Assembly (NCBI RefSeq): GCF_009741275.1
Contig: NZ_WOWS01000002.1
Location: 248,001-312,000, forward strand
Length of the DNA: 64,000 nt
Source: Winogradskyella endarachnes
GTDB lineage: Bacteria > Bacteroidota > Bacteroidia > Flavobacteriales > Flavobacteriaceae
Reading direction: 5' to 3'
Both the position numbers and the translations under genes were made by a program. The notes beneath the pieces are model-generated. The model was not told the DNA's origin. It did not search any database and saw nothing but the letters and a program-made list of their open reading frames with translations. Positions 1 through 64,000 of this stretch are shown here, one piece after another; position 1 is the stretch's first letter; each line of letters begins with the position of its first letter.

Positions 1-2
1 TA

Positions 3-242
3 TGGTTTTGTACCAGACATTATATGGGTAAGTCTGTAGAATTAGACCATGTTTTTATTAAACCAGAACATAGAGGTAATGGCTTGGGTAAACAATTTAT
101 GGCTTGGATTAATAACTATGTAAAGGAGAAAGGTTGTAATTCAATAGAACTGAATACCTATGTACAAAATAATCCTTCGCATAAATTTTATTATAACGAA
201 GGATTTGAAATTTTGGGGTATCATTTTTTAAAGAAAATCTAG
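3..242 (+). CDS. GNAT family N-acetyltransferase, 5' truncated by window edge
   Basis: Only the C-terminal part is present. The reading frame is open from base 3 and runs to a TAG at 240-242, so the real start lies upstream of the window. It carries the acetyl-CoA binding loop R-G-N-G-L-G-K followed by a helix, and the C-terminal F-Y-Y-N-E-G-F strand typical of GNAT acetyltransferases, where the tyrosine pair often lies near the acceptor site. An internal ATG at 24 exists but would begin in the middle of the fold. The substrate cannot be told from this fragment. It converges with the peptidase E gene, leaving only 2 bp between them. Confidence 0.85.
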   Translation, partial: WFCTRHYMGKSVELDHVFIKPEHRGNGLGKQFMAWINNYVKEKGCNSIELNTYVQNNPSHKFYYNEGFEILGYHFLKKI

Positions 243-244
243 TT

Positions 245-952
245 TTATTTTAAAAATTCAAGATTAGAATTACTTGCAATTTCATAGGGTGCTTTACCTT
301 GTTCAAAAATTCTGGCTTCTAATGTACCTTTTAATGTTAGAGTTTTACCACTTACTTTAATCCAACTACCTTCGCGTAAACCAATGACAGGTTGGGTATT
401 ATATGTATGGAATTCTTTAATACGTGTTTCTCTAGTTTCTCCCATATGTGTACTGCCAGCAATAGGATCTAAATAATGTGGATTAATATTAAATGGTACC
501 AAACCAATAGTTTTAAAACTTGGTGGATACATAATTGGCATATCATTAGTAGTATGCATGGTTAGGCCACAAATATTACTGCCTGCACTTGTTCCCAAAT
601 ATGGAGTTCCGCTATTTACAGCATTCTTTATAGCTGTTAAAGCATTGTTTTTATAAAGTTGAGAGACTAAAACAAAGGTGTTTCCTCCACCAACAAAAAT
701 ACCTTCGGCTTGTTTTATAGCATCTTCTGCACTATCAAACTCATGTATACCTTTTACTGTTTTGCCAATGGTTTTAAATGCTTTAGCAGCTATTGCTGTA
801 TAATCACTATGAGAAATTCCGCCAGGTCTTGCGTAGGGTATAAACAAAATTTCATTAACAGTTTTAAAGTGAACTTTTAGTTCTTCTAATAAATATTCTA
901 AATAACCACTACCATGAATGGTTGATGTACTTGCTATAATAATTGATCTCAA
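245..952 (-). CDS. pepE: Peptidase E (alpha-aspartyl dipeptidase)
   Basis: A cytoplasmic S51-family dipeptidase of 235 residues, the normal family length, that cleaves Asp-Xaa dipeptides. The nucleophile elbow G-T-S-A-G-S-N places the catalytic serine at about residue 122. The G-G-G-N-T-F loop at about 88-93 and the N-P-H-Y motif near 157 fit the Ser-His-Glu family. No signal peptide is seen. It is monocistronic, with about 140 bp to the divergent exported-protein genes. No exact TAnnTTTG motif was found upstream. Confidence 0.9.
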   Translation of the reverse strand: MRSIIIASTSTIHGSGYLEYLLEELKVHFKTVNEILFIPYARPGGISHSDYTAIAAKAFKTIGKTVKGIHEFDSAEDAIKQAEGIFVGGGNTFVLVSQLYKNNALTAIKNAVNSGTPYLGTSAGSNICGLTMHTTNDMPIMYPPSFKTIGLVPFNINPHYLDPIAGSTHMGETRETRIKEFHTYNTQPVIGLREGSWIKVSGKTLTLKGTLEARIFEQGKAPYEIASNSNLEFLK

Positions 953-1092
953 AATATATTATTTTTTGTCAAAATATGAATTCTAAAATTAAAGCTATAA
1001 TTAATTGTAATAAATCATTTAACAAAAGTTTGACGGACTTTTTTGTGAAATTCAAAATATATAACCGAACTTTAAAAAACTAACTAAATATT

Positions 1093-1929
1093 ATGAAATC
1101 TATTTTATTTATACTCTGTTCTCTTTGTTACATATCTACTTTTGCTCAAAGTATAGAACGAGAACCTATAAAAGGTCGCATTGTTGTTGTGTCTAACGAT
1201 AAAGAAGGTGTTACCGTTTATAATACTTCATCAAATAAAGGAACAGTAACAGATGAAAACGGAACCTTTGAAATTAAGGTAGCACTCAATGATGTTGTAC
1301 AGTTTGGAGCACTTCAGTTTGAAGATTTTGAAGTAACAATTACACAAGAAATTATTGAGTCTAAGCAACTAACTGTTTTATTAGTAGAAGAAGTTAATAA
1401 GCTAAACGAAGTTGTTTTATTACCATTTGGACTTACCGGTAATTTACATGCTGACTTAGACAATGTAAGAACCTATAATGTAGATTTAGATGCCATATAT
1501 TTTGGTTTAGATCACATTGAAGATTTTGAGTTTACTTCAGATTATAAAACAAAAGCTGAAAATGTTGCTTTTAATGAGTATAATCCTGGTATGGAACACA
1601 TGCTAAACTTGGTAAATGTAACTGGGTTTTTAATGAAACAGGTTATAGATATAGATGATGTAGAATTAGGCAGAATTAAATTTAAATCTGAAAAAGAAAA
1701 ACAAAAAATAGAAAAAACACCCTTTAAAAAAGCTTTAGATGATTATAGCGTAAATTTTATACACAACAATTTCAATATTCCGCTAAATCAAATTGAAGCA
1801 TTTACAGATTATGTAGAAGCGCAAGGTGTAGATTCAGAACTATTTGAAGAGGATAAAGAACTACAATTATTAGAGCGTATAACTCAATTAAGTAACTCCT
1901 TTTTAAAAACTATAAGTGAAGAAGATTAA
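1093..1929 (+). CDS. Exported carboxypeptidase-like regulatory domain protein (copy 1)
   Basis: 278 residues. An N-terminal signal peptide ends near F-A-Q (residue 19). It is followed by a carboxypeptidase-D-regulatory-like beta sandwich (about 25-105) with the V-T-D-E-N-G-T-F turn seen at the N-terminus of SusC/TonB receptors. The segment K-L-N-E-V-V-L resembles the start of a receptor plug, but no plug or barrel follows; the remaining ~170 residues are charged and of unknown fold. The next gene is a diverged paralogue that overlaps its 3' end by 14 bp, so the two are translationally coupled. They are followed by a DUF6702 protein and an M1 peptidase. Function is unknown; a periplasmic or surface role is inferred. 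Confidence 0.75.
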   Translation: MKSILFILCSLCYISTFAQSIEREPIKGRIVVVSNDKEGVTVYNTSSNKGTVTDENGTFEIKVALNDVVQFGALQFEDFEVTITQEIIESKQLTVLLVEEVNKLNEVVLLPFGLTGNLHADLDNVRTYNVDLDAIYFGLDHIEDFEFTSDYKTKAENVAFNEYNPGMEHMLNLVNVTGFLMKQVIDIDDVELGRIKFKSEKEKQKIEKTPFKKALDDYSVNFIHNNFNIPLNQIEAFTDYVEAQGVDSELFEEDKELQLLERITQLSNSFLKTISEED

Positions 1930-2710
1930 GGTTTTAGTCATTTTTTTATGGGTGTTTAGCTATAGTCTTCTGGCTCAAACAAAAGAGTTAAAAGGACAAC
2001 TTGTGGCTAATGACGAGGTCGATGGTTTACATATTCAAAATAAAACTTCAGCAAAATACTCAATATCAAATGCAGATGGTAGTTTTATTATAGAGGCAAA
2101 AGCCTTAGACACTTTAGTTATTTCGGGTATTACATATCAAACTCAAGAGTTTGTAATAACCAATTTAATAGTAGAATTAGGCCATTTTAAGGTGAAATTA
2201 TTAGAACATGTTAGTGAACTTAATGAAGTTGTGGTAGGTAAGGTTTTAACAGGGAGTTTAGAGTCAGATATTTCAAACTCTGACGCAGAAACCGAAGTTA
2301 ATTTTTACGATTTAGGTATTCCAGGCTATACAGGAAAACCACTTACACAAAACGAACGGAAATTACACGATGCAGATGCTGGTCCTATGGGATATATTGG
2401 TTTAGGAGGTGGCGTAAACCTGCATAAGTTACTTAATAAAATTAGTGGACGTACTAAAAAATTAAAAGCAATAGTAGAATTAGATAAGAGAGATGCGTGC
2501 ATTAAACGAGTACAAGAAAGTTACGGTTCTATACTTTTTGAAAAAGATACATTAAACATTAACTTAAGGACTGAGTATTATTTATTTTGCCAAGAAGATG
2601 AAGAATTCTTAAACTTGTGCAATGCAAAAAACGAATTAAAATTAATAGAGTTTCTTCAAGCCAAATTAAAAGCTTATCAAGAAAATAGAAAATCAGTTAC
2701 AGAAGATTAA
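1916..2710 (+). CDS. Exported carboxypeptidase-like regulatory domain protein (copy 2)
   Basis: 264 residues, paralogous in layout to the preceding gene: signal peptide ending near L-A-Q, regulatory beta-sandwich domain with N-A-D-G-S-F, then S-E-L-N-E-V-V-V and a C-terminal region with no recognisable barrel. The start is a GTG inside the end of the upstream gene (14 bp overlap); the signal peptide begins directly there, which supports the start. The C-terminal region contains a glycine-rich stretch (about 157-165) and three cysteines. No catalytic motif was seen. It is probably co-transcribed with copy 1 and the DUF6702 gene 48 bp downstream. Confidence 0.72.
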   Translation: MKKIKVLVIFLWVFSYSLLAQTKELKGQLVANDEVDGLHIQNKTSAKYSISNADGSFIIEAKALDTLVISGITYQTQEFVITNLIVELGHFKVKLLEHVSELNEVVVGKVLTGSLESDISNSDAETEVNFYDLGIPGYTGKPLTQNERKLHDADAGPMGYIGLGGGVNLHKLLNKISGRTKKLKAIVELDKRDACIKRVQESYGSILFEKDTLNINLRTEYYLFCQEDEEFLNLCNAKNELKLIEFLQAKLKAYQENRKSVTED

Positions 2711-2758
2711 GTTTTCGGTATAGCTTTTGACATCTCTAATAGAATTATAATTATTTAC

Positions 2759-3262
2759 ATGAAATCACTTCGCATATTATTAGTACTAATAGCTCTTCCA
2801 TTTTTAATTTCTAATCATAACACACATGAGTATTATGTAAGCGTTACAGAAATAGGTTACTCCGAAAAAGAAAAATCTCTTCAAATTATAAGTCAAATTT
2901 TCATCAATGATTTTGAAACCTTATTAAGAAAACGATACGATGAATCTATAACCTTAGATAGCGATATTGAGCATAAAATGACTGAGACGTACATGAAACG
3001 TTACTTAGAAGACAAATTAAAAATTAGTATTAATGGTAAGACTGTTAATTTTAATTTTATTGGTAAAGAATATAAAGAAGATATTACCTATTGTTATTTA
3101 GAGATTGAAAATGTCTCTAAAATTAAAACCTTAGAAGTCACCAACAAATTGTTATTTGATGTGTTTTCAGAACAGCAGAATATTCTACGCATGAAGCTGT
3201 TAGGGAAAAACAGAAGCTTTCTTTTAGTACCTGAAAAAGCTTCTTGTTCGTTAAACTTTTAG
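2759..3262 (+). CDS. DUF6702 family exported protein
   Basis: 167 residues with a short hydrophobic leader (about 1-18). The H-E-Y-Y-V-S-V-T-E-I opening, the repeated short strands and the I-F-I-N-D-F-E-T-L segment match my recollection of the DUF6702 family, which in Flavobacteriia often lies directly before an M1 metallopeptidase as it does here (68 bp gap). No catalytic residues are evident. A role as a small periplasmic partner of the peptidase is an inference from neighbourhood only. Confidence 0.75.
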   Translation: MKSLRILLVLIALPFLISNHNTHEYYVSVTEIGYSEKEKSLQIISQIFINDFETLLRKRYDESITLDSDIEHKMTETYMKRYLEDKLKISINGKTVNFNFIGKEYKEDITYCYLEIENVSKIKTLEVTNKLLFDVFSEQQNILRMKLLGKNRSFLLVPEKASCSLNF

Positions 3263-3330
3263 ATTAATTTTTATTTAGCCGTTATTAATCCTTAATTTAG
3301 GCATCATTTTAAAACACAACTAAATTATCT

Positions 3331-5628
3331 ATGAAAATTTTTAAGTATTTCTTATGCGCATTGCTATGTTCATCTTTTAGTATTTATGCTCAAGATGAGG
3401 TTAAGGAAGAGCGCCAACCTGGTCATACCAACCAAAACAAGTTTAAACAACTTTACGATGAGTTTGCAACACCAAATATGTTTAGAACAGGCTCTGGAGC
3501 ACCAGGACCAGCATATTATCAGCAGCAAGCAGATTATAAAATGGATATTGAAATCGATGATGTAAATGCTAAACTTTTTGGAAACGAAACTATTACTTAC
3601 ACAAACAATTCTCCAGACGATTTAAAATACCTTTGGGTACAGTTAGATCAAAACATGCGTTCTAGAGAATCTAAAACACCACTTATTCGTTCTTCTGGTA
3701 TTGGGCCAGCAACATCATCTGCAGGTGCAGTAAGATCTTATTTAAAAGAAGCTTTTGATGGTGGTTTTCATATAGAACATGTTAAAGATGTTAATGGTAA
3801 AGCTTTAGAGTATACCATAAACCGCACAATGATGCGTGTAGAATTACCTAACGTTTTAAAATCTGGAGGTAAATTTTCTTTTCAGATAAAATGGTGGTAC
3901 AATATTAACGATCACGTAAAAGATGGTGGGCGTTCTGGTTACGAGTATTTTGAAGAAAATGATAATCGTATCTACGTAATGGCTCAGTTTTATCCTCGTA
4001 TGGCTGTTTATAATGATGTAGAAGGATGGCAGAATTCTCAATTTTGGGGACGTGATGAGTTTGCATTACCATTTGGAAATTTTGATGTAAATATTACAGT
4101 GCCTGCAGATCATATATTAGATGGTACAGGATTCTTAGTAAATCGTGAAGAGGTATTTACAAAAGATATGATGAAACGTTTTAAGAAAGCAAAAAAATCA
4201 TACGACAAACCTGTGATGATTGTTACCCAAGAAGAAGCTGAAATTACAGAAAAGTCTAAAAGTAAAGACAAGAAAACTTGGAAGCTTTCTGCCCAAATGG
4301 TAAGAGACTTCGGTTTTGCAACATCTCGTAAATTCTTATGGGATATGATGGCTGTAAAAATTGGAGATAAAGATGTAATGGCTGTTTCATTATACTCTAA
4401 AGAAGGAAACCCATTATGGGAACAATGGTCTACAAAAGCCGTAGCAAGTACATTAAAATCGTATTCTCGTATGACCTTTGATTACCCTTACCACAAAGCA
4501 ATTTCTGTACATGCACCAATGGGAATGGAATACCCAATGATTTGTTACAATTTTGGTCGCCCAGATAAAGAAGGAAATTACTCAGACAGAACAAAATACG
4601 GAATGATTAGTGTTATTATACATGAAGTTGGACATAACTTTTTTCCAATGATTGTAAATAGTGATGAGCGTCAATGGACATGGATGGATGAAGGTTTAAA
4701 TACATTTGTTCAGTATGTAGCAGAACAAGATTTTGGAGAATGGTATCCAAAAGCATTATCTCCAAGTGATAAAAAATATCCATCTAGACGTGGACCAGCT
4801 AAAAATATTGTGAGATATATGGGCGGAGATCAAGATTATATTGCGCCAATTATGACTAAAGGTTTAAATACGTATCAGTTTGGTAATAACGCTTATAGTA
4901 AACCAGCAACAGGATTAAATATTCTTAGAGAAACTATAATGGGTCGTGATTTATTCGATTATTCTTTTAGGGAATATGCAAACCGTTGGATGTTTAAGCA
5001 CCCAACGCCAGAAGATTTTTTCCGTACAATGGAAGATGCATCTGCCGTAGATTTAGATTGGTTTTGGAGAGGTTGGTTTTACACAACAGATTATACAGAT
5101 ATTGGTATTAAAGAGGTTAAGAAATTTGCTGTAACAGCAACACCAAATGAAAACGGAAAGCAATTAGCAGAACGCTACAATAGAGATCCAAATAGTTTAG
5201 TATATTTTATTGAAGAAGGTGCAGAAGGCTATGAGGAGGCAATAAAAAAAGCAGAAGCTATTGATAAGTTACCAACGGTAAAAGAATATATTATGGATAA
5301 CTTTTCACCTGAAGAACAAAAGGAATTAAAGGAAACTCCTAAATTTTTCTATGAAGTTACTTTTAATAAACCAGGCGGATTAGTTATGCCAATTATTGTA
5401 GAGTATACTTATGCAGATGGTACTAAAGAAAGAGAAACCTATCCTGCACAAGTTTGGAGACTTAATGACAAAGAAGTTAGCAAAGCTCTAGCGACTCAAA
5501 AAGAAATAGTTTCAATTGCTTTAGATCCAGATTTAGAAACTGCAGATGTAGATACAACTAACAATTCTTGGCCTAAAGAAGAAAAAACTAGTGATTTCGA
5601 CAAGTTTAAGAACAAAGTAAAAGACTAA
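3331..5628 (+). CDS. M1 family metallopeptidase (exported)
   Basis: 765 residues with a signal peptide ending at about I-Y-A-Q. The zinc site is complete: H431-E-V-G-H435 followed 18 residues later by E454 in W-M-D-E-G-L-N, the HEXXH-x18-E pattern of gluzincin aminopeptidases. The N-terminal beta-saddle domain (about 70-270) and a long C-terminal alpha/beta region follow the family plan. The exopeptidase motif GAMEN appears in altered form as G-M-E-Y-P (about 396-400), common in Bacteroidota members of the family. It probably trims peptides in the periplasm or outside the cell. A clear rho-independent terminator lies 23 bp downstream. Confidence 0.9.
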   Translation: MKIFKYFLCALLCSSFSIYAQDEVKEERQPGHTNQNKFKQLYDEFATPNMFRTGSGAPGPAYYQQQADYKMDIEIDDVNAKLFGNETITYTNNSPDDLKYLWVQLDQNMRSRESKTPLIRSSGIGPATSSAGAVRSYLKEAFDGGFHIEHVKDVNGKALEYTINRTMMRVELPNVLKSGGKFSFQIKWWYNINDHVKDGGRSGYEYFEENDNRIYVMAQFYPRMAVYNDVEGWQNSQFWGRDEFALPFGNFDVNITVPADHILDGTGFLVNREEVFTKDMMKRFKKAKKSYDKPVMIVTQEEAEITEKSKSKDKKTWKLSAQMVRDFGFATSRKFLWDMMAVKIGDKDVMAVSLYSKEGNPLWEQWSTKAVASTLKSYSRMTFDYPYHKAISVHAPMGMEYPMICYNFGRPDKEGNYSDRTKYGMISVIIHEVGHNFFPMIVNSDERQWTWMDEGLNTFVQYVAEQDFGEWYPKALSPSDKKYPSRRGPAKNIVRYMGGDQDYIAPIMTKGLNTYQFGNNAYSKPATGLNILRETIMGRDLFDYSFREYANRWMFKHPTPEDFFRTMEDASAVDLDWFWRGWFYTTDYTDIGIKEVKKFAVTATPNENGKQLAERYNRDPNSLVYFIEEGAEGYEEAIKKAEAIDKLPTVKEYIMDNFSPEEQKELKETPKFFYEVTFNKPGGLVMPIIVEYTYADGTKERETYPAQVWRLNDKEVSKALATQKEIVSIALDPDLETADVDTTNNSWPKEEKTSDFDKFKNKVKD

Positions 5629-5650
5629 GATTTTATATCAAATAAATTTA

Positions 5651-5680
5651 AAGCCGATTAATATTTAATCGGCTTTTTTT
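5651..5680 (+). terminator. Rho-independent terminator after the M1 peptidase
   Basis: Perfect 11-bp stem (5651-5661 with 5665-5675), 3-nt loop, then a run of T. It ends the upstream exported-protein transcript before tatA. Confidence 0.9.
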
Positions 5681-5718
5681 ATTTTCAATTTCAGGTGGTA
5701 TTATTCGTAAACTCACTT

Positions 5719-5726
5719 TATATTTG
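5719..5726 (+). promoter_or_regulatory. TATATTTG -7 element before tatA
   Basis: TATATTTG matches the Bacteroidota TAnnTTTG -7 box. A TTTG -33 box is not obvious. If used, transcription would begin near 5733, which argues against a start codon at 5695 and makes the tatA mRNA almost leaderless with the GTG at 5731. Confidence 0.5.
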
Positions 5727-5730
5727 CAAC

Positions 5731-6021
5731 GTGATACATCAACTAACATTTTTATTTATTGGAGGTACAGAAATAGTGTTTGTGCTATTGGTTGTAGTCT
5801 TAGTATTTGGTGCAGATAAATTACCAGAAATTGCTCGAGGTTTAGGTAAAGGTATACGTCAAATAAAAGATGCTACAAACGATATTAAACACGAAATTTC
5901 CAACAGTGCTAAAGAAAATAATATTATAGATACAGACGTTACTAAAAACGTTAAAGACGAACTTAATAAAGTTAAAGATGATCTTGAAGAGTTTACCGGA
6001 TCATTAAAAAGAAATAAATAA
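5731..6021 (+). CDS. tatA: Sec-independent protein translocase subunit TatA/TatE
   Basis: Small Tat pore subunit: one N-terminal transmembrane helix, the F-G-A-D-K-L-P-E-I-A-R-G-L-G hinge and amphipathic helix, then a charged C-terminal tail, about 96 residues from the chosen start. With TatC it moves folded, twin-arginine substrates across the inner membrane. The open frame extends to a GTG at 5695, but that would put 12 extra residues in front and lies upstream of the -7 box, so the GTG at 5731 is preferred; both are non-ATG. No tatC is in the window. Confidence 0.88.
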   Translation: MIHQLTFLFIGGTEIVFVLLVVVLVFGADKLPEIARGLGKGIRQIKDATNDIKHEISNSAKENNIIDTDVTKNVKDELNKVKDDLEEFTGSLKRNK

Positions 6022-6133
6022 AATCGTTATTCTTAGAAAAGACGTCTATTTTTTATTGAAATCTTATATTACATTATAAAAAATTACCATTTATTTAATA
6101 TATTTAGAGAATTAACCAACTAAATCATATTAA

Positions 6134-7633
6134 ATGAAAAAAATGTACAAATTGGTAGCGCTAGCAATAGCGATTACCATAGTATCTTGTTCTAAAGATA
6201 CAATTGTTGAATCTGAAATTGATACACTTCAGTTTCCAGAGAATCCTTTAACAGTTGAAGAAATTAATCAAAAAATCACTAAAAGTATTGAAACTACAGG
6301 AGATTTTAATTGGAATGAGGAAGACGCGCACTTCCTTTGGAGTGCATTAACTCACGGGCAAAATGTTTTAACAATTGGCTATGGCAACGAAGGACAGAGT
6401 TTTAGTGAAACTATAGACGAAGAACTAATAAGAAAAAAGAATAGTCTTATTGAAACAATAATGGCAAAAGAAGAGGTTACAAAAGACGAATTTAAATTTA
6501 AAGAAGATGATATTTTAGCCGTTTTTGATGCAGAAGTAACAAAACTTGAAACGGTAATTGCTTTGAGAAATAGCGAGTTTGTAAGGTATTTAGAGCCTAA
6601 TGGTTACAATTTATATACTGTTGCTGTTCAAAAATCAAGTTCAGGCTGTGACAAGAGTGCAGATACAATAAATGCGGCACACTACACTACAACAACTCCA
6701 AATAACGTTCAGGTATCTTGGCATTTTAATGAGCACAATATAGACGATGCATGGAGTTTATCTACAGGTTCTGGTGTAACCATTGGTTTAATTGATACAG
6801 GTATTTCAAGATATCAATCCCTTTTAACCTCTTCAGGATTTAATGATGGGTATTCTTCAGGACGTTTTGTTCAGAAGTATGGAACATTTATAGATTCTAA
6901 TTGGTGGTGGTCTAGTAATTATGACGGTCCAGATGATAAGTGTGGACACGGAACTGCCATGGGTTCTACAATGGCATCGCCTAGAAATAATGACGGTATG
7001 CCTGTTGGTGTAGCTTATAATGCCAACTTAGTAGCGTACAGAGCAACAGAAGATGTTTTATTAAACGATTACCACGAGCGTAAAGGAGTTTCTGCAGCTT
7101 TAACACAATTAGGGAATAGAAACGATGTAAAAATTATTTCTATGTCTATAGGTTATGTATGGTCTATTGGTAATATTAAAGATGCTGTAAAATACGCGTA
7201 TAGTAAAGGAAAATTAATCTTTGCAGCAGGCGGAACATCAACAAGTTTTACAAATGGCTTTGGTGTAATTTTTCCGGCAACGATGAGCGAAACTGTAGCT
7301 GTAACTGGTGTAAATGATGGTAGCAACTACGAACGTTGCGAAACTTGCCATAGCGGAAGTAAAATAGATTTTACAATTATTATGGAAGGCGATAATAATA
7401 CAAGTAAAGCACCTCCTGTTTTAAACTTTTATAATGGGCAACGTCGTTATACTGGTGGTTCTTCTGCAGCAACTGCAACTACTGCTGGTATTGCAGCTTT
7501 AGTTTGGTCTAGATATCCTAGTTGGAGTAGAACGCAAGTGTTAAATAGATTAAAACAATCTTCAGACCTTTATCCTTACAAGAGCAGTAGTTTTGGGTAC
7601 GGTAATATTGATGCATTGCAAGCTGTGCAATAA
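6134..7633 (+). CDS. S8 family (subtilisin-like) serine peptidase, lipoprotein
   Basis: 499 residues. A lipoprotein signal I-V-S-C puts the lipidated cysteine at residue 19. Residues ~20-190 form a charged N-terminal region of no family I recognise, perhaps a propeptide. The peptidase domain then shows the full triad: D221 in L-I-D-T-G, H272 in C-G-H-G-T, and S444 in G-G-S-S-A-A. The C-terminus ends right after the catalytic domain, so there is no type IX sorting domain. The lipid anchor suggests a membrane-tethered peptidase. It stands alone, with terminators on both sides. Confidence 0.88.
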   Translation: MKKMYKLVALAIAITIVSCSKDTIVESEIDTLQFPENPLTVEEINQKITKSIETTGDFNWNEEDAHFLWSALTHGQNVLTIGYGNEGQSFSETIDEELIRKKNSLIETIMAKEEVTKDEFKFKEDDILAVFDAEVTKLETVIALRNSEFVRYLEPNGYNLYTVAVQKSSSGCDKSADTINAAHYTTTTPNNVQVSWHFNEHNIDDAWSLSTGSGVTIGLIDTGISRYQSLLTSSGFNDGYSSGRFVQKYGTFIDSNWWWSSNYDGPDDKCGHGTAMGSTMASPRNNDGMPVGVAYNANLVAYRATEDVLLNDYHERKGVSAALTQLGNRNDVKIISMSIGYVWSIGNIKDAVKYAYSKGKLIFAAGGTSTSFTNGFGVIFPATMSETVAVTGVNDGSNYERCETCHSGSKIDFTIIMEGDNNTSKAPPVLNFYNGQRRYTGGSSAATATTAGIAALVWSRYPSWSRTQVLNRLKQSSDLYPYKSSSFGYGNIDALQAVQ

Positions 7634-7656
7634 TAATTAATCATCATAATAAAAAA

Positions 7657-7685
7657 AACCTCTTCGTTGTTGAAGAGGTTTTTTA
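7657..7685. terminator. Bidirectional terminator between the S8 peptidase and the O-methyltransferase
   Basis: 9-bp stem (7657-7665 with 7672-7680), 6-nt loop, A-run before and T-run after, so it can serve both convergent genes. Confidence 0.85.
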
Positions 7686-7690
7686 GTTTA

Positions 7691-8332
7691 TTATAATTTT
7701 CTACTAATTGTTAATCCATCTCTAATAGGAAGAATTACAGTTTCAATCCGTTTATCTTCTTTTAAAAGCGTGTTGTAATCTAAAACCGCTTTGGTAGATT
7801 TATCTTTTTCGTCTAAGGGTTCCACAACTTTTCCGTGCCATAAAACATTATCTGAAAGAATTATACCTCCAGAATTTAACTTATCAATTATTAAATGAAA
7901 ATAATTAGAGTAATTAGGCTTATCTGCATCAACAAACACTAAATCGAAAGTTTTATTTAGTTCTGGAATAATATCTAAAGCACTTCCTGTATGCTGAATA
8001 ATTTGATCTCCATATTCTGAATTATCAAAATACTTACGTTGAAAATCGACTAATTCTTCATTGATATCAATAGTATGCAACTCGCCATCACTAGCTAAGC
8101 CTTCTGCTAAACACAATGTAGAATAACCAGTAAAAGTACCTAATTCTAAAATACATTTAGGTCGTATTAATTTAGAAATCATACTCAATACCCTTCCTTG
8201 ATATGGGCCACTGAGCATAATTGGTTGCAAAATTTTTTGATAGGTTTCTCTTGTGAGTTGTTTTAATAAATCAGGTTCTTGTGCAGAATGTGAAACAACA
8301 TAGTTGTCTAGATTTTCTGGTAAGAAATACAT
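7691..8332 (-). CDS. O-methyltransferase (class I SAM-dependent, family 3)
   Basis: 213 residues. The SAM site is clear: I-L-E-L-G-T-F-T-G-Y-S (about 66-76), the acidic end of strand 2 at H-T-I-D, and D-L-V-F-V-D-A-D-K near 137-145 with the divalent-metal aspartates of the catechol O-methyltransferase-like family. The D-N-V-L-W-H-G motif also fits. The natural acceptor is unknown; a catechol-like or caffeoyl-type substrate is only inferred from family. It may be co-transcribed with the small membrane protein upstream (28 bp gap). Confidence 0.88.
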   Translation of the reverse strand: MYFLPENLDNYVVSHSAQEPDLLKQLTRETYQKILQPIMLSGPYQGRVLSMISKLIRPKCILELGTFTGYSTLCLAEGLASDGELHTIDINEELVDFQRKYFDNSEYGDQIIQHTGSALDIIPELNKTFDLVFVDADKPNYSNYFHLIIDKLNSGGIILSDNVLWHGKVVEPLDEKDKSTKAVLDYNTLLKEDKRIETVILPIRDGLTISRKL

Positions 8333-8359
8333 AATTACAATTTAGTAGGTAAAAAATGT

Positions 8360-8590
8360 TTATTCTGCTGCTGTTCCGTCTCTGTGAGTTACTTCCGTTT
8401 CAGATTCTTCCTCAGGTTTTCCTATAAAAAACAAAACTGCACCTACTACAATAAGTCCAATTTTTATGGCCCAAGCAACGGTGTCTCCCCATTCGTAAAT
8501 CCACATTAAGATAGTTGGAACTCGATCAAAGAAATTTAAAACAATAGCAAATAGGCCAAAAAAGACCATGTATCCTCCAATTTTTTTCAT
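8360..8590 (-). CDS. Small two-helix membrane protein, unknown function
   Basis: 76 residues with two predicted transmembrane helices (about 6-20 and 38-57) and a short acidic tail rich in Glu and Thr. No known motif. It lies just upstream of the O-methyltransferase on the same strand. A TAGCTTTG -7-like motif (8640-8647, minus strand) overlaps the end of the ACMS decarboxylase gene and could drive it. Confidence 0.65.
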   Translation of the reverse strand: MKKIGGYMVFFGLFAIVLNFFDRVPTILMWIYEWGDTVAWAIKIGLIVVGAVLFFIGKPEEESETEVTHRDGTAAE

Positions 8591-8644
8591 AATATATTTA
8601 GTTGGTTAGAGTTTAAATATAGACATAAAAATTGAAATTCAAAG

Positions 8645-9730
8645 CTAGGAGGTTATTCTAGTAATTAATTTCTGCTTAGCGTCTTCATCATCACCACACA
8701 ACCATTGAATTACGTTATCTTCCCAAATAGCATCGCCTTCAGTTTCTGTAATAATTTTTCTATCTATAGCTAAGTCAATGATTTTTCCAGGATAAGAAGA
8801 TTGTTTTTCGCTTTCCATTTCGCCTAACGGATATGGGTCATCAAGTCCCATTATCACTTGTTTAGAACCTTGGTTTCTAATCAGTAATTCTAATCCACCA
8901 GTATCATGTACTAAAGTGTCAAAGAATATGTTTTTATGTCCAACGGCTTTTCTAGGATGACTTTTGCCTTCAAATAAATCTGGTCGACCATCAAACCCTT
9001 GGATACGTCTTCCTAAGTTAATTTGTGCTAATTGTCCACCGTGTGCAAAACAAGTCCTCATGTTAGGATATTTTTCCTGATAACCATTTAAAGTAAAAAA
9101 GTGATAAGCATCGCCACATTGCGCTAACATCCAAATAAGATGAAAACGCCATGAGGTGTTTTCTAATTTTATAAACTTTTCGCCATCGTATGGATGAATT
9201 TCAACGGCCAAATTATATTTATTGGCCATTTCAAAAATAGGTTCGTTTTCTTCATCAAAGATGCAACGCCAAGTCCCAATAGAATCCATATAATGCGTTG
9301 GTAAACATAATAAGCGCATACCTAAAACTTCTACGCAACGCTCAATTTCCCAACACGCACTTCGTACAAAGCCAGGATGCACTACAAAACCACAGGTAAA
9401 TTTACTAGGATGATTGTGTTGCACTTTGGCATTAAAATCATTCTGAAAACGTAAGGCTTGCTTCATTTCTTCCACCCTTAAACCATTACCATAAAGCTGA
9501 GATAGGTTTAGAACCACAGCGTGGTCTAGCTTATTGCGCTCCATCCATTCTAACTTTTCATCTAAGAAAAAACTAGAATCTGTGATAGGTCGATTCCAAT
9601 CCTTTTGAAGCATAAATTTTCGGTCTTTATCCACCCAAAAAATGCCTTTATCTTTCATGAACTGAGGAATTTCTTCAGGATAGGGAAGTAGGTGAGAGTG
9701 ACCATTTATTCTAAGTTTGCGTTTACTCAT
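8645..9730 (-). CDS. 2-amino-3-carboxymuconate-6-semialdehyde decarboxylase (amidohydrolase family)
   Basis: 361 residues. The amidohydrolase-fold metal ligands can be seen: H-S-H in the first strand (N-G-H-S-H-L), H-P-Y-D in the middle, C-F-A-H-G-G, and D-D-P-Y-P-L-G near 295. This is the ACMSD pattern, a zinc-dependent non-oxidative decarboxylase. The substrate is the ring-opened product made by the 3-hydroxyanthranilate dioxygenase encoded 53 bp upstream, which makes the assignment strong. It is the last gene of the kynurenine cluster. Cytoplasmic. Confidence 0.88.
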   Translation of the reverse strand: MSKRKLRINGHSHLLPYPEEIPQFMKDKGIFWVDKDRKFMLQKDWNRPITDSSFFLDEKLEWMERNKLDHAVVLNLSQLYGNGLRVEEMKQALRFQNDFNAKVQHNHPSKFTCGFVVHPGFVRSACWEIERCVEVLGMRLLCLPTHYMDSIGTWRCIFDEENEPIFEMANKYNLAVEIHPYDGEKFIKLENTSWRFHLIWMLAQCGDAYHFFTLNGYQEKYPNMRTCFAHGGQLAQINLGRRIQGFDGRPDLFEGKSHPRKAVGHKNIFFDTLVHDTGGLELLIRNQGSKQVIMGLDDPYPLGEMESEKQSSYPGKIIDLAIDRKIITETEGDAIWEDNVIQWLCGDDEDAKQKLITRITS

Positions 9731-9783
9731 ATTAGGGTTGAATTACGAGAAATTTTATTATGAAATCGTTTTTAATTTCGAGA

Positions 9784-10263
9784 TTAGTCTTTTTTAATAG
9801 TCTTATTGTATCTATCAAAAATGGCAGGCATATCCGTTTCTATATTATCCAAAGTAAATTCCTCTTCATATATAAGACTGGCATCTTCATCAGAGTACCA
9901 TTGCAACTTATCTTTTACACCTTCATCTCTTGGGTATTCTATAACTAAACCAACCGTATTTGGTCCACGTTGAGGCGAATGCGGCACTTTTGGTGGCAAT
10001 AAAAAGATATCACCTTCTTTGATATGAATGTCTTTTGGTACACCATCATCAATAACTTTTAAAACTATGTCACCTTCTACTTGATAGAAAAATTCTGGTG
10101 TTTCATTATAATGATAATCTGTACGGTCGTTAGGACCTCCAACAACCATTACAATAAAGTCGCCATCTTTCCAAACTACTTTATTACCAACAGGTGGTTT
10201 TAGTAAATGACGATTTTCTTCAATCCATTCTTTAAAATTTATGGGTGGAAATAATTTGCTCAT
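9784..10263 (-). CDS. 3-hydroxyanthranilate 3,4-dioxygenase
   Basis: 159-residue cupin that opens the ring of 3-hydroxyanthranilate with O2. The Fe(II) ligands are in the motif [12 protein letters not shown] (about 51-62) and in P-H-S-P-Q-R near 95; arginines for substrate carboxylate binding are present (R47, R99 region). It stops before the C-terminal CxxC...CxxC iron site known from the Cupriavidus enzyme; there is no cysteine in the tail, so it resembles the short eukaryotic-type ending. It lies between the SDR (separated by repeat element a) and the ACMS decarboxylase. Confidence 0.92.
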
Positions 10264-10272
10264 GATAAGAAG

Positions 10273-10486
10273 AAGCCCATCCTAGCCTTCCCATTGGGAA
10301 GGAACTCTTACTTGGGCGAATAAGAGTAGTTATTAAACAATAATATTTAACTGATAATAGCTAAAAAATAATGTCACTAATATACAAAGACCGTACAGGT
10401 TTTTAAAACCTTTAAAGCCTATTTTTAAGTTAAGGATTGCCGCAACAGTTTCTCCTTCCTTTATTGGAAGGGTTAGGGAAGGGCTT
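10273..10486. repeat. Composite palindromic element (a), dioxygenase/SDR junction
   Basis: Left half at 10273-10327 begins AAGCCCATCCTAG and contains the GC-rich palindrome CCTTCCCATTGGGAAGG. The right half at 10452-10486 is its inverted counterpart and ends GGGCTT. The centre also holds an ACAGGTTTTTAAAACCT palindrome (10395-10411) of a second repeat type. The left half is nearly identical (3 differences in 55 bp) to 13361-13415. The element fills the 226-bp gene-free gap. Confidence 0.85.
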
Positions 10487-10489
10487 TTT

Positions 10490-11272
10490 TTATAGTGATT
10501 TTGTTCGTCCACCATCCACAGGAAGGTTAATTCCATTAATATAACTGGCGCGTTCACTCGCTAAAAATGTAATAGCATCGGCCAATTCTTCTGGTTGCGC
10601 AAAGCGTTTGGCTGGTACTGCGTTTTTCATAGCATTTGCAGCTTCTTCTTCGGTATTTCCAGATTTTTCCGATTTGTTTTTTATAATTTGAGTTAAACGT
10701 TCTGTACCTGTCGCTCCTGGTAAAACGTTGTTTACTGTAATACCAAATTGACCAAGTTCATTAGCCAAAGTTTTACTCCAATTAGCCACAGCTCCTCTAA
10801 TGGTGTTACTCACGCCAAGACCATCTAATGGTTGTTTTACAGAGGTTGAAATCACATTGATAACACGACCAAAACCTTCCTCTTTCATAAAAGGAACAAC
10901 TGTTTGAACGAGAACATGATTACATTTTAAATGTTGTGTAAAAGCGGATTCAAATTCATCAACTTCAGCAGAAAAAACAGGACCGCCTTTTGGGCCTCCT
11001 GTATTATTTACCAAAATATGAAACCCATGATGGTTAGTTACGTAATCTAAAACCTTAGTTTTTAAGTCCTCAGGATTTGAAAAATCGGCTACAATATAAT
11101 TATGTGCGCGTTGCTGAGGTAATTCTGAAAGTACTGTTTTTAATTTGTCTTCATTTCTTGCGACTAAGGTCACTTGAACTCCTTCGGCTGCTAATGCCAT
11201 TGCTGTTGCTTTTCCTATGCCTGCTGTACTGCCGCAGACTAGTGCGTATTTGTTGTTTAGTTGTAGATTCAT
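10490..11272 (-). CDS. SDR family oxidoreductase in the kynurenine cluster
   Basis: 260 residues, classical short-chain dehydrogenase: nucleotide-binding C-G-S-T-A-G-I-G (about 13-20), N-N-T-G-G in the position of NNAG (about 88-92), and a C-terminal D-G-G-R. At the catalytic serine position it has I-S-T-S, but where the family has YxxxK the sequence reads N-T-I-R-G-A-V, so the catalytic tyrosine and lysine are not obvious, as in some 7-alpha-HSDH-like atypical SDRs. No step in the known 2-aminomuconate route needs this enzyme, so its role is open. Flanked by repeat elements (a) and (b). Confidence 0.85.
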   Translation of the reverse strand: MNLQLNNKYALVCGSTAGIGKATAMALAAEGVQVTLVARNEDKLKTVLSELPQQRAHNYIVADFSNPEDLKTKVLDYVTNHHGFHILVNNTGGPKGGPVFSAEVDEFESAFTQHLKCNHVLVQTVVPFMKEEGFGRVINVISTSVKQPLDGLGVSNTIRGAVANWSKTLANELGQFGITVNNVLPGATGTERLTQIIKNKSEKSGNTEEEAANAMKNAVPAKRFAQPEELADAITFLASERASYINGINLPVDGGRTKSL

Positions 11273-11398
11273 AAGCCCATCCCAACCTTCCCAAAGGGAA
11301 GGAGTCTTGTTAAGAGTTATTATTTTAAAATTTTATTCAATTTATATTTAGAGTTCCAATCTAGTTTCTTCCCTTACGGGAAGACGGAAGATGGGCTT
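11273..11398. repeat. Composite palindromic element (b), SDR/aldehyde dehydrogenase junction
   Basis: 126 bp. Left half 11273-11318 begins AAGCCCATCCCAACCTTCCC right after the SDR start codon; right half 11366-11398 is its inverse and ends GATGGGCTT, one base from the dehydrogenase stop codon. The centre is AT-rich. It accounts for the entire intergenic gap. Confidence 0.87.
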
Positions 11399-12841
11399 CT
11401 AGTATTTTATACAAACATTCTTAGCTTCCGTAAAAAAGCGTAAGGCTTCAAAGCCACCTTCGCGTCCTACACCTGAAGCTTTTACACCACCAAAAGGGGT
11501 TCTTAAATCGCGCATCATCCACGTGTTTACCCAAACAATACCTGCTTGTAATTGGTTACTCATTCGCATAGTACGTTTTAAATTATTAGTCCACAATGTA
11601 GCTGATAAACCGTATTTTACTTTGTTTGCCATTTCTAAAACCTCGTCTTCTGATTTGAATGGCATTATGGTTACTACTGGTCCAAAAATTTCTTCTTGGT
11701 TCACTCTGCAATCGTCATTAGGCACTTCAATAACGGTTGGTTCTAAATAATAACCGTTTTCAAATCCTGCAACAGTCACTTCGTTTCCTCCATAAAGTAC
11801 AGTTCCATTTTCTGTTTTTGCAATGTTAATATACTCTTTTACTTTTTCAAGATGTGGTTTGGACACTAAAGCGCCAATATTGGTAATGGATTCTGAAGGA
11901 TGTCCGACTTTAAGTTGCATTACTTTTTCAACAAAGTCAGTCTTAAATTTTTCATAGATAGAAGCTTCCACAAAAATACGACTGCCGCACAAGCAAATTT
12001 GCCCTTGATTAGCAAAAGACGAACGTACTGTTGTGTTTAGCATATCATCATAATCACAATCGGCAAAAATGATATTTGGATTTTTTCCGCCTAATTCTAA
12101 AGATAGTTTTTTGAACATTGGTGCGGCAACTTTAGCAATATGTGCACCTGTTGCAGTGCCACCCGTAAAGGAAATGGCTTTAATATCTGGATGCTCAATA
12201 ATAGCTTGTCCTGTGGTTGTTCCTAAGCCGTGAACAATGTTTAGAACACCTTTTGGCAAACCAGCTTCGTTACAAATTTCTCCTAGTAAATAAGCCGTCA
12301 TTGGTGTAACTTCACTCGGTTTGGCTACGACGCAATTTCCTGCGGCTAATGCTGGTGCAATTTTCCATGTAAATAAATAGAGTGGCAAATTCCAAGGACT
12401 AATGCAACCTACAACACCAATGGGTTGACGCAAGGTGTAATTAATGGCATTCCGCCCTACGGATTCATGACTTTCACTGGCAAATTGCGTTATCGCATTC
12501 CCAAAAAAGCGAAAATTGCTTGCTGCTCTAGGAATATCAACAGCTTTTGCTAATGAAATAGGTTTGCCATTGTCTTTACTTTCCGCTTCGGCAAAACGGT
12601 CTAAATTAGCTTCTAATAATTCTGAAATTTTAATGAGGATTCTGCTACGTTCTTCTAATGAGGTTTGCGACCACAGCCTAAAGGCTGATTTGGCATTTTT
12701 ATACGCTTCTTCTACGTCTTCTTTTGTTGAATTAGGAATTTGTCCGTAAACCGTTCCATCTGATGGATTATAGTTATCTATCCAGTTGCCTTGAATTGGG
12801 TTTGGGAATTTTCCGTTTATGTAGTTTTTGATAGTTATCAT
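11399..12841 (-). CDS. Aldehyde dehydrogenase, probable 2-aminomuconate semialdehyde dehydrogenase
   Basis: 480 residues, full-length ALDH superfamily enzyme. Visible motifs: S-P-W-N-L-P (about 147-152), K-P-S-E for cofactor binding, F-T-G-G-T near 225, general base E in L-E-L-G-G-K, and the catalytic cysteine in Q-G-Q-I-C-L-C-G. The hydroxymuconic/aminomuconic semialdehyde dehydrogenase assignment comes from the neighbouring ACMS decarboxylase and aminomuconate deaminase-like genes. It would oxidise 2-aminomuconate 6-semialdehyde with NAD+. Cytoplasmic. Confidence 0.88.
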   Translation of the reverse strand: MITIKNYINGKFPNPIQGNWIDNYNPSDGTVYGQIPNSTKEDVEEAYKNAKSAFRLWSQTSLEERSRILIKISELLEANLDRFAEAESKDNGKPISLAKAVDIPRAASNFRFFGNAITQFASESHESVGRNAINYTLRQPIGVVGCISPWNLPLYLFTWKIAPALAAGNCVVAKPSEVTPMTAYLLGEICNEAGLPKGVLNIVHGLGTTTGQAIIEHPDIKAISFTGGTATGAHIAKVAAPMFKKLSLELGGKNPNIIFADCDYDDMLNTTVRSSFANQGQICLCGSRIFVEASIYEKFKTDFVEKVMQLKVGHPSESITNIGALVSKPHLEKVKEYINIAKTENGTVLYGGNEVTVAGFENGYYLEPTVIEVPNDDCRVNQEEIFGPVVTIMPFKSEDEVLEMANKVKYGLSATLWTNNLKRTMRMSNQLQAGIVWVNTWMMRDLRTPFGGVKASGVGREGGFEALRFFTEAKNVCIKY

Positions 12842-12865
12842 GAATTCACGATTATTTATCTTGTT

Positions 12866-12950
12866 TTGTCATTTCGAAATGAGGAACGATTGAGAAATCT
12901 CATGATGTGATTCCTCGTCGCTGCGCTCTGTCGGAACGACAGAGATGATT
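12866..12950. repeat. Dispersed intergenic repeat (TCATTTCGA...GAGAAATCTC type)
   Basis: GC-rich compared with its surroundings; contains GTCATTTCGAAATGAGGAA, GAGAAATCTC, and a right arm ending CGGAACGACAGAG. The layout resembles palindromic repeats common between genes in Bacteroidota. It sits between the RidA-like deaminase and the aldehyde dehydrogenase and is different in sequence from the AAGCCC elements at the other junctions. A related fragment may occur at about 51407-51431. Confidence 0.7.
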
Positions 12951-12952
12951 CT

Positions 12953-13351
12953 TTATTTTGGTTTATAAGCCATAACCTTTATTTCAACTACTAAATCTGG
13001 ATGCGGTAATTGATGTACCGCAACGGTTGTTCTGGTTGGTCCTGTTTCTTTTTCAAAGAATTCTGCGTAAGCTTTGTTGTAATCGGCAAAGTCATTCATA
13101 TTCACTAAAAATGACGTAACGTCAACCACATCTTTAAGGCTTGCGCCAACTTTTGCTAAGTTTTTTTCTATGTTTTTTAAAACTTCTTGCGTTTGTGTGT
13201 AGGCGTTTAGACGTTTTGTTCCCATCTCGTCAATGATGTCTACACCTGCAATAGTGTTGTCTGGTCGACGCGAACTTGTACCTGAGACGAAAATGAAATC
13301 GCCTACTTGTTTAACGTGTGGATATGCTCCTCTTGGTGTTACTTCACTCAT
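12953..13351 (-). CDS. RidA family protein, probable 2-aminomuconate deaminase
   Basis: 132 residues, YjgF/YER057c/UK114 fold. It has the [15 protein letters not shown] segment (about 17-31) and a C-terminal V-E-I-K-V-M-A-Y. The S-R-R-P-D-N-T insert is what I associate with 2-aminomuconate deaminases rather than housekeeping RidA; the usual substrate arginine R-T-T-V-A-V is present near 108. With the adjacent dehydrogenase it would deaminate 2-aminomuconate. A general imine deaminase role cannot be excluded from sequence alone. Confidence 0.82.
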
Positions 13352-13360
13352 ATCAATAAA

Positions 13361-13480
13361 AAGCCCATCCTAGCCTTCCCATTGGGAAGGAACTCTTACT
13401 CGGGCGAAAAAGAGTTTTTATATTATTTTATTTTTTAAGCCCATTTGTTTCCCTTCCTTTGGAAGGGTTAGGGTAGGCTT
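13361..13480. repeat. Composite palindromic element (c), kmo/RidA junction
   Basis: 120 bp. Left half 13361-13415 is nearly identical to the left half of element (a); right half about 13447-13480 contains CCCTTCCTTTGGAAGGGTTA and runs into the kmo stop codon (13479-13481). AT-rich centre. Confidence 0.86.
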
Positions 13481-14933
13481 ATAACCCAGCAATCCTATCA
13501 TCTTCTAAAATAGCTTCAGTTTCTGCATTTACTTTGTCTAGAATCTCTTTTAAATCGTCTTCTAATGATATAATTTTATCGGTTAATAGGTTTAAAATCG
13601 CTTTGTCTTGTGCGCGTCCTTTTAACATGGCTTGTCGGTAACCTATGTTTTCATTAAAGGTAACTAAACTGTATTTTGATGAATACGCATTCTGAAATTC
13701 TTTTTCTAATGCCATTTCAATTTTTCGTTTTTCTTGAAATATTGGGTTGGCCACATGACCTTTCATTTCGTGGAAATTGTCAATGGCTAAATCGGCAATA
13801 GCATCGGTATCTTTCTTGCGATTTTTCTCGTAAGTTTTAAATATTGCTTCCCAATTTTCTAAATTTTGGTCTAGGACTTTATCAAATTCTACGACGTCTT
13901 CAAAAGAAGCATTCATACCTTGACCATAAAATGGTACAATGGCATGCGCGGAATCTCCCATTAATAATGTATTTCCTTTATAATGCCATGGCGAGCATTT
14001 TACCGTGCCTAAAGCAGCTGTTGGGTTTTCAAAAAAATCATCAACTAAATTCGGCATAATTTCTAAGGCATCTGGAAACTCGTTTTGAAAGAATTCTGTT
14101 ACAGCTTCTGGCGTGGTTAAATTATTGAAATTATATCTGCCTTCGCTGTAACTTAAAAATAAAGTGACGGTAAAACTTCCGTCTAAATTTGGCAACGCTA
14201 TAAGCATAAAGCTACTTCTAGGCCATATGTGTAAAGCGTTCTTAAAGGTTTTGTAATCGCCAGTTTCGGTTGGTAAAAAGCTTAGTTCTTTATAACCATG
14301 ACTCAAATACTCTTGCGAAAAACTGAATAAAAATTTCTTTCCTAAATAATAACTTTTTCGCAAGGCAGAACCTGCACCATCGGTTGCTATGATGCAATCG
14401 GCATCTTCTACAAATTCGTCTTTAGAGTTATAATCTTGAAATAAAGCCGTGGTTTTTTCAAAATCTACAGACTTACATTTTTTATTGAAATGAATGGTAA
14501 CGTTATCATGTTTTTCGGCTTCATTGAGAAGTAATGCGTTTAAATCGCCTCTAGAAATTGAGTTGATGTATTCGTAATCCCTTCCGCTGTAATTAGACAT
14601 GAAAGTCTTTCCTTCTTTATCATGAATCATTCTTCCATGCATAGGAATACATAATTCTTGCACTTTATCTTCTAAGCCTACGAGTTTCATGGCTTTGTTT
14701 CCGCGGTCAGAAAATGCTAAGTTAATTGAGCGACCTGCAGAAATGTCTGTGGTTCTAAGGTCTGGACGCATTTCGTAAACGGATACATTGTAGCCACGTT
14801 GTCCTAGTCTTAGTGCTAAAAGGCTTCCGCAAAGTCCTGCTCCAATGATAAGTATGTTTTGGGCAGCCCCTTCTAAATCTTCCCCAAAAGGGAAGACTTT
14901 TTTACTGTTGCTGAGTTTTGTAGTTTTAGCCAT
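13479..14933 (-). CDS. kmo: Kynurenine 3-monooxygenase
   Basis: 484 residues, FAD-dependent aromatic hydroxylase that converts L-kynurenine to 3-hydroxykynurenine with NAD(P)H and O2. The FAD site G-A-G-L-C-G-S starts near residue 32; D-G-A-G-S and G-D-S-A-H-A-I-V-P-F-G-Q-G-M-N, the second FAD motif, are present (about 185 and 327). The dinucleotide fold would normally begin within a few residues of the start, but here about 26 residues precede it. Codons ~13-24 come from the left half of repeat element (d), and no start codon exists between it and the fold, so ATG 14933 is the only choice. Confidence 0.9.
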   Translation of the reverse strand: MAKTTKLSNSKKVFPFGEDLEGAAQNILIIGAGLCGSLLALRLGQRGYNVSVYEMRPDLRTTDISAGRSINLAFSDRGNKAMKLVGLEDKVQELCIPMHGRMIHDKEGKTFMSNYSGRDYEYINSISRGDLNALLLNEAEKHDNVTIHFNKKCKSVDFEKTTALFQDYNSKDEFVEDADCIIATDGAGSALRKSYYLGKKFLFSFSQEYLSHGYKELSFLPTETGDYKTFKNALHIWPRSSFMLIALPNLDGSFTVTLFLSYSEGRYNFNNLTTPEAVTEFFQNEFPDALEIMPNLVDDFFENPTAALGTVKCSPWHYKGNTLLMGDSAHAIVPFYGQGMNASFEDVVEFDKVLDQNLENWEAIFKTYEKNRKKDTDAIADLAIDNFHEMKGHVANPIFQEKRKIEMALEKEFQNAYSSKYSLVTFNENIGYRQAMLKGRAQDKAILNLLTDKIISLEDDLKEILDKVNAETEAILEDDRIAGL

Positions 14934-14986
14934 GTTTTTTTTTTAGTAATTAGTTCCTTCCCTTTGGGAAGGTTAGGATGGGCTTT
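14863..14986. repeat. Composite palindromic element (d), overlapping kmo 5' end and kynU 3' end
   Basis: Left half 14863-14897 (AGCCCCTTCTAAATCTTCCC...) lies inside kmo in frame; right half about 14954-14986 (CTTCCCTTTGGGAAGGTTAG..., ending GGGCTTT) encodes the last residues of kynureninase. Spacing and orientation match elements (b) and (c), so this appears to be one complete element whose sequence became coding in two genes. Confidence 0.8.
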
Positions 14987-16236
14987 AATTTCTCCACCAT
15001 TAAATACACATCTTCAAATGAATTGTATAATGGTACTGGTGCACATCGTATCACATCAGGCTCGCGCCAATCGCTAATCACTCCGGCTGCTGTTAATTTA
15101 TCGTGTAATGATTTATCTGCATTCAACACTTGAATAGATAATTGACAACCGCGTTCTTCAGGGTTTTCTGGTGTGATAATTCTTATGGTATCTTCGCCTA
15201 AGTCTTTCAATAGAAATTCAAAATAACCAGTTAATTTTTTCGATTTTTTAAGGATTTTATCAAATCCGACCTCATGAAAAATATCTAAAGAAGCTTTTAT
15301 AGCTGCCATGGATAAAATAGGTGGATTACTGAGTTGCCAACCTTCGGCTCCTGGTAACACATCAAACTCATGTCGCATATTAAAACGTGTGTTTTTATTA
15401 TGGCTCCACCAACCTGTAAAACGATTAAGGTCTTTATCATAAGCGTGGCGCTCATGAACAAAACAACCCGATAAACTTCCTGGTCCTGAATTTAAGTATT
15501 TATAAGTACACCAAACGGCAAAATCTGCTCCAGAATTATGTAAGTCTAAGTCAACGTTTCCGGTACCATGAGCACAATCAAAACCGACTTTGCAACCATA
15601 ACTGTGACCAAGTTTTGTGATGCGTTTAAAATCGAAAAATTGCCCTGTGTAATAATTAACACCACCAATCATAATTAAGGCTATCTCATTACCCTGAGCT
15701 TCAAGAATGTCTTCCAAATCTTCATAGCGCAATAATTCTTCGCCTTTTCTTGGTTTCCAAAGAATTAATCCTTCTTTATCATCGTAACCATGATGACGTA
15801 ATTGAGATTCTACTGCATATTTATCTGAAGGAAAGGCATCACTTTCAATAAGAATTTTATAGCGTTCTTTGGTTGGTTGATAAAACGACGCCATCATAAA
15901 ATGCAGATTCGCCGTCAAAGAATTCATGGTAACCACCTCAATGGGTTTAGCACCCACTAATTTAGCTGTGGCTTCGGTTAGAAATTCGTGGTATGGTAAC
16001 CATGGGTTTTTAGCGTCTGTATGGCCTTCTACACCAAGGTTTGCCCAATCTTCTAATTCTTGATTGATATAGTCTTTTGTAACTTTTGGTTGTAGACCAA
16101 GTGAGTTGCCACAGAGGTAAATAAGGTCGTTTCCATCCTTGTCTTTTGGGATGTGAAACTGATTTCTATAGCTTGATAATTCGTCTAATTCGTCTTGTTG
16201 TTTTGCGTAATTAAGACCAGATTTGTAGTTGGACAA
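14950..16236 (-). CDS. kynU: Kynureninase
   Basis: PLP enzyme that cleaves 3-hydroxykynurenine/kynurenine to (3-hydroxy)anthranilate and alanine. Motifs: C-G-N-S-L-G-L-Q-P (family N-terminal signature), the aspartate in F-D-C-A-H-G, and the Schiff-base lysine in C-T-Y-K-Y-L-N-S-G-P-G. The open frame extends to a TTG at 16263, but that TTG is part of a TATTTTTG promoter-like box. A TTG at 16236 (giving M-S-N-Y-K-S-G-L) agrees better with related proteins. The last 11 residues (K-P-I-L-T-F-P-K-G-R-N) are encoded by repeat element (d). First gene of the cluster, 16 bp before kmo. Confidence 0.9.
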   Translation of the reverse strand: MSNYKSGLNYAKQQDELDELSSYRNQFHIPKDKDGNDLIYLCGNSLGLQPKVTKDYINQELEDWANLGVEGHTDAKNPWLPYHEFLTEATAKLVGAKPIEVVTMNSLTANLHFMMASFYQPTKERYKILIESDAFPSDKYAVESQLRHHGYDDKEGLILWKPRKGEELLRYEDLEDILEAQGNEIALIMIGGVNYYTGQFFDFKRITKLGHSYGCKVGFDCAHGTGNVDLDLHNSGADFAVWCTYKYLNSGPGSLSGCFVHERHAYDKDLNRFTGWWSHNKNTRFNMRHEFDVLPGAEGWQLSNPPILSMAAIKASLDIFHEVGFDKILKKSKKLTGYFEFLLKDLGEDTIRIITPENPEERGCQLSIQVLNADKSLHDKLTAAGVISDWREPDVIRCAPVPLYNSFEDVYLMVEKLKPILTFPKGRN

Positions 16237-16260
16237 TTTGAAAGGTTTTACGGATTGTAA

Positions 16261-16268
16261 CAAAAATA
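16261..16268 (-). promoter_or_regulatory. TATTTTTG -7 element before kynU
   Basis: On the minus strand the sequence TATTTTTG fits TAnnTTTG. No clear TTTG box at -33. It would be the promoter of the kynurenine cluster and would place the start of transcription at about 16254. Confidence 0.45.
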
Positions 16269-16397
16269 CTATAATTAAATGAGATTTTAATAATGGATTT
16301 AGGCCTTCATTTTATACGTTAATTCACAAGAAATATCTAGTATAATTGATATTTTCTGATTAGATTTAAAATAATCAATCAAGCGGTAAAATTATTT

Positions 16398-17780
16398 ATG
16401 TGGGAAAAACTTTGGTCTTCATATCATCAATGGTATATAAATTATAGTCACTTTTCTAAAGAGAAAGGGCAAGATGAATTGTCTTATTTTAGAAATAAAT
16501 TGTTTGTTTCTATATTAGTTTTAATCATGCCATTAGGCGTGTTTTCTTATATTCCTAGTGCCATAACTGCTATAATTTTAGGAAAATGGTTTGTTTTTTA
16601 TATTGATACTGCTGCGATTTCTATAATATGTTTTCTGTTTTTTAATAATAAACTAAGTATAAAAACCAAGAAAGTTCTATTTTCTGCAACCTTGTTTATG
16701 CTGGCATTTGCCTTAACAACATATATTGGTTTAAAAAGTAGTAGTGGACTTTTGCTGTTTATGGTTTGTATTTTAGTTACGCTTTATAGTGGTAAGAAAG
16801 CGGGTATGAAAATAGTATTGGTGTCTAGTATTTGCTATAGCCTTATTCTTGTCTTTCATTATTTTAAAATTTTTGAATTTGCCGTATTTAAAGATGAATT
16901 ATTTAACGTTTTATTAATTGTATTTGTAAATAACATCTTATTTATTTTGGCAACTGTTTTTTCGGTTTCGTTTTTAATAGACCACTTGCATAACGCACTT
17001 TTAAAAGAAAATCAGTTGCAAAAAGAACTTGTTGAAAAACATAAAAATGTACTAATAGCAAAGGAAAGAGCGGAGCAGTCAGACCAGTTGAAATCTGCTT
17101 TTTTAAGCAATATTAGTCATGAGATTAGAACACCGATGTATGGTATTTTGGGCTCTGCTGAACTCTTAAAAGATTATGAAGCTCAAAACGATTCAGATTT
17201 TAAAGAATTTGTGGATGTAATAGAAGAAAATGGTTTTAAACTCCTTGATGTTATTTCAGGAATAATTAATATTTCTGAAATAGAAACAGGTATTATGAAG
17301 TTAAATATTACAACATTTAATGTTGTCGATACTATTTCTGTAATATATAATCAGTATTTGCCAGAGACTCAGTTAAAAGGTGTGCTGTTTATTTTTGAAG
17401 ATAATATTTTAAGAGATAAGTCTACAATAACAGCGGATGAAGCTAAGTTGATCGTATTATTAAAGAAATTAATAGAAAATGCTATAAAATTTACATCAGA
17501 GGGTGATCGAATTGTATTAAGAGCTTCAATATATAATTCAACGTTAAATGTGTCTATAGAAGATACAGGTATTGGTGTGCCAGATGATAAAAAAGACACT
17601 ATTTTTAATCCTTTTTATCAGGTAGATGTTAGTAATAAAAATGCATTACATGGTTCTGGTATTGGCTTATCTATAGCAAAAGCTTATGCAGAATTGCTTG
17701 GCGGTAGTTTATCTTTAGTTAGTGAAGAAGGCGAAGGCTCTACATTTATGTTTAGTATTAATACAGATTTGAAAGTTTAA
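16398..17780 (+). CDS. Membrane sensor histidine kinase
   Basis: 460 residues. About six hydrophobic segments between residues 33 and 200 form a membrane sensor; a short coiled linker follows. The HisKA domain holds the phospho-acceptor H241 in S-H-E-I-R-T-P. The ATPase domain has the N box E-N-A-I-K-F-T, the G1 box E-D-T-G-I-G-V, and G-S-G-I-G-L-S. There is no receiver domain and no response regulator next to it, so it is an orphan kinase; its partner and signal are unknown. Confidence 0.88.
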   Translation: MWEKLWSSYHQWYINYSHFSKEKGQDELSYFRNKLFVSILVLIMPLGVFSYIPSAITAIILGKWFVFYIDTAAISIICFLFFNNKLSIKTKKVLFSATLFMLAFALTTYIGLKSSSGLLLFMVCILVTLYSGKKAGMKIVLVSSICYSLILVFHYFKIFEFAVFKDELFNVLLIVFVNNILFILATVFSVSFLIDHLHNALLKENQLQKELVEKHKNVLIAKERAEQSDQLKSAFLSNISHEIRTPMYGILGSAELLKDYEAQNDSDFKEFVDVIEENGFKLLDVISGIINISEIETGIMKLNITTFNVVDTISVIYNQYLPETQLKGVLFIFEDNILRDKSTITADEAKLIVLLKKLIENAIKFTSEGDRIVLRASIYNSTLNVSIEDTGIGVPDDKKDTIFNPFYQVDVSNKNALHGSGIGLSIAKAYAELLGGSLSLVSEEGEGSTFMFSINTDLKV

Positions 17781-17801
17781 GTTATATAATCAAAGCTTGT
17801 T

Positions 17802-17920
17802 AAAAAAGAAAAAGCACTTCTATTATAAATAAAAGTGCTTTAATATATATAGACGCCAAAAGGCGGAAAATGTAAGCTATACGTTTTAAGTTAAAACTCT
17901 TTACGTGAACCTTACATTAT
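17802..17920 (-). ncRNA. Candidate small RNA (about 118 nt)
   Basis: On the minus strand a consensus-like promoter (17927-17958) is followed by a hairpin (17911-17918 pairing with 17869-17876, a 4x4 internal loop, then ACGT/ACGT), a CGCC-AAAA-GGCG hairpin (17854-17865), and a terminator hairpin (17811-17841) whose U-tract lies on the minus-strand side. No ORF fits. It could instead be the long 3' UTR of the DUF6503 gene, or one of the Flavobacteria RNA families such as 6S-Flavo or Flavo-1, which I cannot test here. Confidence 0.55.
17811..17841 (-). terminator. Terminator with U-tract on the minus strand
   Basis: 9-bp stem AAAGCACTT/AAGTGCTTT with a 13-nt loop. The minus-strand side continues TTCTTTTTT; the plus-strand side continues AATATATAT, so it mainly ends minus-strand transcription. 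Confidence 0.75.
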
Positions 17921-17926
17921 AGATTG

Positions 17927-17958
17927 CAAAAGTAATGCCATACTGCTAGTTTACCAAA
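17927..17958 (-). promoter_or_regulatory. TTTG-N20-TACTTTTG promoter
   Basis: Minus-strand TTTG (17955-17958) and TACTTTTG (17927-17934) separated by 20 nt, matching the Bacteroidota -33/-7 consensus. It overlaps the end of the DUF6503 gene and points into the small-RNA candidate. Confidence 0.65.
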
Positions 17959-18629
17959 GTAATACTGACATCTGTAAAATTTAAATTCCAGTTACCATCT
18001 GCCATTTTATGGTCTGTGGCTATTTTTATGCCGTTATAAGTTTTATAGTTTTCAAAAGTGGTAGTCAACGTTGGTTCTTTAGAGTTTCCTTTTCTAAAAA
18101 CCCATTCTCTAATAATAAAGTCATTGTCGTAATATATGTCATAAGCATCACCAGGTGTATAACCGCCTTCATTAGGATACGTTATGGTTAACATATTTAA
18201 TTGTTTATTGCTAATTGGAGCATGAGTAAAAACGGGATTTGAAATTGTTGCAGTTTTGTCCCAAACCAACTGAAAAGGAACTAATAACCAATATTTGTCG
18301 TTAATAAATCCTTGGTCTGTTGATGTGTGTGTACTATCTCTTTCATGTCTCATATATTCTATTTTGCCATATTTTGCTTTAAGAATAACTTTGTCTTTTT
18401 TAGGAAACCAAGTCCAAGACCTTCCGTTGCCTTTAAGAGTGTCTCTATCGACTTGAAAAGTGAATTTTACTTCAGATACATTTTTCCAGTTTTCAAAACC
18501 ATGCGCATTGGCTATTTTTTCCGAAATAGATTGTTCTCTTATGTTCGGAGCAATTAATGTTTCAGATTTTTCTGATTTACAAGAAACAATTAGAAATAGA
18601 CTAATTAGACTTACACAAAATGTCTTCAT
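17946..18629 (-). CDS. DUF6503 family lipoprotein
   Basis: 227 residues from the internal ATG at 18629. The frame is open to 18668, but only the ATG at 18629 gives a proper lipoprotein signal (M-K-T-F-C-V-S..., lipobox L-I-V-S-C, lipidated Cys 17). The A-N-A-H-G-F-E-N-W and F-T-F-Q-V-D-R segments match my recollection of the DUF6503 family, a beta-rich outer-membrane lipoprotein group of unknown function, distantly like LolA/outer-membrane lipoprotein-sorting folds. A TAATTTTG box at 18656-18663 lies 27 bp upstream of this start and supports it. Confidence 0.78.
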   Translation of the reverse strand: MKTFCVSLISLFLIVSCKSEKSETLIAPNIREQSISEKIANAHGFENWKNVSEVKFTFQVDRDTLKGNGRSWTWFPKKDKVILKAKYGKIEYMRHERDSTHTSTDQGFINDKYWLLVPFQLVWDKTATISNPVFTHAPISNKQLNMLTITYPNEGGYTPGDAYDIYYDNDFIIREWVFRKGNSKEPTLTTTFENYKTYNGIKIATDHKMADGNWNLNFTDVSITLVN

Positions 18630-18655
18630 ATTAAAAAGTTGTTTTAAATTACAAA

Positions 18656-18663
18656 CAAAATTA
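18656..18663 (-). promoter_or_regulatory. TAATTTTG -7 element before the DUF6503 gene
   Basis: Fits TAnnTTTG on the minus strand and predicts a leader of about 20 nt to the ATG at 18629, which supports that start over the upstream one at 18668. Confidence 0.45.
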
Positions 18664-18670
18664 ACCAACC

Positions 18671-19483
18671 ATGAAAGAGAATTCTAATTATTTTGAAGTG
18701 AATAAAGATACCTGGAATAAAAAAGTAGCGATACATGCACAGAGTGAAATGTATAATTTGGAGGCTTTTAAAAAAGGAAAATCGTCCTTAATGCCATACG
18801 AACTTAAAGCTCTTGGTAATGTTAAAGGGAAGTCCTTATTACATTTACAGTGTCATTTTGGTCAAGATACATTAAGCTGGAGTAGAATGGGAGCAACGTG
18901 TGTTGGTGTAGATATAAGTGATGAAGGTGTAAAATTAGCAAAGCAATTAAATGAAGAATTAAATTTAGATGCTAAGTTTGTTTGTTGTAACGTTTTAGAT
19001 ACTTCACAGCATATTACAGAATCTTTTGATATTGTAATTACAAGTTACGGAACCATTGGTTGGTTGCCAGATTTAAAGCCTTGGGCAAAAATGATTTCTG
19101 AGAGATTGAAAGTAGGTGGTACTTTTTATATCGTAGAGTTTCATCCTATTGCTTGGATGTTTGATTATGTAGATGGTAAACCAAAGATGAAATACCATTA
19201 TAGCCAAGATGAGGTAATATATGAGGAATATGAAGGTACTTATGCGAATCATAATTCAAAAATGGTAAGTAAAGAATATGGCTGGAATCATGGATTAAGC
19301 GAAGTTGTAAATTCCCTAATTGAAGCAGGATTACAAATTGAATACCTCAATGAATATGATGAAAGTCCTTATGATGTATTTCCGGATTTAGTGAAAACGG
19401 AATCAGGAATGTTTAAAATGGAAAAACAATTATTTCCTATGATTTTTGAAATTAAGGCGACCAAGAAAAAGAAGCCCCTTTAA
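18671..19483 (+). CDS. Class I SAM-dependent methyltransferase
   Basis: 270 residues. Methyltransferase fold with motif I altered to L-L-H-L-Q-C-H-F-G-Q-D (about 55-65), V-G-V-D-I-S-D at strand 2, and D-I-V-I-T-S-Y-G-T-I at strand 4. The L-H-L-Q-C motif is typical of a group of SAM methyltransferases of unknown substrate. It is divergent from the DUF6503 gene (41 bp between the starts). The last three sense codons and stop (19472-19483) belong to a solo palindromic repeat half. Confidence 0.82.
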   Translation: MKENSNYFEVNKDTWNKKVAIHAQSEMYNLEAFKKGKSSLMPYELKALGNVKGKSLLHLQCHFGQDTLSWSRMGATCVGVDISDEGVKLAKQLNEELNLDAKFVCCNVLDTSQHITESFDIVITSYGTIGWLPDLKPWAKMISERLKVGGTFYIVEFHPIAWMFDYVDGKPKMKYHYSQDEVIYEEYEGTYANHNSKMVSKEYGWNHGLSEVVNSLIEAGLQIEYLNEYDESPYDVFPDLVKTESGMFKMEKQLFPMIFEIKATKKKKPL

Positions 19484-19503
19484 TTCCCCAAAGGGAAAAC
19501 TGA
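19472..19503. repeat. Solo half of the AAGCCC palindromic repeat
   Basis: AAGCCCCTTTAATTCCCCAA followed by AGGGAAAACTGA, similar to the left halves found in the kynurenine cluster. It overlaps the last codons and stop of the methyltransferase gene. No right half was found nearby. Confidence 0.65.
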
Positions 19504-19540
19504 GTACTCATAATTTGAATTAGTAGTAAATAAAAAATTA

Positions 19541-19593
19541 AACCTTACAGGTCAAAAAAAATAGACTTGCAAGGTTAAAAACCTGCTAAGTTT
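19541..19593. repeat. AACCTTACAGGT / GCAAGGTTAAAAACCTGC palindromic repeat
   Basis: A hairpin-forming element in the short gap between the methyltransferase and msrA. It is related to 37572-37602 (after valS) and to the central part of element (a). It may double as a terminator for the convergent genes. Confidence 0.6.
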
Positions 19594-19601
19594 AATTATA
19601 T

Positions 19602-20264
19602 TTAATGCTTTTCATCTTCCTTTAGTAACTCCGGAAACTTAGCCTTAAACTTATTTAATCTCGGAATAGATACATTTCTAATATAACTTTGGTTTGGGTG
19701 TAAGCGTTCGTAATTTTGGTGGTAATCTTCACCAACCCAAAATTTTAGAAAAGGATAAACCTCTGCCGCAATTGTAGCATCTAATTCTTTAGCTAAAGCC
19801 GCTTTTTTATCTTCTATTATTTTCTTTTGCTCATCGTTTTGATAAAATATAATAGAACGGTATTGCGAGCCATGGTCTGGTCCTTGTCCATTAACTTGCG
19901 TAGGGTTTTGAGAGCCAAAATAAACATCTACTAATTCAGAAAAACTAATAATTTCTGGATCGTAAATAATCTCAACAGCTTCTGCATGTCCTGTTTTACC
20001 TGTGTTACTGGCTTCATAAGTTGGGTTTTCAGTAAAACCACCAGAATATCCAGAAATAGATTCTTCAACACCTTTTACACTTTCAAAAATAGCTTCTACA
20101 CACCAAAAACACCCACTTGCAAAATAGGCTCTTGCTTTTCCGTCTTCTAACGGAACCACAACAGGTTCTGCATTAATTACAGCTTCTTGTTCTGGGTTTA
20201 CTTGTGCTTGGTTATGGCAACTGAATAATAAAATAATGGTTAAAATAGATAGTAACTTTTTCAT
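19602..20264 (-). CDS. msrA: Peptide-methionine (S)-S-oxide reductase, lipoprotein
   Basis: 220 residues. N-terminal lipoprotein signal with lipobox L-F-S-C (Cys 16), so it acts outside the cytoplasm, anchored to a membrane. The MsrA domain begins at about residue 47 with A-S-G-C-F-W-C, the first cysteine being catalytic, and continues through Y-S-G-G and the H-G-S-Q-Y-R-S motif. It reduces the S-form of methionine sulfoxide in proteins. Both cysteines of the GCFWC motif are present; no MsrB domain is fused. Probably monocistronic. Confidence 0.93.
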   Translation of the reverse strand: MKKLLSILTIILLFSCHNQAQVNPEQEAVINAEPVVVPLEDGKARAYFASGCFWCVEAIFESVKGVEESISGYSGGFTENPTYEASNTGKTGHAEAVEIIYDPEIISFSELVDVYFGSQNPTQVNGQGPDHGSQYRSIIFYQNDEQKKIIEDKKAALAKELDATIAAEVYPFLKFWVGEDYHQNYERLHPNQSYIRNVSIPRLNKFKAKFPELLKEDEKH

Positions 20265-20353
20265 TTTGGCTTAAAGTTTATGATTTTCTATATGTAGTCG
20301 TGTTAATTTACAAATCCTTAAGCTTAATTTTTTTAAAATTATCTTAAATAAAA

Positions 20354-20377
20354 AAGCCTTTGCATTTGCAAAGGCTT
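20354..20377 (-). terminator. Terminator after the zinc-ribbon-like gene
   Basis: Stem AAGCCTTTGC/GCAAAGGCTT with a 4-nt loop, flanked by A-rich sequence that gives a U-tract on the minus strand. Confidence 0.8.
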
Positions 20378-20399
20378 AGAACATATTATGAGATGAAAA

Positions 20400-21185
20400 T
20401 TACTTACTAAGTTTAGCAAACAACTTATTCATTTTTACTTTTTCTTCTTCAGCTAAAACAGAATCGACTAATATACGTCCACTATGCTCATCAGTAATAA
20501 CTTTTTTGCGAGAAGCAATTTCTACTTGTACTTGTGGAGGAATAGTAAAGAAAGAACCACCAGAAGCACCACGCTCAATAGCCACAACAGCTAAACCATT
20601 TTTAACGTTGTTTCTAATTCTAAGGTAGGCTTTTACTAAGCGGTCATCAATTTTCTTTTGGAAATCTAAAGACTTATTAATTAACGCTTCTTCTTCTTTT
20701 TCAGTTTCTTTTAAAATTTCGTTAAGCTCTCCTTTCTTATGTTTTAAGTGTGCATTACGATCTTTTAATCGCTCTTTAGTTTCAGAAATAACTGTTTTTT
20801 TCTGTTCTATTTGCGCTTTAAATTCTTTAATGTGCTTTTCTGCTAATTGAATTTCTAATTCTTGGAATTCAACTTCTTTAGTTAATGAGTTATATTCTCT
20901 GTTATTTCTAACATTTTTTTGTTGCTCACTATATTTTTTAATTAAAGTTTTTGATTCTTCAATTAAGTTTTTCTTTCCTTTAATTTCGTCATCAATAATG
21001 GTTAAGCTATCATTAAGCTTCTCCATTCTTAAGTTAAGTCCTTCAACTTCGTCTTCTAAATCTCTAACTTCTAAAGGAAGCTCACCTCTGATATTTCTTA
21101 TTTCATCTACTCTAGAGTCAATTAATTGTAAATCATATAGTGCTCTTAATCGCTCTTCAACAGAAACTTCAGCTTTTTTTGCCAT
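20400..21185 (-). CDS. Coiled-coil zinc-ribbon family protein without its cysteines
   Basis: 261 residues. Long coiled coil (about 30-180), then the C-terminal segment that in homologues (the CT398/C4-type zinc ribbon group) carries two CxxC pairs. Here the corresponding stretch reads F-F-T-I-P-P-Q-V-Q-V-E-I and D-E-H-S-G-R-I-L-V, with serine, phenylalanine or other residues at all four cysteine positions; the protein has no cysteine there. A nucleic-acid or nucleoprotein role is suggested for the family but not proven. It is 2 bp from the Nif3-like gene, so the two are co-transcribed. Confidence 0.85.
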   Translation of the reverse strand: MAKKAEVSVEERLRALYDLQLIDSRVDEIRNIRGELPLEVRDLEDEVEGLNLRMEKLNDSLTIIDDEIKGKKNLIEESKTLIKKYSEQQKNVRNNREYNSLTKEVEFQELEIQLAEKHIKEFKAQIEQKKTVISETKERLKDRNAHLKHKKGELNEILKETEKEEEALINKSLDFQKKIDDRLVKAYLRIRNNVKNGLAVVAIERGASGGSFFTIPPQVQVEIASRKKVITDEHSGRILVDSVLAEEEKVKMNKLFAKLSK

Positions 21186-21187
21186 AA

Positions 21188-22282
21188 TTATAAATACTTT
21201 ACCGGATTTGTATTTGTCTTTGATAAAATGATTGCAAAATTAGTAATTTTTTTTGAGAGATAGTCTACTAAAAACGATTTTGTGAACTGTTCGCTTTCAT
21301 AATGTCCAATATCTGCTAAAACTATGTTGTTTTCTGCATTAAAAAAATCATGGTACTTTAAGTCTGCAGTTATAAAAAGGTCTGCGTTTGCAGCCTTTGC
21401 TGCAGATATGGCAAAACTACCAGAACCACCTAAAACGGCTATGCGTTTAATAGGTTTGTTTAATGGTTTAGAATACCTAATACACTCTGTATTCATCTTA
21501 TTTTTAATGTATTTTAAACATTCTTCGGTTTTCATAGCTATTTCTAGTTCTGCAACCATACCCATACCAATATGCTGGTTGGTATTTTCTAAAGTAGAAA
21601 TTTCATAGGCAACTTCCTCATAAGGATGTGCTTTAAACAATCCATCTAATACTTTAGATTCTAAATGCTTTTTAAATGTTACAGAAATTGCGACTTCCTT
21701 TTCAGTATGTAATTTTCCCTTTTTTCCAATTACAGGATTAGAATTTTCATTGCCTAAATAAGTGCCTTCACCTTCTACATTAAAACTACAAGATTCATAG
21801 TTGCCTAGGTTACCAGCTCCAGCATTAAAAAGTGCTGTTCTTAAATCTTCAGCATTAGCTTTAGGTACATAGGTTTGTAATTTTTTTATAGTGCCAGATT
21901 GAGGAATTAATATATTTTTATTGATTAATCCTAGTTGGTCGCATATAATTGAATTTACACCTTGAAACGCATTATCTAAAGCGGTATGAATAGAGAAAAT
22001 AGCAATATTGTGTTTAATTGCCTTTATAACCACTCGCTCTACATATGTTTTACCTGTTAATTTCTTTAAACCTGAAAAAATAATAGGATGGAAGCTCACT
22101 ATAAGGTTACAATTGTTGTCAATTGCCTCATCTACAACGGCTTCAAGTGTATCTAAAGTTACAAGAATACCAGAAACTTTCTCATTTTTATCGCCAACAA
22201 GCAAACCAACATTATCAAAATCTTCGGCATAAGCTAAAGGTGCTAAGTTGTGCAAGTGATTAATTACGTCTTGTATAATCAT
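21188..22282 (-). CDS. Nif3-like dinuclear metal centre protein
   Basis: 364 residues. NIF3/YbgI family: E-D-F-D-N-V-G-L-L-V-G near the start, H-P-I-I-F in strand 3 and I-H-T-A-L-D-N carry metal ligands, and the C-terminal part holds G-H-Y-E-S-E with the remaining His and Glu. The middle (~130-240) is a PII/CutA-like insert, as in the longer members. Family members form hexameric rings; the proposed GTP cyclohydrolase-like or hydrolase activity is not settled. It shares a short divergent promoter region with lpxK. Confidence 0.88.
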   Translation of the reverse strand: MIIQDVINHLHNLAPLAYAEDFDNVGLLVGDKNEKVSGILVTLDTLEAVVDEAIDNNCNLIVSFHPIIFSGLKKLTGKTYVERVVIKAIKHNIAIFSIHTALDNAFQGVNSIICDQLGLINKNILIPQSGTIKKLQTYVPKANAEDLRTALFNAGAGNLGNYESCSFNVEGEGTYLGNENSNPVIGKKGKLHTEKEVAISVTFKKHLESKVLDGLFKAHPYEEVAYEISTLENTNQHIGMGMVAELEIAMKTEECLKYIKNKMNTECIRYSKPLNKPIKRIAVLGGSGSFAISAAKAANADLFITADLKYHDFFNAENNIVLADIGHYESEQFTKSFLVDYLSKKITNFAIILSKTNTNPVKYL

Positions 22283-22287
22283 AAGTG

Positions 22288-22295
22288 TATATTTG
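22288..22295 (+). promoter_or_regulatory. TATATTTG -7 element before lpxK
   Basis: Fits TAnnTTTG; 28 bp upstream of the lpxK GTG. Overlaps the region used by the divergent Nif3-like promoter. Confidence 0.5.
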
Positions 22296-22298
22296 TTT

Positions 22299-22306
22299 CA
22301 AAAATA
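22299..22306 (-). promoter_or_regulatory. TATTTTTG -7 element before the Nif3-like gene
   Basis: Fits TAnnTTTG on the minus strand, 17 bp upstream of the ATG at 22282, giving a very short leader. Confidence 0.5.
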
Positions 22307-22322
22307 ATATAATTTAGTCGTC

Positions 22323-23321
22323 GTGAAGTTTATCCGCATCATATTGTTTCCTATTGTGCCAATTTATTACCTAATTACAAGGTTAAGAAATTGGTTATAT
22401 TCAACAGGAATAAAATCTTCTCAATCTTATGATTTTCCGGTTATTTGCGTGGGCAATTTAAGTACTGGTGGCACTGGGAAAACACCAATGATTGAATATT
22501 TAATACAATTATTGAAAGATGAAAAGTCTATTGCCACACTAAGCAGAGGTTATAAACGAACATCAAAAGGGTTTGTTTTGGCAAAAGAAACTGCTAATAC
22601 AGATGTTATTGGAGATGAACCTTTTCAGTTTTACAGAAAATTTAATGACATTTTAGTTGCCGTAGATGCAGACAGACAAAACGGAATAAACGAATTAAGA
22701 AAATTAAATCCGCAACCTGAAGTTATATTATTAGATGATGCTTTTCAGCATAGAAAAGTAAAAGCCGGTTTTAACATTATGCTAACCGCGTATAATAATC
22801 TCTATTATAAAGATTGGGTGTTACCCACTGGAAATTTGCGTGAGCCAAGATCTGGAGCAAAGCGTGCAGAGGTTATTGTTGTGACAAAATGTGATAAGAA
22901 TATTTCTGAAGGAGAGAAACAAAACATAGCTTCTAATATAAATTTAAAAAACAATCAGCAGTTATTTTTTAGTTATATAGAGTATGCTACTAAAGTAATT
23001 TCTGAATCTGATGAATTAGAATTAAAAGATTTACCTGAGTTTACTTTGGTGACAGGTATTGCAAATGCAACGCCTCTAGTTAATTTTTTGAAAGAAAAAG
23101 AATTAAAATTTAATCACTTAGAGTATAGTGATCATTATAATTTTAAAGAATCTGATATTGAAACTATTGCTTTAAGTACCTTGATAGTAACAACAGAAAA
23201 GGATTTTGTTCGCTTATCTAATAATGATGAGATAAGAAGTAAATTATATTATTTGCCTATTGAAATTAAAATAGATAATGAATTAATATTTAATAAGTTG
23301 ATAACGGGTTTTGTTAATTAA
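22323..23321 (+). CDS. lpxK: Tetraacyldisaccharide 4'-kinase
   Basis: 332 residues, the usual LpxK length. It phosphorylates the lipid A precursor at the inner membrane. An N-terminal hydrophobic helix (about 5-20) is followed by the Walker A loop G-T-G-K-T-P (about 52-57), the D-D-A-F-Q-H-R motif near 139-145 that is the family signature, and T-T-E-K-D at the C-terminal part. The start is a GTG; the hydrophobic helix begins directly after it, supporting this choice. It converges with the hybrid kinase gene and overlaps it by 8 bp. Confidence 0.93.
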   Translation: MKFIRIILFPIVPIYYLITRLRNWLYSTGIKSSQSYDFPVICVGNLSTGGTGKTPMIEYLIQLLKDEKSIATLSRGYKRTSKGFVLAKETANTDVIGDEPFQFYRKFNDILVAVDADRQNGINELRKLNPQPEVILLDDAFQHRKVKAGFNIMLTAYNNLYYKDWVLPTGNLREPRSGAKRAEVIVVTKCDKNISEGEKQNIASNINLKNNQQLFFSYIEYATKVISESDELELKDLPEFTLVTGIANATPLVNFLKEKELKFNHLEYSDHYNFKESDIETIALSTLIVTTEKDFVRLSNNDEIRSKLYYLPIEIKIDNELIFNKLITGFVN

Positions 23322-25554
23322 AATAACTAGAAACTATTTTCTCACCAGATAGTGCAGCGTGTAATTTAGTTTCAAAGTCTTCTTGTTTAAAGGGTTTAGA
23401 TATAATATCGTTAAAACCAGCTTCACCAAACTCGTGCATTTTGTCTTCTAAAGTAACTGCTGTAAGTGCAAAAATAGTTAGGTCTGTATCAAAAGTTCTA
23501 ATGATTTTTGTTGCCTCTAGACCACTAATTCCTGGCATATGTATATCCATTAATACAACATCATAAGTTACCTCTTTTACTTTTTCTACTGCAGCTTCTC
23601 CATTATCAACAACATCGCAGTAAAGATTCATTTTATTCAGAATCTTTTTTGTAATCATCTGGTTGATTTTGTTGTCTTCTACAATAAGAATTTTAACACT
23701 ACTTAAATCTAAATTATCCATCTTATTAACTTTTTTAACGTCTTGCACTTTTGGTTTGTCTGCCTTTTTATCATATTCTAAAGGAATTTCAAAAAAGAAT
23801 GTTGAGCCTTTGCCAAGCTCGCTCTTTAGATAGATTTTTCCTTTTAAAATTTGAATTAGACCTTTTACAATAGATAAACCAAGACCAGTACCTCCATATT
23901 TTCTATTAATTTGAACAGAGCCTTGAGAGAAACTCTCAAACATATTGTCTTGTTTTTCTTTTGTAATTCCAATACCATTATCTTCAATTTCAAAACGCAC
24001 TTTATATAGACCGTTTTTTTCGTCTAATTTTTGCGCTCTCACCCAGATGTCTCCATCTTTTGTGAATTTAATAGCATTGCCAAGTAGGTTAATTAAGATT
24101 TGGGATATTTTTAGTTGATCGCCGATAAATGTTTCTGGCAAACCATCTTCATATTCAAAATGTATTTTAGTATTCTGGTCGCTAGCAGAGTTGCTAAGTG
24201 CAGAAATTACATTTTCTAATTTGCTTTTTAGATTGAAATTTTCTGGATCTATTTCAACCTTATTTGCTTCAATTTTATTAATTTGTAGGATGTCGTTAAT
24301 AAAGGTTAGTAGGTAGTCACCAGAGAATTTTAGTGATTTTAAATGTGGAATTTGATGCTCCTTAGGTTCTTCATCTAATAGCATGTTTGTTAAGCCTGTA
24401 ACCGCGTATAATGGTGTACGCAACTCGTGGGTAACTGTAGATAAAAAGTTAGCTTTAGTTTTTGAAGCTAACTCAGCTTTTTCTTTAGCAACAATAAGCT
24501 CATCATTTTTTTTATGAAGCATAGTGTTGGTGTTTAATCTTATATTATTGTTTTTATATAAAGATAACGTTAACAGCGATAATATTGTAATTAATGCAAT
24601 ACTTAGAATTGTAGTAATACGTGTAAAAGCACTTTCTGCGGTTACTTCTTCTATCTGTGCTTTAAGTTGCGCATTTTCTGCATCTTGATATTTACTAATA
24701 TATTGTCCAGACATTCCTGGGGATAAGTTTTTACGCTTAATGTTTAATATAGAATCTGATAATTGAATATGTTTTTTTATGTACTCATAAGAGTTTTTGT
24801 AATCTCCATTTTTTTCATAAATATCACTTAAGGTTATAAGAGCTTCATTTAAATTTTCAAGAATTTTATTCTTTTTAGCTATTTCTAAACCTTCTTTAGC
24901 TTGTGACAGCGCTGTTTTATTATGGTTTAATACACTAGAAACTTTTGCATTTTGAATTAAAGCACTGCTTAATTTGTCTTCTTGATTATACTTTTTGGCT
25001 ATTATCATAGTTTTTTCTAACTGTGATTTAGCCTCGTCATAGCGTTCTTGCGCGATATAAACTTTTGCTTCGTTAAGTGTTACATCTGAAATATAGGGTT
25101 CTAAATCTTCCTTTTCAAAAAGATTTTTTGCGTTATTAAAATATTTTAAAGCGTAATCATATTCTTCTAATGTGCTGTGTATTACACCTTTAATATTGTA
25201 TGTAATGGCTAGATTGGTATGGTCTTCATTAGCACGTTGAATCTGGATGGCTCTATGTAATGATATGTTGGCTTGATCTGGTTTATTAACCAAAAACTGA
25301 ACCTTTGCAATTTTAGTGTTTATTTTGCCTTCGTTTATTTTATCGCCCATTTTTTCGGCAATAATTAATGCTTTATCAAGGTTATCTTTGGCATCATAAT
25401 ATTGACCACGATCACTGTTTAATTTCGCCTGGACTAGGTGATTTTCAAGTCTTAAAGTTAACGCGTCGTTGTCTTCAACATTATCTTGCTGTGCTCTAAT
25501 AACACTACAAAAACATACTAAAAATACAAATATGTAATATTTGAAAAGGGACAT
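23314..25554 (-). CDS. Hybrid sensor histidine kinase/response regulator with TPR sensor region
   Basis: 746 residues. A signal peptide (about 1-21) is followed by TPR-like repeats (~40-270) in the periplasm, a transmembrane helix (~315-335), a short coiled coil, HisKA with phospho-acceptor H376 (T-H-E-L-R-T-P), an ATPase domain (G-N-A-I-K-F-T; D-N-G-I-G-I; G-T-G-L-G-L), and a C-terminal receiver domain with phospho-acceptor D670 in L-M-D-I-H-M-P. There is no DNA-binding domain, so output must go through a phosphorelay partner outside the window or through protein contact. Confidence 0.9.
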   Translation of the reverse strand: MSLFKYYIFVFLVCFCSVIRAQQDNVEDNDALTLRLENHLVQAKLNSDRGQYYDAKDNLDKALIIAEKMGDKINEGKINTKIAKVQFLVNKPDQANISLHRAIQIQRANEDHTNLAITYNIKGVIHSTLEEYDYALKYFNNAKNLFEKEDLEPYISDVTLNEAKVYIAQERYDEAKSQLEKTMIIAKKYNQEDKLSSALIQNAKVSSVLNHNKTALSQAKEGLEIAKKNKILENLNEALITLSDIYEKNGDYKNSYEYIKKHIQLSDSILNIKRKNLSPGMSGQYISKYQDAENAQLKAQIEEVTAESAFTRITTILSIALITILSLLTLSLYKNNNIRLNTNTMLHKKNDELIVAKEKAELASKTKANFLSTVTHELRTPLYAVTGLTNMLLDEEPKEHQIPHLKSLKFSGDYLLTFINDILQINKIEANKVEIDPENFNLKSKLENVISALSNSASDQNTKIHFEYEDGLPETFIGDQLKISQILINLLGNAIKFTKDGDIWVRAQKLDEKNGLYKVRFEIEDNGIGITKEKQDNMFESFSQGSVQINRKYGGTGLGLSIVKGLIQILKGKIYLKSELGKGSTFFFEIPLEYDKKADKPKVQDVKKVNKMDNLDLSSVKILIVEDNKINQMITKKILNKMNLYCDVVDNGEAAVEKVKEVTYDVVLMDIHMPGISGLEATKIIRTFDTDLTIFALTAVTLEDKMHEFGEAGFNDIISKPFKQEDFETKLHAALSGEKIVSSYFN

Positions 25555-25574
25555 TCAGTTTGTTTAAATTCGGA

Positions 25575-25582
25575 CAAATATA
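25575..25582 (-). promoter_or_regulatory. TATATTTG -7 element before the hybrid kinase gene
   Basis: Fits TAnnTTTG on the minus strand, about 20 bp before the start codon. No clear -33 box at the usual distance. Confidence 0.45.
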
Positions 25583-25591
25583 ATTATTTAT

Positions 25592-25616
25592 CCGATAAAA
25601 ACCATTATTTTATCGG
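25592..25616 (-). terminator. Hairpin overlapping the 3' end of gap
   Basis: CCGATAAAA (25592-25600) pairs with TTTTATCGG (25608-25616) and includes the stop codon of gap. The U-tract after it is weak, so termination is likely but not certain. Confidence 0.55.
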
Positions 25617-26600
25617 CAAATTGCATATTAAATCCATAATTCTAGAACTGTAACCTGTTTCATTATCATACCATCCTACAATTTTAACCATGTTTCCGAT
25701 AACAGAAGTCATTTGAGCATCAAAAATACAAGAATGAGGATTTCCAACTATATCTATTGACACAATTGGGTCTTCCGTATATTCTAAAATACCTTTTAAG
25801 TGTGTTTCTGCGGCATCTTTAAAAATAGTATTTACTTTTTTAATGGTGGTTGGTTGTTCTACATTGATAGTAATATCTGTTAAAGAACCATTGGCTACCG
25901 GAACTCTTATGCCACAGCCACCGATAACATTAGATAAATCTGGGAAAATTTTTGTAAGAGCCTTTGCGGCACCAGTAGTTGTAGGTACAATGGATTGACC
26001 AGCAGCTCTCGCGCGTCTTAAATCTTTATGTGGTTGATCATGCAAACTTTGATCTGTTGTATAAGAATGTATTGTTGTAATATAGGCTTGTTTAATACCA
26101 AGATGTTTTTTAATTAAAGCAATCATTGGAGCTGCATTGTTAGTGGTACAAGAGGCGTTAGAAATTATGGTTTCATCTCCTTTTAAAGATTGGTCATTTA
26201 CGCCTAATACAATAGTTTTTATGGTGTCTTCTATAGCTGGTACAGATAATATAACGCGTTTGGCGCCATTATTTATATGAAACTGAAGTTCTTCTTTTGT
26301 TTTAAATTTACCTGTTGATTCAATAACAAAATCAGGTTTTACTTGTGACCAATCTACATCTTTTGGATGAGAGGCGTTAAATAACGGTACAGGTACATTA
26401 TTAACAATAATATTATTCTGGTCATTAAAAACGCTAGCGTTTAAAATACCATGGATACTATCGTATTTTAATAAATGACTTAAGGTTTTTGCGTCTGCTA
26501 AATCATTTATAGCAACAACGTTTATATTTGGGTTTTGTAAAGCAAGCCTAAATACTCGTCTACCTATTCTTCCAAAGCCATTGATGGCAACAGAAATCAT
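25605..26600 (-). CDS. gap: Glyceraldehyde-3-phosphate dehydrogenase, type I
   Basis: 331 residues. Rossmann motif G-F-G-R-I-G-R at the N-terminus, N-D-L-A-D at the second strand (NAD-type acidic residue), and the active-site cysteine in S-N-A-S-C-T-T-N-N-A-A-P. In most GAPDHs this reads CTTNCLAP; here the second cysteine is Asn and Leu is Ala. Residues for phosphate binding (T-G-A-A-K-A) are present. It overlaps lipA by one base, which is an unusual neighbour; this may be one of two GAPDH paralogues in the genome. Confidence 0.92.
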   Translation of the reverse strand: MISVAINGFGRIGRRVFRLALQNPNINVVAINDLADAKTLSHLLKYDSIHGILNASVFNDQNNIIVNNVPVPLFNASHPKDVDWSQVKPDFVIESTGKFKTKEELQFHINNGAKRVILSVPAIEDTIKTIVLGVNDQSLKGDETIISNASCTTNNAAPMIALIKKHLGIKQAYITTIHSYTTDQSLHDQPHKDLRRARAAGQSIVPTTTGAAKALTKIFPDLSNVIGGCGIRVPVANGSLTDITINVEQPTTIKKVNTIFKDAAETHLKGILEYTEDPIVSIDIVGNPHSCIFDAQMTSVIGNMVKIVGWYDNETGYSSRIMDLICNLPIK

Positions 26601-27472
26601 TAATTAATATGTTTTTGAGCTTTGTAAGACGACCTTACTAAAGCGTTACTTTCGACATGTCTAAAACCTAATTCTAGTCCAATGTCTTCATATTCTTTAA
26701 ATTGTTCTGGAGTAATAAATTTTTTAACAGGTAGATGTTTTTTACTAGGTTGAAGATACTGCCCAATTGTTACAACATCAACGTCGTTTTCTTTTAAATC
26801 ATGAAGTGTTTGAATAACTTCTTCGCGTTCTTCTCCAAGACCTAACATAATGCCAGATTTTGTTCTACGTTGTCCTTGTGATTTTAAATATTTTAAAACA
26901 CCTAAACTACGATCGTATTGCGCTTGTATTCTAACATCTCGTGTTAAGCGTCTTACAGTTTCTATATTATGTGAAACCACTTCTGGTGCTACGTCTATAA
27001 TTCTATCTATATGTTTTTCTATTCCTTGAAAATCTGGAATTAAAGTCTCTAAAGTTGTTTCAGGATTCATGCGTCTCACAGATTTAACCGTTTCTGCCCA
27101 CATAATACTTCCCATATCTTTAAGGTCATCACGATCTACGCTGGTTAAAACCGCGTGTTTAATTTGCATTAATTTTATTGAGCGCGCTACTTTTTCTGGT
27201 TCGTCCCAATCAACACTTTCTGGTCTACCAGTTTTAACGCCACAAAATCCACAAGAACGTGTGCAAATATTTCCTAAAATCATAAATGTAGCCGTTCCTT
27301 CTCCCCAACATTCACCCATATTTGGGCAACTACCAGATGTACAAATTGTGTTCAATTTGTATTTGTCTACTAATGACCTTAGTTCGGTATATTTTTTGCC
27401 TGTCGGTAATTTTACTCTTAACCATTTTGGCTTGCGTTCTGGTAAAATATTTGATGCGACTTTAGTATCCAT
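26600..27472 (-). CDS. lipA: Lipoyl synthase
   Basis: 290 residues. Radical SAM enzyme that inserts two sulfurs into octanoyl chains on lipoyl domains. The auxiliary cluster ligands [12 protein letters not shown] and the radical [11 protein letters not shown] (CxxxCxxC) are both visible, at about 43-54 and 69-76. Cytoplasmic. The R-S-S-Y-K C-terminal motif with the conserved serine ligand is also present. A TATCTTTG box lies 22 bp upstream of the start. Confidence 0.95.
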
Positions 27473-27493
27473 ACGGTTTTCAATTTCTCAAAG

Positions 27494-27501
27494 CAAAGAT
27501 A
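27494..27501 (-). promoter_or_regulatory. TATCTTTG -7 element before lipA
   Basis: Fits TAnnTTTG on the minus strand; the predicted leader is about 15 nt. It would drive lipA-gap. Confidence 0.5.
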
Positions 27502-27609
27502 CGAAGTTAATAATAAAAATGATAGTTAGAACGGTAGTATGATTAATTAAGAACTGAAGCTTTTTTATTTTTTAAACTTACCCTAATCCTTCTTTTAAAG
27601 CTATAATTT

Positions 27610-28155
27610 TTACGCTTTTGTAATAATTGCTGCTAATAATTTTTTAGCTCTAAGTAGTTTAACCTTCACATTATTAATAGGTTCTTTAAGCTCTTCTGAT
27701 ATTTCCTTATAACTTAATTCTTGAAAATATCTCAAATTAATCACTTCCTGATAGTGCGGTTTTAGTTTTTTTATGTCTCTAAGGAGTTTAGCTAAGTTTT
27801 GTTCGGTGATAATTTTATCTTCAGGTGTAGGAGAATCATCAACAATTTGAAAATAATTGTCATTATCATCTTTAGACGTATTTTTAATAGTTTGTTTTTG
27901 CTTTCTTACTAAGTCTATATGAATGTTTTTAGAAATTGTAATAAGCCAGGTTTTAAACTTGTACTCTTCCTTATAAGTATCAATCTTATCAAACGCTTTA
28001 GAAAACGTTTGGATAGTAATATCCTCAGCGTCATTTTCGTTTAAAGTGCGTTTTAATTGAAATGCGTAAACATCGTTCCAAAAAGTATCTAGCAGATATT
28101 TAAATGCAATTTGTTCTTTGTTTTTTGCTTTGTTAATGGCTTCTTTTACTTCCAA
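27610..28155 (-). CDS. Sigma-70 family (ECF-type) RNA polymerase sigma factor
   Basis: 181 residues. Region 2 (about 20-85, with D-A-E-D-I-T-I-Q-T-F and W-L-I-T-I-S-K-N) and region 4 (about 125-175, helix-turn-helix Y-K-E-I-S-E-E-L) are separated by a short linker. No anti-sigma gene is adjacent. Its first ten bases overlap the end of the glycosyltransferase gene upstream, so it is probably co-transcribed with it. Target promoters are unknown. Confidence 0.88.
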   Translation of the reverse strand: MEVKEAINKAKNKEQIAFKYLLDTFWNDVYAFQLKRTLNENDAEDITIQTFSKAFDKIDTYKEEYKFKTWLITISKNIHIDLVRKQKQTIKNTSKDDNDNYFQIVDDSPTPEDKIITEQNLAKLLRDIKKLKPHYQEVINLRYFQELSYKEISEELKEPINNVKVKLLRAKKLLAAIITKA

Positions 28156-29258
28156 TGTATAGGCTTAGATATCTTATTAGCAATAAAGATACTTAATTGT
28201 GTAGTAATTAAAAATAATTCTAAAAATGGCGCAAGTAGAATGAGGTCTTTTTCTTCAAATTTTTTGGCCGTAAAGCCTATGCAGAGCCATTGTATAGTAA
28301 AACGCAGACCAATAAGTAAGACAATCCATTGCCAAGAAAAACCTATAGAAAGTAATAAGATGGAAAGGGTCCAAAATAATAATTGACTAATATAGAAAAG
28401 TCCTAATAAAATTTGATGCTTAGTTTTATAAAGTTTAGCAGTACTTATATGTCTTCTTTTTTGAAGTAACCATGCTCCAAAGGTTGTTTTTGCTTCAGAA
28501 ATTGTAAAACTTTCTTTAGAAAAACATAGCGCCGTATTAGATGAATTTGCGACTTCATTGATAAATAAATCATCATCGCCAGATTTAATATTCATATGGT
28601 TGTTAAACCCACGATTATTGAAAAACAGTTCTTTTGTGTAAGCCATATTGCGGCCAACTCCCATATATGGTATTTTTAATTTTGCGTAAGAGAAATACTG
28701 TAAAGCAGTCATTACAGTTTCAAATCGAATAATTTTATTTAAAAAGGAGAATTTCTTTTTAGCGTATGCTCCATAACCTATAACAATAGAGGTTTTATTA
28801 GAAAAATGAGAACTTATATGAGCAAGCCATTGGCTAGAAGCAGGTGAACAATCTGCATCAGTAAAAACTAAAAAATCGTTACTAGATGCCTTTATTCCTA
28901 ATGTTAATGCGTATTTTTTGTTTCCCCAAAAAGTTTCATTACTTTTTACATCAACAAGTTTTATATTGCTGTTTTTTGAAGCAAAAGTTTCCATAATGTC
29001 TAATGTTTCATCACTAGAGCTATCGTTTACTAATACAATTTCAAAATTAGAATAGGCTTGATTTAAAACCAGAGGAAGATTCTTTTTTAGGTTTTCAGCT
29101 TCATTTTTTGCACAAATAATTACTGAAACAGGTAGTTGTTTTTTTAATCTTGTTTCTGCTCGTTTAATAGCAAAAGACAATAAAAAACTAGAATAGAAAA
29201 TAACCTGTATAGTCACTACTGCAATAAATGCATAGAACAGTATTGAAATAAGCGCCAT
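28146..29258 (-). CDS. Family 2 glycosyltransferase, membrane-bound
   Basis: 370 residues. An N-terminal transmembrane helix, a GT-A domain with V-S-V-I-I-C-A-K-N-E (about 42-51), the metal-binding F-T-D-A-D-C (DxD, ~130), G-D-D-D-L-F (ED-like, about 228) and Q-K-R-R-H in place of QxxRW, then two or three C-terminal helices. The active site faces the cytoplasm. It probably makes an envelope polysaccharide or glycolipid, but the sugar and acceptor cannot be told. The small Cys-containing membrane protein lies 7 bp upstream. Confidence 0.87.
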   Translation of the reverse strand: MALISILFYAFIAVVTIQVIFYSSFLLSFAIKRAETRLKKQLPVSVIICAKNEAENLKKNLPLVLNQAYSNFEIVLVNDSSSDETLDIMETFASKNSNIKLVDVKSNETFWGNKKYALTLGIKASSNDFLVFTDADCSPASSQWLAHISSHFSNKTSIVIGYGAYAKKKFSFLNKIIRFETVMTALQYFSYAKLKIPYMGVGRNMAYTKELFFNNRGFNNHMNIKSGDDDLFINEVANSSNTALCFSKESFTISEAKTTFGAWLLQKRRHISTAKLYKTKHQILLGLFYISQLLFWTLSILLLSIGFSWQWIVLLIGLRFTIQWLCIGFTAKKFEEKDLILLAPFLELFLITTQLSIFIANKISKPIHWK

Positions 29259-29265
29259 TTATGGA

Positions 29266-29469
29266 TTAAGAATGTTGAGGTTCGCTACAATCTTTATATT
29301 GGTCTGGTGTTTTACCACAAAACCCACAAGCTTCACCTTCTTTATTTAACATAGGGTTTTGGCTAGCACAAGTGCCTGCAAATTTCCCGTCTTTTTTAGC
29401 CCAAATTTTTATGGCTATACCTGCAACAGCTAAAGCTAATAAACCTAATGTTAGTAGTAATAATTTCAT
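29266..29469 (-). CDS. Small membrane protein with a C-terminal cysteine cluster
   Basis: 67 residues: one transmembrane helix (about 4-23), then a short soluble part with G-T-C-A-S-Q-N-P and C-G-F-C-G-K-T-P, plus a last Cys near D-C-S. The CxxC could bind metal or form disulfides. I recall similar short proteins in many Flavobacteriia, without a known function. It lies 7 bp before the glycosyltransferase gene. Confidence 0.7.
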   Translation of the reverse strand: MKLLLLTLGLLALAVAGIAIKIWAKKDGKFAGTCASQNPMLNKEGEACGFCGKTPDQYKDCSEPQHS

Positions 29470-29579
29470 CTTTTTTTGATGTCTCTATTTTATAGTGTTA
29501 TACCAAACAATTTTACTATTTACATTTTTAAATAGAATGTGTAGTACTAATTATTTCGCTATCCTTTTTTATTTAGGTG

Positions 29580-29587
29580 CAAAGATA
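29580..29587 (-). promoter_or_regulatory. TATCTTTG -7 element upstream of the small Cys protein
   Basis: Fits TAnnTTTG; leader would be about 100 nt. No clear -33 box. The rest of this 224-bp gap shows no other recognisable feature. Confidence 0.4.
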
Positions 29588-29693
29588 ATGCTTTTAGGTT
29601 TATTTCTGTTTATTTTTCATTGTGACTTAACAAGCTGTTAGAGTGTCTCAATATTATTAATCTTTTAATATTAACTAATTAACGTAATCTATT

Positions 29694-30380
29694 ATGAAAA
29701 AATTATTTGCAGAATTCTTTGGGACATTTTGGCTAGTATTTGGTGGTTGTGGTAGTGCCATTTTTGCTGCTGGTATTCCAGATTTAGGCATAGGCTTTGT
29801 TGGAGTTTCCTTGGCATTTGGTCTTACCGTTTTAACTATGGCGTATGCAGTTGGCCATGTATCTGGAGCACATTTTAATCCGGCTGTATCTATTGGTCTT
29901 TGGGCTGGTGGAAAATTTGATGTTAAAGAATTACCTGGTTATATCTTAGCCCAAGTTATTGGTGCAATTGCTGCAGCTGGTGTTTTGTATCTTATTGTTT
30001 CTGGTAAATCAGGCTTTGAAACGGTTGGTGGTTTTGCTGCTAATGGTTATGGCGAACTTTCACCAGATGGTTACAGTATGGTTTCTGCTTTAGTAGCAGA
30101 ATTTGTGCTTACGGCATTTTTTCTTTTGGTAATTTTAGGGAGTACTTATCCAAAAGCACCAAAAGGTTTTGCTGGTATTGCCATTGGTTTAGCTTTGGTT
30201 TTAATTCACTTAATTAGTATTCCTATTACAAATACGTCTGTAAATCCAGCACGCTCATTAAGTCAGGCTATATTTGCAGATGGTGCTTACTTATCTCAAG
30301 TTTGGTTGTTTTGGGTGGCTCCAATTGCTGGTGCAATAGTAGGAGGTCTTATTCACAAAACTTTATTTTCTAAAGATTAA
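29694..30380 (+). CDS. aqpZ: Aquaporin (AqpZ-like water channel)
   Basis: 228 residues, six transmembrane segments and two half-helices. Both pore motifs are intact: N62-P-A in H-F-N-P-A-V and N184-P-A in S-V-N-P-A-R-S. The residue context (R after the second NPA, small residues nearby) is that of water-selective AqpZ rather than glycerol channels. It is monocistronic, with a strong terminator 20 bp downstream shared with the convergent anti-sigma gene. Confidence 0.94.
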
Positions 30381-30400
30381 TGTTTTGAGTTGTTGAAATA

Positions 30401-30432
30401 AAAAGAGGCGCAATTTGTATTGCGCCTCTTTT
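30401..30432. terminator. Bidirectional terminator between aqpZ and the anti-sigma gene
   Basis: Perfect 13-bp stem (30401-30413 with 30420-30432), 6-nt loop, with A and T ends so it works in both directions. Confidence 0.92.
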
Positions 30433-30458
30433 GTTATTAATTAGTTTATTTATAAATG

Positions 30459-31256
30459 CTAATTTTCTTCTTTTAATGAAATTTCAGCTACCTCAGTATC
30501 TTCGTTATCTGCAATACTATTATCTTTTGATTTTATTTTAATGCTTAATGCTAAGGCATCTTCCATGTAAGGAATTTGCTTTAATTTACGGTCAGATTCA
30601 TCAAGTATACCTAAGTTAACCATTTTATCTTGCATTTCTGCCCAGATTTCATAATGTTGCTCTTCTGGTAATTGCGGTAAAGTTATGACATCAATCATCG
30701 ATGTTTTTTCAATTGGATTAATGTATGCTACTGTTTTTAGGTTTTTGGCACGTTCATTACCATTAATTACGTATTTTTTGGCGTCAGGATTATTAAGCTT
30801 TAATAATTCTCTAGACAATTCTTCTAACTTAGAATTATTAGTTTCAATATCACTACGTAAATCGTAAATTTCTTCAACAACAACATTGTTTTCGTTGTTT
30901 AATTCCATGTTTTTTTGATATAACATAAACGATGTAACCGCAAACAAGACAGCAGCAGCACTTGCAGCAATGCTGTACCACGAGGTTTTTTTGTTTTGCA
31001 CTAACTGAATGACTTTAGCATCATTGGTGTCATCTATAGAATCTAAAATATCTTCTAAGATATCATGAGGGACATCTACAGCCCCAGCTTTTGCAATAAT
31101 TTCTAGGTTATCTTGAAGTTTCTCAAATGCTTGTTCTGCTTCAGGATAAGTTGAAATAAAATGTTCTACCTCTTTAGTTTCTTCTAAAGAAGTTTCTCCA
31201 ACCAAATACTTATTGAGTAGGTTAGAGTTTAAAAAAGTATGTAATTTTTGTTCCAT
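30459..31256 (-). CDS. Anti-sigma factor (RskA-like)
   Basis: 265 residues. A cytoplasmic N-terminal part (about 1-95) without the HxxxCxxC zinc motif, one transmembrane helix (about 97-112), a coiled coil (about 115-155) and a periplasmic RskA-type C-terminal domain with L-P-Q-L-P-E-E-Q-H-Y-E-I-W. It lies 2 bp downstream of an ECF sigma gene, so it should hold that sigma at the membrane until a signal releases it. The signal is unknown. Confidence 0.88.
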   Translation of the reverse strand: MEQKLHTFLNSNLLNKYLVGETSLEETKEVEHFISTYPEAEQAFEKLQDNLEIIAKAGAVDVPHDILEDILDSIDDTNDAKVIQLVQNKKTSWYSIAASAAAVLFAVTSFMLYQKNMELNNENNVVVEEIYDLRSDIETNNSKLEELSRELLKLNNPDAKKYVINGNERAKNLKTVAYINPIEKTSMIDVITLPQLPEEQHYEIWAEMQDKMVNLGILDESDRKLKQIPYMEDALALSIKIKSKDNSIADNEDTEVAEISLKEEN

Positions 31257-31258
31257 GA

Positions 31259-31801
31259 TTAATTATTTTCAGGACTGTAAACCTTTTTAAGTTCACGTAA
31301 TCCTATTTTTAATCTAGATTTAATTGTACCAAGGGGAATCTCTAGTTCATCACTAGCTTCTTGTTGTGTCATTCCTTGAAAAAACAAGGCATCTAGCACT
31401 ATTTGGTATTTTTCTTCTAGTCGCCCAACATGTTCTTTAATGTCCATGACATCTTGATTTAAATCCGATGTTGGTAAGATATATACGTCTGATTTATCAA
31501 TTTGGACTTCTTTATGATAACGATTATTAAAACTTCTTAGTTTATCGATAGCTGTATTTCTTGCAATTCTAAATAACCACGTAAATAACTTGGCTTTAGA
31601 AGCATCATATTTAGAAGCATTTTTCCAGACTTTAATAAATGTTTCTTGCAATGCGTCTTGGGCAACTTCTTCGTTAATTGTTATTTTTAAAATAACACCA
31701 TAAAGACTGTTTGAGTAATTTTCGTAAAGTAGATTTAATGCACGCTTATCTCCTTTGTGGAGCAAGTTGATTATTTTTTTCTCTATTGGTGTTATACTCA
31801 A
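31259..31801 (-). CDS. ECF sigma factor paired with the RskA-like anti-sigma
   Basis: 180 residues. Region 2 (about 20-90: A-Q-D-A-L-Q-E-T-F-I-K-V-W and R-I-A-R-N-T-A-I-D) and region 4 (about 128-175: Q-Q-E-A-S-D-E-L, G-T-I-K-S-R-L). The D-A-L-Q-E-T-F-I-K-V-W and T-I-K-S-R motifs resemble the SigK group, which fits the RskA-like partner. A TAATTTTG box (31951-31958, minus) lies about 150 bp upstream. Confidence 0.9.
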   Translation of the reverse strand: MSITPIEKKIINLLHKGDKRALNLLYENYSNSLYGVILKITINEEVAQDALQETFIKVWKNASKYDASKAKLFTWLFRIARNTAIDKLRSFNNRYHKEVQIDKSDVYILPTSDLNQDVMDIKEHVGRLEEKYQIVLDALFFQGMTQQEASDELEIPLGTIKSRLKIGLRELKKVYSPENN

Positions 31802-31969
31802 AGTGTTAAAGTTTATTTTTTTTCAATATTAGACATCCAAATTGGATTTATGAGCGTAAATATAAATAAATACACCATATATAGGTGCTCTCAATATAGT
31901 TTTAGAATGGTTTTTTACTTCACAGTAAGTTGATTAATAGCATTTTCAAACAAAATTATTCTAAATTCA

Positions 31970-31995
31970 AAAGTCCCAATCTAAATTGGGACTTT
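31970..31995 (-). terminator. Terminator after murB
   Basis: 11-bp stem AAAGTCCCAAT/ATTGGGACTTT with a 4-nt loop, just downstream of the murB stop on the minus strand. Confidence 0.88.
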
Positions 31996-31999
31996 TGTT

Positions 32000-33013
32000 T
32001 TAAATAATATTTACTTCTGTTTCTATCTCTATATTAAATATTCTTTTCACGGTTTTTTGAATTAACTGCGCGAGTTCAAATATTTCTTTTCCTGTGGCAT
32101 TACCATAATTAACTAATACCAAGGCTTGTTTTGTATGTACACCATAATCATTAAATCGCTTTCCTTTGAAACCAGATTTTTCAATTAACCAACCAGCAGG
32201 TACTTTAATTTCATTTTCAGAAATTTTATAGGATGGTACCTCAGGGAAATTTTGTTCTAATTTGGAAAAAGCTTCGGCACTAATTATGGGATTTTTAAAA
32301 AAACTTCCGCTATTACCTATTTCTTTAGGGTCTGGTAATTTACTTTGTCTAATTGCTATTATGGCGTCAGAAATATTCTGAATTGTAGGGGCTTTAATGC
32401 CATTAGCTTCTAATTCATTTAATATAATACCATAATCGGTATGCAATTGATGATTAGATTTCGTTAACTCAATATTTACACTTGTAATAATAAATTGTCC
32501 TTTTAATTCTTGTTTAAAAACAGACTCTCTATAACCAAAATTACAATCTTCTTTAGTAAATGTTCTTGTAGTCTGATTTTCTATATTTATGGCTTCACAG
32601 CTTACAAAAACATCTTTAAGTTCTACACCATAAGCACCAATATTTTGTATAGGAGCAGTACCTATATTGCCAGGTATTAATGATAAGTTTTCTATTCCGC
32701 CATAATTATGTTCTAAACACCAAATAACAAAATTGTGCCAATTTTCGCCAGCCATGGCTTTAATAATAACGGTGTTTTTGGTTTCACTAACTACTTCAAT
32801 ACCTTTTAGATTAATATGAAGAACTAAGGCTTCAATGTTTTTGGTAAGTAGCATATTACTGCCTCCACCTAAAATAAATAAAGGCTTATTAAAATGCTCG
32901 GTTAAAACATTTTTAAGTGCTTTTATTGTATCAATATCACAATAGCTTTCTGCAGTGACATCAATACCAAAGGTGTTAAATGATTTTAAAGAAGCATTTT
33001 TAATAATGTCCAT
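32000..33013 (-). CDS. murB: UDP-N-acetylmuramate dehydrogenase
   Basis: 337 residues, type I MurB. It reduces UDP-GlcNAc-enolpyruvate to UDP-MurNAc with NADPH. FAD-binding G-G-G-S-N-M-L (about 49-55), the I-P-G-N-I-G-T-A-P-I-Q-N-I-G-A-Y-G segment near 115-131, and the catalytic serine in G-N-S-G-S-F-F-K-N-P are present. The C-terminal glutamate region also fits. Cytoplasmic. It overlaps the aminotransferase gene by one base, so the two are translationally coupled. Confidence 0.94.
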   Translation of the reverse strand: MDIIKNASLKSFNTFGIDVTAESYCDIDTIKALKNVLTEHFNKPLFILGGGSNMLLTKNIEALVLHINLKGIEVVSETKNTVIIKAMAGENWHNFVIWCLEHNYGGIENLSLIPGNIGTAPIQNIGAYGVELKDVFVSCEAINIENQTTRTFTKEDCNFGYRESVFKQELKGQFIITSVNIELTKSNHQLHTDYGIILNELEANGIKAPTIQNISDAIIAIRQSKLPDPKEIGNSGSFFKNPIISAEAFSKLEQNFPEVPSYKISENEIKVPAGWLIEKSGFKGKRFNDYGVHTKQALVLVNYGNATGKEIFELAQLIQKTVKRIFNIEIETEVNII

Positions 33014-34203
33014 TAGTCCTTATATACTTTTAATGCTTCTTTTAGAATTTTTACACAAGTTTTTAAACTTTCCTCATTTAAAACGTATGCAATTCTTATT
33101 TGATTTAATCCAACTCCAGGTGTAGAGTAGAAGCCAGCTGCAGGAGCAACCATTACAGTATTATTGTTAAATTCAAATGATTCTAAGAGCCATTTAGCAA
33201 AATCATCTGAATTTTTAACTGGTAATTCTGCGATGCAATAAAAAGCACCATTAGGTTTAGCTACCTTTACCCCTTCAATTTTTTCTAATTCTTCAATTAA
33301 TATGTTTCTGCGTTTTACATACTCTTCTTTTACATTATCAAAATAGCTTTGAGGTGTATCTAAAGCGGCTTCACTAGCAATTTGGGCTAATGTTGGAGGA
33401 CTCAACCGTGCTTGTGCAAATTTTAGTGCAGTTTTTATAAATTCTTCATTTTTTGAAACCAAATAACCTACACGTGCACCACACATACTGTAGCGTTTAG
33501 AAACAGAGTCTATTACAATGGCGTGGTCTTCTAAACCAGGTTCTTGTAAAATAGAGTAGTGCTCAATACCGTCATAAACAAATTCTCTGTACACTTCGTC
33601 TGCGATTAAAAATAAATCGTGTTTCTTAACCATAGCAGCCAATTGTTTTATTTCTTCCTTAGAATAGAGGTAACCAGTAGGATTTCCTGGATTACAGATT
33701 AATATAGCTTTGGTTTTTGGTGTAATTAATTTTTCAAACGCTTCAATTGCAGGTAAAGCAAAATTATCTTCAATTTTTGAAATAACCGGAACAACATTTA
33801 CACCAGAAGATTTTGAGAAACCATTATAATTTGCATAAAACGGTTCTGGTATTATGATTTCATCATCCTTATCCATTATACTTCCAAAAGCAAATAACAA
33901 AGCTTCGCTTCCGCCAGTTGTTACAATGATATCGTTGTGAGTAATATTAATAGAGTTACGTTTGTAATAATCAGCAATTTTTATTCTATAGCTTTCAGAG
34001 CCTTCAGAACGAGAATACGCTAGAATATCAATATTAGTGTTTTTAATAGCATTTAAAGCAACGGTCGGTGTTTTAATATCTGGCTGACCAATATTTAGGT
34101 AGTAAACATTTTTTCCTTTTTTATGAGCAGCTTCTGCGTATGGTACCAATTTTCTAATTGGTGATTCTGGCATACTGATACCTTTGTTTGATATTTTTGG
34201 CAT
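33013..34203 (-). CDS. Pyridoxal phosphate-dependent aminotransferase (class I/II)
   Basis: 396 residues, fold type I aminotransferase of the AspC/aromatic group. N-P-G-N-P-T-G (about 171-177), D-E-V-Y-R-E-F (about 201-207), the PLP lysine in S-V-S-K-R-Y-S (near 236) and the C-terminal R-I-A-Y substrate arginine are visible. The N-terminal start P-E-S-P-I-R-K matches the flavobacterial subgroup annotated as pyridoxal-phosphate-dependent aminotransferase. The amino acid preference (Asp or aromatic) cannot be told. Confidence 0.9.
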   Translation of the reverse strand: MPKISNKGISMPESPIRKLVPYAEAAHKKGKNVYYLNIGQPDIKTPTVALNAIKNTNIDILAYSRSEGSESYRIKIADYYKRNSINITHNDIIVTTGGSEALLFAFGSIMDKDDEIIIPEPFYANYNGFSKSSGVNVVPVISKIEDNFALPAIEAFEKLITPKTKAILICNPGNPTGYLYSKEEIKQLAAMVKKHDLFLIADEVYREFVYDGIEHYSILQEPGLEDHAIVIDSVSKRYSMCGARVGYLVSKNEEFIKTALKFAQARLSPPTLAQIASEAALDTPQSYFDNVKEEYVKRRNILIEELEKIEGVKVAKPNGAFYCIAELPVKNSDDFAKWLLESFEFNNNTVMVAPAAGFYSTPGVGLNQIRIAYVLNEESLKTCVKILKEALKVYKD

Positions 34204-34264
34204 TAGGTTTTTATTTTAAAATGCTAAGGTCTGAAATTTCTAATGTAAATATGAAAAAAATGCA

Positions 34265-34300
34265 TAAAAAAAGAGCTCTCAACCTGAGAACTCTTTTTTA
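34265..34300 (-). terminator. Terminator after the DUF1573 gene
   Basis: Stem AAAAAGAG/CTCTTTTT extended by TCTC/GAGA, small loop AACCT; A- and T-rich flanks allow action in both directions. Confidence 0.82.
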
Positions 34301-34321
34301 TTTTTTTTGAGTAAAGATTAA

Positions 34322-34750
34322 TTATTCTTCAATCAAACTTTTACTTTTCTTTTCTAAAACACTTGCCTTATTAGGGTCTACAACCATTCCTTTAATTCTA
34401 AGAGCAACAGTAGGTCTTTCCGCATTAGAATAAACAGTAATTGTTTTTGCAATTTTGTTTAATCTATTAGTGTTATATTTTACAACGATAGTACCAGATT
34501 CTCCTGGTAAAATAGCTTCTTTAGGCCAATTAGGAACTGTACAACCACATGTAGACTTTGCATTAGTTATAACCAACGGTGCATCACCTGTGTTTGTAAA
34601 TTCAAATGTTCTTTTACCATCAGCTCCTTTTTCAATGGTTCCATAGTCGATTACATCTGTCTTAAATTCTATTTTTGCTTTTTTGTCTTGTGCAAAAGCA
34701 CTAATACTTAAGACACTTACAAATAATACTGCTAATAAATTTTTCATCAT
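34322..34750 (-). CDS. DUF1573 domain exported protein
   Basis: 142 residues. Signal peptide ending near S-A-F-A-Q; then one immunoglobulin-like DUF1573 domain with Y-G-T-I, F-E-F-T-N-T-G-D-A-P-L-V-I and the S-T-C-G-C-T-V-P motif. DUF1573 proteins are periplasmic or surface proteins; function is not established. The closely spaced Cys pair may form a disulfide. Monocistronic, with its own strong promoter and terminator. Confidence 0.9.
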   Translation of the reverse strand: MMKNLLAVLFVSVLSISAFAQDKKAKIEFKTDVIDYGTIEKGADGKRTFEFTNTGDAPLVITNAKSTCGCTVPNWPKEAILPGESGTIVVKYNTNRLNKIAKTITVYSNAERPTVALRIKGMVVDPNKASVLEKKSKSLIEE

Positions 34751-34772
34751 TTTAATTTTAAAATTGATAATT

Positions 34773-34803
34773 CAAAACTAGTTACTTTTTCATTCCAATC
34801 AAA
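34773..34803 (-). promoter_or_regulatory. TTTG-N19-TAGTTTTG promoter for the DUF1573 gene
   Basis: Minus strand: TTTG at 34800-34803, TAGTTTTG at 34773-34780, spacing 19 nt, matching the Bacteroidota consensus. Leader about 16 nt to the ATG. Confidence 0.7.
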
Positions 34804-34896
34804 ATTTATTAGATGTAATGCATACCATTTAACAGAATTTACGGTTTTTCAACCCATATTCTTACACTAATAATTTTTCGAAATAGGAATTATAAG

Positions 34897-34904
34897 TACT
34901 TTTG
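34897..34904 (+). promoter_or_regulatory. TACTTTTG -7 element before valS
   Basis: Fits TAnnTTTG, 29 bp before the valS start. The -33 position holds TTTTTCG, a weak match. Confidence 0.5.
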
Positions 34905-34933
34905 TCAGTCATATTACAAAAACGATACCAAAC

Positions 34934-37564
34934 ATGGAAATTCCATCAAAATATAATGCTCAATCTGCAGAAAGTAAATGGTACAACTACTGGATGGAGC
35001 ATAACTACTTTCATTCAACACCAGATGATAGAGAACCTTACACCATTGTAATTCCACCACCAAACGTTACAGGTATATTACACATGGGACATATGTTAAA
35101 TAATACCATTCAAGATGTGTTAATTAGACGTGCACGTTTATTGGGTAAAAATGCATGTTGGGTTCCTGGTACAGATCACGCATCTATTGCTACGGAAGCT
35201 AAGGTTGTTGCTAAATTAAAGGCTCAAGGCATTGATAAAAATGATTTGTCTAGAGAAGAATTTTTAGAGCACGCTTGGGAATGGACAGAAGAATATGGAG
35301 GCGTAATTTTAGAGCAACTTAAAAAGTTAGGCTGTTCTTGTGATTGGGACAGAACCAAATTTACTATGGACGACGATATGTCCGAAGCAGTAATTAAGGT
35401 TTTTGTAGATTTATACAACAAAGGCCTAATTTATAGAGGTTACCGAATGGTAAATTGGGATCCAGAAGCCAAGACAACGTTATCTGATGAAGAGGTAATC
35501 CATGTTGAAAAACAAGGTTTGCTTTATTATTTAGAGTATAAAATTGAAGGTAGCGATGAAAAGTTAACTATTGCAACCACGAGACCAGAAACTATTTTTG
35601 GTGATACAGCCATTTGCATCAATCCAAATGACGAGCGTTTTACACACTTAAAAGGAAAGAAGGCAATTGTTCCAATTTGTGGACGTACAATTCCTATTAT
35701 AGAAGATGAATATGTAGATGTTGAATTTGGTACAGGTTGTTTAAAAGTAACTCCTGCACATGATGAGAACGATAAAGTTTTAGGCGATAAACACAATTTA
35801 GAAGTTATAGATATTTTTAATGAAGATGCAAGCTTAAACAGTTTTGGATTGCAGTTTGAAGGGCTAGATCGTTTTGTGGCTAGAAAAGCAGTCGCTAAAG
35901 CATTAGAAGAAACAGGAGTTTTAGTAAAAACTGAAAATCATCTTAATAAAGTAGGAACTTCAGAACGTACAAAAGCAGTTATAGAACCAAGATTAAGTGA
36001 CCAATGGTTTTTAAAAATGGAAGATTTAGCAAAACCTGCTATTGATGCCGTTTTAAAAACAGGTGATGTAAAATTATTTCCAAAGAAATTTGAAAACACC
36101 TATCGTCACTGGATGGAGAATATTCGTGATTGGAATATCTCACGTCAGTTACTTTGGGGACAACAAATTCCTGCCTATTTCTATGGTGACGGAAAAGAAG
36201 ATTTTGTAGTTGCAGAATCTATTGAAGAGGCATTAAAATTAGCAATAGAGAAAACGGGCAACCAACAACTAACAACTAAAGACTTAAAACAAGATGCGGA
36301 TGCATTAGATACATGGTTTAGTTCTTGGTTGTGGCCAATCAGTGTTTTTGATGGTATTAGAAATCCTGAAAATGAAGAAATTAAATACTATTATCCAACA
36401 AACGATTTGGTTACGGGACCAGACATTTTATTCTTTTGGGTAGCACGTATGATTATTGCTGGTTATGAATATAAGGACGAAAGGCCTTTTGAAAATGTGT
36501 ATTTAACTGGTTTGGTGAGAGATAAACAAAGACGAAAAATGTCTAAATCTCTTGGTAATTCACCAGATGCATTAAAATTAATTGAAGATTATAGCGCAGA
36601 TGGTGTTAGAGTAGGATTATTATTAAGTTCTGCAGCGGGAAACGATTTAATGTTTGACGAAGCCCTTTGTCAGCAAGGAAAAGGCCTAGGTAATAAAATA
36701 TGGTCTGCATTCTACTTAACCAATTTATGGGAAGTTGCAGATATCGAGCAACCAGAATCTAGCGCAGTAGCAATTGAGTGGTTTGCCTCTAAGTTTCAGA
36801 AAGTATTAATAGAAATTGAAGATCACTTTAGTAAATACAGATTGTCAGATGCTTTAATGGCTATATATAAATTGGTATATGATGATTTTGCATCATGGTT
36901 ATTAGAGATAGTAAAACCAGCATACCAACAGCCTATAGATTCAAAAACCTATAATGCTGTAATGGCAATTTTTGAAGATATTCTTAAAGTGGTTCATCCA
37001 TTTATGCCATTTATTACAGAAGAAATATGGCAATCGATTACAGAGAGATTACCAGAAGAAGCATTAATCGTTTCAAAATGGCCAGAAACAAAACCAATTA
37101 ATGAGACTTTGATTTCTGAATTTGAATTTGCTGCGGAAGTGATTTCAGGAATTAGAAACATAAGAAAGCAAAAGAATATCGCTTTTAAAGATGCTATTGG
37201 TTTTTCTGTTGTAAATAATGAAAAGGTAAAACCAACATTTGATGCTGTAATTTCTAAGTTAGGAAATTTAGATAGTTTTGAATATGTAACCGAAGCCGTT
37301 GAAGGTGCTTTAACCTACAGAGTAAAATCTAATGAGTACTTTATCCCAATGGAAGGTAGTATTGATGTTGAAGCTGAGATAAAGAAATTAACTGAAGAAT
37401 TAAACTACACTGAAGGGTTCCTTAAATCTGTTCAAAAGAAATTATCTAACGAGCGTTTTGTTGCTGGTGCACCAGAACAAGTAGTCGCTTCTGAGAAAAA
37501 GAAAGAGGCTGATGCTTTGGCTAAGATTGAAACGCTAACGGCTAGTTTGGCAAGTTTAAAGTAA
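34934..37564 (+). CDS. valS: Valyl-tRNA synthetase
   Basis: 876 residues, normal for a class Ia ValRS. HIGH-type motif H-M-G-H in [12 protein letters not shown] (about 43-54), editing domain with T-T-R-P-E-T and the W-F-S-S-W-L-W-P-I signature, K-M-S-K-S in R-K-M-S-K-S-L-G-N (about 534), an anticodon-binding domain, and a C-terminal coiled-coil arm (about 805-876). It charges tRNA-Val and edits threonine. Monocistronic. Confidence 0.97.
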
Positions 37565-37571
37565 AATTTAT

Positions 37572-37602
37572 AACCTGCAAGGTTTTTAAAACCTTGTAGG
37601 TT
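37572..37602. repeat. AACCTGCAAGGTTTTTAAAACCTTG-type palindrome after valS
   Basis: 31-bp palindrome in the gap between the convergent valS and rodA genes; it may act as a bidirectional terminator. Same family as 19541-19593 and the centre of element (a) (shared ACCT...AGGT with TTTTTAAAA). Confidence 0.7.
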
Positions 37603-37680
37603 TCTATCAAAACGCATGATTTTTTACCATGTAGAACCTAGTCTATGCACTTATATCTAAAAGCTAAGTGTTCTAATAGA

Positions 37681-38961
37681 TTACCACTCATTTATTTTAT
37701 TACTATCGAGCTTCACAAAAATGAACAGCAGAATAGTAAAACCCCAAAGTCCGGAGCCACCATAGCTAAAGAAGGGTAGAGGTATACCAACTGTTGGTAT
37801 TAACCCCATTACCATTCCTATATTTATAGTAAAATGAATAAATAAAATTGAAGCTACGCCATAACCGTACACACGACTAAATTGTGATTTTTGAGCTTCA
37901 GCTAAGTAGAGAATCCTAATGATTAAAAGCACAAATGTTAAAACCACGAGACTTGTGCCTAAAAATCCCCATTCTTCACCTACAGTACTAAATATATAAT
38001 CAGTATGTTGTTCTGGGACAAATTTACCTGTAGTTCTCGTACCTTGTAAAAAACCTTTACCTGTTAAGCCTCCAGAACTTATAGCTTCTTCAGACTGAAT
38101 TAAATTGTAGGCTTCAGCTTTTTTCATGCGTTCTAATTTAGCAGGATCCTTTTCTAAACGCAACCAAAGACTTATTCTGTTTTGTTGGTGAATTTTTAAT
38201 CCATGCGTATAAAATAATTTAACACCATAAGAAAAACCAATACAGACGATTAATGCTATTATATAATTAAATATTGAATCTTTATTTTTTCTTCTAAATA
38301 AATAGACACACGCAAGTGTTAAAAGGGTTACAATTGCAGATATTAGTACACCAAATTTTAATCCAAGAACGGCTAATATAATTAAGGATAAGGCTATAAT
38401 TAAATATACTTGTTGTAAACCTTCTCTATAAAATACAAAGAAAAAAGCTAGGTAAACAATGGTACTACCAGCATCATTTTGTAGTAGAATTAATATGGCA
38501 GGTATAAGAATTATAGCCGCTACCTTTAATTGGTCTTTTACCGTTTTCATATTAGTTTCTATATCACTAATAAATTTTGCAACCGCTAAAGCTGTTGCAA
38601 ACTTAGCAAACTCACTGGGTTGTATAGTCATACTACCAATGCCGTACCAAGATCGGGCACCATTGACATCTTTACCAAAGAGAAATAAACCAATTAAAGC
38701 AATCATGGCAACGATATATATTACACTCGCAAAGCGTTCATAAAATTTGGCTTCTACCGAAACAATAAGTATTATAAGAACAAAGGTTAGGCCAACAAAA
38801 ATGAGATGTTTTCCATACAGTTGAGAAGAATCAAAATAGCTAGTAATCTCACCTATGTGAGATGCAGATAAGATATTAAGATATCCAAATACAACAAGAA
38901 GTAGAAATAATACTATTGTTATCCAATCGAATTTAAAACTTCTATGATTTTCTCTAAGCAT
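37681..38961 (-). CDS. rodA: Rod-shape-determining protein RodA (SEDS glycosyltransferase)
   Basis: 426 residues, about ten transmembrane helices, FtsW/RodA/SpoVE family. SEDS polymerases make glycan strands during elongation, working with PBP2 encoded directly upstream (stop and start overlap by one base). The motif Q-P-S-E-F-A-K (about 116-122), the large loop with the conserved R-I and E-Q-H-T-D-Y-I-F-S-T-V-G-E-E-W (about 317-331), and the final helix P-F-F-S-Y-G-G-S-G are clear. Last gene of the mre operon. Confidence 0.94.
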   Translation of the reverse strand: MLRENHRSFKFDWITIVLFLLLVVFGYLNILSASHIGEITSYFDSSQLYGKHLIFVGLTFVLIILIVSVEAKFYERFASVIYIVAMIALIGLFLFGKDVNGARSWYGIGSMTIQPSEFAKFATALAVAKFISDIETNMKTVKDQLKVAAIILIPAILILLQNDAGSTIVYLAFFFVFYREGLQQVYLIIALSLIILAVLGLKFGVLISAIVTLLTLACVYLFRRKNKDSIFNYIIALIVCIGFSYGVKLFYTHGLKIHQQNRISLWLRLEKDPAKLERMKKAEAYNLIQSEEAISSGGLTGKGFLQGTRTTGKFVPEQHTDYIFSTVGEEWGFLGTSLVVLTFVLLIIRILYLAEAQKSQFSRVYGYGVASILFIHFTINIGMVMGLIPTVGIPLPFFSYGGSGLWGFTILLFIFVKLDSNKINEW

Positions 38962-40898
38962 TAATTTATTAGGTTTTGTTCTTTAGTTTCAATCATAATA
39001 GGGTTTTTATCAATAACCTGTAAAGTTGTTTGTCCATTAATCTTAAAAGGTTCTCCAGAATATGGTTTTTTATATTCGTTTTCAAGGCTATGTGTTAAAA
39101 TCCAATCTTCTAAATCAGTTCTTGTAATGTGACCTTTAATATATTTTTCAATCATTAAACTAGCCATTCGCCCTGCAAATCGACTTCCCCAATATCCATT
39201 TTCAACAAATACAGCAATTGCTATTGTAGGATTCTCTTTAGGAGCAAAAGCAACAAATATAGAGTGATCGGTAAGTTGTGTTTTTACGCCATCAATTTTT
39301 ACAAAATTTTCAGCTGTACCTGTTTTTCCGCAAATTTCTATACCTGGTACACGAAGCGTTTGTGCTGTTCCTTTATTATATACATCAAACATACCTTGTA
39401 TTACTGGTTCAAAATGTTTTTTGTCTATTGAGGTATATTTACGTTTTTTAAATTTATCTGGAATAGAATCGCCTTCAATGTGTTTTATGATATGAGGTGT
39501 GTAATAATAGCCACGATTCCCAATAGCAGCTGCCATATTGGCTAATTGAATAGGTGTGGCTTCTACTTCTCCTTGTCCAATGGCATTAGAAACTGTATAG
39601 GTAGAACCCCAACGATTATCGCCATATTGTCTATCGTAATAATCGCCATCAGGAATACGTCCTTTTCTTCCAACGGGTAAATCATTATTAAGATAATTAC
39701 CCAATCCGAAGCTTTTTGCGTGTTCTGCCCAAACATTAGTACCTATTCCGGCATCGTCGTATTTGTCTACAATACGACGATAGACGTTTACAAAATAAGC
39801 ATTACAAGATTGAGCAATACCAGTATTCAAATCTACAGGACTTCTATGATGATGACAACCAGTTAGTTTTCTGCTACCGTAATAATAACCCATTCTACAC
39901 GTAAATTTTTCGTCAATTTCTACCACTTCCTCTTGTAAACCAATTAAGGCATTAATTACTTTAAACGGAGAACCAGGTGCATATTGGGCTTGGAGACCTC
40001 TATCAAAAGTTGGCATATTAATAGTGTCTCTAAAGAGTTTATTAAAATTTTTATTTCGCTCTCTACCTACTAATAAATTAGGGTTGTAGCTAGGACCAGT
40101 TACCATTGCTAATATTTCACCACTTTTTGGGTCAATGGCAACAATACCTCCACGTTTGTGTTTCATTAACTGTTCACCATAAGCTTGTAACTCAGAATCA
40201 ATAGTAATTGTAATATCTTTTCCTGGTTTTGGTAAGGTGTCAAATACACCATCTTTATATGGTCCAATATTCTTATTGTGCCTATCTTTTTGGATAAATT
40301 TAATTCCCTTTACGCCACGCAGCACATCTTCATAAGAGAGTTCTATGCCTTGTTTCCCTATTAAATCGCCGAGTTTATAATAAGGTTTGCGTTTTATAGT
40401 TCTTCGGTTTACTTCTCCTAAATCACCAAGAACATTGGCACCAATATCAGTTTGATAAGAACGAAGCGAACGTTTCTGAATATAAAACCCTTCAAATTTT
40501 CGCATTTTTTCTTGAAGTACAGCATAATCTTTTTTAGACAATTGAGGGACAAAAGGCGAAGGCAAACGGTAGGAGTAATTTTTGGCTTTATTTAATTTTT
40601 TCTCATAATCTTCTTTCGTGATTTTTAGTAATGCGCAAAATTCTTCAAGTTCTAATGAGTCCAAAGGCGAAACTTCTCTAGGTATTACCATTACATCATA
40701 TGATGGTTGGTTAGCAACTAGAAGTTGTCCGTTTCTGTCGTAAACATAACCTCTTTTAGGATAGTTGTATTCTTTTTTTATCGCAGTGTCTTCAAAAATA
40801 TCATAAGCATCACTGTTGTAAACTTGGAGGTAAAATAGACGCGCAATAAAAATAAGACCAACAAAAATAACAGTTGTTAGGAGTAATATTTTTCTCAT
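38961..40898 (-). CDS. mrdA: Penicillin-binding protein 2 (elongation transpeptidase)
   Basis: 645 residues. One N-terminal membrane anchor, a dimerisation/pedestal domain (about 40-230) and a C-terminal transpeptidase. The active-site triads are S-P-F-K in P-G-S-P-F-K (the family more often has STFK), S-C-N in A-Q-S-C-N, and K-T-G in G-K-T-G-T-A. It cross-links peptidoglycan during elongation with RodA. It overlaps mreD by 4 bp. Confidence 0.94.
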   Translation of the reverse strand: MRKILLLTTVIFVGLIFIARLFYLQVYNSDAYDIFEDTAIKKEYNYPKRGYVYDRNGQLLVANQPSYDVMVIPREVSPLDSLELEEFCALLKITKEDYEKKLNKAKNYSYRLPSPFVPQLSKKDYAVLQEKMRKFEGFYIQKRSLRSYQTDIGANVLGDLGEVNRRTIKRKPYYKLGDLIGKQGIELSYEDVLRGVKGIKFIQKDRHNKNIGPYKDGVFDTLPKPGKDITITIDSELQAYGEQLMKHKRGGIVAIDPKSGEILAMVTGPSYNPNLLVGRERNKNFNKLFRDTINMPTFDRGLQAQYAPGSPFKVINALIGLQEEVVEIDEKFTCRMGYYYGSRKLTGCHHHRSPVDLNTGIAQSCNAYFVNVYRRIVDKYDDAGIGTNVWAEHAKSFGLGNYLNNDLPVGRKGRIPDGDYYDRQYGDNRWGSTYTVSNAIGQGEVEATPIQLANMAAAIGNRGYYYTPHIIKHIEGDSIPDKFKKRKYTSIDKKHFEPVIQGMFDVYNKGTAQTLRVPGIEICGKTGTAENFVKIDGVKTQLTDHSIFVAFAPKENPTIAIAVFVENGYWGSRFAGRMASLMIEKYIKGHITRTDLEDWILTHSLENEYKKPYSGEPFKINGQTTLQVIDKNPIMIETKEQNLIN

Positions 40899-41401
40899 TT
40901 CTTATTTCGACTAAATAAAATTATCATTAATACGCTTAGGATTATTGTAAAAATACTAGAAAATAACGTCTTTTTAAGAATTAAAAGTATATTGGAAATG
41001 TTAAAAATTTCTAGAGAAAATAACATACTATGATGAATAAAAGTGCCAATACTAATATAACTGATAAGGCTTCCTATATCTGTAGCACTAAATTTTATAC
41101 TTTGATGTTCATATAACATACCAAATGAACTTTTAAGAATAATTGGTCTAGCATAAGCTAAAGTAACAGCAGAGGCTGCATGTACACCTCCAGAGTCTGA
41201 AAATATATCGACTAACATGCCTAAAATGAAACTTGTTAGTAACAAAATGAGTCGTTGGTCTTTTATAGGAAAAAGAAAAATAAATATAATATAGATGTAA
41301 GGGTTAACATAACCAAATAGGTCTATGTGATTGCAAATCATTACTTGCACTAATAGCAGTATGAAAAAACGTATAGTATTTATACCTATTATGTTATTCA
41401 T
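40895..41401 (-). CDS. mreD: Rod-shape-determining protein MreD
   Basis: 168 residues, five or so transmembrane helices and no large loops, the usual MreD form. It connects the MreB/MreC system with PBP2/RodA in the inner membrane. Overlaps mreC by 8 bp and mrdA by 4 bp. The G-Y-V-N-P-Y-I-Y and G-M-L-V-D-I-F-S-D-S-G-G segments fit Bacteroidota MreD proteins. Confidence 0.9.
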   Translation of the reverse strand: MNNIIGINTIRFFILLLVQVMICNHIDLFGYVNPYIYIIFIFLFPIKDQRLILLLTSFILGMLVDIFSDSGGVHAASAVTLAYARPIILKSSFGMLYEHQSIKFSATDIGSLISYISIGTFIHHSMLFSLEIFNISNILLILKKTLFSSIFTIILSVLMIILFSRNKK

Positions 41402-42215
41402 TGCTATTGTTTTCTAGATTAAGAATTTCACTTCGGTTTAGATTCTCTATAATGTAAACAGTTCCAAGATTAGTCATATCATTAAATAACTTAACTTGTA
41501 TGGTATATGTATCACCACTTATATCACTTTCAAAATCAGAAATGGTACCAATACCAATGCCTTTAGGGAAAATTGAAGATTCACCACCAGTTTCAATAGT
41601 GTCACCTACTTTTACTGGTGCATATTGTGAGACGTCTTCTAATTGCACAATATTTGGAGATTCAGTATTCCATGTTAAAGAACCAATATGGCGAGAAGAT
41701 TTTAACTTTGCGTTTATACTGCTTTTTGTGTTTAAAATTGAAATTACTGTAGCGTAATTATTAGAAGTGTTATCAATTATACCAACAATACCATTAGAAG
41801 TTATAACACCAAAATCTTCTTTTATACCATCATTGCGCCCTTTGTTTATAGTTAATATATTGTTGGTGGCAGAATAACTGTTTTTGTAAACATCAGCAAC
41901 TGTAACTTTATAATGATCTTTTGAAAAGGTACTATCAATAAATGTGGAATCTGATTCAGAATTTTTGTTAAACAATAATTCTCTAAGCACTTTGTTTTCT
42001 TCTGCGAGGATATTGTTTTCTTTTTTTAAATTAAAATATTGGTCTACGGAATTCATGGTGCCATAAACACCTCCAGTTAAAAAATTAGCTGAATTTATGA
42101 ATTTACTCCTATGGTAAGAATGCGATTGAATTGTTAATGCTAAGGCAATACTAAACAGCAATAAAAACAACAGAAAGGTTTTGTTTCTTATAACAAAATT
42201 GAAAATTTGTTGCAT
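41394..42215 (-). CDS. mreC: Rod-shape-determining protein MreC
   Basis: 273 residues. N-terminal transmembrane helix (about 13-27), coiled coil (about 58-80), then the double beta-barrel periplasmic domain with N-K-G-R-N-D-G-I, G-I-V-G-I-I and V-G-D-T-I-E-T-G-G-E. It forms filaments that position PBP2. It starts 10 bp after mreB. Confidence 0.93.
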   Translation of the reverse strand: MQQIFNFVIRNKTFLLFLLLFSIALALTIQSHSYHRSKFINSANFLTGGVYGTMNSVDQYFNLKKENNILAEENKVLRELLFNKNSESDSTFIDSTFSKDHYKVTVADVYKNSYSATNNILTINKGRNDGIKEDFGVITSNGIVGIIDNTSNNYATVISILNTKSSINAKLKSSRHIGSLTWNTESPNIVQLEDVSQYAPVKVGDTIETGGESSIFPKGIGIGTISDFESDISGDTYTIQVKLFNDMTNLGTVYIIENLNRSEILNLENNSNE

Positions 42216-42225
42216 TATTTATGTC

Positions 42226-43254
42226 TTATTTAATCAATACACTTTTGTATTTAGATAGGTTTTTAAGTACAATACCTGTACCTCTAACAACTGCTCTTAA
42301 TGGATCTTCTGCAATATAAACGGGTAAATCTGTTTTTTGAGAAAGTCGCTTATCTAAACCTCTAAGCATAGATCCACCTCCTGCTAAATAAATACCAGTA
42401 TTGTAAATATCTGCTGCAAGTTCTGGAGGTGTTTGTGATAACGTTTCCATAACAGAATCTTCAATACGTAAAATAGATTTATCTAAAGCTTTTGCAATTT
42501 CACGGAACGAAATTTGTACTTGCTTCGGTTTCCCTGTAAGTAAATCACGACCTTGAACACTCATATCTTCAGGAGGTAATTCTAAATCTTCTGTAGCAGC
42601 ACCTATTTGTATTTTAATTTTTTCAGCTGTTCTGTCACCAACATACAGGTTATGTTGGGTTCTCATGTAATAAATAATATCGTTTGTAAAAACATCACCT
42701 GCAACTTTTACAGATTTGTCACAAACAATACCACCAAGAGCAATAACTGCGATTTCGGTAGTTCCACCACCAATATCTACAATCATATTTCCTTTTGGTT
42801 GCATAATATCCACACCAATACCAATTGCAGCAGCCATTGGCTCATGTATTAAGTATACTTCTTTTCCGTTAACACGTTCACAAGATTCTTTTACAGCTCG
42901 CATTTCTACTTCTGTAATTCCAGAAGGAATACAAACCACCATACGCAACGCCGGATTAAAGAATTTTTTCTTCAATGCAGGTATGTTTTTTATAAACATA
43001 CTAATCATTTGCTCAGACGCATCAAAATCTGCAATTACTCCATCTTTTAGCGGTCTAATTGTTTTAATGTTTTCGTGCGTTTTTCCTTGCATCATGTTGG
43101 CTTCTTTACCAACAGCTATGATTTTTCCGCTAATGCGGTCTCTTGCTACTATAGATGGATTATCAACAACAACTTTGTCATTGTGAATTATCAGTGTATT
43201 TGCGGTTCCTAAATCTATGGCTATTTCTTCCGTTAGGAAATCAAAAAATCCCAT
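42226..43254 (-). CDS. mreB: Rod-shape-determining protein MreB (actin homologue)
   Basis: 342 residues, bacterial actin. Phosphate-binding loops I-D-L-G-T-A-N-T (about 13-20) and D-I-G-G-G-T-T-E (about 164-171), plus G-G-G-S-M-L-R-G near the C-terminus. It forms membrane-bound filaments that direct elongation. First gene of mreBCD-mrdA-rodA. No clear TAnnTTTG box is seen in the gap (43255-43426) before it. Confidence 0.97.
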   Translation of the reverse strand: MGFFDFLTEEIAIDLGTANTLIIHNDKVVVDNPSIVARDRISGKIIAVGKEANMMQGKTHENIKTIRPLKDGVIADFDASEQMISMFIKNIPALKKKFFNPALRMVVCIPSGITEVEMRAVKESCERVNGKEVYLIHEPMAAAIGIGVDIMQPKGNMIVDIGGGTTEIAVIALGGIVCDKSVKVAGDVFTNDIIYYMRTQHNLYVGDRTAEKIKIQIGAATEDLELPPEDMSVQGRDLLTGKPKQVQISFREIAKALDKSILRIEDSVMETLSQTPPELAADIYNTGIYLAGGGSMLRGLDKRLSQKTDLPVYIAEDPLRAVVRGTGIVLKNLSKYKSVLIK

Positions 43255-43426
43255 GTGCTATTCTTAATTATTTTGGGTTATTCTCGTCTTCTTATTTAAG
43301 ACTATCTGTAAAAGTAGTAAAATATACGCTATTTATGTGATTATAGATGTTTAATGCTTAACTTTTTTTGTTTTTTCTCACTCTTTTTGTAAACCATAAA
43401 TTGGTAGCGTCTTTTAAGAACAAAAA

Positions 43427-43469
43427 AGAACCCAAAATTAAGATGTTTTATGTCTTAATTTTGGGTTCT
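43427..43469 (-). terminator. Strong terminator after purH
   Basis: Perfect 17-bp stem (43427-43443 with 43453-43469), 9-nt loop, with an A-rich side giving U residues on the minus strand. Confidence 0.9.
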
Positions 43470-43481
43470 AAATTGAGATTT

Positions 43482-45011
43482 TTAGTGCTTAAAATGACGT
43501 GTTCCTGTCATTACCATAGCTACATCATTATCATTACAATAATCTATGCTTAATTGGTCTTTTATAGAACCACCTGGTTGAATTACAGCTGTAATACCAG
43601 CTTTGTTAGCAATTTCTACACAGTCTGGAAAAGGGAAAAAAGCATCACTTGCCATCACAGAACCGTTTAAATCAAATTTAAAAGATTTTGCTTTGTGTAT
43701 GGCTTGGTTAAGGGCATCAACTCTACTAGTTTGCCCAGTTCCACTAGCACACAATTGTTTATCTTTTACAAGTACAATTGTATTAGACTTGGTGTGTTTG
43801 CTTATTTTTGATGCAAATATTAAATCGTCTAACTCTTCTGTAGTTGCTGTTTTGTTTGTTACATGTTTTAAACCTTCTAGCGTATCAGTAACGTTATTTC
43901 TATCTTGAACTAAAACACCATTTAAACAACTTCTTACATTTGTTTTTGGCATTTCAATATCCTTTAAAATTAGAAGAATTCTATTTTTCTTTCCTTTTAA
44001 AATTTCTAACGCTTCAGGTGAAAACGAAGGTGCAATAACCACTTCGCAAAATAACTTATGTATTTCTTCTGCAGTTGCTTTGTCAATTTCAGAATTACTA
44101 ATTAAAACACCACCAAAGGCAGAAACTGGGTCGCCAGCTAAAGCATCTACATAAGCTTGGTGTAAAGTTTCGCGTTGTGCTAAACCACAAGCGTTATTAT
44201 GTTTTAAAATCGCAAAGGTTGGTGCGTCATTTTTAAATTCTAACATTAAATTTACGGCAGCATCAACATCTAAAAGGTTATTGTAGCTTAATTCTTTACC
44301 ATGAAGTTTTGTGAATATTTCATCAAAATCACCATAAAAGAAACCTTTTTGATGCGGGTTTTCACCGTAACGTAAAACTTTACCTTTATTTTCTGAAAGT
44401 TTTAAAGACGCTATGTCATTGTTTTTGTTGAAATAATTAAAAATAGCAGAATCGTAATGAGATGATACGTTAAATGCTTTTGCAGCATATTGTTTTCTAT
44501 CGTCTTCTGAAGTTTCTCCGTTTTTAGACTCTAATAATTCTAAAAATTCTGCATAATCATCTACAGAAGATACACATGTAACATCTGCGTAATTTTTAGC
44601 TGCAGCTCTAATTAAAGAGATGCCTCCAATATCAATTTTTTCAATTATATCTTGATTGCTTGCACCAGAAGCAACTGTTTTTTCAAAAGGATATAAATCT
44701 ACAATTACGACATCGATTTGTGGAATATCAAATTCTTTTAATTCAGCAACATCACCGTCGTGATTTTGACGATTTAAAATGCCTCCAAAAACTTTTGGGT
44801 GTAATGTTTTTACACGACCACCAAGAATTGATGGGTAAGATGTTACGTCTTCTACTGGTACAACGTCAATACCTAAATCTTTAATAAATTTTTCTGTACC
44901 TCCTGTAGAATAAATGGTAACGTTTAAGTCGTTTAATTTTTTAACGATTGGTGCTAATCCATCTTTACTAAATACCGAAATTAGTGCAGATGAAATTGTT
45001 TTATTGCTCAT
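43482..45011 (-). CDS. purH: Bifunctional AICAR transformylase/IMP cyclohydrolase
   Basis: 509 residues. The N-terminal MGS-like IMP cyclohydrolase domain has S-V-F-S-K-D-G-L, Y-S-T-G-G-T and G-G-R-V-K-T-L-H-P (about 66-74). The AICAR transformylase domain holds K-H-N-N-A-C-G (about 263-269) and a final G-T-R-H-F-K-H. It carries out the last two steps of IMP synthesis. Cytoplasmic. Monocistronic, with a terminator immediately after it. A TATTTTTG box lies 28 bp upstream. Confidence 0.96.
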   Translation of the reverse strand: MSNKTISSALISVFSKDGLAPIVKKLNDLNVTIYSTGGTEKFIKDLGIDVVPVEDVTSYPSILGGRVKTLHPKVFGGILNRQNHDGDVAELKEFDIPQIDVVIVDLYPFEKTVASGASNQDIIEKIDIGGISLIRAAAKNYADVTCVSSVDDYAEFLELLESKNGETSEDDRKQYAAKAFNVSSHYDSAIFNYFNKNNDIASLKLSENKGKVLRYGENPHQKGFFYGDFDEIFTKLHGKELSYNNLLDVDAAVNLMLEFKNDAPTFAILKHNNACGLAQRETLHQAYVDALAGDPVSAFGGVLISNSEIDKATAEEIHKLFCEVVIAPSFSPEALEILKGKKNRILLILKDIEMPKTNVRSCLNGVLVQDRNNVTDTLEGLKHVTNKTATTEELDDLIFASKISKHTKSNTIVLVKDKQLCASGTGQTSRVDALNQAIHKAKSFKFDLNGSVMASDAFFPFPDCVEIANKAGITAVIQPGGSIKDQLSIDYCNDNDVAMVMTGTRHFKH

Positions 45012-45214
45012 AATAGTGTGTTGTGTTTTTCAATGATGCAAAAATACGGATATTCAAAATGAAATGATTAGTGCTAAATTGAGTTTCTTTAAGTTTTTTG
45101 TAACAATAGATTGTTGAAAACGTCCTATCTTTAAAATGTTGAAATTTTGTCTATTTTTAGAATTGATAAAAAAGGTAGATGTCAAAGATTAAAACGCCAT
45201 AAAAACAACACTTC
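45012..45214. other. Intergenic gap purH / ABC permease
   Basis: Divergent, 203 bp, AT-rich. Apart from the -7 box for purH at 45039-45046, only weak TATTTTTA-like motifs on the plus strand were seen; no hairpin or ORF. Confidence 0.4.
45039..45046 (-). promoter_or_regulatory. TATTTTTG -7 element before purH
   Basis: Fits TAnnTTTG on the minus strand; short leader of about 20 nt. No purine riboswitch-like structure was seen in the gap. Confidence 0.45.
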
Positions 45215-46468
45215 ATGCTCGTTTATTTACGTTTATTAAAAGAGAGTTTTTCGTTTGCAATTAATGCGCTTAGAAACAATAAACTCAGAACATTTTTGTC
45301 ACTTTTAGGTGTAACTGTTGGTATCTTTTCTATAATTGCGGTTTTGGCAGCAGTAGATTCTTTAGACAAAACTATAACCTCTCAATTAAGTTCTTTAGAT
45401 AGTAATACTATGTATGTAGTTAATGTGTCTTTTGGGCCATCTGATGTACCAAGATGGCAGCGCGAAAGTTTTGATCCTATTACTTATAATGAATATAAAA
45501 GTTTAAAATCATCCCTGTCTGAAGCAAAGCATGTGGCTTTTCAGTTAGGTGTAAAACCTGAAAATATAAGGTACGAGTCTGAATTGGTAAGTGGTGTAAA
45601 TACTGTTGTGGTTTCTAATGAGTTTACAGATATACAAGTTTTAGAATTTGAAAAGGGGAGATTCTATAACGAATCTGAATCTAATTCAGGAAAAGCTGTT
45701 GTGGTTATAGGAACAGAAATTGCTAAATCTTTATTTGGTGAGTTAGAACCTATTGGTAAAAAAGTGCGTTTGTATGGCCAAAAATTTACGGTAATAGGTG
45801 TAGTAAAAAAACAAGGGTCTGGTTTATTAGGTCCAAGTAATGATGTATCTATTTTTCTACCTGCCAATTTTGTAAGAAATAAGTTTGGTGACAACAACCC
45901 TAATAATATGCATATTGTAATAATTAAACCAGAAGCAGGTGCTGATATTGAGGGCTTAAAGGCAGAAATAATTCAAATTCTTAGAAATAAACGTGGTTTA
46001 AAAGCAGATGAGATTGATACGTTTTTTGTAAATATCATTGCCGGACTACAAAATGCTATTGATGAAATGTTAGGTGTGTTAAATTTAATAGGTTGGGTAA
46101 TTAGTGGCTTCTCTTTGTTAGTTGGTGGCTTTGGTATTGCTAATATTATGTTTGTAAGTGTAAAAGAACGAACAAACCTCATTGGTATTCAGAAATCACT
46201 TGGTGCTAAGAACAAATTTATCTTGTTTCAATTTTTATTTGAAGCCGTAATACTTGCTATCGTTGGTGGTGTTGTAGGTCTGTTTTTAGTTTGGATTGGT
46301 ACTCTTATAGGAAGTAATCTTGCCGAAGATTTTGAGTTTGTACTATCACCACAAAATATGTTATTAGGTTTCTTTATTTCCTCTATAATTGGATTAATTT
46401 CAGGTGTTATTCCAGCATTAAGAGCATCTCGTTTAGACCCTGTTGAAGCAATAAGAACAGGAATGTAA
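45215..46468 (+). CDS. ABC transporter permease (MacB/FtsX type)
   Basis: 417 residues. One N-terminal helix (about 30-48), a large periplasmic MacB-like domain (about 50-275), then three C-terminal FtsX helices. The L-R-T-F-L-S-L-L-G-V-T-V-G-I and L-G-A-K-N-K-F-I-L and D-P-V-E-A-I-R motifs are those of MacB-type permeases that work with an ATPase for efflux or lipoprotein handling. No ATPase gene is adjacent. Substrate unknown. Confidence 0.9.
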   Translation: MLVYLRLLKESFSFAINALRNNKLRTFLSLLGVTVGIFSIIAVLAAVDSLDKTITSQLSSLDSNTMYVVNVSFGPSDVPRWQRESFDPITYNEYKSLKSSLSEAKHVAFQLGVKPENIRYESELVSGVNTVVVSNEFTDIQVLEFEKGRFYNESESNSGKAVVVIGTEIAKSLFGELEPIGKKVRLYGQKFTVIGVVKKQGSGLLGPSNDVSIFLPANFVRNKFGDNNPNNMHIVIIKPEAGADIEGLKAEIIQILRNKRGLKADEIDTFFVNIIAGLQNAIDEMLGVLNLIGWVISGFSLLVGGFGIANIMFVSVKERTNLIGIQKSLGAKNKFILFQFLFEAVILAIVGGVVGLFLVWIGTLIGSNLAEDFEFVLSPQNMLLGFFISSIIGLISGVIPALRASRLDPVEAIRTGM

Positions 46469-46583
46469 GTGAGGAAGTTAAAACTGCCCTAGAAACTACG
46501 GTACCTTAAAGTTTGTGAGTTGCAGAATTTCGGGTTTTCTAATATAAATTGAGTTTCAGAATGCTAATAAACTCGTTTACGTT

Positions 46584-47042
46584 TTACACTAACATCTTAG
46601 CAACTTCTTTACAAACAAATTCTAAAAAACGTTCGTCGTCTTCTGTAAATGGGTCTGGTGTATTAGAGTCAATATCTATTTGACCAATGTTTTCACCATT
46701 TACAAAAATTGGAATTACAATTTCAGCTTTAACCGTAATACTACACGCAATATAATTATCTTGTGCGGTAACATCTGGTACCACAAAATTTTCGTTACTA
46801 ACGGCAACTTGTCCGCAAATACCTTTTCCAAACGGAATAATGGTGTGGTCTGTTGGTTCACCAACATAAGGGCCAAGTTTTAATTCGTTTTTATCACCAT
46901 TTTTAAAGTAAAATCCAACCCAATTGTAATAGTCTACGTTAGCATCTAAGAGTTTGCATATTTTTAATAACCTATCGTCAACACTAAGGTTAGCTTGTGT
47001 TACTATTTGTGTAATTTCGGAATTTAAATTTTGTAAATTCAT
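46584..47042 (-). CDS. GAF domain protein, free methionine-(R)-sulfoxide reductase type
   Basis: 152 residues, a single GAF domain. Y-N-W-V-G-F-Y-F (about 38-45), G-K-G-I-C-G-Q (about 91-97), Y-I-A-C-S and I-P-I-F-V-N-G-E-N-I-G match the fRMsr/YebR group. The G-I-C-G and I-A-C cysteines correspond to those in E. coli fRMsr; a third cysteine, expected shortly before I-P-F-G, is missing (D-H-T-I-I-P-F-G). It may reduce free methionine-R-sulfoxide in the cytosol. Divergent from xrtF. Confidence 0.82.
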   Translation of the reverse strand: MNLQNLNSEITQIVTQANLSVDDRLLKICKLLDANVDYYNWVGFYFKNGDKNELKLGPYVGEPTDHTIIPFGKGICGQVAVSNENFVVPDVTAQDNYIACSITVKAEIVIPIFVNGENIGQIDIDSNTPDPFTEDDERFLEFVCKEVAKMLV

Positions 47043-47136
47043 AGGTGTAAAAAACTTTCGGTAAAAGTATTTAAAATCCGCTATTTTAAATAACTGTTTT
47101 TTATAAATTTAACATCAAACAAATAAAATTGTTTAA

Positions 47137-47688
47137 TTGAAATCACTTTTAATAAAATACAAGTCCGTAATTTGGTTTATTATCACCTTTTTGGCAGTTT
47201 ACGGTGTTTTAACTATAGGTTATAATTTGTTTTTAAGTTTATCGGATGGTTCTAAATTTTATCCAGATTATTTTACACATTTGGTTGCACAACAAACAGA
47301 AGTCTTGATAAATAGTGTAGGTTATGAGGCAAGTGTTTTACCACACCTTAATGAGCCTTCCATGAAAATTATTATTAACGGAAAGTATGTTGCTCGAGTT
47401 ATCGAAGGTTGTAATGCCATTAGTATTATTATACTGTTTCTGTCATTTATTGTTGCTTTTGCTGGTAAACTAAAAACCACAATTTTATACGGACTTGCAG
47501 GTAGTATTATCATTTACGCCTTTAATTTAATTAGAATTGTAATTTTATCCGTAGGCCTTTATAATTATCCATGGCGAAAAGATATTTTGCATAATGTTAT
47601 TTTTCCTATGTTAATTTATGGAACCGTATTTTTACTTTGGATGATTTGGGTGAATCGTTTTTCTAAAATTAAAAAGAGAGATGCATAA
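47137..47688 (+). CDS. xrtF: Exosortase F
   Basis: 183 residues, membrane cysteine protease/transpeptidase-like enzyme of the exosortase family with about four or five helices. The catalytic residues stand out: C92 in V-I-E-G-C-N-A, R133 in N-L-I-R-I and H152 in I-L-H-N-V. The start is a TTG at 47137. Exosortases process substrates with a C-terminal sorting tail; its targets should carry a PEP-CTERM-like or related signal, none of which is evident in this window. It overlaps its partner gene by 8 bp. Confidence 0.92.
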   Translation: MKSLLIKYKSVIWFIITFLAVYGVLTIGYNLFLSLSDGSKFYPDYFTHLVAQQTEVLINSVGYEASVLPHLNEPSMKIIINGKYVARVIEGCNAISIIILFLSFIVAFAGKLKTTILYGLAGSIIIYAFNLIRIVILSVGLYNYPWRKDILHNVIFPMLIYGTVFLLWMIWVNRFSKIKKRDA

Positions 47689-48109
47689 AATTGTAACTTA
47701 TATAATAGTTGGGATTCTTTTGCTATGCTTGGTGTTAATTAGGGCTTTTGAAAACGTTTTGTTTTACGATCCGTATTTAACATTTTTTGAGAACGATTAT
47801 TTGTACATAGACAGTCCAAGAAGAGAGGTTGCTAAACTGGTTTTATACACTACATTAAGATTTGTCTTAAATACACTAGTATCATTGGGTGTATTATATG
47901 CCATATTTAAAGATAAAAGTATAGTGAAGTTTTCAGTAGTTATTTATACTATTGGGTATGTGTTGTTATTACTACCTTTTTTATATTTTGTAATTAACCC
48001 TAAACAAGAAGACTACTATTTGTTTTTTAATGTTAGACGATTTTTAATACAGCCTATCGGGTTAATATTATTATTACCAGCCTTCTATTATTATAAATTA
48101 AATCGTTAA
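47681..48109 (+). CDS. Exosortase F-associated membrane protein
   Basis: 142 residues, about four transmembrane helices, with an S-P-R-R-E-V-A motif in the first loop and N-P-K-Q-E-D-Y-Y-L-F-F-N-V-R-R in the last. It matches the protein that follows xrtF in Flavobacteriia and is named only for this association. The 8-bp overlap with xrtF shows tight co-translation. Role in sorting is inferred from linkage. Confidence 0.87.
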   Translation: MHKIVTYIIVGILLLCLVLIRAFENVLFYDPYLTFFENDYLYIDSPRREVAKLVLYTTLRFVLNTLVSLGVLYAIFKDKSIVKFSVVIYTIGYVLLLLPFLYFVINPKQEDYYLFFNVRRFLIQPIGLILLLPAFYYYKLNR

Positions 48110-48148
48110 TAGTTTAATAATACATAAATCAACTTTTTAAGAATTTTG

Positions 48149-48156
48149 TAACTTTG
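48149..48156 (+). promoter_or_regulatory. TAACTTTG -7 element before the HYC_CC_PP gene
   Basis: Fits TAnnTTTG and ends 1 base before the ATG at 48158. If used, the mRNA would be leaderless or translation would begin slightly downstream (GTG at 48161). No clear -33 box. Confidence 0.4.
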
Positions 48157-48157
48157 C

Positions 48158-48574
48158 ATGGTGAAATATTCAAACACACATAAAGTATTCGCGTTTGCCC
48201 TATCGTTTTTGATATTAATTTCTTCGTTATCATTAAGCATAGAAAAGCATTTTTGTGGAGATACTTTAGTAGATGTTTCTATTTTTACTGAAGCAGATAC
48301 TTGTTGTGGTGGTGATGCTAAAGCTTCAGAAGTTAGCATAGTTAAAAAAAGTTGTTGCAAAAATGAAGTTGACGTTATAGATGGTTTATCTGTAATTACA
48401 ATAAATTCATTTGAAGACTTAGATATTACGCAGCAGCATATTTTATTTGCTTTTAGTTTTTCTTATTTAAGTCTTTTTGAAGATATACCAAAAGCTATTA
48501 TTCCTCATAAGGAGTATTCACCTCCCAAACTCATTAAAGACATACATGTTTTAGATGAGACTTTCCTTATTTGA
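48158..48574 (+). CDS. HYC_CC_PP family protein
   Basis: 138 residues. Leader helix (about 9-27), then the features that name the family: H-F-C (K-H-F-C-G-D), cysteine pairs D-T-C-C-G-G and K-S-C-C-K-N, and P-P in Y-S-P-P-K-L near the C-terminus. The Cys/His spacing suggests metal binding outside the cytoplasm. It lies before a TonB receptor and an HMA-domain protein, a set I associate with copper or a similar soft metal. Confidence 0.85.
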   Translation: MVKYSNTHKVFAFALSFLILISSLSLSIEKHFCGDTLVDVSIFTEADTCCGGDAKASEVSIVKKSCCKNEVDVIDGLSVITINSFEDLDITQQHILFAFSFSYLSLFEDIPKAIIPHKEYSPPKLIKDIHVLDETFLI

Positions 48575-48601
48575 TTATAGATTATAACCCTTAGAAAAAG
48601 G

Positions 48602-48619
48602 ATGCACAAGAATTTGTGC
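48602..48619 (+). other. Small hairpin TGCACAA-GAAT-TTGTGCA
   Basis: A 7-bp inverted repeat in the 72-bp gap between the HYC_CC_PP and TonB receptor genes. No T-run follows, so it is not a plain terminator. It could be a regulator site or an mRNA processing/attenuation hairpin; its role is unknown. Confidence 0.35.
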
Positions 48620-48646
48620 AATTAGTTATACCTATAATTCAAGTAA

Positions 48647-50884
48647 ATGAAAAAATATATAATACTAAATTTTATGTTTTTGTCGCTCATTGCAACTGCG
48701 CAAGAACAATTAAAGGGCATAGTTTTAGAGTCTAGTACAGGACAAAGTATGCCATTACCAGGCGCTAATGTGTATTGGTCAGGGTCATCTATTGGTACAA
48801 TTTCTCAAGACGATGGCACATTTCTATTGCCTTATAAATTCTCTTACAATCAATTAGTTATAAGTTATGTTGGTTTTAAAACAGATACTATAACTGTAAA
48901 TGAGAATACATACATTAAACATGTAATGCAAACGAGTGATGAGTTAGATGCTGTAGAGATAAAATCTCGGAACCAAGCCACCAGAAAATCTTATATGCAA
49001 GCGGCCAATACGTTTACGGTAACTAGTGCAGAGTTGCTAAAAGCAGCTTGTTGTAATTTGGCAGAAAGTTTTGAGACTAATCCGTCTATTGACGTTAATT
49101 TTACAGATGCTGTTTCTGGTACCAAACAGATTAAGATGCTAGGATTAAATTCGCCTTACATTTTAATTGCTACAGAGAATATACCAACAATAAGAGGAGC
49201 TTCTCAAGCGTATGGGCTCAGTTTTATACCTGGTACTTGGGTAGAAAGTATTCAAATTACTAAAGGTACAGGTAGTGTTGTTAATGGTTTTGAAAGTATT
49301 GCTGGCCAAATTAATGCAGAGCTTGTTAAGCCTTCTACAGACAATAAATTATTCGTAAACCTTTACGGCGCATCTAATGAACGCCTAGAATTGAATACAC
49401 ATTTTAATACCAAAGTATCAAATAAGTGGAGTACAGGTTTGTATGTACATGGCAATACGCATCAAGAAAAACATGATGTTAATGACGATGGATTTTTAGA
49501 TATGCCACTTTACAATCAGATTAACCTTATGAATCGCTGGCAATATACCAACTTAGAAAAAGGTTTGGTAAGTTTTATTAATCTTAGATATTTAAATGAC
49601 GAAAAGCAAGGTGGTCAAGTAGAGTTTAAACCAGATATAGACAGAGGTACAACAAATTTTTGGGGCAGTGAAATAGATACAGAACGTTTTGAAGTTTCAA
49701 CCAAATTTGGATACGTAAACCCAGAAATTCCATATCAAAGTATAGGCTTGCAAACGGCTTTTAGTCATCATAAACAAGATTCTTATTTTGGATTAAATGT
49801 GTATGACATTCAGCACAATAGTTTCTATTCTAATTTGGTGTATAACACCATTATATCAGATTCTCGTCACAAAGTAAAAACCGGATTAAGTTTTACGTAC
49901 GATCATTACGATGAGTTAGTAAATACTCAAAATTACGAGCGTACAGAAAACTCTGTTGGTGCCTTTTTTGAGTATGCATACGATAATTTAGATAAGTTAA
50001 CCATAACAGCTGGTTTGCGAGTAGACCAACATAATAGATTAGGCTTTTTTGTAACGCCTCGTTTCCATTTGCGTTATACACCTTGGGAGAAATCTGCTTT
50101 AAGATTTTCAATAGGAAGAGGAAAGCGTAGTGCTAATATTTTTGCAGAAAATCAAAATATGTTTTCTAGCTCTAGACAAATAAATATTTTAAATTCTGGC
50201 GGAAAAGTATATGGTTTAAATCCAGAAATTGCATGGAATTATGGCGTGAGTTACTTGCAAGGTTTTAATCTGTTTAATAGAAAAGCCGATGTAACTTTCG
50301 ATTTTTACCGAACCGATTTTCAGAATCAAGTTGTAGTAGATTGGGAAAACCCATATGAAGTAAATTTTTATAATTTAGAGGGTGATAGCTATGCTAATAG
50401 TTTTCAATTTGAATTTAATTATAATGCTTTTGAAGGCTTTGATTTAAGAACAGCATACAAGTATTATGATATTAAAACAGATTATAATTCTGGTATGCTT
50501 GAAAAACCATTAATACCAAAACATCGTTTGTTTGCCAATGCATCTTATGAAACTAATTTGAGTGATAAAGGTTCGCAATGGAAATTTGATGCAACCTACA
50601 ATTGGGTAAGTCAGCAGCGTTTTCCTAGTACAGAACTAAGTGCTGCGGAATATCAATTAGACGACGAAACACCAACGGTTGCGACCTTAAATTTGCAATT
50701 AACAAAAGTGTTTTCTCCTAAATTTGAAGTATATTTAGGAGGTGAGAACATTACTAATGTAAGACAAGATAATCCTGTTGTTAGTGCAGATAACCCGTTT
50801 GGTTCAAACTTTGATAGTAATTTTGTGTATGGACCAATATATGGAAGTATGTATTATGCTGGTTTAAGGTTTAGAATAAAGTAA
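48647..50884 (+). CDS. TonB-dependent receptor
   Basis: 745 residues. Signal peptide ending near I-A-T-A-Q, carboxypeptidase-like regulatory domain (about 22-100), plug (about 115-230, with the unusual A-A-C-C-N-L-A-E-S-F-E motif), then the 22-strand outer-membrane barrel ending in the aromatic C-terminal strand Y-Y-A-G-L-R-F-R. The A-C-C-N motif is typical of a group found beside HYC_CC_PP and HMA genes; a copper or other metal chelate is the most likely ligand, but this is inference. Confidence 0.9.
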   Translation: MKKYIILNFMFLSLIATAQEQLKGIVLESSTGQSMPLPGANVYWSGSSIGTISQDDGTFLLPYKFSYNQLVISYVGFKTDTITVNENTYIKHVMQTSDELDAVEIKSRNQATRKSYMQAANTFTVTSAELLKAACCNLAESFETNPSIDVNFTDAVSGTKQIKMLGLNSPYILIATENIPTIRGASQAYGLSFIPGTWVESIQITKGTGSVVNGFESIAGQINAELVKPSTDNKLFVNLYGASNERLELNTHFNTKVSNKWSTGLYVHGNTHQEKHDVNDDGFLDMPLYNQINLMNRWQYTNLEKGLVSFINLRYLNDEKQGGQVEFKPDIDRGTTNFWGSEIDTERFEVSTKFGYVNPEIPYQSIGLQTAFSHHKQDSYFGLNVYDIQHNSFYSNLVYNTIISDSRHKVKTGLSFTYDHYDELVNTQNYERTENSVGAFFEYAYDNLDKLTITAGLRVDQHNRLGFFVTPRFHLRYTPWEKSALRFSIGRGKRSANIFAENQNMFSSSRQINILNSGGKVYGLNPEIAWNYGVSYLQGFNLFNRKADVTFDFYRTDFQNQVVVDWENPYEVNFYNLEGDSYANSFQFEFNYNAFEGFDLRTAYKYYDIKTDYNSGMLEKPLIPKHRLFANASYETNLSDKGSQWKFDATYNWVSQQRFPSTELSAAEYQLDDETPTVATLNLQLTKVFSPKFEVYLGGENITNVRQDNPVVSADNPFGSNFDSNFVYGPIYGSMYYAGLRFRIK

Positions 50885-50960
50885 CTGGGATTTCTGCAAA
50901 GGCAGTAATCCAAAATAAAAAAATAAATAATTAGATTCTTGTTTACGCAGGAATAACAAA
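50885..50960 (-). repeat. ~75-bp two-hairpin repeat (copy 1, inverted)
   Basis: Read on the minus strand: TTATTCCTGCG...GAATCTAATT, an A/T spacer, ATTTTGGATTAC, then a GCCTTTGC hairpin. The same order is seen on the plus strand at 53908-53976. It fills the gap between the TonB receptor and HMA genes. Confidence 0.72.
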
Positions 50961-50971
50961 AATTAGAAAAA

Positions 50972-51340
50972 ATGAAAAAAATAATTGTAATAATGACTTT
51001 GTTGGTAACAACATTAACTTTTGCACAGAATAAAAATGCAAAAGCAACTATAGAAGTAGATGGTGTTTGTGGTATGTGTAAAGAACGAATTGAAAAAGCT
51101 GCCATTAGAACCAAAGGTGTAAAATCTGCGGTTTGGAGTATAGATACCCACGAGTTAAAACTCATTTTTGATGAACGTAAAACAGATTTAAAAACAATTT
51201 CTAAAAAAGTAGCATCTGTTGGCCATGATACAAAAGAAGTGAAAGCCACAGAAGAACAATACAATACGGTTCATCCTTGTTGCAGATATAGAGATGAAGA
51301 TGTTAAGGATGATCATAAGCCTAAAGCAGAAAAGCATTAA
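50972..51340 (+). CDS. Exported heavy-metal-associated (HMA) domain protein
   Basis: 122 residues. Signal peptide (about 1-19, ending T-F-A-Q), then an HMA domain with C33-G-M-C36 in D-G-V-C-G-M-C-K, and a C-terminal tail with H-P-C-C. It binds a soft metal such as Cu(I), in the periplasm. Sits after the TonB receptor, so receptor-imported or released metal may be handed to it. A terminator follows. Confidence 0.88.
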   Translation: MKKIIVIMTLLVTTLTFAQNKNAKATIEVDGVCGMCKERIEKAAIRTKGVKSAVWSIDTHELKLIFDERKTDLKTISKKVASVGHDTKEVKATEEQYNTVHPCCRYRDEDVKDDHKPKAEKH

Positions 51341-51377
51341 AATAAAGAAATAAAGGAATAACATTTTTTATTTAAAG

Positions 51378-51405
51378 AGTCTGAATGTCAATTCAGGCTT
51401 TTTTT
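51378..51405 (+). terminator. Terminator after the HMA gene
   Basis: 9-bp stem AGTCTGAAT/ATTCAGGCT (one G-T pair), 4-nt loop, then a run of seven T. Confidence 0.8.
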
Positions 51406-51406
51406 G

Positions 51407-51440
51407 TCATTCAGTGCGAAGTGAAGAATCTCTGGTAGTG
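51407..51440. repeat. Partial repeat GTCATTCAGTGCGAAGTGAAGAATCTC
   Basis: Similar in plan to the left part of the repeat at 12866-12950 (TCATTTCGA...GAAATCTC), but short and without a right arm. Confidence 0.45.
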
Positions 51441-51466
51441 GTTAGATTAAATTAACTTGATAACTA

Positions 51467-52129
51467 TTAATCTAGAGCCACATCAATCTCAGCAATTAAC
51501 ACATCGCAGCTTTCAATACCATGTTGCGTCGCCTTCTTCTTTTCATCAAAAGTGGTTAACAGCGCTCTAACTATGTTTTTCAATTTAATTTCATTTAAGA
51601 AAGGTGCTTTTCCTTCATATATTAAATCGTAATTGGCATGGTTTACAAGGTAATTGCCTAAATAATCCTTAATTAAACTGGTGTGTCTTACATAGTCATC
51701 AGACATTTCTTCGTAATTTGAATAATGCTGTTGTATTGCTGTTTTTAACTCAAAATCCTCTATTAGTTTTAAGTCGCCAGAGTTTATTAATGTCTTGTAG
51801 GTGATGTTTTTGGGACTAAAGTTTTCGTATTTAACAATGGCGAAAATATTATTCATTAACCCCATATCTTGGTTTTTCTCTGAATTTAAAACAGGAATAA
51901 TTTCTGAGCAAATCGCCAACTTTTTATCTATGGCTTCAATGTTTTTTTTTAACTGAATTTTGTCAGCTTCTACATCTCGTTTTAGATTAATGAGATACTG
52001 CTTCTTAAGCTTACTGTCTTTTACATTTTCAGCACACTTGTTCATGCTAAAAGCAATAGTGATACCAATGATAACTATTACGATTTCTCTTAAAGTGTAT
52101 TTCCAAGTTTCTTTTGTGGTTTTTGCCAT
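51467..52129 (-). CDS. DUF6090 family membrane protein
   Basis: 220 residues from the ATG at 52129 (an upstream ATG at 52141 in frame is also possible). One transmembrane helix (about 15-32: E-I-V-I-V-I-I-G-I-T-I-A-F), then a mostly helical soluble region with K-R-D-V-E-A-D. It matches what I recall of DUF6090, a common Bacteroidota family of unknown function. It is downstream of groEL but separated from it by a terminator. Confidence 0.8.
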   Translation of the reverse strand: MAKTTKETWKYTLREIVIVIIGITIAFSMNKCAENVKDSKLKKQYLINLKRDVEADKIQLKKNIEAIDKKLAICSEIIPVLNSEKNQDMGLMNNIFAIVKYENFSPKNITYKTLINSGDLKLIEDFELKTAIQQHYSNYEEMSDDYVRHTSLIKDYLGNYLVNHANYDLIYEGKAPFLNEIKLKNIVRALLTTFDEKKKATQHGIESCDVLIAEIDVALD

Positions 52130-52176
52130 AAACATTTGCAATTAGATGTTTAAAGCTAAGAAAATTTATTGAAAGC

Positions 52177-52206
52177 AAAAGCCTTTGATTTTCATCAAAG
52201 GCTTTT
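52177..52206 (-). terminator. Terminator after groEL
   Basis: Perfect 13-bp stem (52177-52189 with 52194-52206), 4-nt loop, A/T-rich ends. Confidence 0.9.
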
Positions 52207-52256
52207 AAAATTTATAACTGACCAAGGTCAATAATTTATCTATGGCGATTCGCCAT

Positions 52257-53900
<1,644 letters not shown>

Positions 53901-53907
53901 TTATCAT

Positions 53908-53976
53908 TCCTGCAAAGGCAGGAATCTAATTTATTTAAGTTTATATTTTGGATTACGCATCAAGTGCGAAATAACA
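53908..53976 (+). repeat. ~70-bp two-hairpin repeat (copy 2) between groES and groEL
   Basis: ATTCCTGCAAAGGCAGGAAT hairpin, then CTAATTTATTT..., ATTTTGGATTAC, and GCATCAAGTGCG. It shares its order of blocks with 50885-50960 in the opposite orientation. Confidence 0.75.
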
Positions 53977-53992
53977 TAATTTAGAATTGGGA

Positions 53993-54268
53993 TTAGATTA
54001 TCGCCAAGATGTCACTTTCACGCATCATTAAATAATCTTTTCCTTCTAATTTAAGTTCAGTTCCTCCATATTTTCCATAAAGAACAGTATCACCAACTTT
54101 TACAGTAAGAGGTTCATCTTTTGTTCCGTTACCGATGGCCACAACAGTACCTTCTTGTGGTTTCTCTTTTGCGTTATCTGGAATAATAATTCCTGATGCT
54201 GTTTTAGTTTCAGCTTGCTTAGGTTCTATAAGAACTCTGTCTGCTAATGGTTTAATGTTTAAGCCCAT
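53993..54268 (-). CDS. groES: Co-chaperonin GroES
   Basis: 91 residues. [10 protein letters not shown], the mobile loop ([12 protein letters not shown]) and Y-G-K-Y-G-G-T-E are all visible. It caps the GroEL ring. Upstream gap (54269-54380) shows no clear TAnnTTTG box. Confidence 0.97.
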
Positions 54269-54380
54269 TTGTTGTATGTTTTTTAAATTATTTAATTATT
54301 AATTTACGCTGAGGCGTAGTTCGAAAATTATGCCAATTGAAGTTGACTGACAAAGTTTCAGACCATGCTATTTAATCGTT

Positions 54381-54425
54381 AACCATAAAAAAAGCCAACT
54401 TAAAAAGTTGGCTTTTTTTATGGTT
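54381..54425 (-). terminator. Very strong terminator between secG and groES
   Basis: Perfect 21-bp stem (54381-54401 with 54405-54425) and a 3-nt loop. It separates the secG operon from groES, so groES needs its own promoter. Confidence 0.93.
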
Positions 54426-54436
54426 ATAAAATTATA

Positions 54437-54784
54437 TTATTCTGCGGTAGAACCAGCGTCTGTTGTTGGTTCTGGCGTTGCTGCAGGAGTTGTAACAGGC
54501 ATTTCTGTAGCTTCATCCGCATCATAAGCTTTAGATTCTGTTGATCCACCAGAATTAATAGTTAGGTTAGATGCTAAAATTAAAACTATTAATGCTATGG
54601 CTAAAAACCATGTACTTTTATCTAAAAAGTCTCCTGTTTTTTTAACACCACCCATTTGTTGAGTTCCTCCACCTCCAAATGAAGAAGATAATCCTCCTCC
54701 TTTTGGGTTTTGTACCATAATTACTACGACAAGTAAAAAGGCAACGATTACGATTAGGACTAAAAATATTGTAAATGCACTCAT
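54437..54784 (-). CDS. secG: Preprotein translocase subunit SecG
   Basis: 115 residues. Two transmembrane helices (about 2-22 and 55-72) with the SecG motif V-Q-N-P-K-G-G-G-L-S and G-G-G-G-T-Q between them, then a Thr/Pro/Glu-rich tail. Part of the SecYEG channel. It starts 1 bp after the TPR gene's end. Confidence 0.94.
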   Translation of the reverse strand: MSAFTIFLVLIVIVAFLLVVVIMVQNPKGGGLSSSFGGGGTQQMGGVKKTGDFLDKSTWFLAIALIVLILASNLTINSGGSTESKAYDADEATEMPVTTPAATPEPTTDAGSTAE

Positions 54785-54785
54785 T

Positions 54786-55736
54786 TTATATTGTATTATT
54801 ATCTTTTAATTCTTTTACCAATTTTATTTGGTGTGCAAAGAAACTACTTTTTTCTGGATATTTCAAACTTAAAATTTTGTAAGATTGAATTGCTTTATCA
54901 TAGTTTTTTTGTTCTAAATAAATCCTTGCTAAAGTTTCAGTCATTAAACTGTCTGAATTGGTGTCTTCATTGTTAACTAACTTAGGTTTAGGAGCTCTAT
55001 CTTTTACTGGTTTTATTTTAGGATTATCAGAAATAAATTTGTCTATTAGTGCTAATTTACTTTGTAACGAACTTGTGCGTTCTGCTTCTAAATTCTCTTG
55101 TTTTAATTCTGTGTCTTCTAAAGGTTCTATTGGTTGATTAGTATCTGATTTATCTCTAATAATTGGTTTAAAACTTGTGATTTTTAACCATTCTGTAAAT
55201 GAATGATTTTCAGATTTATCAAACTCTAAAGGTTTTCCTATATTAAGTTGCTCTTCAATAGTAATATTATTGAAATCTACAGCAATTATAGAATCTTCAA
55301 TTTGAGGTATTTTAGGTTGTTCTGGTTTAGCTTCAAATAAATCTGGGTCCAAAACACCTTCAGTGGCTTTAATGTGTTCTTTTAATGCGTCATCTATGGT
55401 TACACTTTTATTAATAGAAATATCGTCTATTTCGTTAACTTCTAAATTTTTTATAGACGTTGTATTTTGTTTTATTTGTTCAGATATTTTATTCTGATTA
55501 AATGCTTTAGAAGTGATATATTCAAATAAAACACTACGATCTGTGGTGTACGCAGCAGTTGTTTTTAAAGCGTTATTATATTTATAACTGTCTGCTTGCT
55601 TAAGTCCTTTAAGGTATAAGGCTCTTAAGGGTTGAAAATATGGATACTCCTTAATGGCAGATGAAAGCATATCTATTTGAGATGCTGTAATAGCTTCGGG
55701 TTTTTGTAATAAAGGTGTTAAATTATGAAGCTGCAT
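54786..55736 (-). CDS. TPR-containing protein
   Basis: 316 residues. The N-terminal part (about 1-90) has helices typical of the flavobacterial group; the middle is low-complexity and acidic; a C-terminal tetratricopeptide pair (about 268-312: A-R-I-Y-L-E-Q-K-N-Y-D-K-A) is clear. No signal peptide. It lies between lptE and secG, and the gene order is conserved in Flavobacteriia; its function is unknown. Confidence 0.75.
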   Translation of the reverse strand: MQLHNLTPLLQKPEAITASQIDMLSSAIKEYPYFQPLRALYLKGLKQADSYKYNNALKTTAAYTTDRSVLFEYITSKAFNQNKISEQIKQNTTSIKNLEVNEIDDISINKSVTIDDALKEHIKATEGVLDPDLFEAKPEQPKIPQIEDSIIAVDFNNITIEEQLNIGKPLEFDKSENHSFTEWLKITSFKPIIRDKSDTNQPIEPLEDTELKQENLEAERTSSLQSKLALIDKFISDNPKIKPVKDRAPKPKLVNNEDTNSDSLMTETLARIYLEQKNYDKAIQSYKILSLKYPEKSSFFAHQIKLVKELKDNNTI

Positions 55737-55739
55737 AGT

Positions 55740-56243
55740 TTACCAATCTGCTAATGATGCGTTAACAATGTCTTGTGTTAATCGTTCTAATATTTCATCG
55801 AAGGCGGTATCTTTTATTGTACCAGTTAGTTGTTCGCTTGCGCCATAATCATAATAGAATGAAAAGCGTTTATCAAAATCTTTTTCTTCGTCTTTGGTAT
55901 TAATATATCTTACTTGAACGCTTATGGTTAGTCTATTTTGCGCGGCTGTATTTTCTGAGGTTGCTGTCATTGGTGCAATTCTATATTCAGTAATTTCGCC
56001 CTCGTATATAACTTCGCCACCAGAATTAACTAGGTTTGAACTGGTTTGATTTGTTATTACATCTTGAAGTGTAATTGTAAACAACTGATCTAATCCTGGT
56101 TCTACAATATCTGCAGTATTTCTAAAGAAATTAACCTGAAACGTTTCTGGTGTATCTGTTATGCCTGTAAATGAATAATTGACTTTACAGCCAAAGCTTG
56201 CAAGGCATATTACTAAAACAAGGATGTGTTTAAAGTTACTCAT
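55740..56243 (-). CDS. lptE: LptE-family LPS assembly lipoprotein
   Basis: 167 residues. Lipoprotein signal with lipobox A-S-F-G-C (Cys 19), followed by a Y-S-F-T-G start and the F-F-R-N strand typical of LptE. It should plug LptD in the outer membrane for LPS transport. The alternating strand pattern and Y-E-G-E-I-T-E-Y fit. It overlaps nothing but lies 3 bp from the TPR gene. Confidence 0.86.
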   Translation of the reverse strand: MSNFKHILVLVICLASFGCKVNYSFTGITDTPETFQVNFFRNTADIVEPGLDQLFTITLQDVITNQTSSNLVNSGGEVIYEGEITEYRIAPMTATSENTAAQNRLTISVQVRYINTKDEEKDFDKRFSFYYDYGASEQLTGTIKDTAFDEILERLTQDIVNASLADW

Positions 56244-56306
56244 TCAATTAAATTATATGTTTTGTTTAATAACGAAAATTAGTTAATTATGTTTCTTAAT
56301 GATATG

Positions 56307-57572
56307 CTAAAGATCAAACTGCTTTATTTTTCGGTATAATGTACGTTCGCTAATACCAAGTTCTGCGGCTGCCAATTTACGTTTTCCGCTATGACGCTCT
56401 AAAGATTTTTTAATCAATTCTAACTCTTTATCGTGTAAAGATAATGTTTCCTCTTCTTCAATTTCTTCAGCAAAATGATATTTATCATCAACATCTGTAA
56501 TGATTTCTTTAGGTTCTTCGTTATGTGCCGGAATAGATAACACGCTTAAATCTTCTACTGAAGGTTCAAATTCTTGGTCTTTATCTTCGCCGTAAATTTT
56601 CTGAATTAAATGCTCATTATCTTTTTTAACATCAGAAGCGCTTCCGGTTTTCATCAGTTCCATTGTTAGTTTTTTTAAGTCATTTAGATCACTCTTCATG
56701 TCAAATAAAACCTTGTATAAAATTTCGCGCTCACTACTAAAATCACTCTCCGATTTAGTATTATTAACTATAGCAGGTAAGTTATTGCCTGTATTAGGTA
56801 AATAATTTTGAAGTGTTACACTATTAATGGTTCTGTTTTGCTCTAAAACAGAGACTTGCTCTGCAACATTACGGAGTTGCCTTATGTTACCATTCCAACG
56901 ATATTTTAACAATAAACCAACTGCATCATCAGTTAATTTAACCGTTGGCATTTTGTATTTTAGAGCAAAATCACTCGCAAATTTTCTAAATAATAGATGA
57001 ATATCGTCTTTGCGTTCTCTAAGTGCAGGAAGGTTAATTTCTATAGTGCTTAGTCTATAATATAAATCTTCTCTAAATTTTTCTTTTTTTATGGCTTCAA
57101 ACATATTAACGTTTGTAGCTGCAACAATCCTCACATTTGTTTTTTGAACCTTGCTAGAACCTACTTTTATAAATTCTCCGTTTTCTAAAACACGTAACAA
57201 ACGAACTTGTGTTGTTAATGGTAATTCTCCAACTTCATCTAAAAATATGGTGCCACCATCTGCCACTTCAAAATATCCAGAACGTGTAGAGGTTGCACCT
57301 GTAAACGCACCTTTTTCATGCCCGAATAACTCACTATCAATTGTGCCTTCTGGTATTGCTCCACAGTTTACAGCAATATATTTACCATGTTTTCTATGTG
57401 ATAATTGATGAATTATTTTAGGAATACTCTCCTTACCAACACCACTTTCTCCTGTTACTAATACAGAAATATCAGTAGGCGCAACTTGAATCGCTTTTTC
57501 TATGGCGCGATTTAGTTTAGGATCATTTCCTATAATTCCGAAACGTTGCTTTATGGCTTGAATAGATTCCAT
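56307..57572 (-). CDS. Sigma-54 interaction domain transcriptional regulator
   Basis: 421 residues, with no N-terminal receiver domain. AAA+ domain: Walker A G-E-S-G-V-G-K-E-S (40-48), the sigma-54 contact motif G-A-F-T-G-A (about 91-96), Walker B G-G-T-I-F-L-D-E-V, R-finger region; a middle linker (~265-365) and a C-terminal Fis-type HTH (A-A-E-L-G-I-S-E-R-T-L-Y-R-K). Walker A has Ser where Thr is common. It lies between lptE and miaB, a conserved setting whose target is unknown. Confidence 0.9.
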   Translation of the reverse strand: MESIQAIKQRFGIIGNDPKLNRAIEKAIQVAPTDISVLVTGESGVGKESIPKIIHQLSHRKHGKYIAVNCGAIPEGTIDSELFGHEKGAFTGATSTRSGYFEVADGGTIFLDEVGELPLTTQVRLLRVLENGEFIKVGSSKVQKTNVRIVAATNVNMFEAIKKEKFREDLYYRLSTIEINLPALRERKDDIHLLFRKFASDFALKYKMPTVKLTDDAVGLLLKYRWNGNIRQLRNVAEQVSVLEQNRTINSVTLQNYLPNTGNNLPAIVNNTKSESDFSSEREILYKVLFDMKSDLNDLKKLTMELMKTGSASDVKKDNEHLIQKIYGEDKDQEFEPSVEDLSVLSIPAHNEEPKEIITDVDDKYHFAEEIEEEETLSLHDKELELIKKSLERHSGKRKLAAAELGISERTLYRKIKQFDL

Positions 57573-57578
57573 AAATAA

Positions 57579-59024
57579 TTAATTGTTTTTAGAATAACCA
57601 ACAGCCTCACCAATAAGTGTTGCGCTTGTACAATCTGTGATTAGAACATTTACCAAATCACCAATTTTGTAATGTTCCTTAGGGAAAACAGCTACGGTAT
57701 TATCTGAAGTTCTACCAGACCATTGTTTGTCTGATTTTTTAGATGCTTTTTCAATTAAAACCTCTACTGTTTTATTAAGATGTTGGCGTGTTTTAATTTC
57801 ACTATATTTTCGTTCTAAGCTAATAATTTCACTTAAACGACGTTTTTTAACAGCTTCTGGTACATCATCTTCCATTTTTCGTCCTGCTAAAGTTCCTGGT
57901 CTTTCAGAATAGGTAAACATATAACCAAAATTATACTGCACGTACTCCATTAAGCTTAAGGTGTCTTGGTGATCTTCTTCTGTTTCTGTTGGGAAACCAG
58001 CAATTAAATCAACACTAATGGAACATTCTGGGATAATGCGTTTAATGTTGTCTACTAATTCAAAATATTCTTGGCGCGTATGTAAACGATTCATTTCTTT
58101 TAAAATTCGGTCACTTCCGCTTTGTACTGGTAAATGAATGTGTTTACAAATATTGTCGTATTTAGCCATGGTTTCAATGACATCTAAAGTGAAATCTTGT
58201 GGATTAGATGTCGAAAAACGTATACGCATTTTAGGTTGTGCTTTGGCGCACAATTCTAACAATTTAGCAAAATTAACCGCAGTAGCTTTTTGTAAATCTG
58301 AAGCGTTAACAAAATCTTTTTTTAAGCCTCCTCCATACCATAAATAGCTATCTACATTTTGGCCAAGTAGCGTAATTTCTTTAAAGCCTTTAGACCATAG
58401 GTCATTTACTTCTTCAATAATACTCTGTGGGTCTCTACTGCGTTCTCGTCCTCTTGTAAAAGGTACAACACAGAAGGTGCACATATTGTCGCAACCACGT
58501 GTTATGGATACAAAGGCCGTTACACCATTTGTATTTATTCTTACAGGTGAAATATCACCATAAGTTTCTTCTTTAGATAAGATAACGTTAATAGCATCCC
58601 GTCCTTCATCTACCTCGGCAAGTAAATTGGGTAAATCTTTATAAGCATCTGGCCCAACAACAAGGTCTACAATCTTTTCCTCTTCTAAAAATTTGGTTTT
58701 TAAGCGTTCTGCCATACAGCCTAATACACCAACTTTCATTTTTGGGTTAGTGCGTTTTACGGCATTATATTGTTGTAATCTTTTTCTAACCGTTTGTTCT
58801 GCTTTATCTCTAATTGAGCAAGTGTTTACTAAAACAAGATCAGCCTCTTCTAAGGTTTGTGTGGTATTAAAACCTTGTTCAGAGAGTATTGAAGCTACAA
58901 TTTCACTATCACTAAAATTCATAGCACAGCCATAACTCTCAATGAATAATTTGCGTTTGTTACCTTCCTTTTTATCTAAAATTAAGGATTCTCCTTGTTT
59001 GGTTTCGTCTATAGTCTTTTCCAT
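57579..59024 (-). CDS. miaB: tRNA-2-methylthio-N6-dimethylallyladenosine synthase
   Basis: 481 residues from the ATG at 59024. MTTase: UPF0004 domain with S-Y-G-C-A-M-N and N-T-C-S-I-R-D, radical [11 protein letters not shown] (CxxxCxxC) and a C-terminal TRAM domain. It methylthiolates A37 of tRNAs. The frame is open to an ATG at 59063, but that start lies inside the -7 box of a strong promoter, so 59024 is preferred. First gene of the lptE/secG block. Confidence 0.94.
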
Positions 59025-59060
59025 CGGTTGTTGTGAATACTTCAAAAAGCAATAAGCATG

Positions 59061-59093
59061 CAAAGATAATATTATTTTAGAGATTATGACAAA
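59061..59093 (-). promoter_or_regulatory. TTTG-N21-TATCTTTG promoter for miaB
   Basis: Minus strand: TTTG at 59090-59093 and TATCTTTG at 59061-59068, spacing 21 nt. Transcription start near 59054, about 30 nt before the ATG at 59024. Confidence 0.75.
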
Positions 59094-59240
59094 GTGGCAG
59101 TTATAAAATCGTTAATATTTACAATTCTGAATGCTTTTAAAAATTAAAGATTGATTAAATGAATTTTATTTGAATAGTTTTTTTCTTGATTAATTGTAAA
59201 AAATAGAGTTCTTTTGAAGTGCTAACCAAAACAAAAGATA

Positions 59241-60026
59241 ATGAAAACTATTGAAATGAAACGTCGTATTGAAGATGCAAAAGCATTAGACTTTGGTACT
59301 ATATTTAATCAGTCCATAGATTTATTTAAAAAAGTTTGGGTTCAAGGCTTAGTGGTGTTACTTCTTAATATGGTAATGATGACGCCATTGACCATGTTAA
59401 TTTACATTCCTTTGTTTTTTTCTGGCTTTATGGATGCATATTCTTCAAGTTATGATCCATATACGTCGTCGCAACCAGAGATAGGAGCAATGTTTGGAGT
59501 TATGAGTGGCGTTTTTTACATTGTTATGATTGTTGCAACAAGTGTTATAGGTTTAGGTCTTAAAGCGGCATTTTACAGAATTTGTAAATTAAAAGACTTA
59601 GAGCAAATGGGGAGTGAGGATTATTTCTATTTCTTTAAAAAGCCCTATTTAGGTAAAACAATTATGTTAGGTTTAGCTTTTGGTGGTATTATGGTAGCGG
59701 CTTTGTTACTTTGTGTGTTTCCAATTATATACGTAATGGTGCCATTATCTTATATAGTAACAATTTATGCGTTTAATCCGGATATGTCAAATTCAGATAT
59801 TATTAAAATGGCATTTGATTTAGGAAACAAGAAATGGTTTATTTCATTTGGTTTACTTTTGGTTTCAGGATTTCTAGCAGGTATAGTTGGTTTTTTAATG
59901 TGTTTTGTAGGTATTTATGTAACATCGTCATTTACTTATTTACCTCCTTACTTTATTTATAAAGAGGTTATTGGTTTTAATGAAGAAAATGAATCACTAC
60001 AGATTGCCGAGACTGCAAGATTTTAG
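59241..60026 (+). CDS. Multi-pass membrane protein, unknown function
   Basis: 261 residues. About six hydrophobic helices, arranged as three pairs; N-terminal amphipathic F-G-T-I-F-N-Q-S-I-D-L-F-K-K-V-W (about 20-35). It matches a membrane family sometimes mislabelled beta-carotene monooxygenase, and has no active-site residues of such enzymes. An ATG at 59256 is an alternative start. Upstream of a small lipoprotein gene (47 bp gap). Confidence 0.7.
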   Translation: MKTIEMKRRIEDAKALDFGTIFNQSIDLFKKVWVQGLVVLLLNMVMMTPLTMLIYIPLFFSGFMDAYSSSYDPYTSSQPEIGAMFGVMSGVFYIVMIVATSVIGLGLKAAFYRICKLKDLEQMGSEDYFYFFKKPYLGKTIMLGLAFGGIMVAALLLCVFPIIYVMVPLSYIVTIYAFNPDMSNSDIIKMAFDLGNKKWFISFGLLLVSGFLAGIVGFLMCFVGIYVTSSFTYLPPYFIYKEVIGFNEENESLQIAETARF

Positions 60027-60073
60027 CAAGACACCATTTACATTAATATTTTATCTATATAATAAGGTGTGCA

Positions 60074-60505
60074 ATGAAGCTGTTTAAATATTTAAATTAT
60101 TTACTAGGTTGTGTTTTACTCCTTAATATGCAATGTAATGAAGAAAATGAGATAATTACAGACACATGTGGAGAAGAAATACAAATAGATAATTCTGTTT
60201 ATTTAGAAGCAGAGTCTCATTTAATTGAAGCGATACAAATAAATGATGATTGTATAATACTCACTGTTTCAGATAGTGGTTGTGATAGTGATAATTGGGT
60301 AATAACATTAGTAGATTCGGGTAATATAGCAGAGTCAATGCCGCCACAACGGTATTTAAAATTAGCCCTTGTTAATGATGACGTTTGCTTAGCATATTTT
60401 ACGAAACAACAAACTTTTGATTTAACAAACTTAAAGATTGAAGGCGTGGATGAAGTACTATTAAATTTTGAAGGATTTGCTGAGTCTGTATCTTATTACT
60501 ATTAA
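60074..60505 (+). CDS. Small lipoprotein, unknown function
   Basis: 143 residues. Lipobox L-N-M-Q-C (Cys 21) gives a lipoprotein; the mature part has four more cysteines (in D-T-C-G, D-D-C-I, S-G-C-D, D-V-C-L) that could form disulfides, and many Asp/Asn residues. No recognised domain. Possibly co-transcribed with the membrane protein before it. Confidence 0.7.
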   Translation: MKLFKYLNYLLGCVLLLNMQCNEENEIITDTCGEEIQIDNSVYLEAESHLIEAIQINDDCIILTVSDSGCDSDNWVITLVDSGNIAESMPPQRYLKLALVNDDVCLAYFTKQQTFDLTNLKIEGVDEVLLNFEGFAESVSYYY

Positions 60506-60611
60506 TTATAAATTTTTGTAAAACGTGAAAGGCGCGTAAAATATAAGTGTATTACGTTTTTTAATATAGGTAAATTACGTTAAAATGTATGCTAATTACG
60601 ACCAAATTAGG

Positions 60612-60639
60612 TTTGTAAATTTATTTTCACATACATTTG
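60612..60639 (+). promoter_or_regulatory. TTTG-N16-TACATTTG promoter for topA
   Basis: TTTG at 60612-60615 and TACATTTG at 60632-60639; the 16-nt spacing is slightly shorter than usual. Leader about 15 nt. Confidence 0.6.
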
Positions 60640-60658
60640 TAAACGAAAAATTTTAAGA

Positions 60659-63187
60659 ATGTCGAAGAATTTAGTTATTGTTGAGTCACCTGCAAAGGCG
60701 AAAACTATTGAAAAATTTTTAGGAAAAGATTATAAAGTTGAGTCCAGTTTTGGGCACATTGCAGATTTACCATCTAAAGAGTTGGGTGTTGATGTAGAGG
60801 GTGATTTTATGCCAAAATATCAAGTCTCCAAGGATAAAAAAGATGTGGTAAAAAAGTTAAAAGATTTAGCAAAGAAAGCAGAGATTGTATGGCTAGCTAG
60901 TGATGAGGACCGTGAAGGAGAAGCTATTGCTTGGCATTTAGCTGAGACTTTAAAATTAGATAAAGAAAAAACAAAGCGTATTGTTTTTCATGAGATTACA
61001 AAAACAGCTATAAATAAGGCTATTGAGAATCCTAGGGGTATCGATTATAATTTAGTAGATGCCCAACAAGCCAGACGTGTTTTAGATCGTATTGTAGGTT
61101 ATGAATTATCTCCTGTTTTATGGCGTAAAGTAAAAGGAGGCTTGTCTGCGGGACGAGTGCAATCTGTTTCAGTACGTTTAATTGTAGAGCGTGAGCGAGA
61201 TGTACAAGCTTTTAAAGCAAAAGCATCCTATAGAGTAGATGCAGAGTTTACTAATGAAAATGGTAACTCGTTTAAAGCAAAATTGCCAAAGAATTTTAAT
61301 TCAGAAAAAGAAGCCATAGAATTTCTTAATAATAATATAGGAGCGACATATCAGGTTTCAGATTTACAAAAGAAACCAGCAAAGAAATCTCCAGCAGCAC
61401 CATTTACAACATCAACACTTCAGCAAGAAGCGTCACGTAAATTAGGTTATTCAGTTAGTAGAACTATGTCTAATGCACAACGTTTGTATGAGGCTGGTCT
61501 TATAACTTATATGAGAACAGATAGTGTTAATTTATCTGATGAGGCAAAAAAAGGTGCTGAGAACGAAATTATTTCGGCTTATGGTTCAGAATTTAGTAAC
61601 CCTAAAAATTACAAAGGAAAATCTAAGGGTGCACAAGAAGCTCATGAAGCTATAAGACCTACTGATTTCTCTAACCATACGGTAAACGTAGAACGTGATC
61701 AAGCAAGATTATACGATTTAATTTGGAAACGTGCTATTGCATCTCAAATGAGTGATGCTAAGTTAGAGCGTACAAATCTTAAAATTCAGATAAATTCTGA
61801 AAACAAAATTAATGAGCAATTTACGGCAAATGGTGAAATCATCACTTTTGAAGGTTTTTTAAAAGTTTATCTAGAAGGCACAGATGATGAGGATGCAGAA
61901 CAAGATGGAATTTTGCCAGATTTAAAAGTAGGTGAGTCACTTCAAAATAAATATATTACCGCTACTGAACGTTTTACAAGACCTCCAGCTAGGTTTACAG
62001 AGGCATCATTAGTAAAGCAATTAGAGGAACTAGGTATTGGTAGACCATCTACTTATGCGCCTACAATTTCTACAATTCAGAATAGAAATTATATTGAAAA
62101 AGGAACACATGAGGGTGATGAAAGAGAATATAAACAGTTAGTTTTTGAAGATCAAAAGATTAAAAACAATACACTTTCTGAAAAAACGGGCTCTAATAAA
62201 GGAAAATTGGTTCCAACAGATATTGGCATCATTGTTACTGATTTTTTAGTAAATCATTTTGAAACGATCTTAGATTATAATTTTACAGCTAAAGTAGAAG
62301 ATAAGTTTGATGATATTGCAGAAGGCAAAGAAGATTGGCGAGAAATGATGAAAGATTTCTACAAAGGATTTCATCCGCATGTAGAAGATGTTCAAGAAAA
62401 TGCTGAGCGTGAATCTGGAGAACGTATTTTAGGAACAGATCCTAAAACAGGTCGTCAAGTAAGTGTGCGTTTAGGTAAGTTTGGACCAATGGTACAACTT
62501 GGTGTAATGGATGATGAAGAAAAACCAAAGTTTGCAAGTTTATCTCCAGATCAACATCTAAATTCCATTACTTATGAGGAGGCTATGGATTTGTTTAAAC
62601 TTCCAAAAGCTTTAGGTCACTATAAAGAAGAGGAGGTAGAAGTAAATAATGGTCGTTTTGGTCCTTATGTGCGTTTTGGTAAAAAGTTTGTTTCACTTCC
62701 TAAGGGTGTTGACCCCTTAAGTGTAGATATGGATGAGGCAATGATATATATTAAGGAGAAAGAATTAGCAGATGCTCCTATATATATGTATAAAGATTTA
62801 GAAGTTACTAAAGGAAAGGGGCGTTTTGGGCCATTTATTAAATGGAACAATATGTTTATCAACGTAAATAAAAAGTACGATTGGGATAATTTATCTGAAG
62901 AAGATATTGTAACACTTATAGAAGAAAAGATTCAGAAAGAAATTGATAAAGTCATCCATAACTGGGAAGATGAAGGTGTAAGAGTTGAAAAAGCACGTTG
63001 GGGAAGACATAATATTATAAAAGGTAAGCAAAAAGTAGAATTAGCTAAAACGGTAGATGTAAGCAAAATGACATTGAAGAAAGCTCTAGATATTCTAGAA
63101 AAGAATGCACCTAAAAAGAAGGCTACAAAAAAGAAAGTCTCAAAGAAAACTACAGCAAAAAAGAAAACAACGACTAAAAAGAAGTAA
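60659..63187 (+). CDS. topA: DNA topoisomerase I
   Basis: 842 residues, type IA topoisomerase. TOPRIM domain V-I-V-E-S-P-A-K (about 6-13) with the acidic D-E-D-R-E-G-E (about 84-90), and the active-site tyrosine in I-T-Y-M-R-T-D-S (near residue 283). The C-terminal part (about 590-820) has four Cys-free G-x-F-G-P-type repeats instead of Cys4 zinc fingers, and then a Lys/Thr-rich tail of about 30 residues. It relaxes negative supercoils. Confidence 0.97.
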   Translation: MSKNLVIVESPAKAKTIEKFLGKDYKVESSFGHIADLPSKELGVDVEGDFMPKYQVSKDKKDVVKKLKDLAKKAEIVWLASDEDREGEAIAWHLAETLKLDKEKTKRIVFHEITKTAINKAIENPRGIDYNLVDAQQARRVLDRIVGYELSPVLWRKVKGGLSAGRVQSVSVRLIVERERDVQAFKAKASYRVDAEFTNENGNSFKAKLPKNFNSEKEAIEFLNNNIGATYQVSDLQKKPAKKSPAAPFTTSTLQQEASRKLGYSVSRTMSNAQRLYEAGLITYMRTDSVNLSDEAKKGAENEIISAYGSEFSNPKNYKGKSKGAQEAHEAIRPTDFSNHTVNVERDQARLYDLIWKRAIASQMSDAKLERTNLKIQINSENKINEQFTANGEIITFEGFLKVYLEGTDDEDAEQDGILPDLKVGESLQNKYITATERFTRPPARFTEASLVKQLEELGIGRPSTYAPTISTIQNRNYIEKGTHEGDEREYKQLVFEDQKIKNNTLSEKTGSNKGKLVPTDIGIIVTDFLVNHFETILDYNFTAKVEDKFDDIAEGKEDWREMMKDFYKGFHPHVEDVQENAERESGERILGTDPKTGRQVSVRLGKFGPMVQLGVMDDEEKPKFASLSPDQHLNSITYEEAMDLFKLPKALGHYKEEEVEVNNGRFGPYVRFGKKFVSLPKGVDPLSVDMDEAMIYIKEKELADAPIYMYKDLEVTKGKGRFGPFIKWNNMFINVNKKYDWDNLSEEDIVTLIEEKIQKEIDKVIHNWEDEGVRVEKARWGRHNIIKGKQKVELAKTVDVSKMTLKKALDILEKNAPKKKATKKKVSKKTTAKKKTTTKKK

Positions 63188-63193
63188 TAACCT

Positions 63194-64000
63194 ATGAATT
63201 TTAATTTTCTCACGCCTGTATCAGATGCGGTTTTAGCTCACAATGAACTAACAGCGCAACAATCACTAGGAAAAAAAATTAAAATTCACTCACGCCAAAA
63301 TGGAATTCCAGATTTAGATGGCGTGCAAATGGCTATTATTGGTGTAAAAGAAAACCGTAATGATGTTAATTATATAGGAGCTCAAATTAATTTTGACACT
63401 ATAAGGAAAGCACTTTATACATTATTTCCTGGTAATTGGCATACAACAATTGCAGATCTTGGCGATATAGAACCCGGTGAATCAGTAGAAGATACTTATT
63501 TTGCTATAAGAACTGCTATTGCGGTTTTATATGAAAAAAACATTATTCCAATTGTTTTAGGTGGCAGTCAAGATTTAACTTATGCCAACTATCGTGCTTA
63601 CGATGATTTGTTACCAATGGTAAACATTGCGAGTATAGATACTAATTTCGATTTAGGTGATGCTAGTCTTCCAATTAAAAATAATAGTTACGTTGGTAAA
63701 GTTATTGTAGAAGAACCGTATAACTTATTTAATTATGCAACGATTGGGTATCAGACTTATTTTAACGCTCAAGAAGAAATAGATCTCATAGAAAAGTTGT
63801 ACTTTGAGGCCTACCGTTTGGGTGAAATTTCAGGAGATATTAATAAAGTAGAGCCATTACTACGAGATGCACATATAGTATCTGTAGATTTAAAATCGGT
63901 TAGGGCTTCAGAAGTAAGTGATAATCAAAAGTATTCACCAAATGGTTTTTCAGGAAAAGAGATATGTGCTATAAGTAGGTATGCAGGTATAAGTAATAAA
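63194..64000 (+). CDS. Formimidoylglutamase/arginase-fold family protein, 3' truncated by window edge
   Basis: The ATG at 63194 opens a frame to the window end (269 codons seen). The fold and segment order match the ureohydrolase family in Flavobacteriia. The three metal motifs are changed: G-G-S-Q-D (123-127) for GGDHS, I-D-T-N-F-D (148-153) for DAHxD, and D232-L-K for DxD. H to Q, H to N and D to K remove three of six ligands, so hydrolase activity is doubtful. It is 6 bp after topA and probably co-transcribed. Confidence 0.82.
   Translation, partial: MNFNFLTPVSDAVLAHNELTAQQSLGKKIKIHSRQNGIPDLDGVQMAIIGVKENRNDVNYIGAQINFDTIRKALYTLFPGNWHTTIADLGDIEPGESVEDTYFAIRTAIAVLYEKNIIPIVLGGSQDLTYANYRAYDDLLPMVNIASIDTNFDLGDASLPIKNNSYVGKVIVEEPYNLFNYATIGYQTYFNAQEEIDLIEKLYFEAYRLGEISGDINKVEPLLRDAHIVSVDLKSVRASEVSDNQKYSPNGFSGKEICAISRYAGISNK

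Follow-up and report, generated by a model that had tools for sequence, protein, structure and literature searches.

The junction between kynU and kmo in Winogradskyella endarachnes probably holds a copy of a mobile family of palindromic arms of the Flavobacteriaceae, a nuclease-less relative of an element that carries DUF559 in frame and, apparently, unspliced. (We take DUF559 to be a Vsr-like endonuclease domain.) The evidence comprises insertion in frame, a scattered distribution, arms common to both forms, and a constrained nuclease in RecG.

The window analysed here, a 64,000-nucleotide stretch of the W. endarachnes genome, contains a kynurenine operon on the minus strand. Sequence and open reading frames give its order: kynU; kmo; and genes for a RidA-like protein, an aldehyde dehydrogenase (ALDH), an SDR, 3-hydroxyanthranilate dioxygenase, and an ACMSD-like protein. 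KMO and KynU were scanned with Pfam; the other names are presumed from sequence. Inverted pairs of a hairpin arm occupy four of the six operon junctions (Table 1). At kynU/kmo, the element (14863–14986) consists of two inverted arms of about 40–49 nt each. The initial annotation held that a repeat element codes for the KMO N-terminus and the KynU C-terminus, including the last 11 KynU residues, and the sequence, reading frames, and arm models bear this out. Its placement of the kmo start needs refinement: the ATG lies inside the two-arm unit, but in the spacer and not in either arm.

Table 1. Features of the kynurenine operon in the window. R1 and R2 are models of the right and left arm, respectively; the kynU/kmo locus is a training row of both, and its own bit scores are not independent.
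Feature	Position	Strand	Remarks
Left (outer) arm	14946..14986	-	Codes last 11 KynU residues, KPILTFPKGRN, plus stop; R2 62.7 bits at 14946-14985 (training row)
Right (inner) arm	14864..14912	+ (model strand)	Read on -, codes KMO residues 8-23, SNSKKVFPFGEDLEGA; R1 75.5 bits (training row)
Spacer between arms	14913..14945	-	Contains kmo ATG, 14931-14933; within predicted RNA hairpin of both arms
kmo, kynurenine 3-monooxygenase	13479..14933	-	Arm-encoded N-terminal extension; N-terminus MAKTTKLSNSKKVFPFGEDLEGAAQNILIIGAG
kynU, kynureninase	14950..16263	-	Arm-encoded C-terminal tail
Second two-arm copy	13361..13480		kmo/ridA-like junction; R2 at 13361-13400 + and 13441-13480 -; kmo stop TAA overlaps arm end
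Third two-arm copy	11273..11400		ALDH/SDR junction; R2 at 11273-11312 + and 11357-11398 -; abuts SDR ATG and ALDH stop
Fourth two-arm copy	10273..10489		SDR/3-hydroxyanthranilate dioxygenase junction; R2 at 10273-10312 +; right arm found by eye, absent from R2 listing

Pattern counts agree that the arms are repeated. With up to three mismatches, AAGCCCATCCNANCCTTCCC is found 4 times in the window, where 0.01 would be expected, and GCCCWTCCYDRMCTTCCC has 20 genome-wide against 5 for the reversed pattern; CCTTCCCNNNNGGGAAGG has 11 in the window against 0.5 expected, overlapping matches counted. Arms also occur singly (loci L004 and L011), so the two-arm unit may be assembled from separate arms. 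An Rfam search gave two hits under the gathering scores (E 0.23 and 1), which were judged to be chance.

A KMO query returned 80 named loci, chiefly from Winogradskyella, Psychroserpens, Algibacter, and allies, for a comparison of 81 KMOs. An arm-encoded stretch precedes QN/QD-ILIIGAG in 12 of these, in frame in all 12; the other 69 lack it. Measured up to the N of NILIIG, with the nearest in-frame ATG taken as the start, the arm-bearing proteins have 19–25 residues, whereas the armless ones have 4–6 in 67 cases and 11 in one, the last having no ATG (GTG start). An arm-like DNA motif is present in the 120 nt upstream of the KMO core in 12/12 extended and 0/69 unextended cases. Among the 77 KynUs that could be read, seven have an arm-encoded tail, KPILTFP[K/E]GRN in four, and all seven lie upstream of an extended KMO; most of the others end in or near K-x-I-L-N(E). 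No element-free relative combines the same KMO extension and KynU tail. This supports the earlier proposal that insertion changed both protein ends and left both genes intact.

The clearest pair (L130 against L127) shows how the N-terminus was changed. The Algibacter pectinivorans protein reads MNKQ-TKKVLSFGEGLGEA-QNVLIIG where its relative L127 reads MNKQ-QNILIIG, a 14-codon in-frame insertion: the insert follows native first codons and brings no new start. Of the 77 junctions that could be read, 14 have an 8-nt overlap between the kynU stop and the kmo ATG, an arrangement that we take as ancestral. On this reading, one arm would have entered kmo behind its native first codons, and a second, inverted arm would have entered at the end of kynU. 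KMO would have gained about 20 residues, predicted to be unstructured; the last residues of KynU would have been exchanged for an arm-encoded tail that mimics the native KxILN. The kynU/kmo junctions of L074, L076, L079, L091, and L131 carry other repeat families (CTCGAGCGCAGTCGAGAGG type; GATTCCTGCCTTCGCAGGAATGAC type) ahead of the kmo ATG.

Arm-bearing KMOs are scattered over the KMO tree. The extension needs 11 changes (shuffled mean 11.5), at least six of them forced by starred branches. A single clade is rejected for all 12 arm-bearing KMOs (p-AU 2e-62) and for the six on the Winogradskyella side (p 4e-7); the window KMO and that of L073 are compatible with one clade. The scatter could reflect either repeated gain or a single gain with allele replacement. 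One ancient kmo insertion, lost or overwritten through recombination in most lineages, would explain why the peptide GEDLxGA and the right joint ahead of CAAAACATA are near-constant among arm-bearing KMOs. We hold this to be possible yet doubtful: species without the element retain the overlapping native start across several genera, stem types differ (CTTCCC, CTCTCC), and left joints are variable.

The arms are not confined to kmo. R1, a covariance model of right arms trained on the 12 KMO rows only, was run against 60 Winogradskyella genomes and matches in 42 at E ≤0.1, with 12 copies listed in the window's own genome. R2 at E ≤0.001 matches in 26 of 149 genomes of the family, including the source genome, where it finds 18 places. 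Ninety arms among the best-scoring R1 matches listed were read with their flanks, a non-random set (30 automatic loci and 60 chosen stretches) in which the same orthologous site in several species is counted several times. Thirty-six are N-terminal and in frame; nine are internal and in frame; nine supply the stop codon of a converging gene; 12 lie 0–30 nt past a gene end; 16 lie just ahead of a gene start; seven are unclassified; and one is open without a start. Half of the set, 45 arms, is thus in frame; the host genes are of 11 kinds, with names presumed from motifs. The N-terminal hosts are MurC (13, including L219), KMO and MurD (7 each), HisH (3), and ACMSD, HemW, and PaaD (2 each); the internal hosts are LeuRS and lipoyl E2 (3 each), IcmF (2), and IleRS (1). 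Other genera have arms too, for example in HisH (L339) and in IcmF with two arms (L354). By eye, a typical arm peptide is SxSEKVLPFGKDLGxA. The family would appear to insert beside and within genes, keeping one sense frame open.

The hairpin stem is supported, although not strongly by the count of pairs changed on both sides. Right-arm stems are paired in 95.8% of cells and left-arm stems in 98.0%, with six both-sided cells in each (shuffled means 1.9 and 1.2, respectively). Pairs with both-sided change number two in right arms, which is not above shuffles (reached by 261 of 500), and three in left arms (31 of 500).

Three of the R1 matches fall within LeuRS reading frames in which two arm peptides enclose a DUF559-like domain. 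For one such insert, Pfam lists PF04480 (DUF559) at 111.8 bits and a weak MTES_1575 match, and nothing else. PF04480 is present in 43 of the 60 genomes, with two matches in the source genome. Copies inside host proteins occur in RecG, MetH, LeuRS, and IleRS, in 19 genomes in all.

The recG site occurs in three states. Among the 49 of 60 genomes read, 30 are empty, 5 residual, and 14 full. Between the anchors, the empty allele (SKLWHKNTSPPHV type) has the native loop of 18 residues; residual inserts are 34–42 residues long, and full inserts 162–171. The source genome's own recG contains the domain (G000:C12:794000-797400, locus L328). Among the residual inserts, that of G053 (SSQSSQNETDPNEVGGA) retains a resemblance to both arms, and that of G029 keeps SSQSSQ; in the other three, arms are unrecognisable by eye.

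The training rows of R1 and R2 include no RecG arm. Both models were nevertheless matched at E ≤0.1 to flanks of in-host DUF559 when 40 DUF559 loci were searched: RecG, right 12/14 and left 13/14 (R2 best 1e-10); LeuRS, right 3/3 and left 1/3 (a partial match); MetH, left 4/4 and right 1/4; and both sides of the single IleRS copy. Support for a flanking arm is therefore weak on the left at LeuRS and on the right at MetH. At the same threshold, no arm was found at 11 solo DUF559 loci (two with an internal stop), at six fusions to a serine racemase, or at L252. Because arms of the same family flank in-frame DUF559 in these host genes, two-arm copies such as that at kynU/kmo are read as nuclease-less relatives. 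The serine-racemase fusions (L323–L326, L329, L330) have another DUF559 subtype ahead of a serine racemase/threonine dehydratase-like protein; their linker, of the LKTPLKSPQGD type, resembles a further palindromic arm, and neither arm model matches there. L252 (G051:C152) has DUF559 in a 439-aa ORF.

Several features bear on the nuclease itself. Over 14 RecGs, pN/pS is 0.184 for DUF559, 0.054 for the flanks, and 0.425 for the right arm; the domain in RecG is therefore constrained by purifying selection, and the arm less so. A RecG insert matches PDB 3hrl ("Endonuclease-Like Protein") at E 8e-18, and a PADLOC homing endonuclease profile matches weakly (2e-5). By eye, the RecG, MetH, LeuRS, and IleRS inserts consist of arm peptides, short linkers, and DUF559, with no splicing domain noticed, so the domain would remain in the host protein. 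The inserts form clades by host site (RecG 100/98, MetH 99/97, LeuRS 99/95, bootstrap not settled). Since each arm-flanked site with several rows forms its own clade, there is no sign that the nuclease form has lately moved from one site to another. Its presence in RecG is patchy on the KMO tree, where a RecG state is available for 40 genomes (11 full, 4 residual, 25 empty); the full state needs eight changes (shuffled mean 9.8), and the sister genomes G058 and G025 are full and empty, respectively.

We infer that the arms insert by transposition, that DUF559 mobilises them, and that the DUF559 protein would cut the target and drive spread. Genomes with in-host DUF559 have a mean of 6.1 arms against 2.1 without it (p 2e-5), or 4.9 against 2.1 when one flanking arm is discounted per nuclease (p 0.001), in sets compiled by hand and with kinship ignored. 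Again ignoring kinship, arm number does not follow solo DUF559 (p 0.53) or Y1_Tnp (p 0.18). These counts bear on the idea that DUF559 genes entered pre-existing palindromes secondarily and have no role in arm mobility. Source-genome arms (18 by R2) outnumber its DUF559 matches, and some arm-rich genomes lack in-host DUF559 (among the matches listed, G036 has 15 arms, G043 13, G011 10, G034 9, and G041 8). We nonetheless think secondary entry unlikely: four unrelated host genes have the nuclease with arms beside it, and arm number tracks in-host and not solo DUF559.

A different mover is implied if the arms are ordinary intercistronic REP/BIME hairpins, moved by a tyrosine (RAYT) transposase, that overlap coding sequence incidentally because operon gaps are tiny. 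Two inverted hairpins, intercistronic sites, and single arms all fit this, and the source genome has a Y1_Tnp gene, with an arm-like repeat after the hemF part fused to it. That gene, the genome's only Y1_Tnp match, was discarded as the arm mover: it adjoins a different repeat, and arm counts do not track Y1_Tnp. Moreover, LeuRS, IleRS, E2, and IcmF carry in-frame copies inside the gene, away from any intercistronic gap. This origin seems improbable. The gene itself (L001 1441-2973, G000:C34) is one ORF with a RAYT-like Y1_Tnp N-terminus (25.2 bits in one scan; 21.8, below the cut-off, in another) in frame with coproporphyrinogen III oxidase (443 bits). The other repeat, CCTGCAAGGTTT..AAACCTTGCAGG, stands at its start, and a variant thereof at the joint with HemF. 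Y1_Tnp occurs in frames of 492–532 aa in 16 genomes of the genus; the source-genome frame alone was checked as HemF.

The preferred reading, a palindromic arm family with a DUF559-bearing relative, has also to be set beside known systems. REP/BIME sequences (GTAG, CGTC) are likewise described as short hairpins in inverted pairs near gene ends, intragenic in several species, and the accounts in PMC3733652 and PMC2817692 place CGTC repeats in Bacteroidetes too. Unlike them, the arms listed in the source genome are few, and the one RAYT gene opened there is not flanked by the same repeats, despite the arm-like repeat beyond the hemF part. Inspection of the arm alignments by eye showed neither GTAG nor CGTC at the hairpin foot. 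Closer are the Rickettsia palindromic elements (RPE), presented in PMC2229807 and PMC3733652 as small palindromes that have become in-frame parts of conserved proteins, N-termini included; coding palindromes of Wolbachia may be comparable. The initial annotation drew this parallel, and in behaviour the two are alike: arms lie in frame both at N-termini and within conserved proteins. An RPE is one unit of 105–146 bp, whereas here there are two separable arms, a Bacteroidota host, and relatives that flank DUF559. The portion of PMC2229807 drawn on here also describes the 107-bp NEMIS of Neisseria, ERIC, and Yersinia YPAL as non-autonomous small repeats that fuse a reading frame to host ORFs; their sequences and hosts differ, and that portion mentions no nuclease-bearing relative.

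Like a MITE, the arms have termini in common with a larger enzyme-bearing form, in that arm models match both flanks of DUF559 in RecG; no target site duplication is evident by eye at the kmo or RecG joints. Homing endonuclease elements (of Vsr-like type) and inteins offer a further likeness: a nuclease in a conserved gene, patchy, with empty alleles, and nuclease clades that are distinct for every arm-flanked host site represented by several rows. What sets the insert apart is the coding palindrome on either side of it; reading the inserts by eye turned up no splicing domain. Solo DUF559 frames in the genus mostly span about 118–135 aa, whereas the in-host domain forms part of much longer frames, about 850–1275 aa. 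Among the top-ranked titles of a literature search, no paper was recognised on these arms or on DUF559 inside RecG, MetH, or LeuRS.

The arm frames are presumably translated and the host proteins still active. That N-terminal arms might instead be untranslated 5′ mRNA hairpins, with KMO starting at a non-ATG codon just ahead of QNILIIG, is very improbable: a part of PMC3733652 does argue that, in P. putida, C. koseri, and S. maltophilia, REPs at N-termini mostly go untranslated, and in the predicted fold of the junction RNA the two arms pair with each other (-36.8 kcal/mol; 196 of 200 shuffles fold less well, z -2.24), yet in the window no in-frame ATG, GTG, or TTG is left between the kmo arm and the core, the motif lies in an open frame in 12/12 KMOs that bear it, 31 of the 34 N-terminal arms that have an ATG have the nearest one 5–9 codons upstream, and internal copies sit in long frames and would need translation. 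Translation of the kmo and kynU arms would yield peptides of VFPFGEDLEGAAQ from KMO and would end KynU in PKGRN. Ten solved KMO sequences begin to align at residues 21–26 of the window KMO, and its residues 1–22 have pLDDT <50 (in a structure model weak overall, mean pLDDT 64); the extension is thus plausibly a harmless tail.

Taken more broadly, these sequences may well represent a new bacterial mobile element. Palindromic arms with one open frame, together with a DUF559 endonuclease, would insert as a translated, never-spliced domain; would home to sites like those in recG and metH; and would shed arms lacking the nuclease, which end up as peptides at the N-terminus, inside, or at the C-terminus of many proteins, as at kynU/kmo. 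Such an element would also make sense of the odd peptides at the N-termini of flavobacterial proteins and of the DUF559 domains inserted in them. To our knowledge, no mover of RPE-like coding repeats has been established. In this genus, with its many sequenced species, arms flank a candidate nuclease and close relatives carry empty, residual, and full recG alleles, so the spread of coding repeats becomes directly testable. The literature consulted here reports small repeats in frame from Rickettsia, Neisseria, enterobacteria, Yersinia, and some others.

Arms can also be arranged in other ways. In IcmF (L214, L231, L354), two inverted arms stand some 30 codons from each other and seem to have host sequence between them in place of a spacer or nuclease, and at L009 (1500-1560) an arm has a further insert inside its own hairpin loop (ACTTCGACTGCGCTCAGCACAAGC).
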